This document shows, piece by piece, positions 1 through 64,000 of a stretch of DNA of 64,000 nt. Under the pieces are notes generated by a model, which worked only from the letters and a program-made list of their open reading frames with translations, made no database searches and was not told the origin of the DNA. The stretch spans positions 64,071,353 to 64,135,352 of the forward strand of contig NC_080175.1 of assembly GCF_950295315.1 (NCBI RefSeq), written 5' to 3'. This DNA is from Erinaceus europaeus. Its lineage: Eukaryota; Chordata; Mammalia; Eulipotyphla; Erinaceidae. A program made the position numbers and the translations under genes. Within the stretch, counting starts at the first letter, position 1, and the number at the start of each line of letters is the position of its first letter.

Positions 1-148
1 TTTTTTAAGATTTTATTTATTTTTCAAGGAGATAGAAGGAGAGAGAAAGAACCAGACATCACTCTGGTACATGTGCTGCCGGGGATTGAACTCAGGACCT
101 CATGCTTGAGAGTCTGATGCTTTATCCACTGTGTCATCTCCCAGACCA
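1..148 (-). mobile_element. tRNA-derived SINE, 'gtctgggaggt' type
   Basis: Read on the minus strand this begins with a tRNA-like head (a box-A-like 'gcacagtggataaagc' segment and a box-B-like 'gagttcaatccc' segment), runs into a pyrimidine-rich stretch and ends in an AATAAA-rich tail. Related copies lie at 17731-17887, 24929-25087, 43203-43345 and 51191-51325. The tail touches the window edge, so the 3' end may be incomplete. It is non-coding and, by family knowledge, would be transcribed by RNA polymerase III. Confidence 0.85.
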
Positions 149-1590
149 CCCTAAAGGATATTTTTGAGTAAGGCATTATTGTGAGAATTTACTTCAAATC
201 AGTTATCAACATTTGCTTCTCTGAATTTCGACAAAAAATTGATTGATTATTGTAGACTAGTCATTATTGTAAGAATGATGCATATGTTAATTAATTTATG
301 CCTCAAAAATTTGTTGGGCATGCATAAGTAGGAAAGTAATTTTATAAATAATGAAACTAATGTTTAAATTGGCTAAGTAAATTGCCATAAATTACACAGC
401 TGAAGTTCAAGTCAAGTCCTGCACTTAATTTTCAAAGTGTACATCACTTTACATAATCTTTCATCTATTAAAAATACATTAATTGATGACATACTGTTTG
501 AGTTATGCACAGTTTCACTCACATTATTAAATTAATAACCTTCAGTGACTGGTCATTTTGCACTTTTCCTGATTTCCAGAATATCTTTGTAATGAATTCA
601 AAGAAAGTCAGAATGATGACTAACTATGAAAATCGAAAGTTCTATAGAAGATAATTCCATCTGATTAAAATTATCCTTAGAAAAAAACATGTCAACTCTG
701 AAGTTAGATATAATCATACAATACCATCATAATAAAAATTACAAATTGATCTCAATTTCTGTTTAATAGGGAGAAAATGAAACTGACCACTTAGTAAATT
801 TATTGAGAGCTATTTAAAAGGAAACTCTAGTAAAACTGAATATGACATATAATTGATTTAGCGTATTTTACATTTAATTATGAATTTAGGTTGCATAAGA
901 AGTACAACTAGATGGTCTTAAAAGATTCCTACTGATTTTTCTCCCTTTGTAGCACAATTGAAAAAAATGGAAATGAAGAATTTTCACATTATCTCTTTTA
1001 TTTATGACAGTCCTTAAAATTACACTTAGTATATTGAAATGTTTTTAAAGTCACTTAACCAGTTTAGGCCCCAAGGGTATCATTAACTAATGCTTCAGTA
1101 CACTAAATGTGCCGAAAGTAGCCTCAAAATTGTAAACTAGGTTTCAGAAGTGCCTAAAGAGTCCCTTGTGAATTTCTGAACTGTCTAGAAGACCTGGTTC
1201 ATTAGTGCAATGATTTAAATGTTCCCATAATTCTAAATATATAAGTTTCCACATACAAATACTTTATAGAAATTTTAAACAAAGTTTGTGTTTTTTTTTA
1301 TTAAGGAAGTAAGAAGTATTCATTACTATTTTCCTAATAGAGAGGTAAAAAATAATTATTTGTGGGAAGTGGTGGGTAATTAAAGATATAAGATTTAAAA
1401 TAGCATTGGTAATCAAAGACCCCCCCCCAAAAGAAGCTATACTCACATTTAAAATTGATTTTAACATTAATTACGTCCCTAATTTTTAAAAGAAATTCTG
1501 TAAAATATATATTCAAAAAACATTACATATAATAGGGTTATTAGTCATTATCTTTTATAGGAGAGTCTAGTCATATTACTGGTAATAGCA
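149..1590. other. Unique AT-rich DNA, no gene seen
   Basis: I see no convincing reading frame, RNA gene or recognisable repeat here apart from short homopolymers such as the C run near 1421. Short open frames in it have low complexity and no family resemblance. Confidence 0.6.
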
Positions 1591-1593
1591 AAT

Positions 1594-1594
<1 letters not shown>

Positions 1595-1643
<49 letters not shown>
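1595..1643. repeat. (TG)n microsatellite
   Basis: An almost uninterrupted TG dinucleotide tract of about 24 units. It would probably vary in length between individuals. Confidence 0.97.
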
Positions 1644-1645
<2 letters not shown>

Positions 1646-1699
1646 GACATATAGCCATTTTATTTCCTTGTTGTTTTTATAACTTCTCCAATCTGAGCT

Positions 1700-1845
1700 T
1701 ACTTTTTTTTTGATAGAAGGATGGGGGAAACAGAGAGTGGGGGGGAAGCCACAACATAAAATCCTCTTCCAGTGTGGTAGAGCCCAGGCTGGGCTCAAAC
1801 CTGAGTCATTCATGTGGCAAAGCAAGTATATTATGCAAATGAACT
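1700..1845 (-). mobile_element. Old tRNA-derived SINE fragment
   Basis: On the minus strand it carries the tRNA-like phrase 'ctcaggtttgagcccagcc' and a purine/pyrimidine-skewed tail. It resembles the decayed copies at 40808-40960 and 52143-52265. It is strongly diverged, so the limits are approximate. Confidence 0.55.
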
Positions 1846-1999
1846 TCCTTGCCAACTTGATTCTACTTATTTTTAGTGATAGATATAAGCACTTAATTTA
1901 CATACAATTTTTGCAGTGAAGTTTAGGAAACTGATTTCTAGATTCTATTAATTATTATACTTGATCATTAAGACAAAATGTACTCTTCAACTTTTACTT

Positions 2000-2285
2000 T
2001 ATTTTTATTAGTGATTTAATATTGATTTACAAAGTTATACAACAATAGGCATATGATTCTATACCGTACCCACCACCAGAGTTCTGTATCCACTGAAAAC
2101 TGTAGTAGTTCTCCCAAGTTCACAGACATGGCTTGACATATCATTATATTTATCACTTTCTATCTATATTTATATATTTTTGCCCATTTATTTTCTATGG
2201 TCTTGCCATCACTTCCTATATCACACCTATACCTCTTATTACTTCTGAGTGTCCTCTCTTTCCCTCTCTTCTCTCTTAGATAAGA
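2000..2285 (-). mobile_element. Old L1 3' UTR fragment (probable)
   Basis: The order of short phrases (a T-rich start, a 'gtgatttaat' stretch, then 'caccaccagagttctgtatc') follows the 3' end of the L1 elements seen elsewhere in the window in minus orientation, for example 32615-32755 and 34435-35080. The match is weak. Confidence 0.5.
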
Positions 2286-2640
2286 GAAACAGTATTAAGG
2301 AATAATTTAAATTAAAGCAACTGATAAAACTCTGGAGGAAAAAATATAAAATCTATGTTTATTTTAATCAGCCTTGATATAAATAAGATCTTAAGGAAAA
2401 CATCACATTACTTTGTATAGCTATTTAGATTGCTGAAATCAAAGTCATCATAATTATTACAAATGTATTATAAACTACATATATACATATACTCATTGTA
2501 CTATGTATATTTGATGCATATATAGATTACATAGTATAAAGTGTATACATATTTATATATTTTAACAAATAAATTCTTATCCAAGTGCTATATAAAACAC
2601 TCTATTGCAGAAACACTGATTAATAAAATAATTGTCACAG
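2286..2640. other. Unique AT-rich DNA, no gene seen
   Basis: I find no coding potential or recognisable repeat between the two L1 fragments; the sequence is dominated by A/T runs. Confidence 0.5.
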
Positions 2641-2982
2641 GGATGTTATGTTCCACATTTTCCATAACACTGGTATCAGTATACCTCACCCTTGACCAAA
2701 GGGTTATCTTTCTTCTCCATAGAGCTTTATAACACTATTTTCCCTGCTCAGTACCCCTTTACCCCTCCGAGTCCCTCCATCTTGTACAATACTCACACTG
2801 ACATTGACATTTCACCTTGTATTGGACTTTGCTTTGTTACTTAGATCTGACATGTGAATTTAACTGGCATTTGTCCTCCTTTCAATTTATTTCACTCAAC
2901 ATAATTCCTTCCAGTTTCATCACTGTTGTAGAAAAAAATTCATGATCTCTTTTTAATCACTATATATATATACACATACATG

Positions 2983-3037
<55 letters not shown>

Positions 3038-3625
3038 ATATATGTTTCATGAAACTCTCATTTGTTGGACATATGGACTTTTTCTATGTTTTGCTCACTT
3101 GGACATACACATTTCACTATCAAGAATATAGTCATACTAGATCTCATAAAATATATCATTTTGTATTTTTTGAATAGATACTTAAGAGGAAGAATTGCAG
3201 GATCATGTGGTAGATCCAGTATTAAAGTTTTCAAGAATCACAAAACTGTTTTCCATAGAGTTTAGACTAATTTATATCATCAATACCATACAATATTTAT
3301 TTCTCTCCCTATCTTCATTAGCATTTGTTGTTTCTGTGCTTTTTGATATAGTCTACTCTTAGTGGACTGAAGTAGTTTCTCCTTGATCTTTTGCCTTGAC
3401 GTGTTTTTCTGATGATGAGTAACTTTGAACATTTTTAAATGTCTGTTGGCGTATCTGAATCTTATTATACACAGAGTCTGTTCAAATACGTTTTCCATTT
3501 TTAATAAAGTTATTTACTTTCTTGTAGCTGAATTTTGTGTGTTCTTTTCATATTTTGGCTATTAGACTTTTTACTGATGTATGGCTAATAAATATCTTCT
3601 TTAAATCAATAGGTTATATTTCTGC
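2641..3625 (-). mobile_element. Ancient L1 fragment, end of ORF2
   Basis: The minus strand follows the end of L1 ORF2 at low similarity. On the plus strand one sees the antisense of the L1 landmarks, such as 'tttcactcaacataattcct', 'aggatcatgtggta' and the 'cattagcatttgttg' region, in the same order as in the full-length L1 at 5680-6430. All frames are broken. A long (AT)n tract has expanded inside it. It is clearly older than the other L1 copies here. Confidence 0.75.
2984..3034. repeat. (AT)n microsatellite
   Basis: A near-pure AT dinucleotide tract of about 25 units inside an old L1 remnant. It could extrude a cruciform. Confidence 0.95.
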
Positions 3626-4078
3626 TTTGGTGGAATGCAGAGGTAGGATCAGTGGGCTTCTTCAAGACCCTGCCTTCACTATAAACTAACAATGGTAGGA
3701 CCTGTCCCACTATCCAAATAGAGGCTGGATCATCCTACTCTCCCACTCGAGGAAAACTGATTCTAAAGTGAGGCAGCCTGGAATGTTTCCAGTTATGGAA
3801 ACTATGAGTTTCTATGGACTGTGACAGGGTTTCAGATGTTGTACAGGTTCCGTTGCTAAATATGAATATATGTGGGCCCCAGTTTAGATTGTTGTGGTAA
3901 ACAGTTAATAGCATTCATTTGTTTTCTTCAAGTGTGACCAACTCTCTGCCCTAATCCTGCTTTTTAGTTCTTTTCTGAGCTCTGACACAATCATTCCAGA
4001 TAATATTTCTAGTTCACCCCCATGTGCTATTAAGTTCAACCAAAGATTACTAAGATACAGTGTCCTAAGAACATACTT
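3626..4078. other. Unassigned moderately unique DNA
   Basis: This stretch is less AT-rich than its surroundings and might belong to an old repeat, but I could not match it to any family in the window. No reading frame stands out. Confidence 0.4.
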
Positions 4079-4223
4079 AAAATAGACTTCCTAAGGGAGT
4101 CGGGCTATAGCTCAGCGGCTTAAGCGCAGGTGGCACAAAGCACAAGGACGGGCATAAGGATCCCAGTTGGAACCCGGCTCCCCACCTGCAGGCAGTGAAG
4201 CAGGTCTGCAGGTGTCTATCTTT

Positions 4224-5618
4224 TTTTTTTTTTTTTTTCAAACTTATTTTTAAAAATTAGTTTTTTTTTTTTATTTAAATTTTTAATTTAAGAAAGGATT
4301 AGTGAACAAAAGCATAAGGTAGGAGGGGTACAACTCCACACAATTCCCACCACCCAATCCCCATAACCCACCCTCTCCCATGATAGCCTTCCCATTCTCT
4401 AGCCCTCTGGGAGCATGGACCCAGGGTCGTTGAGGGTTGCAGAAGGTAGAGGGTCTGGCTTCTGTAATTGCTTCCCCGCTGAACATGGGCGTTGACTGGT
4501 CGGTCCATACTCCCAGTCTGCCTCTCTCTTTCCCTACTAAGGTGTGTCTCTGGGGAAGCTGAGCTCCAGGACACATTGGTGGGGTCTTCAATCCAGGGAA
4601 GCCTAGCCAGCATCCTGGTGGCATCTGGAACCTGGTGATTGAAAAGAGAGTTAACATACAAAGCCAAACAATTTGTTGAGCAATCATGGATCCCAAGATT
4701 GGAATAGTGGAGAGGAAGTGTTAGGGAGGTACTCACTGCAAACTCTAGTGTAATCCTGCTTTCAGGTATATATTTTGCAGTAGTTTATGGATACGTATGC
4801 ACATACGCTCTCTCTCACAGAAACTGGTGTATGTCTAGGTTATGGGACTTTGTTAGAAAGTGAACTACCTGAGATGAAATTAGAGTGTACTATAAAAGGA
4901 AAGGTCTCACCCAAGTAATGAAGCTGAAGGGTTGTCATTCCACACGTGAAGTCTCTGGATACACACTGAGGTGAAGCATGTTGAGATGGCAATCGTTGCT
5001 TTGGTTAGGTTGTGATCGGCGGATGCAATATTATTTGGTATGGATTGGGAGAAGCATACGGGAAAGTGAGCCCTATCCAAGGGTGCCAGGACTGGGGGAA
5101 GTAGGGGCTCTATAGTGAAGATGTGAGGTTCCTGCTGTCTTAGGGTTCAAAAAGACAATCAATAGTTAATATTATCATCACATTATTTGTTAATTGGGTT
5201 AACTTTGAAAAGTCCCTTTGTTATGGTTTGCTGTACAGTACCCAGTATCTTGTATATAGCTGTGCTATTGGAAGCTTCTAATCTACTTGGTCTAGGCTTT
5301 TGAGAGAGTCCGCATATCAAACACGTAGCCTATCTATTAAAAAGATTCAGTTTGTCTTTTGAGAACCTTTGAGACATACAATTGATTTCCCCCTCTCATA
5401 TTAATTAACTACTGATTTATATGTCTACATTTTGCTAGGAGTGTACATAAACACCATTCCCATCACCAAAGGACCGTGACCCATCCCTCCCACCCATTCC
5501 CACACCCCACTGGCCCAGGAAGCTACATGTCTACCCCTCACCACTGGGTTTTTACTTTGGTGCCCTACTTACAATTTGATCAGGTCCTGCTTTTAGTTTC
5601 CCTTTCAGATCTTCTAAG
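4224..5618 (-). other. L1 3' UTR with G-rich tract
   Basis: About 1.4 kb follow the ORF2 stop on the minus strand, long for an L1 3' UTR. Just after the stop the sense strand has closely spaced G runs (5465-5525, seen on the plus strand as C runs), fitting a G-quadruplex motif; the same place is G-rich in the L1 copies at 42880-42935 and 54530-54600. Short open frames within it are fortuitous and recur in every copy of the UTR. Confidence 0.85.
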
Positions 5619-8600
5619 TCAGCTTCTGTTGATGAGTGGGATCATCCCATACTCATCTTTAACTTTCTGACTTAGTCCACTTAACATAATTCCTTCTAGC
5701 TCTGTCCAAGCTGGGTCAGAGAAGGTGAGTTCATTGTTCTTGATAGCTGCATAGTATTCCATTGTGTATATATACCACAGCTTTCTCAGCCATTCATCTG
5801 TTGTTGGGCACCTGGGTTGCTTCCAGGTTTTAGCTATTATGAATTGTGCTGCTATGAACATAGGAGTACACACCTCTTTTTGGTTGGGTGTTATGGAGTC
5901 CTTGGGGTATAACCCCAGGAGAGGAATTATTGGGTCATATGGAAGGTCCATGTCTAGCCTTCTAAGAGTTTTCCAGACAGCTCTCCACAGAGGCTGTACC
6001 AATTTACATTCCCACCAGCAATGTAAAAGAGTTCCTCTGTCCCCACATCCTCTCCAGCATTTGTTGCTGCTGTCCTTTTTGATGTATACCATTCTTACAG
6101 GAGTGAGGTGGTATCTTAGTGTTGTCTTAATTTGCATTTCTCTGACAATCAGTGACCTAGAGCAGTTTTTCATATGTTTGTTAGCCTTTTGGATCTCCTC
6201 TGTGGTGAATGTTTTGTTCATTTCCTCTGCCCATTTTTGGATGGGGTCATTTGCTTTTTTGCGGCTGAGTTTGCTGAGCTCTTTATATATTTTGGTGATT
6301 AGTTTCTTGTCTGATGTCTGGCATGTGAAGATCTTCTCCCATTCTGTGAGGGGTCTCTCTGTTTGTTTAATAGTTTCTTTGGATGTGCAGAAGCTTTTCA
6401 ATTTGATGTAGTCCCATTGGTTTGTTTCTGCTTTGGTCTTCCTTGCAATTGGGTTTGATTCATCAAAGATATCCTTGAGGTGTAGATGGGAAAGTGTTTT
6501 ACCAATGTTTTCCTCTAAGTATTTGATTGTTTCTGGTCTGACATCTAGGTCTTTGATCCATTTGGAGTTGATTTTTGTTTCTGGTGAGATAAAGTGGTTC
6601 AATTTCATTCTTCTGCATGTTTCAACCCAGTTTTCCCAGCACCATTTATTGAAGAGAGCCTCCTTCTTCCATTTAATCCTTTGGGCCCCCTTATCAAAGA
6701 TTAGATGCCCATAGGTGTTGGGATTTACTTCTGGGCTTTCAATTCTGTTACACTGGTCTGTGTGCCTATTTTTGTTCCAGTACCATGCTGTTTTGATGAT
6801 GATGGCTTTATAATATAGTTTAAGGTCTGGGAGTGTGATGCCTCCATTTCTGTTTCTTTTCCTTAGGATGGTTTTGGCAATTCTAGGTGTTTTCAGGTTC
6901 CAGATAAATGATTGTAGTGTTTGTTCTATTCTCTTAAAGAAGCTTGGTGGAACTTTGATGGGTATTGCATTAAATTTGTATATGGCTCTGGGGAGAATGT
7001 TCATTTTGATGATATTTATTCTTCCAATCCATGAGCATGGGATATCTTTCCATTTCTTGGTATCAGTTTCTATCTCCTTGAGTAGCGACTCATAGTTTTC
7101 AGCATACAAGTCTTTCACTTCTTTGGTCAACTTTATTCCTAGGTATTTGATTGATTTTGCTGAAACAGTAAATGGGAGTGATTTCTGGATGTCTTCTTCT
7201 TCAGATTTAGTGTTTGCATAAAGAAATGCCACTGATTTTTGTACATTGATTTTGTAGCCTGATACCTTGCTATATTGCCTAACAACTTCCAGTAATTTTC
7301 TACTGGATTCTTTAGGTCTTTCTATGTATACTATCATATCATCTGCAAATAGTGAGAGCTTGACTTCTTCCCTTCCAATCTGTATCCCTTTGATTTCTTT
7401 CTCTTGCCTGATTGCTATGGCAAGAACTTCCAATACTATGTTGAAGAGTAACGGTGACAGTGGGCAGCCCTGTCTAGTCCCTGATCTGAGGGGGAATGCT
7501 TTCAGCTTCTCTCCATTGAGTATGATATTGGCTGTAGGTTTGCTATATAGAGACTCCACTATCTTGAGGAATTTCCCATCTATTCCCATTTTTTGTAGAG
7601 TTTTGAGCATGAATGGGTGTTGGATTTTGTCAAAGGCTTTCTCTGCATCTATTGAGATAATCATGTGGTTTTTGGCTTTGCTTTTATTGATGTGATGAAT
7701 GACATTGATTGATTTACGGATGTTGAACCAGCCTTGCATTCCTGGGATGAATCCCACTTGGTCATGATGAACAATCTTTTTGATGTGTTGCTGTATCCGG
7801 TTGGCCAAGATCTTGTTTAATATTTTGGCATCTATGTTCATCAGAGATATTGGTCTGTAGTTTTCCTTTTTTGTTCTGTCCCTATCAGCTTTTGGTATCA
7901 GGGTGATGTTGGCTTCATAAAAGGTGGAAGGGAGTATTCCTGTTTCTTCAATCTTATGGAATAGCTTAAGAAGTATGGGTATTAACTGTTTCCTGAAAGT
8001 TTTGTAGAATTCGTTTGTGAAGCCATCTGGTCCAGGACTTTTGTTGTTGGGGAGATTCTTAATAACGGTTTCAATTTCTTTGTCTGTGATTGGTGCATTT
8101 AGATTTTGTAGTTCTTCTTGGTTCAGTTTTGGAAGTGCATAGGTTTCTAGGAATTGTTCCATTTCTTCCAGATTCTCTAGCTTGGTGGCATATAGATCTT
8201 TATAGAAGTTTCACAGAATTCTCTGGATTTCTGTGGTGTCAGTTGTGATATCTCCTGTATCGTTTACAATTCTATTAATTTGAGTCTTCTCTCTTTTTTG
8301 TTTGGTGAATCTGGCTAGGGGTTTGTCAATTTTGTTTAATCTTTCAAAGAACCAACATTTGGCTTCATTGATCTTTTGTATGGTTCTTTTATTTTCGATG
8401 TTGTTTATTTCTGCTCTAACTTTAGTGATTTCTGTCCTTCTGGTTGCCTTAGGGTTCCTTTGTTCCTCTTCCTCTAAGTCCTTGAGGTGTGTAGTAAGTT
8501 CGTTCATTTGGGCTTCTTCTTGGTGTTTAATATGTGATTGTATAGCTATAAGTTTCCCTCTCAGTACTGCTTTAGCTGTGTCCCAAATATTTTGATAGGT

Positions 8601-9458
8601 TGTGTCTTCATTTTCATTAGTTTCCAGGAACATTTGAATTTCCTGTTTGAGTGAGTGTCTGACCCAGTGGTTCTTAAGGAGCATGTTGTTTAGTTTCCAA
8701 ATTCTATGTCTTTTAATAATTTTCCGTTTGTTGTTAAAAGTTAGTTTTACTCCACTGTGGTCTGAGAAGATACTTGGGATGATTTCAATGCTCTTGAATT
8801 TATTGATGCTGTCTTTGTGGCCTAACATGTGGTCTATCCGTGAGTATGTGTTGTGTGGATTTGAAAAGAAGGTGTATTCCAGTTTTTTGGGGTGGAGGAG
8901 TCTGAAAATGTCCAAGAGGTCTAGTCTGTCAATCTCTTCATTCAATTCTCTTGTATCTTTATTGGTTCTCTGCTTTGTTGATCTGTCTAAGTGTGAGAGT
9001 GGGGTATTGAAGTCTCCCACTATTATTGTATTACTATTGATGTATTTTTGAAATTCTTTCAATAGGTGTTTAATGTATTTAGATGGTCCCTCGTTGGGTG
9101 CATAGATGTTAATAATTGTTAAGTCTTCTTGGCTGATTGATCCTCTAATCATTATGTAATGTCCTTGCCTATCTTTTATTACTTTATTCAATTTAAAATC
9201 TATCGTGTCTGAGATGAGAATGGCTGTTCCTGCCCTTTTTTGTGGACCGTTAGCCTGTATGATAGTTTTCCATCCTTTCACTTTAAGTCTGTGTTTATCT
9301 TGTTGTGACAGATGTGATTCTTGCAAGCAGCATATGGTTGGGTTATGTGTTCTGATCCATCCCCCCACCCTGTGCCTTTTGATGGGTGAGTTTAAGCCAT
9401 TGACATTTATTGATATTATGGATTTAATGTATTGTAGTGCCATTGTTCTAAAAAACAA
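5619..9458 (-). pseudogene. L1 ORF2 protein (endonuclease/reverse transcriptase), one stop
   Basis: ORF2p nicks the target DNA and reverse transcribes the L1 RNA there. The reading frame is about 1279 codons, the usual L1 length. Counting from the Met at 9458, endonuclease residues are visible as N20 (INVNG), E47 (QESH), D149 and N151 (GDFN), D209 (SRIDH) and H234 (SDHS). The reverse transcriptase has the FADD catalytic box at about 704-707, and a C-terminal Cys/His motif begins CWRGCG. Codon 416 (8211-8213) is TGA, so translation stops after the endonuclease; the frame stays the same afterwards and runs open from the Met at 8162 to 5619. The start may be the inner Met at 9443. It lies about 45-60 bp downstream of ORF1. 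As it stands the element should be non-autonomous. Confidence 0.95.
8211..8213 (-). other. Premature stop in L1 ORF2
   Basis: A TGA codon interrupts ORF2 between the endonuclease and reverse transcriptase regions; frame is kept on both sides. It could be a CGA-to-TGA change, typical of methylated CpG decay, because related L1 proteins have arginine near this point. That part is inference. Confidence 0.85.
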
Positions 9459-9503
9459 TTTGTTTACTCTGATATATTACAAGTATTATAGTGATGTTCT
9501 TGT

Positions 9504-10418
9504 TTATAAGAGGTCTTTTAGTACCTCTTTCAGGGCCGGCTTGGTGATAGTTGCCTCCTTTAACTGTTGTTTGTCTAAGAAGGTTTTGATCCCTCCATCT
9601 AGTTTGAATGAAAGTCTAGCAGGATACGTAATCCTTGGTTGAAACCCTTTTTCATTCAGGGCTCGATAGATATCTTGCCACTCCCTTCTGGCTTTTAGAG
9701 TTTGAGTTGAAAAATCTGCAGAAAGTCTTATGGGTTTTCCCCTGTATGTGACTTTTTGTTTCTCTCTTGCAGCCTTTAGGATCCTTTCTTTATCCTTACT
9801 TCTTCTCATTGTGACTATGATGTGTCTTGGTGTTTTCAGGTCTGGGTTGATTCTGTTTGGTACTCTCTGGGCCTCTTGCACCTTGATATCCTTTCTGTTA
9901 TTCAGGTCTGGGAAATTTTCTTGTATTATTTCCTCTAGGATGTTTGCTTCCCCTTCCTCTCTTTCTTCCTCTGGCAGGCCAATTATACGAATGTTACTTC
10001 TTTTGAGATCATCCCATATGTCTCTGTTGTTGTTTTCAGTGTCTCTCAATCTCTTTTTAAGCTCTTTCACCTCCTTCTTAGTTTTCTCTAACTCATCCTC
10101 TGTCTGACTAATTCTGTTTTCTGCTTCTGTTAGTCTGCTTTCCCTTGCCTCAGCTTCTTTCTTCATTACAGCTATTTCAGCTTTCAGTTCTCTAATTGTC
10201 TCAAGATAATCAGTATTTTCCTTGGGGGTCTCAACTTTTGTTTCCCTAATACTGCCATTTCTTTCCTCCAATGTTGTTTTCATTTCTGTGATTAATAAGT
10301 TTATTATTGCTTGCATACTTTTCTTATCTATGGTTACTTCTGACTGATTTGTGGTTTCTTCTGGGCTCTTGTCTTCATTCATTGGGGTAGCAGTTTTATT
10401 TGTTTTTAATCTACCCAT
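9504..10418 (-). CDS. L1 ORF1 protein (RNA-binding chaperone)
   Basis: This 304-residue frame is complete and uninterrupted. ORF1p forms trimers, coats the L1 RNA and acts as a nucleic-acid chaperone in the cytoplasmic L1 particle. Visible parts: a polar N-terminus (1-45), a coiled coil rich in E/K/L heptads (about 70-133), the RRM-like domain starting near SNIRIIGLPE (141-150), and the C-terminal domain with ARLSFKLDGGIKTF (267-280). Length and domain order match mammalian ORF1p, which is usually 300-400 residues. The start Met follows the 5' UTR directly and no in-frame alternative upstream is obvious. It is followed by ORF2 after about 45-60 bp. It has no host role that I can infer. Confidence 0.95.
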   Translation of the reverse strand: MGRLKTNKTATPMNEDKSPEETTNQSEVTIDKKSMQAIINLLITEMKTTLEERNGSIRETKVETPKENTDYLETIRELKAEIAVMKKEAEARESRLTEAENRISQTEDELEKTKKEVKELKKRLRDTENNNRDIWDDLKRSNIRIIGLPEEEREEGEANILEEIIQENFPDLNNRKDIKVQEAQRVPNRINPDLKTPRHIIVTMRRSKDKERILKAAREKQKVTYRGKPIRLSADFSTQTLKARREWQDIYRALNEKGFQPRITYPARLSFKLDGGIKTFLDKQQLKEATITKPALKEVLKDLL

Positions 10419-11283
10419 TTTTTTTTTAATTTATGTGTTTCTCTCTCTTTTTTTTTTTTAATGCTCTGTTGTTCCTCAGTTGTTGTGTTTTGAGCACAAG
10501 TAACACTGTACTAAATACCTTTATGACAATTGCACTCACCAACCTCCGGAATAACAGTAGCAACTGAAGTACGTATTGAAGGAGTTTAATCGTTACCAGT
10601 TAGCCAAACAATTTCTCCAGTCCGTGAAAAAATAGTAACCAAATCCCAGTGAAGAAAGAGAAAAGGAAGAGAGGATAGCAAGAATAGACAGTTATGCAAA
10701 TCTAATATCCAGTGTATATTCTAAGGGTAACAAGAGTGTAAAGGGAACTAGAGCAGAGATACACACGTAGAGAGTCCACTCTGGGTCAGATTTCTTCCCC
10801 AAAGTAATTCACAAATTCAGAAAGGCAAAGAAGAAAGAAGTGTATGACAAGATTAAAAAAAAAAAAAAAAAAGAGAGAGATAGAGAGAGATAAGAGAGAG
10901 AAAAGGGAGAAGATAAGAAGAAGAGTTGTAATTAAAGAGCAGTGCGAGGAACTTCCCAAATGTGTATCAGTGAATTAAAAAAAAAAAAAGAAAAGAAAAA
11001 AAAAAAAAAAACCCTGTTTGGTGGTATGGGGTATCCTGCTAGTAGCTGGTCCCAGGCACTGCTTATGGGGGGGTGGGGGGCGGCGGGAAGGATGTATGCT
11101 TGAAAATTAAAAGGAAGAAAAAAGAATTTTTCCCCCTACTCTAATTCTTAACCCAAATTAAGTTATAGACACATCCTTGGTATGACCGTTATGGCCCCTT
11201 ATTGGCTGGCCTGCTAAAGGCAGAAAATCCTATTGTTTACACGAGATGTGTCCGGAGCTCAAAGGCTGGCCGCTTCTCCGGGC

Positions 11284-11291
11284 GCCATCTT
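11284..11291 (-). promoter_or_regulatory. Second YY1-like site in L1 5' UTR
   Basis: The same AAGATGGC core occurs 458 bp inside the first, at the matching place in the second repeated unit. It supports the view that the 5' UTR is made of promoter units. Confidence 0.55.
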
Positions 11292-11741
11292 CCGGGAAAC
11301 CCCGCCCTCCAGACTTTTTTAAAGGATTTCTCAAAAATGAAAACTAGCTCCAAGTCCTTTGATCCAATGAGAGCTATACTCAAGAAGTCTTTGGATCCAC
11401 CCTCAGGGTCGCGGTGGACCCTCGCGACTCCCAAGAGGCAGCCCCCGAGCTAAAGTGCTCTCTCCGGGTCCTCTGCCCGCCGGGCTCTGCAACCGGCGGA
11501 GGAGCCGCCTTCCCGGGCGGGCGGAGGACAATGCCTGGCGCACTAGCCTTGCCTGGCGCCGCCTGGGAATTCTGGAGCCCCGCTAGTCCGTGTCACCTTT
11601 GCTCTAATTGTTAACCCAAATTAAACTGTAATCACTTCTTTGGTGCCCCCCCCTTATTGACTGGCCTGCTAAAGGCAGAAAATCCTACCGTTGCCGACGA
11701 TGCTATCAGAGCTCTCGCTGTCAGCGATTTCTCAGGCCGCC

Positions 11742-11749
11742 GCCATCTT
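11742..11749 (-). promoter_or_regulatory. YY1-like site at L1 5' end
   Basis: On the minus strand AAGATGGC is followed by GGCGG and starts about 8 bases from the L1 5' end. Human L1 has a YY1 site near the same position that fixes the transcription start. Function here is inferred. Confidence 0.65.
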
Positions 11750-11924
11750 ACCTCCTCAGGTGTCTATCTTTCTCTCCTCCTCTCTGTCTTCCCCTCTTCT
11801 CTCCATTTCTCTCTGTCCTATCCAATAACGACAACAACAATAATAGCTACAACAATAAAAAACAACAAGGGCAACAAACGGGAATAAATAAATAAAATAA
11901 ATATTTTAAAAAATAGACTTCCTA

Positions 11925-14827
11925 GCTTCCTTCTATCCTAAGGTCCCTACTTTTATCTGCTTTATTCCTACTTTACGGTTCCTGTAGATTAAACATTTTG
12001 TTCTGATTTCCATTTTACTGCAGTTCAACCACCAGATTGCAGATGCTACTATGATTCCATACTAACTGCCCTGGGAAGATGACCTCACCAATGCTTACTG
12101 AAACCCCACCTTTCCAGAGGAAGATGGACAAGAAACAAAATGTGAGCTGAGCTGTTGGAGTGACAGAGTGGTTGAAAATATACTCTTATCAGTCATTTCG
12201 TATATAAACATTGTTTAAGCTCACAGAGTTCATAGGATTTTAAAATTCTACCCTACACACTTTGATTTAAAGAGTTTTTGTCTAGGTGTTGCTCATTCAA
12301 GAAAACAAAATCACCAAATATATTTAGCAACTTTTTTTTTCTTTTCTCTTGTCTTAATTGTGTAAGGAATGATGCTCATGGGCTACTTTGATGTTTATAT
12401 GCTTTTAGTCACATGACTGCAGAAAAGTAGAAACAATCAGATAAAAATAAGAAAAATACTGAGATCACATGAAGCAAGAGATAATTCCAAAAACAGAATA
12501 TTCCTTCTCCAACTATTCATAATCTTGCAGAAAATATCGAGTAACATATTTCTTCCAGGACTTTTTCTAAGATCAGTTTTGCTAAGATTATTAATTTTTA
12601 AAATACCTTACCATTATTAAGCACAAATAAATGTTATTTTTAAGTAATATATGATACCACTTTTCAGTATCTTAGCAAGGCTTATTATTTACACAGAGAA
12701 AAATTTTGATCTCCCCAATCCCCTGTGATGCCATTTCCTCTGGGACCTGCACTTGTAGCTGAGCACTGTTGTACTCAGTTTAAGGAATAATGGCTCCTGC
12801 CACATGTCCTGAGTATTTTTCCTACCTTGTTCATTATGCACCTAATAAACCTGTCCCATTTTGATAAACCTCAAACAAAAGCCCACGGGAAGATTTAATT
12901 ATTTCATTATACCTGGAACCCAGTGTGGGGCACTAGATATTTAAGAATAATGAAAAAAAAATTATGTGGGCTTTTGTTGGGGTTTATCACAGCATAGCAT
13001 ATTTATTAGGTGCATAAAAATCAGAGGCCCAAAAGGGCTGAACTTCCGACAGTAGTGTTCTTGAGTAATCTTCCATGCTCACAATTCCTTGTGAATTTAG
13101 GTACTTTTGTCCTATGCTCTTGACTCCAAACTGATGTCCAGTGTATGCTAATTATGTTCATCTCTCATAATTACTTTTGCTTTCTGTCAGTAAAGCCATG
13201 TTCGCAATACCATAGTGCCAAAATATCTCCCTACCACAGGATTTTGGAGTCCTGTAAAGTCTGTGAATTTGATTTGTTAGACCTTGTCACATCTCTATAT
13301 CTCATATATATTATTTGAAATTGAAATCTTAAGGATATATCTACACAAAAATGTTCATTAAAATATTATTCATAATAACACAGAAAACATAAGTGTTTAT
13401 TGAGCTAGTAAAATAGATCACTTGAATAGTGTATTGTTTGGCCATATGCCTGACAGGTTTGAGTCCAGCCCTACCACATTGAAGAAAGCTTTAAAGCTAT
13501 GATCTCAGAGTGTGTGTCTTTATAAAAAAAGAATGAACAAAACAATATACATTTTCATTAGTGAATGACTGGTAAAGACAATATGGTAGATACATATAAT
13601 ATTTTAAAAATTCAGCATTAAAAAGAAAGTGAGAGGTGAACCTACATGATCTTATACTAAATCACATAATGACATAAACTAGACTCAGAAAGACATTTGC
13701 CATATGATTCCAGTTAAATGATAATTCTAAATGTGTCAAGCTCACAGAAATAGAGAGTGGAATATTGGTTACCAAGGGTTGGGTAAAGGGAAAAATAGTT
13801 TCTTTCATTCTATAAAGTTATATTGAAAATATATGTAGTGATCTTAATTTTATATAAAATACATAAACTGGTAATCAACTTATGGTTGCATTGTGTCTAT
13901 AAACAGTATGAATTAAAGAACCACAATGTAGAAATAATCCAAATAGTTTTCATATATTTACATAAAAACTCCCCTCAACAATATATCAGTTCATCTACCG
14001 TAAAACAGTATAACTGTATATTTACTACACATTTAAGAATCCAAGAATATCAGTATATAAATATATTTCCCACAAGATTCACATGTAAAAATAATTATGA
14101 ATTCATACACAATAAAATAGGAAAAACTAAGTCCATTATATTTCTCTTTGGTTGCACAATGGAATAATTTACCTTTACTATGTACTTTATAACAGCATTA
14201 ATAGGGATGAGAATTTGTCAAAGTGTTGTAATGAAGGCAATCTTGTCAGTATTTAATTTCTCAAGGGGGTTTTAAGTAGAACCCAAATAAAACAATAATC
14301 CATCTCCTTAAGTATCTTTAATATAGTGCATCCTAGCTTATTAAATCTTGAAAACTTGTTCATATTTAATTAAAGCAGATTGGCAGGAGAATTTTCTTTT
14401 TACCAGTATCACTTTGCTTTTTAACTACTCTGTTCCACACTTTTTTAAATAAAAGTTTGTATGATTTGCATCTATATATTTTAAATAAAAGCTGATATAA
14501 TTAATAGGTATGTGTTACTATAAAACAATTCATCATATAATACAAGGTCTTGCCTCTTCCAATACTCAGGTTGACCTTTTTAGAAATACTGCCACAACTA
14601 GAAGTCTTACTCATTGATGGAACTTAAGAAAAAAAAAAAGAGAAGACAGAATGAAATGTTAATGAACAAATCTTTAATGTTGGACTTTAGTGCAGCAGAT
14701 TAGCAGATTCAAGAACTTGAAAGAGGAAAGATAGGAGAGAGTTGAGGCTCGAATTTCTAAGATGAAGAAAGATGGTAACTTGATGGGAAAAGATAGATGT
14801 ATTGATACCTATCATGGGGAGATAAGA
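11925..14827. other. Unique AT-rich DNA, no gene seen
   Basis: Nearly 3 kb without a convincing gene. It holds the inverted repeat at 12834-13017 and a possible decayed SINE near 13435-13530. The open frame at 13823-14167 (114 codons) is AT-driven, low in complexity and without a recognisable domain. Confidence 0.55.
12834..13017. repeat. Imperfect inverted repeat
   Basis: The arms 12834-12886 and 12966-13017 are reverse complements with mismatches. Both contain ttatgcacctaataaa at the outer end and caaaagcccac at the inner end, around an 80-bp loop. It may be an old palindromic DNA element or two inverted pieces of an older repeat. I do not recognise a family. Confidence 0.7.
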
Positions 14828-14837
14828 AACAATACAC

Positions 14838-15146
14838 TGTCGTTAAAGTTCAGGGCTCCAGCAGGCCAGGCTAGCTTCGAGGCTGTAAACAGAGATTCAG
14901 GGACACAGGGCTGGGCCAGGAAGTTGCATTTCTTTATTCACGAATGACGATTCATAAACTAACCCAAACTTATCACCACACAGATCTGTTCTGCAACCTT
15001 CTCCTCCGGCGGCCACGCCAAGAACTCCCGAACTCTGTAGGGGTTCTGGGGGTGGGGAGAAGGGCGCATGTGAAACTAGCAGGGGCCATACCACAATCTC
15101 CCAGAGGCTGGGGGGTGAGACCAAAACCAATGTGAAGTATACAACA
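14838..15146 (-). mobile_element. ERV LTR, minus strand, U5 end outward
   Basis: A 309-bp long terminal repeat. Read on the minus strand it starts TGTTGTATACTTCAC, has an AATAAA signal and ends ...ACGACA. It closely resembles the solo LTR at 46775-47067. A purine-rich tract precedes its start on the minus strand (15148-15165), which marks it as a 3' LTR. I see no viral gene. Class II (ERVK-like) is suggested by the TGTTG start and the 6-bp target duplication, and is inference. Confidence 0.85.
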
Positions 15147-15147
15147 A

Positions 15148-15165
15148 CTCCCCCTTTTCTTTTTA
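15148..15165 (-). other. Polypurine tract of minus ERV
   Basis: On the minus strand an A/G run ending in GGGGGAG lies directly before the LTR start, the usual place where plus-strand DNA synthesis is primed. The tract at 16223-16239 is its counterpart on the plus strand. Confidence 0.8.
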
Positions 15166-15181
15166 ACTAAATGACCATAGT

Positions 15182-15211
15182 TGTTGTATGCTTCACATTG
15201 GTTTTGGTCTC
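15182..15211 (+). mobile_element. Stub of LTR start, plus strand
   Basis: The first 30 bases of the same LTR family (TGTTGTATGCTTCAC...) occur here in plus orientation, only 35 bp from the start of the oppositely oriented LTR. The two starts form a 30-bp inverted repeat around the polypurine tract. The rest of the LTR is missing. Confidence 0.8.
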
Positions 15212-16222
15212 GCCCCCGAATGGCTAAGACAGTACAGATCTAAATTCGTGTTTAAAATGACATGTCTTCGTAACAAAGGTTTCTCTCCTTGTGTATTAAA
15301 GAGCATGTTTATGTGTGTGTTTAAAGTTTGGTAACATTAACTTTAAGGTTAAAAATATAACTTTAAGGCTATATACTTACCAGACAGAGTTAAATGAAAA
15401 AGGTTTTCAACATAGTTCTCATAAAGGTAAAATTAACTTACATTCAAAGTCTGAATTAAAAATTAGTTAAAAATCAATATATTTTAACTAAGTTAGTAAA
15501 AAAAAAAAAAAACCTGCGCACACCTAGGGTGTGTCTTCATCTTGAATGGGTGTAACAAAAGGTTAAAAAGACACTGTTGATATGTAAAACTCTCAAATTC
15601 CTTCTCAATTAAAAACTTTAGATTGTGCTATGGTTATGCTAATGATTCTCATGTACGAGGTTTTTTTCCATGGTTCTTAAGTTTACCTTTTCACATTCTA
15701 TTGTTTAAACTTTAAACAACCTTAAAATCATACTAAAAAAGACTTCCAATTGTAATAGAGTTATCAATTGTGATAAACTTCTAACCTGCTACAAGTTTTG
15801 TTTCACAGTAAGTAAATTGCAGCTGTCAAGTTCTCTACAGAAAAGCAGAATTCCAGCAGCTGACCTTCCTCATACAACGTTCCACCCCCTGGCATTCTTC
15901 CATGAACATCTGCTTTGGACTGACATTTCTATCAGACTCACTGGTACACCTCTTGGACACTTTGCAGCTTCCCTTTATGCTGCTGGGTTTCTCTAGGCCA
16001 TATCCCCACCTCCATGCTAGGTAATGCCCACAGAAAAAAAATGCCCGTCGAGGCACGTAAAGCCCCCCAGAGGCAAAAAAAAGGTCCTCCTCAGGCCTTC
16101 CCTTGGCAGCACACTGGTTCTTGTCTTACATGTTCCTCTTTGTGCCAGTTTCTTTTTTGAAAATGCCTGTACTATATAGGTTTCTGTTCACCCCACACCC
16201 CTGATACCGTGGTCCTTTAGTT
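15212..16222 (+). mobile_element. ERV internal region, non-coding
   Basis: About 1 kb between the LTR stub and the plus-strand polypurine tract. I recognise no gag, pro, pol or env reading frame; the open frame at 15835-16056 on the minus strand has no family resemblance. Its last 25 bases match the sequence before the minus-strand polypurine tract, so at least the right end belongs to the same ERV family. This looks like a non-autonomous or heavily deleted element. Confidence 0.65.
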
Positions 16223-16239
16223 AAAAAGAAAAGGGGGAA
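16223..16239 (+). other. Polypurine tract of plus ERV
   Basis: An uninterrupted A/G run ending in GGGGGAA directly before the LTR start at 16241. The preceding bases (ggtcctttagtt) match those at the minus-strand tract. Confidence 0.8.
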
Positions 16240-16240
16240 T

Positions 16241-16525
16241 TGTTGGTATGTTTCATCTTGGTTCGGTCTCCTTCCCCCCACCTCTGGGAGATTGTGGTTT
16301 AGCCCTGCTACTTTCTCGCGCGCCCCTTTGTCCCTGCCCCAAAGAACCCCTACGGACTTCCAGAGGTTGCGGCAGCAGCTGCCGGGGTAGAAAGATGGAG
16401 AAGCACATGGTGTGGTGATTTGGCCCGCTCATGAATAGAGATTAAACTGCAGCTTCTCAGCTCAGCCATGTGTCTCTGGTTGTCTCTATTACCCGCCCGC
16501 GAAGCCAGCCTGAACTTTAACGGCA
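16241..16525 (+). mobile_element. ERV LTR, plus strand, U5 end outward
   Basis: A 285-bp LTR starting TGTTGGTATG after a polypurine tract and ending ...AACTTTAACGGCA. It shares the layout and several stretches (gggagattgtgg, gaacccctac) with the LTR at 14838-15146 but is clearly diverged from it, so the two belong to different subfamilies. It is flanked on the right by acacac (16526-16531), which pairs with atacac at 14832-14837. Confidence 0.8.
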
Positions 16526-16531
16526 ACACAC

Positions 16532-17621
16532 TTTTTTTTTTTTTTACTGTGGTCTCTCTCTTTTTTTTTTTATTTAAGAAAGGAGACATTCACCAGGTTC
16601 CAGATGTCATCAGGATGCCAGCCAGGCTTCACTGGACTGAAGACCCCACCAATGTGTCCTGGAGCTCTGCTTCCCCAGAGACCCACACTACTAGGGAAAG
16701 AGAGAGGCAGACTGGGAGTATGGACCAACCAGTCAATGCCCATGTTCAGCGGGGAAGCAATTACAGAAGCCAGACCTTCCACCTTCTACAACGCAGAATG
16801 ACCCTGGGTCCATGCTCCCAGAGGGATAGAGAGTGGGAAAGGTATCAGGGGAGGGGGTAGGATATGGAGGTTGGGTGGTGGGAATTATGTGAAGTTGTAC
16901 CCCTCCTACCCTATGTTTTTGTTAATTTATCCTTTCTTAAATTAAAAAAAAATCAAGAAATAAAAATAAATAAAAAAAAGAAAGGAGACTTTAACAAAAT
17001 CATAGGATGGGGGTGTACAACTCCACACAATTCCTACCACCCAATTTCCATATCCCATACCCTCCCCAATAGCTTTCTCATTCTCTATCCCTCTGGGAGC
17101 ATGGATCCAGGGTCTTTGTGGGTTGCAGAAGGTTGAAGGTCTGGCTTCTGTAATTGCTTCCCTGCTGAACATGGGCATTGACTGGTCGATCCATACTCCC
17201 AGTCTGCTTCTCTCTTTCCCTAGTAAGGTGAGTCTCTGAGGAAGCGAGCTCCAGGATGCATTGGTGGGGTCTTGAGTCCAGGGAAGCCTGGCTGGCAGTG
17301 TCCACAGACTTCAAGTGTGGAACGACAACCCTTCAGCTTCATCACTCAGGAGAGACCTTTCCTTTCATAGTATTCTCTAATTCCATCCCAGGTGGTTCAC
17401 TTCCTAACAAAGTCCCAAAACCTAGATATAGACTAAGCTCCAGGAGATAGAGCATATGTTCACATGTATCCATAAACTAGGGCAAAAATATACCTGAAAG
17501 CAGTAGTACACTAGAATTTATAGTGAGTACTCCCCAACACTTCATCTCCACTATTCCAACCTTTGGGTCTATGATTCTTCAACAATTTGATTGGCTTTGT
17601 ATGTTAACTCTCTTTTCAGCC
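16532..17621 (-). mobile_element. L1 3' end with inverted 5' part, interrupted
   Basis: The minus-strand L1 3' UTR runs from the poly(T) at 16532-16570 to about 17281. From about 17284 to 17621 the L1 3' UTR continues in plus orientation, the inversion expected from twin priming. The target-site duplication is aacaatacac at 17622-17631, matched at 14828-14837 beyond the ERV. A second L1 lies inside it at 16588-16977. It holds no ORF1 or ORF2 sequence. Confidence 0.8.
16588..16977 (+). mobile_element. 5'-truncated L1 3' UTR, nested
   Basis: The last part of the L1 3' UTR in plus orientation with an A-rich tail (16940-16977). It is flanked by a 12-bp duplication, aagaaaggagac, at 16576-16587 and 16978-16989, which is itself part of the host L1. 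This proves insertion of one L1 into another. Confidence 0.9.
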
Positions 17622-17730
17622 AACAATACACATTTGATAACAACAGTTTTATAAATATTCCCCCCAAAATAGTGATTTAATAATAAGAAAAATTCCAAAT
17701 GTAAATCCATTTATAGAATTAAATTGAACA

Positions 17731-17887
17731 GTGGTCCAGGAGGTGGCACAGTGGATAAAGCATTGGATTCTCAACCATGAGGTCCTGAGTTCAATGCCCG
17801 GCAGCACATGTTCCATAGTGGTGCCTGGTTTTTTTCTCTCTCTGCCTATCTTTCTCATGAATAAATAAATAAATTCTTTAGAAAAAA
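17731..17887 (+). mobile_element. tRNA-derived SINE, 'gtctgggaggt' type
   Basis: A complete copy with tRNA-like head, pyrimidine-rich middle and an AATAAATAAATAAATTCTTT tail, the layout of SINEs that keep both a polyadenylation signal and a pol III stop. It is flanked by a perfect 16-bp target-site duplication, agaattaaattgaaca, at 17715-17730 and 17888-17903. Confidence 0.95.
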
Positions 17888-18180
17888 AGAATTAAATTGA
17901 ACAATATATTAGCAAGTGATACTAATTTAATACAATTTCTTATTGAGGGGTTAATGTTTTACATTGCAGTCATTATTATATGAATAATGAATACAATGTC
18001 TTTCTAATTCACAGACATACCTAATCTAATGATGTTCTATTTAATGCATTATAGTTTATACTATTTTCACCTACCATATAAGTATTTTCTTCTGGTAAGG
18101 CAAACTAAATGGCAAATGTATTCATAGAGTTTTTTAAAGGTGTAAGAAATCAAAATGTTAGGAAATTTTTTAAGATTCTT

Positions 18181-18562
18181 TTTTTAATATATTTTTTATA
18201 TTTTATTACTTATTTATCTATTTGCCTCCAGGGATATTTCTGGGGCTGCCTGCACTATGAATCCACTGCTCTAGGAGGCAGGCGATTTTTTTCCCTTTTG
18301 TTGCCCTTGTTGTTTACCTTTGTTGTTATTATTATTATTGTTGCTGTTGTCATTGCTGTTGTTGTTGGATAGGACAGAGAGAAATCCAGAGAGGAGGGGA
18401 AGACAAAGAGGGGGAGAGAAATACACCTGCAGACCTGCTTCACCGCCTGTGAAGTGACCCCCCTGCAGGTGGTGGGGGCTCAAACTGGTATCGTTATGCC
18501 TGTCCTGGGCTTTGCTCAATGTGCGCTTAACCTGCTGCACTACTTCCTGGCCCCCGATTTTG
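18181..18562 (-). mobile_element. ERI-like SINE, long-tail form
   Basis: On the minus strand the tRNA-like head is followed by the CT-rich body, a CAA/TAA repeat stretch and an extra 3' segment ending 'cctggaggcaaa'. It is flanked by aagattctt at 18172-18180 and 18563-18571. The same 3' segment is present in the copies at 24545-24893 and 51357-51694. Confidence 0.92.
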
Positions 18563-18571
18563 AAGATTCTT

Positions 18572-19691
18572 AAAAAGTACTCTAGCATCTGCTATAGAGG
18601 AAAAAAAAAAAGAACGTCAGTACAAACTATAATCTTCAAATATTTATTCAACTTATTAGCATCTTGAACTGATACTCATGAATGTCTCTCTCACAGCCTA
18701 TTTTATACCCCCTGTATTTCAGTTAGACTATTAGATGGTTCTGTAGAATATTTATTTAATACCAGAGGAAAAAAATCAAGTCTTATTTTCAAGAGCTTTT
18801 ACTCTTTTCATCACTACTTCTGATAGCTTACTATAGCCATACCAAAGTCCACCATCCTCCACAATGGATTATTTCCAAGATGTCCAGTATATGCCTGAAA
18901 GTTCCAGTCCCAACCTATAATGTTTTTTCCTGTGATAGGAACAATGTCTAATTATCATCAATGGATATGTTTAGGTCAAATATTTCAGTAAATGTCTTAT
19001 GATTTTGGTGACTTTCTCTCACACAAAAATATTTTATTGTAGATAATATTTTGGATCCCAGTTGACAACAGGTAACTGAAACCTCAGAACTCAAAACCAT
19101 AGATAAGGGGGGGGGGTTCTATTTCTGACTTTATAGAAAAGAAAGACATTTCAGTTCATTCCCTGGATTGGTTGTGATTCATATTGGGTCCTAGTAGATA
19201 GCATTTGCTGTCTTTATATTTTAAAAATAATGATAATAAAGAGAGGCAAACATCAAACTTATGTTTACTGTCTGTTTTCCTAAGTTTTTTAAGCAAATGC
19301 CTCGCTTTTTACTCCATGACTTTATTCACTTTCACTGTATGAAAACATTATTTTTTGGAGAATTTAAATTTCAAAATATAAGAACAAAACAACTGTAACA
19401 AAAATGGAAAACCATTATTATAGCACCAATTGAAAAGGCATTGTTTTTCATTATCTTGCACATCATGGTGAATGCTTTTGTGTGTCCTAATTCATGTTTG
19501 TCTCTTATTTTTCTTATCTTTCTTCTTTTCTTCTTATTCATTTGTTTCCTTTTTTCTAAAGACATAACATAGAATAGGTATATTTATACCCTCATATTTT
19601 AAAAGAACATTTAGCATTCTTTTGTTTTTTAAGCATAGAGATGAACAAATTAAACATGTTATATATGTTTCAGTGTAAAATCCTAGGAGAA
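18572..19691. other. Unique DNA, no gene seen
   Basis: I find no recognisable repeat or coding frame apart from a G run near 19108 and A/T runs. Confidence 0.5.
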
Positions 19692-19812
19692 GGTGGGGGC
19701 AGATTTCATAATGGTTATGCAAAGAGACTCTCATCACTGAGGCTCCAAAGCCTCAGGTTCAATTCCTCACACCACCATAAGCCAGAGCTGAGCAGTGAGC
19801 TCTCTGGTAATA
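19692..19812 (+). mobile_element. tRNA-derived SINE, 'tggttatgcaaag' type
   Basis: The head 'taatggttatgcaaagagac' and the B-box-like 'caggttcaattcc' match copies at 28752-28925, 40128-40262 (minus) and 57896-58055. It is a third SINE type in the window. The tail is short and decayed. Confidence 0.8.
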
Positions 19813-20013
19813 GTAATAATATTAATAAAATCCTAGAAGATGGCTCTCAATTATTCTAAAATTCTATCACTCTAGATGTTAAAATACTCTCTCCAATACT
19901 CTGAAGTTATTTTGATTTTTATGTATAATATAAACACACACTTAAATGAGACATATCACAGCAGGTAATTCAAAGTGACAAATGGGGTGGAGAATTTATA
20001 AAAATGTTCTTTC

Positions 20014-20312
20014 GGTAGTCGGGCTGTAGCGCAGCGGGTTAAGCGCAGGTGGCGCAAAGCACAAGGACCGGCATAAGAATCCTGGTTCGAACCCCGGCTC
20101 CCCACCTGCAAGGGAGTCGCTTCACAGGCGGTGTAGCGGTCTGCAGGTGTCTATCTTTCTCTCCTCCTCTCTGTCTTCCCCTCCTCTCTCCATTTCTCTC
20201 TGTCCTATTCAACAACGACAACAACAATAATAACTACAACAATAAAACAAGGGCAACAAAAGGGAATAAATAAATAAAATAAATATTTAAAAATATATAT
20301 ATATATATATAT
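20014..20312 (+). mobile_element. ERI-like SINE, short-tail form
   Basis: A well kept copy. The head shows box-A-like 'tagcgcagcgggttaagcg' and box-B-like 'ggttcgaacccc'; the tail is AAATAAATAAAATAAATATTT followed by (AT)n. It is flanked by atgttctttc at 20004-20013 and 20313-20322. Confidence 0.95.
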
Positions 20313-20322
20313 ATGTTCTTTC

Positions 20323-23114
20323 TAGATATATTTAGCAGTAAAAGAAATGACTCTAATATTCAAGTAGAAACTTAGTTCTCAAAAGAAAAATAAAAGAAGA
20401 CTAAAATAAAATTGTGGCTTCTTGAGTTCTAGTGGAATAAAAGCACCCTTAAGATTTTCTGCTTCATAAAATAGAATTATTATGTTACATTTTCAAGGTC
20501 AACAGATCTCTAAGGTTGAAACATTTCAAAATTCTTACTGCAAAGGTCACATAGCTGAGATATTAGAATATATATTCTTCTAGGGCAATGGTATAGACAA
20601 AAATAACAGAATGCATAATTGTAGGTCTTTTTACAATCCAACACAGTAACATAGTTCTATGAAATATTTTCTATAGCATGTTTATGGTAAAAGAATATTT
20701 TAGGTTTGTGCAGTTCCATAGCTTTGCCATAGTAAAGAGAATGAGCACACTATTAAATCCTGTTGGGTTTCAAACATTATTATAAATTTTTTCTAAGAGG
20801 ATTTTTTTTTTGTCACTAGGACTATACAAAATCATTACATACAAATGAATTTTCAGTTGCATTTGAAATACTGTAAATTTAGATTTCGTAGTATCTTCAT
20901 GCACCTACTTTTTATTCTTCTATGAAAAATTGAAGTTCATAAAATTATCAAAATACAAATTCTATAACTAGAAAGTAGGAGTTTTTTTTCATTAATAGAT
21001 TTGCACAGTGGTTAATATTATGTATTTATGTGAAAATAAATGTAACTAATGTTGGAGAAATAGTTTACTGTTTAGGGTGTCTACATGGCCAAGGATTGAG
21101 CCTTAGCCCCATATGGGAAGTGTTATGGGAATATATGTAACTCTGGTGGTATGGTATTTCTCTTTCTCTCTAAATAAACACATGTCCTGAAACAATGTAA
21201 TCATAAAGAAAGGGGAGTTCTGTGTGAGATAGTATCTATATTTTTAAAATTTTGTAAGCAGTTAAAAAATATATATATATTATATTCTTGTTATTATCTT
21301 TAATGAAAAGGTAACTTTCACTATCATAAATAAATCAAAATGTATGTCTCAGTTTGTATGAGGGTATATGCATTTTTCATTAATTTATATTTTTCTCATA
21401 AGATTAAAATGATCATCAGAAAGTTATTTCATTTCAGATCTTTTTTCCAATTAAAGGCAAAATTGCTAGTTATAAAACATTAAACTAATATTGACTTTGG
21501 ACAGTGGATGGAGAGATGAGAATAACACAATTAATCTTAAAGTAAATCATAACATCAGGGAAAAAATACCTTGTTTTTAAATATGAAGTTTTACAAAAGC
21601 ATTGTGCACAATGGGAGAATGCTTATTAAAAATTAAAAGCTTCCTGCACAAACTATGACATATACAAAAGCATGTAAATTCATAGCACAAAAATAAAACT
21701 GAAGAATATGGTTGAAATGAAAGTTATTAAAATTCCTTTTTTCCCAAGACATACAACAAAATGACACACAGAAGCAAGAAAGAAGGGAAGTAGAGGGAAA
21801 TAAGAGCAACGCCAAATAATAAGCAGCAAGTCATTTACATGAAAAAGCTGGAAGACAGCCATCCTGGGGAAAAAAAAATATTGTAAAAGTATGTATTTTA
21901 AATAGAGAACGTATTTAAACATCATCTTGAAAAATAATTCAAACTCATTTTTAATGTAACAAATTTTGGAAGTGCAGCAGCAGTGTATTGCATATCTACA
22001 TATTAATATTTTCTTTATGATGACCATATAAGTGGGCAGAAGTGTTTTCATTTATTTTGTTTTACTATTATTATTTCAGCTTTCTTCAACATGACTGGTC
22101 TCCACTTTATTTAGCAGAATACTGCTTACCACCTCTCAAGAAATATTCCATTATTGTCATTTTTTTATGACTTTCATTAGTAAGCTAATGTGAGTTATTA
22201 TACAGAGAACAGTGTGAACATAAGATAACACACATTTTCATCTCTATGGTTGTTGCGAAAATTGTCAAGTAAGGCTGTTATTTGCATTTTCATCTTATTT
22301 TAAAGTGAATACTTCTAGTTATTATTTAGTGAAAGAATTAGACATTTAAAATGAAAAGAAGTGTTTCTTGAACCCTTAGAAAATGAGGTTTAGATTGAGA
22401 TTATCTAACGAGTTATTTTATTTTCCATAATGAAATTCTTTTGTATTTCATTTTATTTTCCCCCAAAGTATAATTTTCAGGCATCTTGAAAGATAACCCT
22501 CTGGAACCAACAAGAGAGTTTATTGTTCTTGCATCCCAACTCCTAACCTAACCTCAGTCTTACTGAAGCAAATTTTGGTCCTACATCACTCTGTCACTGT
22601 GTCTCTTTCGATTTTGGGGGAAAAAAAGTGACCAAGAGAAAGAAGTGAACTCACTCAAAGACAAAAAAGGGAAATACTACCATTTCCGTTGTGATGAAGT
22701 GCTTCTGGTCTCATGAAGTGTATAACTCGAATACTAAAGATTTGGTTAATGAATTTGACTCTGTGACTGTATTTTTTATTGTGGTGATACTTACATGTAG
22801 ACATGGTATGATCAGATAGAATATTAGTAGGCATATATGTAGGCATAGTATTCTTACATTAGTTTCTGATGTACAGAATAGTAATTGATCTCAATATATT
22901 TCTCAGATTATTAAATAATCACCCAAGTGAGTCCTGCGGCACTACATATACAGCTTCAGTTTTTTTTTTCTTCTTCTTCTTCTACTTCTAGTGAGGCCTT
23001 TCAATCTACTCTCTTAACATTATATTTTGATTCATTTTTATAACTTTTTAAATTGCATTTATTTTTGAGAACTTTGGTGATGGGTGCAATATGGATCTAT
23101 ACACCTATAATCAT
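20323..23114. other. Unique AT-rich DNA, one decayed SINE
   Basis: About 2.8 kb with no gene that I can support. A decayed SINE is likely at 21058-21180 (tRNA-like 'aaggattgagccttagcccc' and a CT-rich tail). The minus-strand open frame at 21680-22051 (123 codons) is rich in F/L/I and without a recognisable domain, as expected by chance in AT-rich DNA. Confidence 0.55.
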
Positions 23115-23525
23115 TTTTTAAAAAAATATTGGAGATAATTAATAGTTTACAGTCAACATGCTGTTACATGTGTAGAATTTCTCAGTTTTCTGCAAAACAC
23201 TCTTCCCCTCCATCTATGTTCTATTCCACCATTGTACACCAGGACCTGAAGTCCTCCTCCCCTCCAGACTCCTTTACTTTGATGCAATACACCAAATTCT
23301 GTCTGAGTTTTGTTTCTTGTTTTCCCTTCTTTTCTTATTTCTTAGTGTCTATTTATTAATGAGATCCTCCCATATTCATCCTTGTCTGTCTGGCTTTATC
23401 TCGCTTAAAATGATTCCTTCAAGCTCCATCCAAGATGAGGGAAAGAAAGTGAATGTTGTTAATAGTTGAGTAGTATTCCACAACTTTCTCAGCTACTCAT
23501 CTGTTGTTGGGGACCTGGGTTACTT
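23115..23525 (-). mobile_element. Old L1 3' end
   Basis: The plus strand shows the antisense L1 landmarks in order: a 'gtttacagtcaacatg' start, 'gatcctcccatattcatcct', then 'actcatctgttgttggggacctggg' at the end of ORF2. It belongs to an older subfamily than the L1 at 4224-11756 and resembles 29342-29785. Confidence 0.75.
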
Positions 23526-24544
23526 TTATTTTTTAATCAAACCAACAATAGCTTTTTTTTTACATATATAGTGATTTTCCTATTTATATTTTTGTCATGT
23601 TGCAATTTTAATTAGTGTAGATTCTGTATTTAGTGTTGTATTTATTATTCTGTATTTAAATGCACTTTACTAGGGAGAAAAATAGAGATTGATAAAATAG
23701 TGACAATCAATCTGTGAAACTAATGCAACAAAAACTGCAACTAAGCAACTTGCAAGAACTGATAAATACAGGAACAATACTTGAAGCACACAAAGTCCCA
23801 AGACAAAGGAAAAGAAGTACATAGACCCCAGGAGAAGAGACAAGAAATATTTAAAGGTAGGGATCCAACCTGCACTGGCTCTGGAGGCTTTATACAAAGA
23901 ACAAAAGACTACAAAAAAGTATTGTCAACCCCTTTGACTCTTTGCAAATTCAAACCAATTGAGAGTCACTGGGAGTTTTTGTTTTTATAAGGACTTCCTC
24001 CTCCCCCTTCCCCAAGCCCACTGAGCAGCACTTCCCTGCTCCCCAGGCAGTTAGCACTGATTCTTTAAAAGGGCAAATAAAATTGACAAACACTCTGCAA
24101 GACTCACTAAAAAGGGAGAGGAGAAAACCCAAGTAAGTCTTATTATGAATGAAAGAGATCACAGTAGACAATACAGAAATCCAAACATACCATAAGAAGA
24201 TTTTATGATCAATTATATACAATGAAACTAGAAAATACAGAAGAGATGGGTACATTTTTAAAAAAAGTACACCCTCCCAAGATGAAACCAAAAGGAAATG
24301 TGAAACATAGAAAGACCAATTACAGCCAAAGAACTTGAAACAGTAATCAAAAACCTCCCCATCAAAGTACCAACAAATGCCATTGAAGGGAGAGAAAAAA
24401 AGTTACAAAAATCCATCTGAAACTGAAATATCCCCAGGATTCCCAAAACAATCTTGAGTAAAAGGAACAAAAATGGTGGCATTACATGACTGGTCCTCAA
24501 GCTACACTATAGAGCTACTATAATAATAATATTAAAAAAAATCT

Positions 24545-24893
24545 GGGGGTCTGGGTAGTAGAGCAGTGGGTTAAGTGTAATGGTGCAAAGCACAAGGATG
24601 GGCATAAGGATCCATGTTTGATCCCCTGGCTCAGTACCTGCAGGGGGTTGGCTTCACAAGTGGTGAAGCAGATCTGCAGGTATCTATCTTTCTCTCCCCC
24701 TCTCTGTCTTCCCGTTCTTTCTCGATTTCTCTCTGTCCTATCCAACAAAGACAGCAATAACATAAATAATAACAATAACAGTAATGCACAACAATGTCAA
24801 AAAAGGGAAAAAATATCGTCCAGGAGCAGTGGATTTGTAGTGCAGGCACCCACTGAGCCCCAGCCATATCCCTGGAGGCAAAAAAAAAAAAAA
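24545..24893 (+). mobile_element. ERI-like SINE, long-tail form
   Basis: tRNA-like head, CT-rich body, CAA/TAA stretch and the extra 3' segment 'gtggatttgtagtgcaggca...ctggaggcaaaa'. It lies within the decayed L1 and is followed by an (ATAC)/(AT) tract at 24892-24920. Confidence 0.88.
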
Positions 24894-24928
24894 TACATAC
24901 ATACATATATATATATATATAATTCTGG

Positions 24929-25087
24929 GTGGTCTGGGTGGTGGCACAGTGTATAAAACGTTGGTCTCTCAAGCATGAGGTCTTGAATTCAATCCCCTGC
25001 AGCACATGTACCAGAGTGATGTCTGGTTCTTTCTCTCTCTCTCCTATCCCTTTTATTAATTAATAAATAAAATATATTTTTTAAAAA
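24929..25087 (+). mobile_element. tRNA-derived SINE, 'gtctgggaggt' type
   Basis: A full copy in the decayed L1, flanked by aattctgg at 24921-24928 and 25088-25095. The tail carries AATAAATAAAATA. Confidence 0.9.
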
Positions 25088-26143
25088 AATTCTGGTACTG
25101 AAACCAAAATAGACACACAGATAATTGGAATAAAACCATGGATGCAGAAACGGTACCCCACATCTATGGTCAACTAATTTTTGACAAAAGGGTCCAAACC
25201 ATTACATGGTGAAAGGAGAGTCTCTTCACCAGATGATGTTGGAAAATTTGGATTGAAACATACAGGTGAATTAAATTAAACCATCACATATCACCAAACA
25301 CAAAAATCAACTCTAAGGGGGATCAAGGACATGGATATTAGGTCAGAAACTATCTAATACATAGAAGGAAACATTGGCAGAAAACTTCATGACCTGTGAT
25401 TCAAGAAAGTCTTCAAGGATTAAAATCCAACAGCAAACAAATTCAAGGAACACAAAAATAAATCAATGGGACTGCTTCAAACCGAAAAGCTTCTACACAG
25501 CAATGGTAACACCACCACCAAACAGAAAGAAACCCTACAGAATGAGAGATCTTTACACAAAACACCTCAGACAAAGGACTAATATCCAAAATATATAAAT
25601 AAAGCTTAACACCAAAAAACAAGCAGTCCCATTAGAAAATGGGGCAAGGCCATGGACAGAAATTTCACTGAGGAAGAGATCCTAAGGGTCCACAAATATA
25701 TATGAGAAAGTGCTCAATTACTGATCATTTGGGAAATGCAAATAAAGACAATGAGATACCACTTTATACCTGTGAGAATGTCATACTTCAGAAAGGACAA
25801 AAACAAGAAATGTTGGAGAGTATGTGGGGGTGTGGTGGGGAGGGACACTTCTGCACTGCAGGTGGGAGTATAAAATGGTCCACCCGTTGTGGAAAGCGGT
25901 CTGGAGACTTCTCAGCACACTAGAAATTGACCTACCCTACAACTCAGTAATTCTTCTCCTGGAGATATAGCCAAAGGGAACTAAAATATCTATCTAAATA
26001 GATCTATGTATTTCTATTTTCATAGGTGCACAATTGTAATTGTAAGAACCTGAAAGCAATTCAGATGACCAACATCAGATGAGTGGCTTTAAAAAAAAGT
26101 GTGGTATATATACAGTATATATATAGTATAAAAATGTATGAAG

Positions 26144-26418
26144 AGGGAGTCGGGCAGTAGTGCAGTGGAATAAGCGTAGGTGGTACGCGCAAGGACTGGC
26201 ATAAGGATCCTGGTTCGAGCCTCAGGCTTCCCAACTGCAGGGGAGTCGCTTCACAGGAGGTGAAGCAGGTCTGTAGGTGTCTATCTTTCTCTCCCCCTCT
26301 CTGTCTTTCCCTCTCCATTTATCTCTGTCCTATCTAACAATGACAACATCAATAACAACAACTACAACAGCAATAAAAAACAAGGGAAACAAAAGGGAAA
26401 AATAAATAAATATTTTAA
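26144..26418 (+). mobile_element. ERI-like SINE, short-tail form
   Basis: A complete copy inserted near the ORF2/3' UTR junction of the decayed L1. It is flanked by the 13-bp duplication aaaatgtatgaag at 26131-26143 and 26419-26431. Confidence 0.95.
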
Positions 26419-26830
26419 AAAATGTATGAAGACATTTCCTTCCTGTCAACTTGGATGACACTTGAAGATATCATGTTAAACAAGATAAGCCAAAAGGAGA
26501 AGGGCAAATATCAAGTAATCTCATTTAAAAGCAGGGCTTAATATGTAGAGAAAGGGAGGGAAGGAACAAAGTAAAACATGGATTGGGCAAGGTGTATTAT
26601 ATAAAAACAAAAAATCCTGGGGAAGAAGAGAATATGAACTCTCCATTATAAACTATGTACACAGAAGGAAAAAGAAATTCAATATCTTATACTAATGGAA
26701 CACCACTATGTCACTTCAGCAAGTCACCTGCTATCAATTCTTATTGTATTAAAATGTTGCATTTTAAAATAAACATTAAGAAGGAAGAAAAACAAAAATA
26801 GTATATAACTGCACTTTTTAGAGACAACTT

Positions 26831-27134
26831 TTTTTTTTACTTCTTTTTATTTATTTTCCCTTTTGTCTCCCTTGTTGTCTTTTTTATTGTTGTTGTAGTT
26901 ATTATTGTTGTTGTTATTGATGTCATCATTGTTGGATATGACAAAGAGAAATGGAGAGAGGAGGAGAAGACAGAGAGAAGAAGAGAAAGATAGACACCTG
27001 CAGACCTGCTTCACAGCCTGTGAAGCGACTCCCCTGCAGGTGGAGACCAGAGGCTCAAACCTGGATCCTTCTTCCTCTCCTTGTGCTTTGTGCCTAGTGA
27101 GCTGCTTAACCTGCTGCACTACAGCCCGACTCCC
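26831..27134 (-). mobile_element. ERI-like SINE, short-tail form
   Basis: A complete minus-strand copy with tail at the left. The target-site duplication tttagagacaactt is at 26817-26830 and 27135-27148. Confidence 0.95.
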
Positions 27135-27454
27135 TTTAGAGACAACTTCTACAACTATGTCTCTTTTGTCATTAGCATTTAGCTATAATAAGGTCTATGT
27201 TGCTTTAAACTAGCAAATAGAAATCATGAATTTCCTTTTATTAGGCATTTATATAACATTATTTTAACAAAGGGCATTACATATTGAGGTGTAAGTATGA
27301 ATCATAAACCATTCGTAACCATGATTTGTGTTACTATATCTAATTTTCACAGCTACTATATGAGAAAAATTTGAGCATGACTGTTTTTTTTCTTCTCCTG
27401 GTTTATCCATAAGGGTCTGTGCTTACAGAGCAACTAAACCATTACTGTCAGTCA

Positions 27455-27696
27455 TTATTTTTCTTCTTACTATTTTCTTCTGATATTGATAGAGATAAAT
27501 AGAGACAGAGAGAGATCAGGAGAGAGATAGAGATACAGAGAGGGTGGGGAGAAAGGGAGGGAGAGAGCTGTGGCATTGTTCCACTGTTCACGAAGCTCCC
27601 CCCCGCAGGTGGAGAGCAAGGGCTTGAACAATATACACAACCATGGCAACAATGATGTGTTCATTTGACTGTGTGTGTCACTGCCAGACCCCTGAA
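27455..27696 (-). mobile_element. Older ERI-related SINE
   Basis: On the minus strand a diverged tRNA-like head (near 27690) leads into 'ccacctgcgggggggagctt' and a GA-rich (sense CT-rich) body. No flanking duplication is obvious. Confidence 0.75.
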
Positions 27697-28099
27697 CATA
27701 ATAACTCTTATGACCTTATGACCATTTACATTTATTTATTTATTTTCTTACTGATAAGGACATTGAGTCACAGACTCATTGATCTTACACTCATGGTAAT
27801 ATGAGATGTGAATTTGAAACTCTAAATACCTGTACCAATTATTTTCAACTTTGGAATGCAAAGTACTTGTCAATACTTCATCAGATCCGATTCCTAATGA
27901 ATAATTTTGTTTTTCAATTTCAAAGTGGCAAGAAAAGTCTTAATAAAACTCCCATTACCTTGATGATCTTCATAGTCTATAAGTGAAAAGAGAAGGAGAA
28001 TAAAAGAACAAAGCAAGCAGCAGTGGTGTAAACCCTGTGTTATACAATGAAAATAGGAACTGTGATACTGAGTACTGTCAAGTTTGCTTTTCTCCAAAA

Positions 28100-28360
28100 A
28101 GCCTGTTTACCAGCTTTCTGATACTTGAGAGCTAACATTTGCTTCCCTGACCTCTCCCTGCTCCTTAGCCCCTGCCTTGTTTGTTCCTACATTTTATATT
28201 GGCAGGCCACTAGATTACTGTCAAGCTGTTTTCTAACCAGACATTAACTTGATGACCCCCTGCCACTTCACACTTTGTGTGAGTGGACCCTGCTAGGAGA
28301 CTGAATAAACCAAATCTCTGGGGAGATCTTTTAACTCCTGAGGAAAGCTGTCTTGCCTAT
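28100..28360 (+). mobile_element. Possible LTR fragment
   Basis: A GC-richer block with CT-rich segments and an AATAAA at about 28303, followed by a CT-rich stretch, looks like the U3-R-U5 layout of an old LTR. Ends and family are uncertain and no target duplication is visible. Confidence 0.35.
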
Positions 28361-28751
28361 CAAAAATTTCTGTTTCCACTAAGAGGAAACATTTCCTTTA
28401 TCAGTTACACTTACTAGTGATTGGTTGCAATGATTTAAATCCAAATTTTAAGTACACTCTAGTGTGAGAGTTACTGAGTAATTTTCTCTTTGTGTTTCCC
28501 TTTGCACTCTGACAAGAGAACCTGTGATATGTTATAACATACAATGCTACTGTATGAATACTGATTAACACAAAACTGAAGATTATGTGCATGACAAAGT
28601 ATGCAAAAATAGATGAATCTTTTGTTTTGTTGGTCAAAATTGAAATGGGAACATTGGGAGATGTGTTTATAAGAAAAGAGTTGGAGCAAAATTTTCAAAT
28701 GGCTAACTAGGAAGATTAAATAGAGTTTCCTTAAAAATTAAGGTTCTTTGG

Positions 28752-28925
28752 GGAGGGGAAGATAGCATAATGGTTATGCAAACAGACTCTCATGCCTGAG
28801 GCTCTTAAATCCCATGTTCAATCCTACACCACCATAAACCAGGGCTAAGCAGTGGTCTGGTGTTTCTGTGTTTGTGTTTCTCTATCTCTCTCTGAATCTT
28901 TCTCAAAAATAAAATAAATAAATAA
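28752..28925 (+). mobile_element. tRNA-derived SINE, 'tggttatgcaaac' type
   Basis: The head 'cataatggttatgcaaacag', the B-box-like 'catgttcaatccta' and the tail 'ctcaaaaataaaataaataa' match the third SINE type. Possible short flanking repeat aaggttcttt at about 28740 and 28925. Confidence 0.88.
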
Positions 28926-29149
28926 GGTTCTTTGTATCTGGCAAACATGCAGAAAACACACGATATATTGAGCATGAGTAGATTTAGATATATGAAGAAA
29001 ATATTAACTCTATAAACTTTTCTTTGAGTTAATGAACATATTTTTTTCCTGAGATACTTGAGTACAGATAGTATACAAAGCCACTGTATATTCAAGCTCA
29101 TCTTGTTTTATTTTCTTAGATATATATGTTAGAGAGATGACTGATGGGT

Positions 29150-29232
29150 GGGTACAGATACAGAAATAGATATAGATACAGATATAGACACAGACACAGA
29201 CACAGACATAGATATAGACGTAGATATGATAG
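29150..29232. repeat. Degenerate (GATA)/(CAGA) repeat
   Basis: Interspersed gata, caga and tagac units form a low-complexity tract of about 80 bp. Confidence 0.85.
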
Positions 29233-29341
29233 ACCACAGTACCAAAGCTTCTTTCAGTGGAGTGGTTGTTCATGGGGGCCAGGACAAGTAAAGTCACCTT
29301 CAAAAATTATTTAATTATCTATTTCAATATTTGTAATTTTT

Positions 29342-31461
29342 TAAATTTATTTCTTTATTGGGGAATTAATGTTTTACATTCAACAGTAAATACAATAGTT
29401 TGTACATGCATAACATTCCCCAGATTCCCATTTAACAATACAACCCCCACTATGTCATTTATCGTCCTTCATGGACCTATATTCTCCCCACCCACCCACC
29501 CCAGAGTCTCTTACTTGGGGGCAATATGCCAATTCCATTTCAGGTTCTACTTGTGTTTTCATTTCTGATCTTGTTTTTCAACTTCTGCCTGAGAGAGAGA
29601 TCATCCCATATTCATCCTTCTGTTTCTGACTTATTTCACTTATTTCACTCAACATGATTTTTTCAAGGTCCATCCAAGATCGGCTGAAAACGGTGAAGTC
29701 ACCATTTTTTACAGCTGAGTAGTATTCCATTGTGTATATATACCACAACTTGCTCAGCCACTCATCTGTTGTTGGACACCTGGGTTGGACACCTGGAAGC
29801 ATTTCCACTCAGATCAGGGACTAGACAGGGCTGCCCACTATCACCATTACTATTCAACATAGTGTTGGAAGTTCTTGCCATAGCAATCAGGCAGGAGCAA
29901 GGAATTAAAGGGATACAGATTAGAAGAGAAGTCAAACTCTCCTTATTTGCAGATGACATGATAATATACATGGAAAATCCTAAGGAATCCAGCAAGAAGC
30001 TTTTGGAAATCACCAGGCAATACAGTAAGGTGTCAGGCTACAAAATTAACATTCAAAAGTCAGTGGCATTCCTCTATGCAGACACTAAGTTAGAAGAAAT
30101 TGAAATCCAGAAATCAATTCCTTTTACTATAGCAACAAAAACAATAAAATATCTAGGAGTAAACCTAACCAAAGAAGTGAAATACTTGTATACTGAAAAC
30201 TATGAATCACTACTCAAAGAAATTGAAAAAGACACAAAGAAGTGGAAAGATATTCCATGTTCATGGTTTGGAAGAATTAACATCATCAAAATGAATATAT
30301 TACCCAGAGCCATCTACAAATGTAATGCTATCCCCATCAAGATCCCAAGCACATTTTTTAGAAGAATGGAAAAAATGCTACAAATGTTTATCTGGAACCA
30401 GAAAAGACCTAGAGTTGCCAAAACAATCTTGAGAAAAAAAGAACAGAACTAGAGGCATCACACTCCCAGATCTCAAACTGTATTATAGGGCCATTTTCAT
30501 CAAAACTGCTTGGTACTGGAACATGAATAGACACACTGACCAGTGGAATAGAATTGAGAGCCCAGAAATGAGGCCCCACATGTATGGACATCTAATCTTT
30601 GACAAAGGGGCCCAGACTATTACATGGGGAAAGCAGAGTTTCTTCAACAAATGGTGTTGGAAACAATGGGTTGAAACATGCAGAAGAATGAAACTGAATC
30701 ACTGTATTTCACCAAATACAAAAGTAAATTCCAAGGGATCAAGGACTTGGATGTTAGACCACAAACTATCAAATACTTAGAGGAAAATATTGGCAGAACT
30801 TTTTTCTGCATAAATTTTAAAGACATTTTCAGTGAAACGAATCCAATTACAAAGAAGACTAAGGCAAGTATAAACCTATGGGACTATATCAAATTAAAAA
30901 GCTTCTTCACAGCAAAAGAAACCACTACCCAAACCAAGAGACCCCTTATAGAATGGGAGAAGATCTTTACATGTCATACATCAGATAAGAGTTTAATAAC
31001 CAACATATATAAAGAGCTTGCCAGACTCAACAACAAGACAACAAATAACCCCATCCAAAAATGGGGGGAGGACTTGGACAGAATATTCACCACAGAAGAG
31101 ATCCAAAAGGCTGAGAAACACATGAAAAAATGCTCCAAGTCTCTGATTGTCAGATAAATGCAAATAAAGACAACAATGAGATATCACTTCACTCCTGTGA
31201 GAATGTTATAGATCAGAAAAGGTAACAGCAGCAAATGCTGGAGAGGGTGTGGGGTCAAAGGAACCCTCCTGCACTGCTGGTGGGAATGTAAATTGGTCCA
31301 ACCTCTGTGGAGAACAGTCTGGAGAACTCTCAGAAGGCTAGAAATGGACCTACCCTATGACCCTGCAATCCCTCTCCTGGGGATATATCCTAAGGAACTC
31401 AACACATCCATCCAAAAAGATCTGTGTACACATATGTTCTTGGCAGCACAATTTGTAATAG
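29342..31461 (-). pseudogene. L1 with inverted 5' part (twin-primed)
   Basis: The 3' UTR and end of ORF2 lie on the minus strand at 29342-29790. The upstream ORF2 part lies in plus orientation at about 29797-31461, starting at the [15 protein letters not shown] region and including FADD. The whole is flanked by the perfect 18-bp duplication tcaatatttgtaattttt at 29324-29341 and 31462-31479, so it is one insertion. ORF2 has stops and frameshifts after about residue 240 of the visible frame. Confidence 0.93.
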
Positions 31462-31629
31462 TCAATATTTGTAATTTTTAAACCTCCCTGGAGAAAGTCT
31501 ATTCAATCAGGTGAGTTTGATAATTGTTTTTAACTTACTTGATTTTCTTTCAAAATTATGTGAACATGACAACCTTTAAGCACATAAACTTAAAATAGGA
31601 AGTGTTGAAAATGAATTACTTTCATTCAA

Positions 31630-31672
31630 CAGGTTTTTTGTTTGTTTGTTTGTTTTGTTTGTTTTTTTTCTT
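31630..31672. repeat. (TTTG)n low-complexity tract
   Basis: Imperfect GTTT units followed by a T-rich stretch. Confidence 0.85.
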
Positions 31673-31766
31673 TTTTGTCTTGCCTTAATAAATATCTGGC
31701 CACAGATCGGAAGAATAAGACATCTAGTTTGATGATATCCTATAACAAGTAAGCTTTATCACTAAG

Positions 31767-32193
31767 TGTGGGAGTCCAGGTAAGGGTTCCAAACACACTT
31801 AGGCAAGAAACCTTGGAATCATTCAGGTAATGGGATGGAACAGAAAGAATCCTTTATTGGGGCTTATTTATATAGCAAGTTTTGACAGACTTTCCCATGA
31901 ATTTGGATCCTTCACCCAATTATGTAATTATTTGTCTTATTGATCTGCGACAGTATCTTTCCCTAATCTAGTCTGGGAGAAGGTTAAGAGCAACTAGTGG
32001 TGGTCTCTACAACATGTTGTACACTGAGATTTTCTTCAAGAAGCTGTTTCAGCAGCATGTGTCACCAGGGAGATGACGGAGCAAACATGAGCTTTTGCCT
32101 ATGAAAGATGCACAGCATGTATCATGGAGCCTTACCTCAGAATGCTGTTTTAAGAGGCTTACTACCATTTTCCTCATGACCTGACATCCTACA
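31767..32193 (-). mobile_element. Solo LTR with 6-bp target duplication
   Basis: Read on the minus strand it starts TGTAGGATGTCAGG and ends GGACTCCCACA, 427 bp, with AATAAAGG about 90 bp before the end. The flanks are actaag at 31761-31766 and actaag at 32194-32199. Six-base duplications are usual for class II ERVs; the class call is inference. No internal viral sequence remains, as expected after LTR-LTR recombination. Confidence 0.88.
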
Positions 32194-32199
32194 ACTAAG

Positions 32200-32610
32200 A
32201 TATCTATAATTAAAATGTGTTTGGTTATACTTTTTCTATTTTCATGTTGCTATTCATCATGAGGTTAAAATTGGCAAAAATAACAGCAATTAATGATAAG
32301 ATTTTTTATGGTTTACTGCTTTTATGTGAATTATTTTATGAAACGGGTAATTATATAAGTGTGTGATAACTGTTAAATAAATGGAGGAATATTGGAATGC
32401 TTTTATTATATTGCCAAAATCTATGGTTAATATTGAAAAAAAAGCATTGCATGACATAAGGTGTTAAGCTAAAACATTCAGTTTCATAATGTAGATACTG
32501 AATAAAACCAAGAAAATAAATTTAGTTTTTGACAATGTAAAACTGTCAATCCTTGGAAATAAAAAGTAATATCTTCCTTCTCATTGCAGCATTATAAATT
32601 AAAGGTCACA
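32200..32610. other. Unique AT-rich DNA, no gene seen
   Basis: No repeat family or coding frame recognised. Confidence 0.5.
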
Positions 32611-32614
32611 TTTT

Positions 32615-33170
32615 TTTTCAATTTAACTTTAATTTTTTAATTGATTTAATAATGATGGACAAGATTGTAGGATAAGAGAGGTAAAATTCCATACAATTCT
32701 CAGCACCAGAGTTCCGTATCCCCTCCCTTCCATCCTTCCATTTGAAGCTTTCTTTTTTTTTTTTTTTTTTTTTTTGGCCTCTAGTGTTATTTCTGGGGCT
32801 TGGTGCCTGCACTGTGACTCCACTATTCCTGGAGGTCATCTTTTCCCTTTCTTTAAAAAACATTATTTCTTTATTGGGGAATTAATGTTTTACATTCAAC
32901 AGTAAATACAATAGTTTGTACATGCATAACATTCCCCAGTTTCCCATTTAACAATACAACCCTCACTATGTCATTTATCATCCTTCACGGACCTGTATTC
33001 TCCCCACCCACCCACCCCAGTCTTTTACTTTGGTGCGATATGCCAACTACATTTGAGGTTCTACTTGTGTTTTCGTTTCTGATCTTGTTTTTCAACTTCT
33101 GCCTGAGAGAGCTTTCCTCTTCTTAATCACTCTGGGAGTGTGGTCCCAGGATCATTATGCGCACATTGTC
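32615..33170 (-). mobile_element. Old L1 3' UTR interrupted by a SINE tail and an L1 end
   Basis: The old L1 3' UTR is seen at 32615-32755 and continues at about 33110-33170 ('cactctgggagtgtggtccc'). Between them are a poly(T) with the tail segment of a long-form SINE (32752-32862, minus) and a separate L1 3' UTR of the 'ggggaattaatgttttaca' type (32865-33110, minus). Confidence 0.75.
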
Positions 33171-34430
33171 TAATGTAACACAGCATTATAAAAAAAGACT
33201 AGAGATAAGAAAATGATTTTGCCCATGCTTAATACAATGTATAAATAGTTCAAAGAGTTGATTTGGAAAAGAAGTTTCTGAGTTCAAATGTCTACAATAA
33301 TACCTGACTGGCAAAAATATAATTTCTCATCTAATAAAAGAATGATTTTCCTCTCTCCATAAAATGCTGTCTTATACCAGTCAGAGGTACATAAATTATA
33401 TCTAAGAAGAAAAGATATTGGCTTGAAAGTTTTATTTAAAAACCTAGTCATATTTATAATCCCTAAAAATAACATAAAATCAGTGAATATTAGGCATATA
33501 AGTCACTGGGTGTCTAGATGCATTGTACATATAGCTGTAATAAATAAATAGTAACAATTAGAATAGAATTACCATATATTAGCCAAAGCTCAATTCCGTT
33601 TACTTTCAGAATCTTAATTTAAGTGATGACTAGGGTGGAAGCATTTGCTATTGTTGTAATTGGAGGAGCACCAGCTTCCTTCTCTATAATGAAATGTCAG
33701 TCCTAGAGCTATTTCCACTAGGGAAATGGCTTTAAACTCATTTATAGTGGCAGCAGGGAATCCAAGTGTGGCCATTGAGAAACATGCCATCTTTTCAGGG
33801 AGAAACAGAATACAATACATGATGCGCTGCCTGACAAGCCAACAGCTCCCTACTGAATTTTTAAAGAAGATACAGACTTAATTCCCTTAGGGAAGTATGT
33901 CATTGTCTAAAACATGGCATACTAACCAGAAACAATACACAAGTTCATGGAAACACACAATTTTAAATTCAGAATGTACCGTTTCACTGAATTAAGTTGG
34001 AAAATGTACAAATGCAACTTGTTATATGGTGCTTTTACTTAGAATAATGATGAGCAAATGAAACTTTGCATAAGCTTTGACATTTGTATTTTTTGGCAAT
34101 CTGAGTTTAGGTTATTACAAAGAAAGAAGTAAACAGACAAAATTCAAACATATACGTATAAAATTTTAATTGGTTGTATTAGTTATCCATGAATAAAGTA
34201 GTATCACACTTAGTTAAGTAGAAGAGTGGTATAGGAACTTTGACAATATGCAAGGTTTTTATGAGCACCGAGAAAGTCAGACAATATATATAGCAAAAGA
34301 AAGTGAACACTGTTTCCGGGAATGTGACTTCCAATTATGGGAAACAAGTCCTTAATACAAACTACTTATCACAGGTTAGAACTATATTCTTAGAAACAGC
34401 TGAAACTATAATTTAGGGAGTCCAGGCAAT
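33171..34430. other. Unique AT-rich DNA, no gene seen
   Basis: No recognisable repeat. Short open frames at 33284-33475 and 33614-33820 on the minus strand show no domain. Confidence 0.5.
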
Positions 34431-34434
34431 AGTC

Positions 34435-35080
34435 AGTGATTTATTAGAGATTTAATAATGATCAATAAGATTGTGGGATAAGAGGGTACAATTCTATACA
34501 ATTCTCACCACCAGAAATCCATATACCCTCTCCTCCACTGGAAGGGTCCCTAATCTTTATCCCTCTGGGAGTATGGACCAAAGATTTTTATGGGATGCTG
34601 AAGGTAGAAAGTCTTGCTTCTGTAATTGCTTCTCCATTGGTCATGGGTGTTGACAGATAGATCCATACCTACTGTCTGCTTATATCTTTTCCCAATTGGG
34701 GTAGGGCTCTGGGGAGGTGGGGTTCCAGGACTCATTGGTGAGGTTGTCTGCCCAGAAAAGTCAGGTTGGCATTATGGTAACATCTGCAACTTGTTGGCCA
34801 AAAAAAGCATTAAGATATAAAGAAGAACAAATTGTTTAGTAATCAGGAAACTATAGGTAAAAAAAATATATAGCAGATGAGATTTAGGGTCTTTATGTTA
34901 GAAGAAGATAGAAAGTCAATTTTAGGTATATTCTAAGGGGCCATCACTTTACTAATTTTTGCATGAGCCTCATAGCTAAAAGTATTGTCTGGGAAGAGAC
35001 AGTCAGAGTTGGAAATAGGACTGGAAAGCTAGCCATACTGTTATGGACCCTGAACCTTTCTTGGGACAAATTTATCTAAT
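34435..35080 (-). mobile_element. Old L1 3' UTR
   Basis: In minus orientation it follows the L1 3' UTR order: 'gggataagagggtacaattc', 'cctctgggagtatggacc', 'ggcttctgtaattgcttc'-like and later phrases. It belongs to an older subfamily that resembles 61525-62520. Confidence 0.85.
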
Positions 35081-35211
35081 ATCATTTTCATTATCTCCTC
35101 TTTTCTTCTTCCCAAATTCCTCTGTAATAAAGGTTTTAAATTGGTAGATAGGAAAAATACATAATTTTTCTCTTAAGTATCCCTCTCCCATGCATTAAAA
35201 TGTATATTTAG

Positions 35212-35405
35212 GAGGCAGCCTGGTGGTACACCTGCACACATCACTGTGTGCAAGGACCTAGGTTCAAGCCCCTGGGTTACCTTGATATAGAGGGGAATCT
35301 TTACAGTCAGAAAATAAGTACTGCAGATTATCATTTTCTCTCTTCCTCTCATTCCCTTTTTCCCCTATTTTGCTCTATATCATAATTAAACAAGAATGAA
35401 CAAAA
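35212..35405 (+). mobile_element. Old ERI-related SINE
   Basis: A decayed tRNA-like head ('ggtggtacacctgcacacat', 'ggttcaagcccctggg') is followed by a CT-rich body. No clear target duplication. Confidence 0.7.
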
Positions 35406-35708
35406 ATTTTAAAAGAAATGAAATATATGTATGCATATATTTACATTTTCTGTTATCAATAAGTTTGATACATGTTTTCTGACCCAGTTTTAAAGAACCC
35501 AAAGGGTTTCACAACGATTTCTTCACCACACTGCATTGAAAGACTTGTGGGTAATGTACAACAACCTAGTACTGAGGAATTGTAGTAGTATAGGCTCCTT
35601 TTCCTTTAGAGGATGAGAGACAGAGTAAAAAAGCAAAAGACACAAAAAGACATACATAAACACGAATTGTTCCTGCATGTGACCCTTTTGGTTGTCAAAA
35701 ACTCAAAT

Positions 35709-35993
35709 TCGGGAGTCTGGCGATAGCGCAGTGGGTTAAGCACATGTGGTGTGAAGCACAAGGACTGCCTTAAGGATCTGGATCCTGGTTCCAGCCCCAG
35801 GCTCCCCACCTGCAGGGGAGTCGCTTCGCAAGTGGTGAAGCAAGTCTGCAGGTGTCTATCTTTCTCTCCTCCTCTCTGTCTTCCCCTCCTCTCTTCATTT
35901 CTCTCTGTCCTATCCAACAACGACATCAATAGCTACAACAATAAAACAACAAGGGCAACAAAAGGGAAAATAAATAAATATTAAAATAAAACC
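35709..35993 (+). mobile_element. ERI-like SINE, short-tail form
   Basis: A well preserved copy with a small internal duplication near the B box ('ggatctggatcctgg'). It is flanked by actcaaat at 35701-35708 and 35994-36001. Confidence 0.93.
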
Positions 35994-36001
35994 ACTCAAA
36001 T

Positions 36002-37679
36002 CTGAGTCCCCATAAATGATAACATGTATACTGCAAGGCCCAAAGTACTAGCTCTCAAGTCCAGATTTGTGCCATGGAGTTAGGTCACTAAGACATTCCT
36101 CACTTTGTGGGTGCTAATGACTAGATCTAGTTCTTTTTAAATAGCATACTATTTATATCCTATCTCTCTGGACATCTAGAGATCTGCATGTTGACCTGCT
36201 TTTCCACCCTCACCTTCACACCTGGACAGCATCTGGAGATGCTTTACATGCAGCCAACCAGCCTGATAGCATGTACTTACAACCAGAGGTCTATAAAAGA
36301 AATGAGCAAAGGGAGCCCAGTGATAACACTCTCAGTTTAGAGCACAGTTCAAGGAACTGGGTTCAATCCCCTGGTTGCCACTTGCGTGGGTGGGTGGGGG
36401 AATGCTTCCCAAGCTGTTATTAAAATGGGAATATTTCTATTTAAGTTCCATATATTTTATTGACTTTTCCATTTGTGATCACAGATTGTATGCTTCATTA
36501 TGTAGTCTGTTGCAAATGGATCAAACGATATTTTGAGGTCATGGAAACTTAGCTAACACACTGCTTTTGATGAACAGTGCTAACTATATTTTAAATTTTT
36601 TTCTGTAAACTTAATTATGTGTAGTTTTAAAAGCACTGTGGAGTTTTCTACATGAGTATATTAAAATTCGGTAACTGAATACAACCTATGCACGGTGTAT
36701 CTTGAATTTTTAGTGTAGTTGCATTTGCATTTGAGCAATGAAAATAATCAACTTAATTTGCCCTCCTAGAGCGAGTGGAAGTGGCTTTGATTAGCCAATT
36801 GAAAGCTTGTGTCATTCTCCTTGAGTTTGGATGCAGGGGGTGGAATTGACAACACATGCAACTCAGTAGGGGTCGAGGGTGTCAGGGCAATGGAGATGTT
36901 GACTATATGAAAGACAAAGTAGAAAGTAATTGACTGGGAACACACAAGTTGTTTATGCTGCAGCTGTCCCAATGTCATCTGAAATTAATTCATTGATGTT
37001 GATGTGCTAAAATTACTATTGCATAACTTTTTCTCATTGCTCATTTGGATTTACTTATTTGTTCTTTTATTTATTTTACAAATGAACACCTAGATGATTA
37101 AAATAGCCTATGTTTAGTGCTCAGATAGGGTTGAACCTGCTCTCACTAGTTAAGCTAAAAAAAAACAACCTCACAATTCATGGAACATTGAGCAAAAAAA
37201 ACTTAAGATTGTCTCCTAGGTGAACACTACTCAAAATTTGCTTAGAAACATAAAAGAAAAAGTAAAGATTAATCTATTTCAATTAAATTAATTGACCCCT
37301 ATAATTATATATTATCAAAGTTATTGCTATATATAGGAAAATCTAAAGCATACAAAGGTAAGATTGGCAATGCTTTGTATTCAAAGACTATGAAACAGAT
37401 AAAGAATTCTAGTGAATGAAAACGCCCAGATTAGACACGAGTTATAATTTGCCAAGACATTTAAATAGCTGTAGATGTAGAGGAAGAGAGAGACAGAGAA
37501 ACCTGCAGCTTTGAGAGCCAAGATAGATTTATTAAAGGAAAGTTGAGACTGACTGTCAGACAAGAATATCAGATTGGTACCATATATAACAGATCAGCAG
37601 TTTTTTATACAGTTTTTTTATGCAGTGAAGGAGTAAGTTTGGTATTGAAGTTTTGTGCAGTAGGAAGAGTGGGTAGTAG
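36002..37679. other. Mostly unique DNA with one decayed SINE
   Basis: A decayed SINE head is likely at 36310-36420 ('ggttcaatcccctggttgcc'). The rest shows no repeat or coding sequence that I can support. Confidence 0.5.
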
Positions 37680-37918
37680 TGTTATTATTTAAAATTATTT
37701 TATTATGTTTATTTATTTTTATTTATTGGATAGAGACAGCCAGAAATCGAGAGGAAAGGGGGACATAGTGAGGAAGAGAAACAGAGAGACACCTGCAGCC
37801 TTGCTTCACCACTCGCAAATCTTTCCCCTGCAGGTGGGGACTGGAGTCTCGAACCCCTGTCTTTGCTCATTGTAACATGTGCACTCAACCTGCTGCTTCA
37901 CCACCTGTCCCCTCAGGT
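37680..37918 (-). mobile_element. ERI-related SINE
   Basis: The minus strand has a tRNA-like head near 37918, 'ggggttcgagactccag', a CT-rich body and an A/T tail. It is the 'acctgttacaatg' variant also seen at 45855-46080 and 59375-59575. Confidence 0.85.
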
Positions 37919-38512
37919 AGATGGGTTATAACAAAGAGGCTATGCTGTTGTGGTGATTTAAGTTCTTCATTCCTACCTAAACCTGTGACTTAAGCTCCAC
38001 GAAATGTCAGCAGCTATAACAGTCATTTCTCATTCCATTATCTGTCAGCTATAACTGTTCAAAAATTATATATACACATATATGTTTAAATATTCATACA
38101 TAGAAGCTAGAAGTATATTGATATGCATGATATTGGATTATATAAATTTTAACATCGGATCATCTGTTAAGTAGGTATAGAAACTGTGCCAACTCAATAG
38201 CTGAGAGAGAGCCAAATTTGGCAGGATGAGGTGGCAGGTTGGAAGGAGAGTTGGAGAGATTTCCTAATCTCTTTGGATTTTTCTCAGGCAGGCAGAACAA
38301 ATAAGTTAACATTAAACAGTTTTGTAGGAGATAAGAACCACAATTAATTACATACATATGGAGAACTTACATAGTTATAAATTCTGGAGTAAATGGAGCA
38401 GATTGAGGGTTAGTGTGTTGAGTTAAAGACTGAAACAAGAACTTGAGGTATCAAGGAGTAACAATAATGTTTCAAATGCTAGAAAGTGTATGAGTGCATA
38501 TAACAAAACTTT

Positions 38513-38730
38513 ATGTTTGAGTGTGTGGCTTATGGGGACTTGGTAGATGTACAGAGAGTTGAACATACATGATACCATGCACAAACACCCAGATATAAGC
38601 CCTGCTCCCCACCTGCAGAGATGCTGAAGATGTTTCCTTTTTTCCCTCCTTCTCTATTTCTTCCTTCAATCACAGCTTCTCTCTGTCTCTATACAACAAA
38701 TGAATAAATAAATATATAAAATTATGTTAA
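38513..38730 (+). mobile_element. Old ERI-related SINE
   Basis: A diverged head followed by 'ccctgctccccacctgcaga', a CT-rich body and an AAATAAATAAATA tail. Confidence 0.7.
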
Positions 38731-38759
38731 TATATAAATATATTTAAAAGATGCTTCAT

Positions 38760-38950
38760 AGCAGGCAGGAATAGGCACAGCTGGTAATTTGCATATATTA
38801 CTATGCACAGAGGTCTGGGTTAAAACTACTGGTCCCCATTTATAGGAGACCAGAGGGGGAACTTCACCAGTGGTAAAATAGTGTTATATATGTCTGTCTT
38901 CTTCCCTCTCCTCCCTTCCTTCAATTTCCATGTCTAAAAAAAAAAAATGA
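38760..38950 (+). mobile_element. Old ERI-related SINE
   Basis: Decayed tRNA-like head ('ggtctgggttaaaactactgg') with a CT-rich body and an A tail. Ends are approximate. Confidence 0.6.
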
Positions 38951-39244
38951 AAGAAAGAGAGAAGGACAAGACATGAAAAATATGGTCATTAGAGGTGGTG
39001 GATTCTTTATGCAGGTACTGAACTTTATTGTAAACCCCAATGGCAATTAACAAAGAATGATAAAAACATATTTGTTCAAAGATGATTGTATAAATAAATG
39101 ATAAAGTCCCTGAATCTAGGAAATATTGACTTTTTAAGAGTAACTATAACAGATTTTCTTGAAATCCATAGGATCTCAATCAACCTTGTTCCAAGTGCTA
39201 AGGTAACTTCAATTGACCAAAAAAAAAAAAAAAAAAAAAAGTCT

Positions 39245-39530
39245 GGGCATCTTTAAAAAATAATGATTTAACAATGATCAACACTATTGTAAAATACGAG
39301 TGATACAATTTTATACAATTCCTGTCATATCTCATCTCCTCCATAGGAACTTCCCTATTCTTTATCCCTCTAGGAGTATGGATCCAAGATCTTATGAGTT
39401 GCAGAATATGGGAGGTCTGGCTTCTGTATTTGTTTCTTCGCTGGACATGGTAGTTGACAGGTCAATCCATACCCCCAGCCTGTTTCTATCTTTCCTCAGT
39501 GGGGTAGAGCTCTGGGGAGGTGCCAATCAG
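39245..39530 (-). mobile_element. Old L1 3' UTR
   Basis: Minus-orientation L1 3' UTR of the older type, preceded on the left by a run of about 24 A. It abuts an L1 end in the opposite orientation. Confidence 0.8.
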
Positions 39531-39848
39531 ACTTCCCTGGACAGACAACTCCACCAATGTGTCCTGGAGCTCAGATTCCACAAAACCCCGCCCCACTAGG
39601 AAAGAGAGAGGCAGGCTGGGAGTATGGATCGACCTTTCAATGCCCATGTTCAGCGGGGAAGCAATTACAGAAGCTAGACCTTTTACCTTCTGCATCCTAC
39701 AGTGACCTTGGGTCCATTCTCCCGAAGTGTTAAAGAATAGGAAAGCTATCAGGGGAGGGGATGGGATACAGAGTTCTACTGGTGGGAATTGTGTGAAGCT
39801 GTACCCCTCTTAGCCTATGGTTTTGTCAGTGTTTCCTTTTTATATATA

Positions 39849-39885
<37 letters not shown>
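39531..39885 (+). mobile_element. 5'-truncated L1 3' UTR with (AAT)n tail
   Basis: The plus strand carries the last 300 bp of the L1 3' UTR ('gggaagcaattacagaagc' and onward) and ends in an (AAT)n tract at 39856-39885. With the minus L1 on its left it forms an inverted pair of different subfamilies, so I favour two insertions over twin priming. Confidence 0.8.
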
Positions 39886-40127
39886 GAAAACAGAAAAAAA
39901 TAAATGTAAGAACGAATATACTAAATATACTTGATGGCATATTGGTATTGTGAGGGTAGAAAGAAGCTATCTTACCACATGAAATTCCTCAAGGTTAAAC
40001 AAATATCCAAATGAACACAACTGATAAGAGAAACACATACACACACACACATATGTATTTTTCTACACAAAAATTTCCAATATTTTTCCTGTTACTAGTT
40101 TACTTAGAGGTTTTTCTTTTCTTTTTT

Positions 40128-40262
40128 TTTTTCTTTCTTTTATTTTTTACCAGAGCACTGCTCAGCTCTTGCTTATGGAGATATGGAGGATTGAACCTGG
40201 GACTTGCGAGCCTCAGGCATGAAAGTCTCTTTGCATAGCCATTATGTATACTCCCATCCCCT
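40128..40262 (-). mobile_element. tRNA-derived SINE, 'tggctatgcaaag' type
   Basis: The minus strand has the head 'taatggctatgcaaagagac', 'caggttcaatcctcc' and a CT/T-rich tail. It is the third SINE type. Confidence 0.85.
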
Positions 40263-40807
40263 TAGAGGGTTTTCTAAGGGCATTTCCTTACCATATTTTA
40301 TCTCAAGTTCTCATTATAAAAGGTGTGAAACCAAACCTAGAATATTATAGCCATAGAAACTAAGGAAATTAGTGTTTGACATAAGGTATACATTATGATA
40401 AAGTATACCTTATTAATAATATGACTAATAATTAATAGGAAATCTGAAAATTTGTGTGAAGAAATTGGTAAATATAAAAAGTACACTGCAAAGCTAAGGA
40501 AAATTACTTTCATGTTTTAATGTATGAGCTTGAGAAAAAAAATCTAGGGAAATTTAACCTTATTGAATATTTAAAGCTAATTATTAGGCACTTGGTATTT
40601 TCTCAGAGGTCAAAACATATTAATGGGATAAAACTGACAAAAATAGCTATCATTAGGAAGTTTATAATTTAGTGGAAAGGTATATAAAACTTATTAATTT
40701 CTGTAGAAATGTGCTTATGTGCTAGTATGCATGTATGTGACTATATAATGATTCTGTTTCTCTCAGAAATCTAACTTCAAATTTAGTGTTTTGTTATTGT
40801 TTATTTT

Positions 40808-40965
40808 TATATTTTGTTTATAGAGATAGAGAAAAAGAGAGAAAGACACCACAGTGCTGAAGTTTTGCTCAGTACAGTGGTGTAATAGGGGTCAAGCTCA
40901 AACCTGCCTCTTGTATATGGCAAAGCAACACAGGACCCAAGTGAACTAATTTACTGGCCCAATTC
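40808..40965 (-). mobile_element. Old tRNA-derived SINE
   Basis: Minus strand: 'ggcaggtttgagcttgacc' and a CT-rich body. Diverged. Confidence 0.55.
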
Positions 40966-41437
40966 ATTTGTTCTTATAAATCCCCGGTTACATATTTAAT
41001 TTAGAAAAGTAAAACTAAAGTATGTATTATCCCTAGGAGGCATGGATATGGAAAGATCTGAAAGCGAATAAAAGTTTAAAAATGGAGAAAGTCTTGATGA
41101 GTTATAATCAAATTACATCATTCTTTTCTTTTTTTTTTTTTTTTTTAGAAAGAACTCCTGTAGTTTTAACTATACTCCAGGTTAAAACAGAACTTAGAAA
41201 TAAAAGAATGTCATATTGAGTGGCAGGACAATATCTGAATAACTTTGTCTTAAAATCTTTGTGATCATTTTACTTCTGATTGTTTCAATTATTCTATGAT
41301 TTTTTCCATCAAATAGTTTCTGATTTGCTTACAAATACTAATATTGTCTAGTTAATATAACTAAAAATATTTTTAGCCAAGACAAAACATATAATTGACA
41401 CATTCTCCATGTAAAGAAAAAGTGGGATTAGGAAATT
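40966..41437. other. Unique AT-rich DNA, no gene seen
   Basis: Contains a T tract near 41127 but no recognisable repeat or coding frame. Confidence 0.5.
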
Positions 41438-41450
41438 AGTACCTCAATTA

Positions 41451-43167
41451 ATTTTTTTTTATATTTTTTATTTATTTAAGAAAGGAGACATTAACAAAAC
41501 CGTAGGATAAGAGGGGTACAGTTCCACACAATTCCCACCATCCGATTTCCATATCCCATCTCATCCCCTGATAGCTTTCCCATTCTCTATCTCTCCGGGA
41601 GCATGGACCCAGGGTAATTATGGGTTGCTGAAGATAGAAGGTCTGGCTTCTGTAACTGCTTCCCCGCTGAACATGGACATTGACTGGTCAATCTATATTC
41701 CCAGTCTGCCTCTCTCTTTCCCTAGTAGAGTGGGTCTCTGGGGAAGCAGAGCTCCAGGACATATTGGTGGGGTTGTCTGTCCAGGGAAGTGTGGTTGGCA
41801 TCATGTTGACATCCGGAACCTGGTGGCTGAAAAGAGAGTTAACATACAAAGCCAAACAAACTGTTGAACAATCATGGACCTAAAGACTGGGATAGTGCAG
41901 ATGAAGTGTTGGGGGGGGGGGTATTCCCTGCAGGCTCTTGTGTATTTCTGCTTTCAGGTATATATTTTCCCTGGTTTATGGGCAGGTGTGAACATATGCT
42001 CTATCTCAGGGGACCTAGACTATATCTAGGTTTGGGGACTTTATTGGGGATTGGACCACCTGGAATGGAATTAGGGAATACTAAGAAAGGAAAGGTCTCA
42101 CCCAAGCGATGAAGTTGAGGGGTTGTAGTTCCACACCTGAAGTCTCTGAACACTGTCTGAAGTGAAGCATGCTGGGGTGGCACTCATTGCATTGACTAGG
42201 TTGTGATGTGCGGATGCAATAGCATTTGATTTGAATTGAGAGAAGCATATAGGAAAGTGGGTCCCACCCTAAGGTTCCAGGACTGAGGGAATTATAGGTT
42301 CTAGAGTGGAAATGTGAGGTTCCTGCTCTCTTAGGGATCAAGAAGACAGTGGACAGTTATAGTTATCATAGCATTATTTGGTGATTGGATTAACTTTGAA
42401 AAGTCCCTTTGTTAGGGTTTGGGGTATAACTCTCACAAGGCTAGACATAGATCTTCCATATGACCCAGTAATTCCTCTCCTAGGGATATATCCCAAGGAT
42501 TCCATAATGCCCAACCAAAAAGATGTGTGTACATTTATGTTCATAGTAGCACAATTCATAATAGCTAAAACCTGGAAGGAACCCAGTGCCCAACAGCAGA
42601 TGAGTGGCTGAGAAAGCTGTGGTACATATACACAATGGGATACTATGCAGCTATTAAGAACAATGAACCCACCTTATCTGACCAATCTTGGACAGAGCTA
42701 GAAGGAATTATGTTAAGTGAGCTAAGTCAGAAAGATAAAGATGAGTATGGGATGATCCCACTCATCAACAGAAGTTGAGAAAGAAGATTTGAAATGGAAA
42801 CTAAAAGCAGGATCTGATTAAATTGAGAGTAGGGCACCAATGTAAAAACCATGTGGTGAAGGGGAAGGTGGCCATTTGGATTCCCTGGGGGGTGTGGTGA
42901 GGGGAGGGGTGGTTGGGATGGGACACAGTCTTTTGGTGGTGGGAATGGTGTTTATGTACACTCTTATTAAAGTGTAGACATATAAACCACTATTCAATTA
43001 GTATGAGATGGGAAAACTTGATCGTATGTCTAGAATTTCTTAAAACATAGACTGAGTCTTTTTAATATATAGGCTGAATCTTTGATATGTTGATTCTCTC
43101 AAAAGCCTAGAACAGGAAGAATAGAAGCAACCCATAGCACAGCTATTTACAATATGCTGGGTATTAT
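41451..43167 (-). pseudogene. L1 with inverted 5' part (twin-primed)
   Basis: The 3' UTR lies on the minus strand at 41451-42423. At about 42424 the orientation flips, and the end of ORF2 ([22 protein letters not shown] region) plus the start of the 3' UTR run in plus orientation to 43167. The two parts are adjacent pieces of one L1. A 13-bp duplication with one mismatch, agtacctcaatta and agtaccttaatta, lies at 41438-41450 and 43168-43180. ORF2 is a non-functional fragment. Confidence 0.92.
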
Positions 43168-43202
43168 AGTACCTTAATTATTTATGTGTAAAATATGCTT
43201 GT

Positions 43203-43345
43203 TGCATAGTGAGAAGTGGAGTCATAGGTAAAACACTAGACTTATAAAGAAGATGTCCTAAATTTAATCTTCAGCACTTCGTGTACCAGAACGATGCTCT
43301 GGGTCTCATTCTCCTCCTACCTTTCTCATTAACAAATATATATTT
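43203..43345 (+). mobile_element. Old tRNA-derived SINE, 'gtctgggaggt' type
   Basis: The phrases 'ttaatcttcagcacttcgtg' and 'ccagaacgatgctctgg' place it in the second SINE type; diverged. Confidence 0.75.
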
Positions 43346-43359
43346 TTAAAATATATCAA

Positions 43360-43601
43360 CCACTTTTTATAAATGTATTTATTGTTGTAGTTATTATTGT
43401 TGTTGGATAGGACAGAGAGAAATAGAGAGAGAGAGGAGGGGAAGACAGAGAGAAATATAGACACCTGCAGACCTACTTCACCACTTGTGAGGAGACTTCC
43501 CTTACAGGTGAGGAGGCTGGGGGCTCGACAGTGATCCTTACTCAGGTCCTTGCACTTTGAGCCATGTGTGCTTAAACCATTGTGCTACTGCCAGACTCCC
43601 T
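43360..43601 (-). mobile_element. ERI-like SINE
   Basis: Minus-strand head near 43601 ('gggagtctggcagtagcaca'), CT-rich body and CAA-type tail at the left. It sits beside the tail of the SINE at 43203-43345. Confidence 0.85.
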
Positions 43602-44563
43602 ACACACATATGTTTTTAAAGGCAGAATATATTTGTTACTAGTTGAATATGTAGTTAAAATAAAGTCGTTTTCTATTAAATGGATTATTAAAACACTAGC
43701 TGTGTTTGATATTCTATCTTCCTAAATGACAAGTTGAATTCTTATATTAATTTCCACCATAAACATCAAAATTTGAGTTCTTACTGGGTCAGGTATTGAG
43801 TTAGGTTCTATTTTTGTTCCTAAATATTATTCTGCTAAATATACACTATTCCTAATGTGTGTCTCAATTTTTTTTTAAGATTTTAGTTACATAACTCTTA
43901 TCTTTCCAGCAGTACATCCCATTAAGCCATGTTCATATCAGCTGTTAAATGTTCACCTTAACTTTTCTCTGTTACTTTATGTTCAGCTTCTCCACTTTAT
44001 CTGTGCCACACCAACATGGTAAAATACAGAGAAAGATAGCATTACTCTCTGGAGTGATTTCAAGCATTTCCCAGATCATGATTATGATAAATTATTCATA
44101 GACTATGTAGATTCATGCAGCAAAGGTATGGCTTTCTTAGCACAACATTTTGCTGAATCTTATGTCACACTGCCAAGTAAATACTTAAAGTTGAAGACTA
44201 GACCCTGGAGAGGAATGTAGGATCATATTATTTGCAAAATCTACAACAAGGTTTCAAGTGGGGAAATGGGTGGTGACTTCAAATGTATCATTTTTCCTTT
44301 GATGTTGCTTATATTTGTATTTAGTTTATGTCAAAGACACAGTGAAACATTAGCTCTTAATTTTCAATGAATAAATATAGAAAATACTACTCTTTTTTCT
44401 TGTAAGGAAACAGATAAAATGTAACATTTTTTAATTCATTTGATTCCAAGATTTGTTTCTGTTTAAATGTCATTGAAACACTTCAAACACTTTTGGCCTT
44501 ACAGTTTGAAAATCTTCAACTGTAAGACAACTCAAGGAGATGTTCATTTAGTAATAGTTTGGT
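43602..44563. other. Unique AT-rich DNA, no gene seen
   Basis: No recognised repeat or coding frame; ends at the left edge of the large inverted repeat. Confidence 0.5.
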
Positions 44564-44590
44564 TACACATTTCAAGCTAGATCCATTGTT

Positions 44591-44593
<3 letters not shown>

Positions 44594-44631
<38 letters not shown>
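44594..44631. repeat. (AAT)n microsatellite in left arm
   Basis: About 12-13 AAT units. The matching tract in the right arm (50221-50257) is shorter and interrupted differently; it is the main difference between the arms. Confidence 0.95.
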
Positions 44632-44637
<6 letters not shown>

Positions 44638-44649
44638 CTTTAATTATTA

Positions 44650-44925
44650 TTATTTTGCCTCCAGTGTTACTGATAGGGCTTGGTGCCTGAACTACGTACA
44701 AATCCACTGTTCCTGGTGGTCATTTATTATATTTTATTGGATAGTACAGGAAGAAACTGAGAGGAGGAGGAGACAGAGATAGAGAAAGATAGATACCTAC
44801 AGACCTGTTTCTATACTTATGGAGCATCCTCCTTGTAGGTGGGGAGCAGAGGCTCAAACCCAGATACCTGAACTTCTAAGTATGTGCATTTAATCATGTG
44901 CACCACTGCCAGCTCCCCCCCACCC
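44650..44925 (-). mobile_element. Old long-tail SINE in left arm
   Basis: Minus strand: diverged head near 44925, CT-rich body and the 3' segment ending 'actggaggcaaa'. Its mirror copy is at about 49951-50226. Confidence 0.85.
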
Positions 44926-45082
44926 CCCAGTTCCTCACATTAATAGTAGTTGCTTCTTCATGTAAATGTCTTTGGCTGTCATCAGGAGAAAAAAAAGAAG
45001 CAGAAGCATTAAATTATCTTTTACAGTGTATTTTTATGTGCACAATCCTATACAGTTTTCATTTTAAGTTATGAGTACTAGG

Positions 45083-45290
45083 GCCAAATGGGGTGCACCT
45101 AGTTAATGTGTGCACACATTATAGTGTGTAAAGACCCAAGTTCAAGCCCTTTGTCTCCACATGTAGGAGGAAAGCTTCACAAGTGGTGAAGCAGGACTGC
45201 AGGTGTCTCTCTGTCTCTTTCCCTCTCTATCTCCTCCTCCTGTCTAAATGTCTCTATGTTTCTATCCAATAATATTGGATAATAATTAAT
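45083..45290 (+). mobile_element. ERI-related SINE in left arm
   Basis: Head 'ggggtgcacctagttaatgt', 'caagttcaagccctttg', CT-rich body. Its mirror copy is at about 49586-49793. Confidence 0.85.
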
Positions 45291-45854
45291 ATATATATAT
45301 ATGCACTTACATCTATAAGTACAACTTTTATTCCAGTCCAGTAGTTAAATTCTTTTGCATGATTAGATAAGTCAGGATTCTCAAATCGATGCTAACTACT
45401 CCACCAAATAGAAAACTTCTGAAAGTCTAGATTCTTATTGTCAAATAATTTTCTCAGCTATCTCTAGCTGTGTGGTAAAAGAGTAAGAAAAATGGTTTCT
45501 ATAAATTTTTGAGAATTGTGTTTATTTGTTAAATTTGTTAATTTATTTATAAATTGTGCAGTATGGTCCCTAACTAGAACATGAAAAGTCATAAACCGTC
45601 ACCAGTAACTCATCCCACCAAATTTTCAGAGACCACAGGTAGTAGAGGGGGGAAAACTGCTTTTCTGAGTAAACAAGAAGACACATTGATAATCGCTCTT
45701 AACACTTAGGAAAGACTAGTGAGTAAAAACGCATATATACAAGCACAACTACTTTAAAATATGTATTCCAAATTAGAGCGAAACAACGAAGTGCTGTTTT
45801 GTTAACTATTATTCTTATGGCTAAATGATAGCCAGTTGGGTTTGATAAAGAGGT

Positions 45855-46080
45855 CACAGGGCTGGGTGGTGACCCACCTGTTTGAGAGCACATGTTACAA
45901 TGCTCAAGGACCTGGGTTGGAGCCCCCTGTCCCCACCCGCAGTGGAAAAGCTTTGCGAGTGGTGAAGCAGTGCTGCAAATGTCTAATGTCTTTCCTCCTC
46001 TCTATCACCGCCCTCCCCCCTTCTCAAATTCTGGCTGTCTCTATCCAGTAACTAAATAATGATAATGTCAAAAAAAGTAA
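45855..46080 (+). mobile_element. ERI-related SINE in left arm
   Basis: Head 'gctgggtggtgacccacctg', 'ctgggttggagccccctgtc', CT-rich body. Short open frames over it occur unchanged in both arms but are SINE sequence, not genes. Its mirror copy is at about 48796-49021. Confidence 0.88.
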
Positions 46081-46774
46081 AAAGAGGTTACTACAGGAAT
46101 AAACAAATTAGTCTTGGTGATTCTGCAGAAATATCAAACTGTACAAGTGGCCAATTTTCAAAGGGAATTAATAACACACCTTGCACAGTGGATCAATTGT
46201 CATTGATACCAGTAGCATAGAAAGCCAAATCTGAAACAAGAGGCTTGTCTTGGCTCCAAATTTGCTTTTATTTTAAGGATGTCATGATTCCAATTTTGCA
46301 TTCATTGAATCCATGTCTAAGTAAATAATAATAAAAAAAAAAAAAACATCCCACAGGACAAGCAGGAAACAATATAGTGAAGTCTATAGAAAAGTTACTT
46401 AATACTGAAGATAGGTAGTAATTAATATTTTGTATTTACATATATATGGACATTGAAGACACAAGGACTATATGGAAAATGTTTATTTCATGCATGTATT
46501 TACTAGGTGATATGAAAGATCATAGCTAGATTTTATTTATCTGTTACATTAGCTTTATTTTTCTAAGATATACAATTCTATAATTCTCTTAAAATAAGTG
46601 TACATGAGACATGACCAGTAAAAAAAGAAACAGCCAAACAGTTCTCTTGGGGCAGTGGGCAGCAAATCAGTCTCATGATATGAAGAAGAAACAACCAAGA
46701 AAAAAAATAAAGGTAGAACTATACATAGAAATCATTTGTCTTTAATAAAAAAGTGTTATTACTTAATGATTTCA

Positions 46775-47067
46775 TGTTGTATGCTTCACATTGGTTTGGT
46801 CTCACTCTCCCCCTGCCAGGAGAATTGGTTTGGCCCTTGCTACTTTCGCAGGCCCTCTTTCTCCTATGCTAAGTAGTTCTGGAGTTCTTGGCGCTGCAGG
46901 AGAGGAGAAGGATGCAGGACAGATCTGTGTGATTAGTTTGGGTTAGTTTATAAATCATTGTTCGTGAATAAAGAAATACAGCTTCCCTGCCCAGCCTGTG
47001 TCCTAGAGTCTCTGTCTGCTGCCGCAAAGCTAGCCCAGCCTGCTGGAGCCCCCAAACATTAATGACA
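46775..47067 (+). mobile_element. Solo LTR at the arm junction, no target duplication
   Basis: A 293-bp LTR of the same family as 14838-15146: starts TGTTGTATGCTTCAC, has GAATAAAG, ends ...ATTAATGACA. The left flank is atttca and the right flank accatc, so the usual short duplication is missing. The left flank is the end of arm A and the right flank is the start of block B, which are not next to each other in the right copy. Hence the LTR lies on a rearrangement breakpoint. Confidence 0.88.
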
Positions 47068-47307
47068 ACCATCATCTAGATGTAGTTTCCAAATTCTAGG
47101 GTTTTTTTCTCCAAATATTAAAAACAGGTAACCAACAGTCAAGACAAACAGTTACCTAAGTGAATTAAATTTTTACATATAGAACACTGTCAGAATATAA
47201 TATATAACACAGGCTAATAGACAAATGCAGTTTTGTAACAGTTTTACCTACTTGAGAGCAAGAGGAACAGACCATTTTCAGTTACATTGTACACCAGTAT
47301 CTCAGCT
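47068..47307 (+). repeat. Block B, spacer copy
   Basis: This 240-bp block matches the reverse complement of 50289-50531 with about 10 substitutions and a small indel. It directly follows the LTR. I recognise no repeat family or reading frame in it. Confidence 0.9.
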
Positions 47308-47734
47308 AGACAATAGCCTTTAATTAGCATGTCCCCCTGCAAAATGGGAAGTGCTCTCAGAAGTCTTATGATAGCAATCAAGAAGTAGCAGGTGGACAGA
47401 AATCCTCCCTTGCTCAGACTAGAAACAACACTTCAGTGGTCACAGCAGAATAGGGGAAATAAGATAAATAAGATAAATGCTTAAAGAAGATGCATGTACC
47501 GGCTTCAATACTGTAATTAGACTGCATTCATGCTCCCCCTGATGCATTAATTACACTACTTCATGGTCCTTTCACCACTGTGCAAAAGCTATCATGATGT
47601 CCTAATAGAAAGTTAGCTATGATTTGTGTGCCCAACTCAGATGTCATTATAGTATGCCCACATATTTGTAGAACTCACAGTCTGTACTTATTAGCTCCTG
47701 GAGAAAAAATATGAAATATTAAAATTATTATTAG
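47308..47734. other. Spacer of inverted repeat, unique DNA
   Basis: Unassigned single-copy DNA in the loop between the arms, no coding frame seen. Confidence 0.5.
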
Positions 47735-48045
47735 GTATTTATTTATTTATTTATTTATTGCCACCAGGGTTATTTCTGGGACTCACTGCCAGCACTACAA
47801 ACCCACTATGACTCCTGATAGCCATGTTTTCCCTTTTTGTTTCTTTCAATTTCACTTGACAGTACAGAGAGAAAATAAGAGGGGAAAGTAGAGATACAGA
47901 GGGAGAGATAATGATAGACACCTGCAGACAGGCTTTCCAAGAGGTGAAGCTTTCCCCTTTCAGGTGGGGAGTAGGGATTTGAACCCAGTTTCTTAAGCAT
48001 AGTGATGTGTGTATTCAATCAGGTGCATCGTCGCCTGATATCCAC
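47735..48045 (-). mobile_element. Old long-tail SINE in spacer
   Basis: Minus strand: decayed head near 48045, 'gtttctt'-bearing box-B region, CT-rich body, and a 3' segment ending 'accctggtggcaataaataa'. It lies in the loop only and has no mirror copy. Confidence 0.8.
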
Positions 48046-48795
48046 ACCCTTTCATTACCTTAGTTATTTTTGTATTGTTTCTGCCACTGAGATTCATGTG
48101 TCTGAAATCATTAAGTAATAACACTTTTTTATTAAAGACAAATGATTTCTATGTATAGTTCTACCTTTATTTTTTTTCTTGGTTGTTTCTTCTTCATATC
48201 ATGAGACTGATTTGCTGCCCACTGCCCCAAGAGAACTGTTTGGCTGTTTCTTTTTTTACTGGTCATGTCTCATGTACACTTATTTTAAGAGAATTATAGA
48301 ATTGTATATCTTAGAAAAATAAAGCTAATGTAACAGATAAATAAAATCTAGCTATGATCTTTCATATCACCTAGTAAATACATGCATGAAATAAACATTT
48401 TCCATATAGTCCTTGTGTCTTCAATGTCCATATATATGTAAATACAAAATATTAATTACTACCTATCTTCAGTATTAAGTAACTTTTCTATAGACTTCAC
48501 TATATTGTTTCCTGCTTGTCCTGTGGGATGTTTTTTTTTTTTTATTATTATTTACTTAGACATGGATTCAATGAATGCAAAATTGGAATCATGACATCCT
48601 TAAAATAAAAGCAAATTTGGAGCCAAGACAAGCCTCTTGTTTCAGATTTGGCTTTCTATGCTACTGGTATCAATGACAATTGATCCACTGTGCAAGGTGT
48701 GTTATTAATTCCCTTTGAAAATTGGCCACTTGTACAGTTTGATATTTCTGCAGAATCACCAAGACTAATTTGTTTATTCCTGTAGTAACCTCTTT

Positions 48796-49021
48796 TTACT
48801 TTTTTTGACATTATCATTATTTAGTTACTGGATAGAGACAGCCAGAATTTGAGAAGGGGGGAGGGCGGTGATAGAGAGGAGGAAAGACATTAGACATTTG
48901 CAGCACTGCTTCACCACTCGCAAAGCTTTTCCACTGCGGGTGGGGACAGGGGGCTCCAACCCAGGTCCTTGAGCATTGTAACATGTGCTCTCAAACAGGT
49001 GGGTCACCACCCAGCCCTGTG
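48796..49021 (-). mobile_element. ERI-related SINE in right arm
   Basis: Mirror of the SINE at 45855-46080, identical over its translatable part. Confidence 0.88.
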
Positions 49022-49585
49022 ACCTCTTTATCAAACCCAACTGGCTATCATTTAGCCATAAGAATAATAGTTAACAAAACAGCACTTCGTTGTTTCGCTC
49101 TAATTTGGAATACATATTTTAAAGTAGTTGTGCTTGTATATATGCGTTTTTACTCACTAGTCTTTCCTAAGTGTTAAGAGCGATTATCAATGTGTCTTCT
49201 TGTTTACTCAGAAAAGCAGTTTTCCCCCCTCTACTACCTGTGGTCTCTGAAAATTTGGTGGGATGAGTTACTGGTGACGGTTTATGACTTTTCATGTTCT
49301 AGTTAGGGACCATACTGCACAATTTATAAATAAATTAACAAATTTAACAAATAAACACAATTCTCAAAAATTTATAGAAACCATTTTTCTTACTCTTTTA
49401 CCACACAGCTAGAGATAGCTGAGAAAATTATTTGACAATAAGAATCTAGACTTTCAGAAGTTTTCTATTTGGTGGAGTAGTTAGCATCGATTTGAGAATC
49501 CTGACTTATCTAATCATGCAAAAGAATTTAACTACTGGACTGGAATAAAAGTTGTACTTATAGATGTAAGTGCATATATATATAT

Positions 49586-49793
49586 ATTAATTATTATCCA
49601 ATATTATTGGATAGAAACATAGAGACATTTAGACAGGAGGAGGAGATAGAGAGGGAAAGAGACAGAGAGACACCTGCAGTCCTGCTTCACCACTTGTGAA
49701 GCTTTCCTCCTACATGTGGAGACAAAGGGCTTGAACTTGGGTCTTTACACACTATAATGTGTGCACACATTAACTAGGTGCACCCCATTTGGC
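49586..49793 (-). mobile_element. ERI-related SINE in right arm
   Basis: Mirror of the SINE at 45083-45290. Confidence 0.85.
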
Positions 49794-49950
49794 CCTAGTA
49801 CTCATAACTTAAAATGAAAACTGTATAGGATTGTGCACATAAAAATACACTGTAAAAGATAATTTAATGCTTCTGCTTCTTTTTTTTCTCCTGATGACAG
49901 CCAAAGACATTTACATGAAGAAGCAACTACTATTAATGTGAGGAACTGGG

Positions 49951-50226
49951 GGGTGGGGGGGAGCTGGCAGTGGTGCACATGATTAAATGCACATACTTAG
50001 AAGTTCAGGTATCTGGGTTTGAGCCTCTGCTCCCCACCTACAAGGAGGATGCTCCATAAGTATAGAAACAGGTCTGTAGGTATCTATCTTTCTCTATCTC
50101 TGTCTCCTCCTCCTCTCAGTTTCTTCCTGTACTATCCAATAAAATATAATAAATGACCACCAGGAACAGTGGATTTGTACGTAGTTCAGGCACCAAGCCC
50201 TATCAGTAACACTGGAGGCAAATAAT
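49951..50226 (+). mobile_element. Old long-tail SINE in right arm
   Basis: Mirror of the SINE at 44650-44925. Confidence 0.85.
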
Positions 50227-50288
50227 AATAATAAGTTTGATATTATTATTATTATTACAACAATGGATCTAGCTTGAAATGTGTAGCC

Positions 50289-50531
50289 AGCTGAGATAAT
50301 GGTGTACAATGTAACTGAAAATGGTCTGTTCCTCTTGCTCTCAAGTAGGTAAAACTGTTACAAAACTGCATCTGTCTATTGGCCTGTGTTATATATTATA
50401 TTCTGACAATGCTCTATATGTAAAAATTTAATTAACTTGGGTAACTGTTTGTCTTGACTGTTGGTTACCTGTTTTTAATATTTGGAGTAAAAACCCCTAG
50501 AATTTGGAAACTACATGTAGATGTAGATGGT
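50289..50531 (-). repeat. Block B', outside the right arm
   Basis: Inverted copy of 47068-47307. Here B' touches the outer end of arm A', whereas in the left copy B touches the inner end of A through the LTR. The order is therefore permuted. Confidence 0.9.
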
Positions 50532-51190
50532 AATTGTCTTTCCAGTCTCACTCATGGCTAATTCAATACCTATTTACATCAATTAATTGTGTTTCCTTAG
50601 GATCAGATCAGAGTGACTTTTTGATCTTCATTTATCTTCAAAGCACCAAGTAAACTATCTTGTTGTTTAAAAACAATATTTTAATAAATTCTAACAGCCT
50701 TTTTGTTTGACAAGACAGAAGCACCACAAATCTTTAAATTAATGTGATGCCATTAAAAGTTTGGAGGTGAGGGTGCTCTAATGCATTTTGAGAAGGTAAG
50801 ATATTGAGAAATTATGTTAAAATGTTAACAGGCTTGTAAACCAAGGTTACATAGAAAATAAATATTATCACTAACATAAAATAAGTTTGATTAGAACAAA
50901 CCACTCATGTTCATAGGCTATTAGTTCTCATACAAATGAGGAAACATTAATAAGTACTATTTACTCTGCTGCTATAATATGAGTTTGCAATATTGTGCAC
51001 TTTAGTAGTGTATACTTGCACACCTACATATTTGTAGAAGACTCAACACACTAACCATCAAAGATTCAGTGTAATTACATGGCTTTTATGACCTTGTTGA
51101 TTCTAATATCGCTGAGAACCACTTACGGTTGACTCCAGTTAAATGCAAAATTGCATAGATAGGTTTATTTAGAAATTATATTCTATTACT
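50532..51190. other. Unique AT-rich DNA, no gene seen
   Basis: No repeat family or coding frame recognised. Confidence 0.5.
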
Positions 51191-51325
51191 TTTTTAAAGA
51201 TTTTTTAAAATTTATTTATGAGACAGGAGGTGAGAGAAAGAATCACATGTGCTGCTGAGGATCGAACTCAGGACCTCATACTTGAGAATCCAAAGCTTTA
51301 TCACTGCACCACTTCCCAGACCACC
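51191..51325 (-). mobile_element. tRNA-derived SINE, 'gtctgggaggt' type
   Basis: Minus strand: 'ggtctgggaagtggtgcagt' head, 'gagttcgatcctcagcagc' and an AT-rich tail. Confidence 0.88.
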
Positions 51326-51356
51326 TCTATTACTTTATCACTTATTAGAAACATAA

Positions 51357-51694
51357 CTGGGGGTTGGGCAGTAGCAAAGCAGGTTAAGCGCACGTGGGGC
51401 AAAACGCAAGGACCGACATAAGCATCAAGGTTCAAGCACCCGGCTCACCACCTACAGGGGAGTCACTTCACAGGTGGTGAAGCAGGTCTGCAGGTGTCTA
51501 TCTTTCTCTCCCCCTTCTGCCTTCCCCTCCTCTCTTGATTTCTCTCTGTCCTATCCAACAATGAACGACATCAACAACAACGATAATAACCACAACAAGG
51601 GCAAGGGCAACAAAAGAAGAAAAAATGGCATCCAGGATCAGTGGATTCATGGTGCAGGCAATAACCCCAGCAATAACCCTGGAGGCAAAAAAAA
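51357..51694 (+). mobile_element. ERI-like SINE, long-tail form
   Basis: tRNA-like head, CT-rich body, CAA/TAA stretch and the extra 3' segment ending 'accctggaggcaaaaaa'. Flanked by aaacataa at 51349-51356 and 51695-51702. Confidence 0.92.
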
Positions 51695-51702
51695 AAACAT
51701 AA

Positions 51703-53346
51703 ATAGCTAGATATTGTTTATGGCAAATCAGCATTATCAAAATGTCAGCTATCCTTCACTTCAACTATACATAAAAAATAGATGTTGAGAAATAGTTTAC
51801 CCAATACATGTGTCTTTACCATGTGTGAAACATTGTGTTTGAATCCGGGCACTACAAGGGAATATTATTTAACACTGGCAAAAGTAACAAAGATGGTGGA
51901 ACAATGTTATGATTTTTCACCTATTGTCTCTATGCCCCCTCCTATCTTAAATTATAAAAATAATGAGAAAATGTATTTTGGAGATTTGACATGTAGGGTT
52001 ATTAAGCCCTGGCTTTACAAAAAAAGCAAAACATTATTATGTAGCAATATCTTGAGAAACATATTTTTTTCTTCATATTCCTACTTAATAGTATGTAGAG
52101 CTAATAACTTAAGTTGTCATTGCTGAGTTTCATTGCTCCAGGATGACTTTCTGCAGATAGAGATAGAAACACAGAGTAAAAGATATCACAGCACCAAAAC
52201 TCCATGCAATGTGGTCGGAGTTGGCCTCAAATCTGCATCTCACATGTTGCAAGAAAGCCTCAAAGAAAGCCTTTTGGTGTCCATAGTAAGTAGTTTTAAA
52301 GACAGAAGAGGGATCTGATATTAACTTGTTAACTATTACGTACTACCAATTTGTCCATAAAAGAAGGCATTTGATTCTAATTATGAGGGTACTAGTACAA
52401 TTCTATGTTTAAGATGAGAAAATGAAAAATTAAAATGTCTTAGTAAAGTTTTTTATAATTCCAACAAAGAAAGATTTAAATTTTGGGTTGTCAAAATGTC
52501 ACATTTTTGCTTAGGAAAAAAAATATATCGTGAACTTTTCTACAATCTGATATGGTATCAGAGCAGTGACCTTTACAGTATGATTCAAACATTGATAAAT
52601 AAAGAGTTTTAGTTAATAAACTAAACTGATATCCTTAGTATAAGACCTTGCATATGTCCTGAAATTGTTCTAAGTGGCACACAGGTTAAGTATACAGCCT
52701 AAGTGTGTGCATGTGTAAAAGGGGTTGGGGGACTCATGAGCAATGGAATATGCACTTATATAATACAGCTTTCTAGTATGTATGAGTCATACAAAATCTT
52801 TATCCAATTTAGAAATTCATATGCTATGTATACCAAATTTTTCCACTTCCAGTACAACATGTATTGAGAAGACATTGAAACTATACTTGTATATGAAAAA
52901 TACTATGTATACTTGCTTATATAAAATATTCTCAAAGGCTTCTCACTTTTAAAAAAAGTGTTATCACTAAAGTGCAATGAAAAATAATTATCTGCATGCT
53001 AAACACTCAATGTTCTTAAATATTTAACAACTTAGAATTAATGCACCTAATGTAATATAATCAGCACATAAATATTTAATCCCACTTCTGTAAACTTTCA
53101 AAGTTAGCATATATTGTGGTAGTGTTTAATAACAATGCATGTGAAAGTAAAGCACATTCTGTTTATTTTATTAACTGGTTCGAGACTTGACATCTCTAAC
53201 CAGTGCTACATCATGGGAGAAATTTATCTAGTTACTTCCCTTTAAAATCTTCAAATTCAAAATAATGGATGTCACGTTTTTTACAGATCAAAAATAGCAA
53301 CAAGGAACAGAAGAGAAGTGATCTAGAAAATGTATAATTGCTTCTT
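51703..53346. other. Mostly unique AT-rich DNA, decayed SINEs
   Basis: Old SINE pieces are likely at 51783-51960 (plus, 'gtttgaatccgggcactac') and 52143-52265 (minus). I find no coding frame; the 114-codon frame at 51782-52126 begins in SINE-like sequence and has no domain. Confidence 0.5.
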
Positions 53347-53360
53347 AAATAGCATGTCAA

Positions 53361-56090
53361 CCCCCACACCTATGGACATCTAATCTTTGATAAGGGGGCC
53401 CAAAGTATTAAATGGAAGAAGGAGGCTATCTTCAATAAATGGTGCTGGGAAAACTGGGTTATAACATGCAGAAGAATGAAATTGAACCACCTTATCTCAC
53501 CAGAAACAAAAATCAACTCCAAATGGATCAAAGACCTGGATGTCAGACCGGAAACTATCAAATACTTAGAGGAAAACATTGGTGAAACACTTTCCCACCT
53601 AAACCTCAAGGACATCTTTGATGAAACAAACCCAATTGCAAGGAAGACTAAAGCAGAAACAAACCAATGGGACTACATCAAATTGAAAAGCTTCTGCACA
53701 GCCAAAGAAACTATAACAAAAGAGACCCCTCACAGAATGGGAGAAGATGTTCACATGCCAAACATCAGACAAGAGACTAATCACCAAAATATACAGAGAA
53801 CTCAACAAACTTAGCACCAAAAAAGCAAATGACCCCATCCAAAAATGGGCAGAGGATATGAACAAGACATTCACTTCAGAGGAGATCCAAAAGGCTAACA
53901 AACAAGAAAAACTGTTCCAGGTCGCTGATTTGTCAGAGAGATGCAAATAAAGACAACATTGAGATACTACCTCACTCCTGTGAGAATGGCATACATCAAA
54001 AAGGACAGCAGCAACAAATGTTGGAGAGGCTGTGGGGACAGAGGAACACTTCTACACTGCTGGTGGGAATGTAAATTGGTAAAACCTCTCTGGAGAGCAG
54101 TCTGGAGAACTCTCACAAGGCTAGACATAGATCTTCCATATGACCCAGTAATTCCTCTCCTGGGGATATACCCCAAGGATTCCATAATGCCCAACCAAAT
54201 AGATGTGTGTACATCTAAGGTAATAGCAGCACAATTCATAATAGCTAAAACCTGGAAGCAACCCAGGTTCCCAACAGCAGATGAGTGGCTGAGAAAGCTG
54301 TGGTACATATACACAATGGAATACTGTGCAACTATTAAGAACAATGAGCTCACCTTCTTGACCCATCTTGGACAGAGCTAGAAGGAATTATGTTAAGTCA
54401 GAAAGATAAAGATGAGTATGGGATGACCCCACTCATCAACAGAAGTTGAAAATGAAGAACAGAAAGGGAAACTAAAAGCAGGATCTGATTAAATTGAGAG
54501 CAGGGCACCAATGTAAAAACACTGTGGTGAAGGGGAGGGTGGCCATTGGGCTTCCTGGCTTGGTGGAGGGTGGGGGGCGGGGGTGGGTGGTGGGGATGAG
54601 ACACAGTCTTTTGTTGGTGGGAGTGGTGTTTATGTACAATCCTATTAAAGTGTAAACATTATATAAACCACTATTTAATTAATATAAGAGGTGAAAAACT
54701 GATGATAGGTCTAGAACTTCTTAAAACACAGACTGAGTCTTTTTAATACATAGGCTGTCGGGAGTCGGGTGGTAGCGCAGCGGGTTAAGCACAAGTGGTG
54801 CAAAGCGCAAGGACCGGCATAAGGATCCCGGTTCGAGCCCCCGGCTCCCCACTTGCAGGGGAGTCACTTCACAGGCGGTGAAGCAGGTCAGCAGGTGTCT
54901 CTCTTTCTCTCCATCTCTCTCCCCCTCCGCTCTCAATTTGTCTCTGTCCTATCTAACGACGACAACATCAATAACCACAACAACTGAAAAAAAAAAAAAA
55001 ACAAGGACAACAAAAGGGAAAATAAATATTAAAAAAAAATACATAGGCTGTCTTTGATATGTTCTGTCCCAAAAGCCTAGACCAGGGAGAACAGAAGTAA
55101 CCGGTAGCACAGCTATATACAAGATGCTGGGTACTATACTCCAAACCTTATCAAAGGGACTTTCCAAAGTTAATCCTATCACCAAATAATGTGACGATAA
55201 CAATAACTACCCATTGTCTTCTTGAACCCTAAGACAACAGGAACCTCACATTTCCACTATAGAGCCTATATTTCCCCCAGTCCTGGAACCTTAGGGTGGG
55301 GCCCACTTTTCTGCATGCTGCTCTCAATCCAAATCAAATAATATTGCATCCACGGATCGCAACCTAATCAACACAATGAGTGCTACCCCAGCATGCTTCA
55401 CTTCAGACTGTGACCAGAGACTTCAGGTGTGGAATGAAAACCCTTCAGCTTCATCACTTGGGTGAGACCTTTTCTTTCATAGTATTCTCTAATTCCATTC
55501 AAGGTATTCCACTCCCCAATGAAGTCCCCAGACCTAGATATAGTCCAGGTCCCCTGAGACAGAGCATAGGTTCACCCGTGCCCATAAACTAGGGGAAAAA
55601 TATATACCTGAAAGCAGAAATACACAAGAGCATGCAGGGAATACCCCCAACACTTCATCTGCACTATTATAGTCTTTAGGTCCATGATTGTTCAATAATT
55701 TGTTTGGCTTTGTATGTTAACTCTCTTTTCAGCCACCAGGTTCTGGATGCCAGCGAGATGCTGACCAGACTTCCCTGGACAGACGACCCATTAATGTGTA
55801 CTGGAGCTCCACTTCCTCAGAGCCCCACCCTACGAGGGAAAGAAAGAGACAGACTGGGAGTATGGATCGACCAGTCAATGCCCATGTTCAACGGGGAAGC
55901 AATTACAGAAGCCAGACCTTCTACCCTCTGCATCCCACAAAGACTCTGGATCCATACTCCCAGAGAGACAGAGAATGGGAAGGCTATCAGGTGAGGGGGT
56001 GGGATATGGAGATCGGGTTATGGGAATTGTGCAGAATTGTACCCCTCTTATTCTATGGTTTTGTTAATGTCTCCTTTCTTAAACAAAAAA
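53361..56090 (+). pseudogene. 5'-truncated L1, ORF2 end and 3' UTR
   Basis: The plus strand holds the last third of ORF2 (53370-54400), with [20 protein letters not shown], then the C-terminal Cys/His motif [18 protein letters not shown] and the [15 protein letters not shown] end. At least two frameshifts break it (near 53745 and 53940). The 3' UTR runs to 56090 and ends in an A tract. The 14-bp duplication with one mismatch, aaatagcatgtcaa and aaatagcatttcaa, lies at 53347-53360 and 56091-56104. A SINE sits inside the 3' UTR. Confidence 0.95.
54760..55037 (+). mobile_element. ERI-like SINE, short-tail form, nested in L1
   Basis: Very well kept copy with intact box-A-like 'tagcgcagcgggttaagc' and box-B-like 'ggttcgagcccc'. 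It is flanked by the perfect 15-bp duplication aatacataggctgtc at 54745-54759 and 55038-55052 within the L1 3' UTR. It is among the youngest SINEs here. Confidence 0.96.
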
Positions 56091-56104
56091 AAATAGCATT
56101 TCAA

Positions 56105-57137
56105 ATATGTGTACACTTATATTTCATACATATGCTATTGAGACAGATAGGAATTCACTAAAAAGGATGCTTTATATTTTATCAAACACGGTTAAGCTAG
56201 ATACTTGTTTAGCTAAATTATTATTCAGCTAAGTATAGCATCAGCAGAAATTGTGCCTTGTTATTTTACTCAGATCCAAGTTTTGGCACCTAAAGAAAGG
56301 ACATTTATTCAATAAATCACTTCACATCCTTTATACAACCAAAGTTGAGTCTAGTATTATACCTTAGGCAATATATCAAGTATTTTATTTAAAAAAACTT
56401 TATTTCAACTGCTGCATAGCTGCTCCACTCCTGAAGCTTTCCCCCTGCAGGTGGGTACCGGGGGCTTGAACCCAGGTCCTTGTGTGTGCATTTAACCAGG
56501 GGGACCAAGATCGGGTTTCTCAAATATTTTCCTTATACAGATAAGTGTCAAATATATAAAACAACTCAGTTACATATTTGAACATGAGTAATTTAAGAGC
56601 AAAGAGAAGTAGAGCTAGATATATTTTCTTGTCCTTTCCTCTGGTTCTTCTGAAAAAAGAACATTAAAATCTTATGCTGAAAACATGGCTTTTTGTTGTG
56701 ACACCTATCAGCCGTCTACGCCTTGCATTTGAGAAAAATGCAGAAGCAAACAGTGTTAGTTAAAACCAATTCTTAAAACCATATAGAAGTAATTTATGCC
56801 CCTGAAAAGACAGCGTGTCAGCAAAATTGCCAGGTTTATGATTAAAAGATCTGTGCAATTTAATAAGGTTTGTAGGTCAGTGAATTGGCTTCATTATTTC
56901 AAGCAGGAAGGAAAAGAGATTCAAAACAACTAAGCATAAAAATTGCAGTAACAAGGATAAGAAAGCCATGAGGAAAAATTAAAAGACTAAAACTAAGTAA
57001 ATTCTTCAAGAATGAAATCTAATACGATCATATGCAACATACTTCCAATAAGAATATATAATAGCAACTCAGCCAAAGACATGCAGTTTACTTGCCATAG
57101 AGCCCTTAGTAAGTTGTTCTATAATACCTGGTCCTAG
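56105..57137. other. Mostly unique DNA, one SINE piece
   Basis: A short minus-strand SINE piece lies at 56395-56515 ('ctgggttcaagcccccggta' on the minus strand). Otherwise no repeat or coding frame recognised. Confidence 0.55.
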
Positions 57138-57639
57138 TGTTAGGGAATCCAACCTTGGAATCCCACTAGAAAACGGAGGAGACTGAAGCCAGAATTGCAT
57201 GAAGGAGAAATAAATTTATTGCATAGGCTATAATGCCCAGATCCTTCTGGAAACTTTTCAGGCCCAGAACAAAGTTTCACCATGCCTATACGGCTGGGTA
57301 GAAGCGAGTTTTGGGGCTTACAGAAGCAGATATTGACATGTTAGGTTCTGACACAGTTTTCCTATATCTGCCCCTATCCCATTCCACCCAGCAAAGAGGA
57401 AGCAAGTTTTATAGAAGCTAAAGCTGGCAGCTTTATTTTTTTTTCCTGACTCTCCCCACATGTTCAGTCATTAAGCTGCTCAATACACAGAAAGTCCCCT
57501 TTGATTCTCAGAAGGCCTTGGCTAAGAGTGACAGTGACTGCTACTTTGTGGTTAGCTCATCCTGGTTTCTTCTTGCCTTGTTGCCCCACTTCTGTTTGGC
57601 TTCCCGCATCTCATTTTCTCCTACTTGTTCAGCGTAACA
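57138..57639 (-). mobile_element. Solo LTR (probable)
   Basis: Read on the minus strand it starts TGTTACGCTGAACAAG and ends GATTCCCTAACA, 502 bp. A TATA-like ctataaaac and an AATAAATTTATT signal lie in the expected order. I see no target-site duplication (flanks cctag and catcc), so the exact ends or later change need checking. It differs from the other LTRs in the window. Confidence 0.7.
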
Positions 57640-57895
57640 CATCCATCTTGTTCATTTTTTCCTAATGCTACTTTCTACATTGTGTCAGGAAAACTGGGGA
57701 CTACAATTTTGGTGTATTGGTACAATTTTAATGATATCTCTCGAAGCTTTAACAACTCCATGCTCACAGAGAAGGCACAGTTGAACTAAAGTTCATTTTC
57801 AACACACATTGTTTACTTGTTACAATGTAAACACGAGCATAAGAAAGCCACAGTACTAATATCAAACATCATGCAGAAAAAAATATTAGGTAATT

Positions 57896-58055
57896 TCTGG
57901 GGAGATAGCACAGTAATTTGTGCACCACACACGCATCCTTGATGCCGAGAGGTCCCAGTTTCAAACCCTGGCTTCATTATACATAAGGCAGAGCTGAGCA
58001 GTTCTCTCATCTCACTTTTCTCTGTGTATGTCTCTCTCAGAAAAAACACACATTC
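57896..58055 (+). mobile_element. tRNA-derived SINE, third type (diverged)
   Basis: tRNA-like head, 'cccagtttcaaaccctggct', then 'aaggcagagctgagcagt' and a CT-rich tail as in the 19692 and 28752 copies. Confidence 0.75.
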
Positions 58056-58768
58056 AGAAAGAAAAATGTTAAGTGAACAAATAGATGTTGATGTTGTGGG
58101 GGGGAAGAAAGTATGTGTAGTTTAAATGATAATTCAGTCCCATTTTCTAGCTGATTTTTGTTTGATCAACTGAAGCAAGTAAAAATTCCTATTCTATCAT
58201 TTAGTAATGATACATCGAGGATGTCTAGCGAGTAAAAGCTCACTGATGCTCTGTCAACTAAACACTCCACTGACTACTGATTTTTGTAGTGGTCCTTTGG
58301 CATTAATTGTGATGATTTTGCTGATTTCCAGTTCAACAATCAGATGAAGCTTGGCAGGACTCTGCACCCACAAATTAAATCTTGATCTTCCTAAGCAATC
58401 ATCACTATCTCCTGAAGAGTGTTGCCTTCAAGGAAAATAATTTTATTTTAGAAATGGAAAGGTCCTTCAGACCTCTCTTCAATGGCTTATGAAAAATCTC
58501 TCCTCACCTGTAATCATATTCTTCTTCACTTTCCCTATAATATCTTACATATAACATGCTCTATAATCAATTTAAGTCATTTGAAGAAGGCAACAAAAAA
58601 TAAAATCATTTTGTGAAGCATCATGTAATAACAACAACCATTTAAAAGGTAAAGCATATCTTGAAATATCTGGAGGATTTGGGCATATAACCATTTAAAG
58701 AAGAAAGATAAGGATGACAGCCTGAATAATAATTTATGAGGTACTGCTATTATTTATTTATTTTTATT
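58056..58768. other. Unique AT-rich DNA, no gene seen
   Basis: No repeat or coding frame recognised. Confidence 0.5.
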
Positions 58769-59290
58769 TTTTTATTTATAAAAAGGAAACTGACAAAACC
58801 ATAGGATGAGAGGGGTACAGCTTCGCACAATTCCCACGACCAGACCTCCATATACCATCCCCTCCCCTGATAGCTTTCCTATTCTTTAACCGTGGAGAGT
58901 ATGGACCCAAGATCATCGTGGGATGCAGAAGGTTGAAGGTCTGGCTTCTGTAATTGCTTCCTGGCTGAACATGGGTGTTGACAGGTCAATTCATACTCCC
59001 AGCCTGTCTCTCTCTTTCCCTAGTGGGAAAGGGCTCTGGGGAAGCAGAGCTCCAATGCACATTGGTGGGGTTGTCTGTCCAGGGAAGTCTGGTCACATCC
59101 TGCTAGCATCTGGAACCTGGTGGCTGAAAAGAGAGTTAACATACAAAGCCAAACAAATTGCTGAACAATTATGGACCTAACGGCTGGAATAGTGCAGAAG
59201 AAGTGTTGGAGGGTCCTCTATTTTGTAGATAGCTAGTAGGCATATTTTAGTTATATTTCAAAGAGACTATAGCTATACTAGTGTTTTTAT
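58769..59290 (-). mobile_element. L1 3' UTR
   Basis: Minus-orientation L1 3' end: T-rich start, 'aggatgagaggggtacag', 'ggcttctgtaattgcttc' and 'gagagttaacatacaaagcc'. The part beyond 59210 ('ttttgtagatagctagtag') marks a subfamily shared with 59900-60418. Confidence 0.88.
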
Positions 59291-59374
59291 TATAACTATT
59301 CCTTTGCCATATGAATCTTAAGTTGCGTAAAAATTTTTTATAAAGAATTGATGAAGAAATGAAGGGAAGTGCCG

Positions 59375-59575
59375 GGTGGTGGCGCACCAGGTTGAGCATA
59401 CCTGTTACAGTGCACAAGGACCTGGGTTCTAGCACCCAGTCCCCACCTGCAGGGGGAAGTCTTTGTGAGTGGTGAAGCAGTGCTGCAGATGTCTCTCTGT
59501 CTCTCTCCCTCTCTGTCACCCACTCATTTCTTAATTTCTGGCTCTCTCTATACAACAAATAAAGATATATATTTT
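59375..59575 (+). mobile_element. ERI-related SINE, 'acctgttacag' variant
   Basis: Head 'gccgggtggtggcgcaccag', 'tgggttctagcacccagtcc', CT-rich body and an AATAAAG tail. Confidence 0.88.
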
Positions 59576-59589
59576 TTATTTAAAAAATT

Positions 59590-59832
59590 AATATGTATTT
59601 TCCCTTTTTGTTGCCCTTTTTTATTGTTGTAGTTATCATTGTTGTTATTGATGTCTTCATTTTTAGATAGGGCAGAGAGAAATGGAGAGAGGAGGGGAAG
59701 ACATAGAGATGGAGAGAAAGACGGACACCTGCAGACCTGCTTTAATGCCTGTGAAGCGACTCCCCTGCAGGTGGGGAGTCCGGGGCTCCAACTGGGATCC
59801 TTACACTGGTCCTTGCGCTTTGCGCCATGTGT
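59590..59832 (-). mobile_element. ERI-like SINE, truncated head
   Basis: Minus strand: the copy begins within the head ('cgcaaagcgcaaggacc') and lacks about 40 bp of its 5' end; the body and CAA-type tail are present. Confidence 0.88.
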
Positions 59833-59899
59833 AAATATAGATAATTAAAAAAAATAATAACATAATTATTGAAGAAATGAAGTTAAATATTTTTTGCTT

Positions 59900-60438
59900 T
59901 TTTTAAAAAAAGTATTTATATAAAGGAAACACTGACAATAATCATAGGATAAGAGGGGTAGAACTCCACACAATTCCCACCACCAGAAAACTCTGTATCC
60001 CATCCCCTCCCCTGATAGCTTTCCCATTCTTTATCCCTCTGGGAGTATGGACCCAGGGTCATTCTGGGGTGCAGAAGGTGGAAAGTCTGGCTTCTGTAAT
60101 TGCTTCCCTGCATGGGCATTGACAGGTTGACTCATACTCCCAGCCTATCTCTGTTGTTCCCTAGTGGGGCGGGGTTCTGGGGAAGCAGGGCTCCAGGACA
60201 TATTGGTGGGGTCATCTGTCCAGGGAAGTCTGGTTGATATCATGCTAGCATCTGGAACCTGGTGGCTGAAAAAAGAGTTAACATACAAAGCCAAACAAAC
60301 TGTTGACTAATCCTGAATCTAAAGGCTGGAATAGTTCAGATGAACATCTGTGGGTGTCTCCATTTTGTATATAGTTAGTAGTCCTATTTTAGTTATATTC
60401 CAAAGAGCCCATGACTATACCTTTTTTTTTTTTTTTTT
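59900..60438 (-). mobile_element. L1 3' UTR
   Basis: Same subfamily as 58769-59290 and the same order of phrases; a T tract of about 18 bases at 60421-60438 borders the right side. Confidence 0.87.
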
Positions 60439-61524
60439 GCTTTTAAGGCAGCAGTACTACACTGGTGGTCTGTCAAATAATGCTCTTTTATGATTATAAT
60501 AAATATTTTACAAGTATCAGTGCTGCCTGAAGTAATATATTTGTTACATAATCCTTAGATAGCTTTTAAATTATTGATTATTAATTATTCAATATGCTTA
60601 TTAATTATTTTCTATCAAATAAAATAAACAGCTCTAGATTTTGGTTTTTTTACAGTTATGATAATACAGATTTTTTCAGTCAATAATAATATTAGATATA
60701 TTAACCAGTTGTCAATCTTAAAGATTACATCCGTGATTGAAATAACTCCAAATTTATGTGTGTTGAATCCTCTTTGCCTCTATTGAAATAATAAGTTAAT
60801 ATACAAATAAGTGTGATCTGGATATCAAATTTATTTTTATTCTATATTTTTTTATTGGAAGGAATTAATGGTTTACAGTAAACACAGTTGTTGATACATG
60901 TGTAAAATTTCTGTTTGTTGCAAATCAGGTATCCAAATCTTGTGAGCAATCACTTTGATCTCTTCCTAGCCCTTACTATTTTTGAGGCTGTTTATGTTTG
61001 TTTTTATGTTAAATTTATATCACATTGGAAACTGAAAATACTACTAAAAGCATTAACTGGACTGTCTACATTGGAAATAACAGACTATAAAGTGCCAGAT
61101 GCTAGATATCTTTTTCGGGATCGCATATTTGTTCGTTTGTTATGTTTTGTGTTCTTTGAAATGTAAAAATAAACCCTAGCTTAGAGGCATAAACTACAGC
61201 CAAACATTAAATTGTGGGTTGTATTTACCAATACTTGGTTTAGATAACTGATCTCTGTGAGCCATATAGTAACAGACAAAAGGAAAAATTAACATAGCCC
61301 TCAGGAAGAGATTGAAGTACCAGACATATTTTCATGCATTCTGATCTTGCACTGCTGGTGACAGAAGAAGAATACATTTGTCAGACCACTTGCTGCACAC
61401 TTCAGCCTAGATTCTTTGTTGTTTAGTGCTAGTAAAATCCCTATCATACACAGGATGCTGAGATTAATAATGAGCTGTGTTTGGGGTAGCACATACCATT
61501 CAGATTCTCTGTCAGAATTTGAAT
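60439..61524. other. Mostly unique AT-rich DNA
   Basis: A short old L1 3' end may lie at 60845-60930 (minus, 'ggaattaatggtttacagta'). No coding frame that I can support. Confidence 0.5.
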
Positions 61525-62520
61525 GAAGATTATTTTTTTATTTATTTATAAAACAAAAATACCAACAAGGCCATAGAACAAGAGGGGTACAACTCCACAC
61601 AATTTCCACCACCCTCTCCCTTGAAAGCTTTCCTATAGTTTTTATTCCTCTGGAGCATGGACACAATATCATTATTCGATGCAGAGGGTCGAAGGTCTGG
61701 CTTCTGTACTTTGTTCTCTGTTGAACATAGATATTGGCAGGTGGATCCATACTCCCAGACTGTCTCTAGCTCCTTACTGGGGCAGAGCTCTGGGGAGGTG
61801 GGATTCCAGGATATAATGGTAAAGTTATCTGCCCAAATAAATCAGGTTGGCATCATGGTAGATCTGCAACTTGTTAGCTGATAAAGCATTAAGATATAAA
61901 ACAGGAAAAGTTATTTAATAATCAGGAAACTAAAGGCAAGAATATAGCAGATACGATTTGAGGTATCCACTTTGGAAAAAACTAGTAGGTCTATGTTAGG
62001 TATAGTCCAAGAGTATCATGGTATGACTAGGTTTTGCCTGAGCTTGACAGCTAACATGCAGGAGGACCAAAGGTGTTGTATGCGGAGATGGTGTCAGATT
62101 TGCAAATAGGACAAGAAAGCTGGATCAGGGAAAAGAGTAGCTCCCAAATAGGGAAAAAATATATATAAATATTATTAACTGTAAACTCAATTGATTTGAT
62201 GAGGGGCCCATATTCAGCACAGGAGCCTATGTAACCTCTGCATCCCTGTCAATCTGAGTTCGAGTTTTGTGTCATAGCTAGGAATATTCTAGGCTGCACT
62301 CATGGCTGGACCCATCTTCCTTGAGTGGTAGAGTATGTTGGCCCAACCTCCCTTCAGAGAATGGGGCAGTCCTTACTATTGTTGATCCACATTGAGGACA
62401 AGCTCCTGCAGGGTGCCGCAAAGGGGTTCCTGATGAAGGTGACCAGAAAGGGATCTGCTAGAGATCTAGGCTGAAGATTTGAGGGGTATCAACACTCTTC
62501 CGTCTACTCAGTGATTGAGT
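61525..62520 (-). mobile_element. Old L1 3' UTR, long copy
   Basis: Minus-orientation older L1 3' UTR. It matches 34435-35080 in its first half and extends further ('gcttgacagctaac', then the Leu-rich-free GC-richer part to about 62520). Confidence 0.78.
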
Positions 62521-63207
62521 ATATTTCTTTAATATAAAACTGGCTATGGCTTTTCCTTTACACTAGATATCACATTAGTCATATTAGTTGCAAAGTATAT
62601 ACAAATTAAACATTTGAGAACTGTCAAAATGAGTAACAGTTGAGAAGTAAGAAGTACTGAACAAGCTGTAAGAGCATCCGAGACTCATATTCCAGTTTTA
62701 CCTTTTATTTATAAAGGTTCTACTCTTAAGTGTTTGGCTATAAGAGTTCATGTTCCTTAAATAAAATACTATGATAATAACAATAAAAGACCTTAATTGT
62801 TCAATTTTCAACAGTATACACTTAAAGACATTTTTGGAAAAAGACATGAAGAATATTTACATGGTATTTGTGATCATAAGAACAATACTGTGTTAGCTAA
62901 GTATAGTATTATTAATAAAAGTAGCTGATTTCTCTTTAGTGCAGTAAGTAAGCATTTAGAAAAAAAGATTTAGTAAAATTTTTAGTTTCAAGATGATTTA
63001 ACCGGCTGTACAAATGCTAATTCTATTTTTTTTCCACTTGGGACATCTATGATGATTTTAATGCTCTATTTATAATTTCTTCCAGCAGTAAAAATAAAAA
63101 AAAAATGTCTTCAGCAATGAGTTTGATAAAATCGTGTAAAGACTTGTAATACAAGAACAAGTATAATTTTAAAATTATACCACAATCACCAATTTATATA
63201 AAAAATA
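62521..63207. other. Unique AT-rich DNA, no gene seen
   Basis: No repeat or coding frame recognised. Confidence 0.5.
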
Positions 63208-63222
63208 AAATTAAACAGCCAA

Positions 63223-63448
63223 GGGAGTCAGGCAGTAACTCAGCGGGTTAAGTGCAGGTGGTGCAAAGCACAAGGACCGGCATAAGGATCCCAGTTCGAG
63301 CCGCTAGCTCCCCACCTGCAGGGGAGTCGCTTCACAGGTACTGAAGCAGGTCTGCAGGTGTCTCTCTTTCTCTCCCCCTCTCTGTCTTCCCCTCCTCTCT
63401 CCATTTCTCTCTGTCCTATCCAACAACAATAATAACTACAACTATAAA
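63223..63448 (+). mobile_element. ERI-like SINE, short-tail form
   Basis: A complete copy with a short tail, flanked by aaattaaacagccaa at 63208-63222 and aaattaaatagccaa at 63449-63463 (one mismatch in 15). Confidence 0.95.
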
Positions 63449-63598
63449 AAATTAAATAGCCAATGAATAAAATATGAAATTCAAAAAGAGACTCAAAGTG
63501 AACTCTATTCCATACCTGTGATCCGGCTTTATCCTAGTTTACTTTTTGAACAATTGACAATTTTGTTAAATGTTTTTTTTAAGAAAATAAGAATCTTA

Positions 63599-63760
63599 GG
63601 GGCAGGCGACCATATACCTGGTTTAGCGCACATAGTACTAGATGCAAGAACACACATAAGTACCAAAGTTCCAGTTTCCATTGCTCACCTGCAACAGGAA
63701 GTGGTGACACAGGTCTGCAGGTGTGTCTCTCTCTCTCTCTCTTTACAATGCCTATTTTCC
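63599..63760 (+). mobile_element. Old ERI-related SINE
   Basis: Decayed head ('ggcaggcgaccatatacctg') with 'acaggtctgcaggtgtgtct' and a (TC)n run at 63726-63741. Confidence 0.7.
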
Positions 63761-63934
63761 TTTATTTTCTTCATCTCTAGAAAATCACTTTTAAGGAAAA
63801 TATTTGCATACGATGATAGATGGAAAAAACAAAATTAAAGGATGAAAAAAATCAGATTGGTTATGGACTCAGTAGCAACCTCAGAAGCTAGAAGAGAGTG
63901 AATATACCTTTTACATTCTGAGAAAATTTTCTTT

Positions 63935-64000
63935 TTTCTTAATTTATTTTTTATTTCAGAAAGGATAAATTAACAAAAACATAGGGTAGAAGGGGTACAA
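63935..64000 (-). mobile_element. L1 3' end cut by the window edge
   Basis: T-rich start followed by 'agaaaggataaattaacaaa' and 'gtagaaggggtacaa', the 3' end of the L1 UTR in minus orientation. It continues beyond the window. Confidence 0.85.

Follow-up and report, generated by a model that had tools for sequence, protein, structure and literature searches.

In the genome of Erinaceus europaeus we describe two inverted copies of a host segment whose block orders are circular permutations of each other, with a solo LTR seated to the base on the breakpoint of one copy. The locus lies in a window of 64,000 nt (the whole stretch of DNA that was analysed; contig NC_080175.1, positions 64,071,353 to 64,135,352). 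It is real, base-exact and unusual, and every one of its ingredients is already known. It is likely the fossil of a faulty viral integration that copied its target, an accident known in principle.

Layout of the locus and its joints

Self-BLAST and a repeat search of the window gave the plus-strand order X, A, LTR, B, C, reversed A (a), reversed B (b) and D, with the following features.

44560-46774, plus strand: block A, left copy (2,215 bp), the A arm of the inverted pair, holding three SINE-like pieces
46775-47067, plus strand: solo LTR (293 bp, TG...GACA) on the A/B joint, without a target-site duplication
47068-47307, plus strand: block B, left copy (240 bp)
47308-48102, no strand: spacer C between the copies, holding one SINE-like piece
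48103-50289, minus strand: block A, right copy, reversed; its inner edge is the counterpart of the left A end at the LTR
50289-50531, minus strand: block B, right copy, reversed, joined straight to A with a 1-bp overlap at 50289

The right copy reads B-A on the minus strand, the two blocks abutting (this 2.4-kb segment is called S below), and the left copy reads A-LTR-B; the one order is a circular permutation of the other. The earlier note, made from the letters alone, had described this permuted order with an LTR on the breakpoint, and self-BLAST together with a base-level comparison of the edges confirmed it. The alignment of the left copy to the reverse complement of the right, which the note had proposed, was run: 44560-46774 matched 50289-48103 reversed with 98.6% identity over 2,215 columns (E = 0.0), almost all of the loss being gaps in a TAA microsatellite, and the B query matched 50523-50289 reversed with 95.7% identity over 235 bp (E about 1e-107), so that neither match is due to chance. 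The same A arms were recovered by a separate repeat search of the window. The SINE-like pieces of the window resemble SINEs of hedgehogs.

Block A ends at 46774 and block B begins at 47068; both homologies stop at the LTR ends with zero spare bases. The left and right A are alike up to ...GATTTCA, after which the left copy continues with TGTTG (the LTR start) and the right copy with GACAC, and the B copies are alike from ACCATC onward, immediately after the terminal GACA of the LTR. The end of S thus precedes U3 and its start follows U5, base-exact, and a second copy of this host segment is present. At the right B-A joint (50289) a single T can be assigned to either block; this opening joint is nearly conservative, with a 1-bp overlap and one or a few bases changed. 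The closing joint (A end to B start) is filled by the 293-bp LTR, not by the short indel or microhomology alone that is looked for in circle-mediated duplication. Self-BLAST of the window found no LTR match at the outer joints 48102/48103 and 50531/50532, where LTRs would be looked for after LTR by LTR recombination in cis. In the right copy, a GACA identical to the last four LTR bases stands 3 bases upstream of B (such a match within 9 nt has a chance of about 2.5%); this may resemble the short homology of host-joined aberrant ends, a hint at best and possibly chance.

The two blocks differ in divergence. Over 44654-46774 (2,121 bp; right copy 48103-50222) the A arms show no substitution, and their sole difference is a 1-bp length change in a poly-A run between 441 and 1,679 identical bases. 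The identical tract ends at the TAA microsatellite on the outer edge of A (44590-44653 versus 50223-50262), which differs in length by nearly 30 bp; the first 94 bp of A hold two or three substitutions, depending on the alignment, plus the microsatellite indels. B and b differ by 10 substitutions in about 240 bp (about 4%), and a second count gave 11 in 241, one of them beyond the B end (K2P 0.047; Fisher p = 1e-11 versus A). If A and B were duplicated together, the absence of substitutions in A against about 4% in B implies that the A arms were equalised later or that A was copied again. Inverted arms are often equalised by gene conversion. Together, the arms 44654-46774 and 48103-50222 make up a small palindrome-like pair whose likeness would stem from gene conversion or from renewed copying.

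The earlier note had also named the possibility that B is a common dispersed repeat. This was checked and ruled out: B gave two matches in the 2.72-Gb genome, both in the window (the whole-assembly search passes over very common words and scores the best candidates only, here two of two), and none in sampled genomic stretches. Twenty 10-kb stretches were sampled, with 217 N among their 200,000 letters; together with the rest of the window they made 21 sequences. Among these, queries from the non-SINE parts of X, A, B and C matched nowhere, the D piece matched itself only and each of three SINE queries matched all 21 sequences. Repeats spanning the X-A, C-a and b-D joints, sought for polarity, gave no match in the same sample and window; a piece across the B-A joint matched twice, solely through 45 bp at 50190-50234 that are SINE-like in look.

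The joint LTR and its family

The joint LTR has the canonical ends of its family (TGTTG...GACA). Its flanking 6-mers, ATTTCA and ACCATC, are alike at one of six positions, which means that there is no target-site duplication. The claim of an LTR without duplication exactly on the closing joint was thus borne out, and the normal 6-bp duplication that would have spoken against it was looked for and is absent.

The family was sampled through 40 scored matches, the joint LTR among them, out of 4,319 genomic first-look candidates. A script sorted them into nine 3′ LTRs, seven 5′ LTRs and 24 solo LTRs; five of the 24 (L009, L019, L021, L026 and L033), each preceded by a purine-rich tract, were reclassed by eye as 3′ LTRs. 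A 6-bp target duplication (at least 5/6 alike) was present in 17 of the 19 apparent solo LTRs, the joint LTR counted, or in 17 of 20 if L026, the least clear reclassing, is taken as solo. Thirteen of the 17 have 6/6 and four have 5/6 identical positions, and 16 are in exact register, L031 being shifted by 3 in a repeat. The two solos without a duplication are L035 and the joint LTR, and the latter lacks what is usual for its family. At loci with flanks, the joint LTR again counted, seven of eight 3′ ends are GACA; the exception is L004, whose aligned 3′ end misses this motif by a few bases.

Besides the joint LTR, L035/L041 is the one apparent solo LTR of the sample that lacks a target duplication; 6.5 kb around it were examined, and its 3′ end is cut short. 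Self-matches of 69-83% in its surroundings are probably dispersed repeats. One of them is a 250-bp direct pair (79%) whose members stand away from the LTR ends, ∼1.1 kb ahead of the LTR and 0.3 kb behind it.

Within the window the joint LTR matches, besides itself, only at ∼15 kb (self-BLAST). There, a second LTR of the family (14838-15211, minus strand, about 76% alike) ends in GACA and is preceded by a polypurine-like tract; 35 bp further lies a 30-bp start of another LTR, head to head. The U3 end may border on internal viral sequence, in the manner of an autointegration or a rearranged copy. Elsewhere, the LTRs of three pairs (L002/L003, L008/L009 and L004/L022) start only 1.8-2.9 kb apart and have primer-site-like and polypurine-like flanks, as judged by eye for L009. 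Short and perhaps non-autonomous members therefore seem to exist in the family.

Origin of the permuted order

An independent LTR insertion at exactly the A/B joint has a chance of about 1 in 2,455, from the length of A plus B. The simpler reading is therefore that the LTR made the joint, and a later chance insertion is held unlikely. The same suggestion in the earlier note is supported by the base-exact edges and the missing target duplication.

We tentatively propose, as a possible explanation of the locus, an aberrant integration that duplicated S, followed by an inversion and a flip. Normally, the host bases between the two cut sites of an integration, a few bp, come to flank the provirus on both sides. 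The geometry of the joint looks like that of such a target duplication, with S of 2.4 kb in place of the few bp. The ancestral state would be a single S (B then A on the minus strand) between D and C, the right copy having presumably kept this order. A retrovirus of the LTR's family would have inserted in an aberrant way: the U3 end would be attached directly behind A and the U5 end directly in front of B, 2.4 kb upstream. S would then stand on both sides of the provirus (S-provirus-S), like a 2.4-kb target duplication instead of one of 6 bp. LTR by LTR recombination would have reduced the provirus to a solo LTR. Next, C together with one A would be inverted, the breaks falling at X/C and at a single B/A joint. 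With the A arms in inverted orientation, a flip between them would yield X-A-LTR-B-C-a-b-D, and gene conversion afterwards would keep these arms identical.

Enumeration of block orders is consistent with this course: starting at X-C-a-b-l-a-b-D, a single inversion and a single flip suffice for the observed order, and two routes exist, one using the A arms and the other the B copies. With C or the LTR reversed at the start, no solution within two inversions was found. The direct S-virus-S order is not the present one, which is A-LTR-B-C-a-b, and a later inversion must be assumed. Several points count against the aberrant-integration route. The inversion and the flip have no independent trace, and homogenised arms would hide the flip. 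Each end of the LTR seems complete, and truncation of aberrant ends is frequent, though not universal, in the portion of PMC5041404 at hand. The rarity of such integrations when the integrase is unimpaired (PMC5041404) and the possibility that long flanking repeats are pseudo-duplications (PMC5488345) weigh against it too. Models with a circle or with LTR exchange in trans leave the same junctions.

A circle of S, closed by the LTR or the provirus, could instead have been cut open at the B/A joint and have entered at X/C, 0.8 kb away from an intact S; its source would be an abortive integration or S by S recombination out of an S-LTR-S tandem. We regard this as possible and rather doubtful. 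One insertion of such a circle gives the observed order exactly, and it is the only such insertion found by the block enumeration. Circle-borne duplications are recognised by a permuted order of their blocks (PMC7450558 and PMC7188851, in the parts available), circles containing host DNA were recovered in the aberrant HIV integration experiments (PMC5041404, available sections), and the nearly conservative opening joint with its 1-bp overlap fits as well. Against this, an excision of the simple kind would have removed S from its donor site, where the right copy still stands intact, so the circle needs a sister chromatid, a homologue or S by S recombination from a tandem. An inverted re-entry 0.8 kb away is equally given by an inversion, and no exact short duplication was seen by eye at X/C.

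A circle is not required for the observed order, and because the new junctions are identical, the sequence of one genome cannot separate circle from tandem. That the tandem route stands slightly ahead is a judgement. Of the circle proposed in the earlier note, the permutation and the LTR without duplication on the closing joint stood, while the circle itself is not established, tandem with inversion and flip giving the same order and junctions. We hold it rather unlikely that retroviral ends joined 2.4 kb apart freed a host-virus circle that re-entered 0.8 kb away, which would make the locus a germline fossil of host DNA mobilised as a circle within one locus.

Unequal exchange between allelic LTRs (one before B, the other after A on the homologue) would produce S-LTR-S without outer LTRs, to be rearranged later or passed through a circle. 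This is unlikely: it accounts for two complete LTR ends without a target duplication, and the family is dispersed (40 matches scored of the 4,319 candidates), yet it requires two unfixed insertions of one family 2.4 kb apart, while the outer edges of the right copy are without an LTR and the nearest other match in the window is ∼15 kb away. Still less probable is that the left copy is the older, the right copy having come from A-B by template switching or a circle and the LTR having entered the A/B joint later by chance. Complex template switching can join blocks in any order and X-A and B-C could be ancestral, but the independent hit on one joint in about 2,455 bp would have to be combined with loss of the target duplication. 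An assembly artefact, with the A arms collapsed or copied by the assembler, could give arms without a substitution over 2,121 bp and is highly improbable given B copies that differ by about 4%, distinct flanks, long contigs (the largest seen 101-211 Mb, in a 2.72-Gb assembly of 1,172 contigs) and an LTR-edge coincidence that is not an assembler product.

Should the polarity assumed for the aberrant integration be confirmed, this kind of event, which the available part of PMC5041404 describes in cultured cells with inhibited or mutant integrase, would also have occurred in the germ line, and the 2.4-kb duplication would be about five times the longest putative HML-2 target duplication given in the part of PMC5488345 at hand. 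If the proposal is true, an LTR joint can seed further rearrangement, direct repeats becoming inverted arms that convert each other. A key for further searches would be solo LTRs that lack a short target duplication and are flanked by the opposite ends of a single nearby segment.

Comparison with known systems

In a weak search of the literature, judged from titles and the openings of abstracts, we noticed no LTR-closed permuted duplication. According to Hughes and Coffin (2001), solo LTRs without target duplications reportedly arise by recombination between different proviruses. As in those LTRs, unlike flanks mark a rearrangement here; unlike them, the present case has no second LTR left at the outer edges of the duplicated segment.

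Circle-borne segmental duplications share with our locus the change of block order (A-B/C-D to B-A/D-C) and the small changes at the opening joint (PMC7450558 and PMC7188851, available parts). The 16 circle-borne duplications of PMC7450558 range, in the text at hand, from 22 kb to 3.9 Mb and lie, within a chromosome, 0.09-58 Mb apart, and their resolved joints have gains or losses of 1-27 bp or homologies of 1-2 bp. In contrast, the hedgehog segment is 2.4 kb long, 0.8 kb separates its copies and the closing joint is occupied by an LTR.

Endogenous elements with long flanking duplications are known from HERV-K (HML-2), in which target duplications measure 111 and 250 bp and, putatively, 450 bp; the same source, in the part available, adds that long flanking repeats may be pseudo-duplications, derived from later recombination between older duplications (PMC5488345). 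The LTR family described here normally makes 6 bp; unlike the HML-2 cases, the duplication at this locus is about 2.4 kb and its copies are not in simple direct order.

The closest likeness drawn here is to the aberrant integrations of HIV-1 and ASLV vectors, for which we rely on the accessible portion of PMC5041404. Host DNA was most commonly duplicated at the aberrant end of HIV integrations, over hundreds or thousands of bp instead of 4-6 bp; short homology was usual at the host-joined aberrant ends, and the viral ends were often, not always, truncated. Inversions occurred there too, as did circular viral DNAs with host sequence between LTRs, which were ascribed to abortive integration. Such events are rare without an impaired integrase, as the untreated wild-type vector gave 0 aberrant versus 99 normal proviruses, and 0 of 85 in PBMCs (PMC5041404). 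Those cases come from cultured cells with inhibited or mutant integrase and often have one truncated end, whereas the hedgehog locus is a likely fossil in the germ line; neither end of its LTR looks truncated, and rearrangement and homogenisation would have followed.
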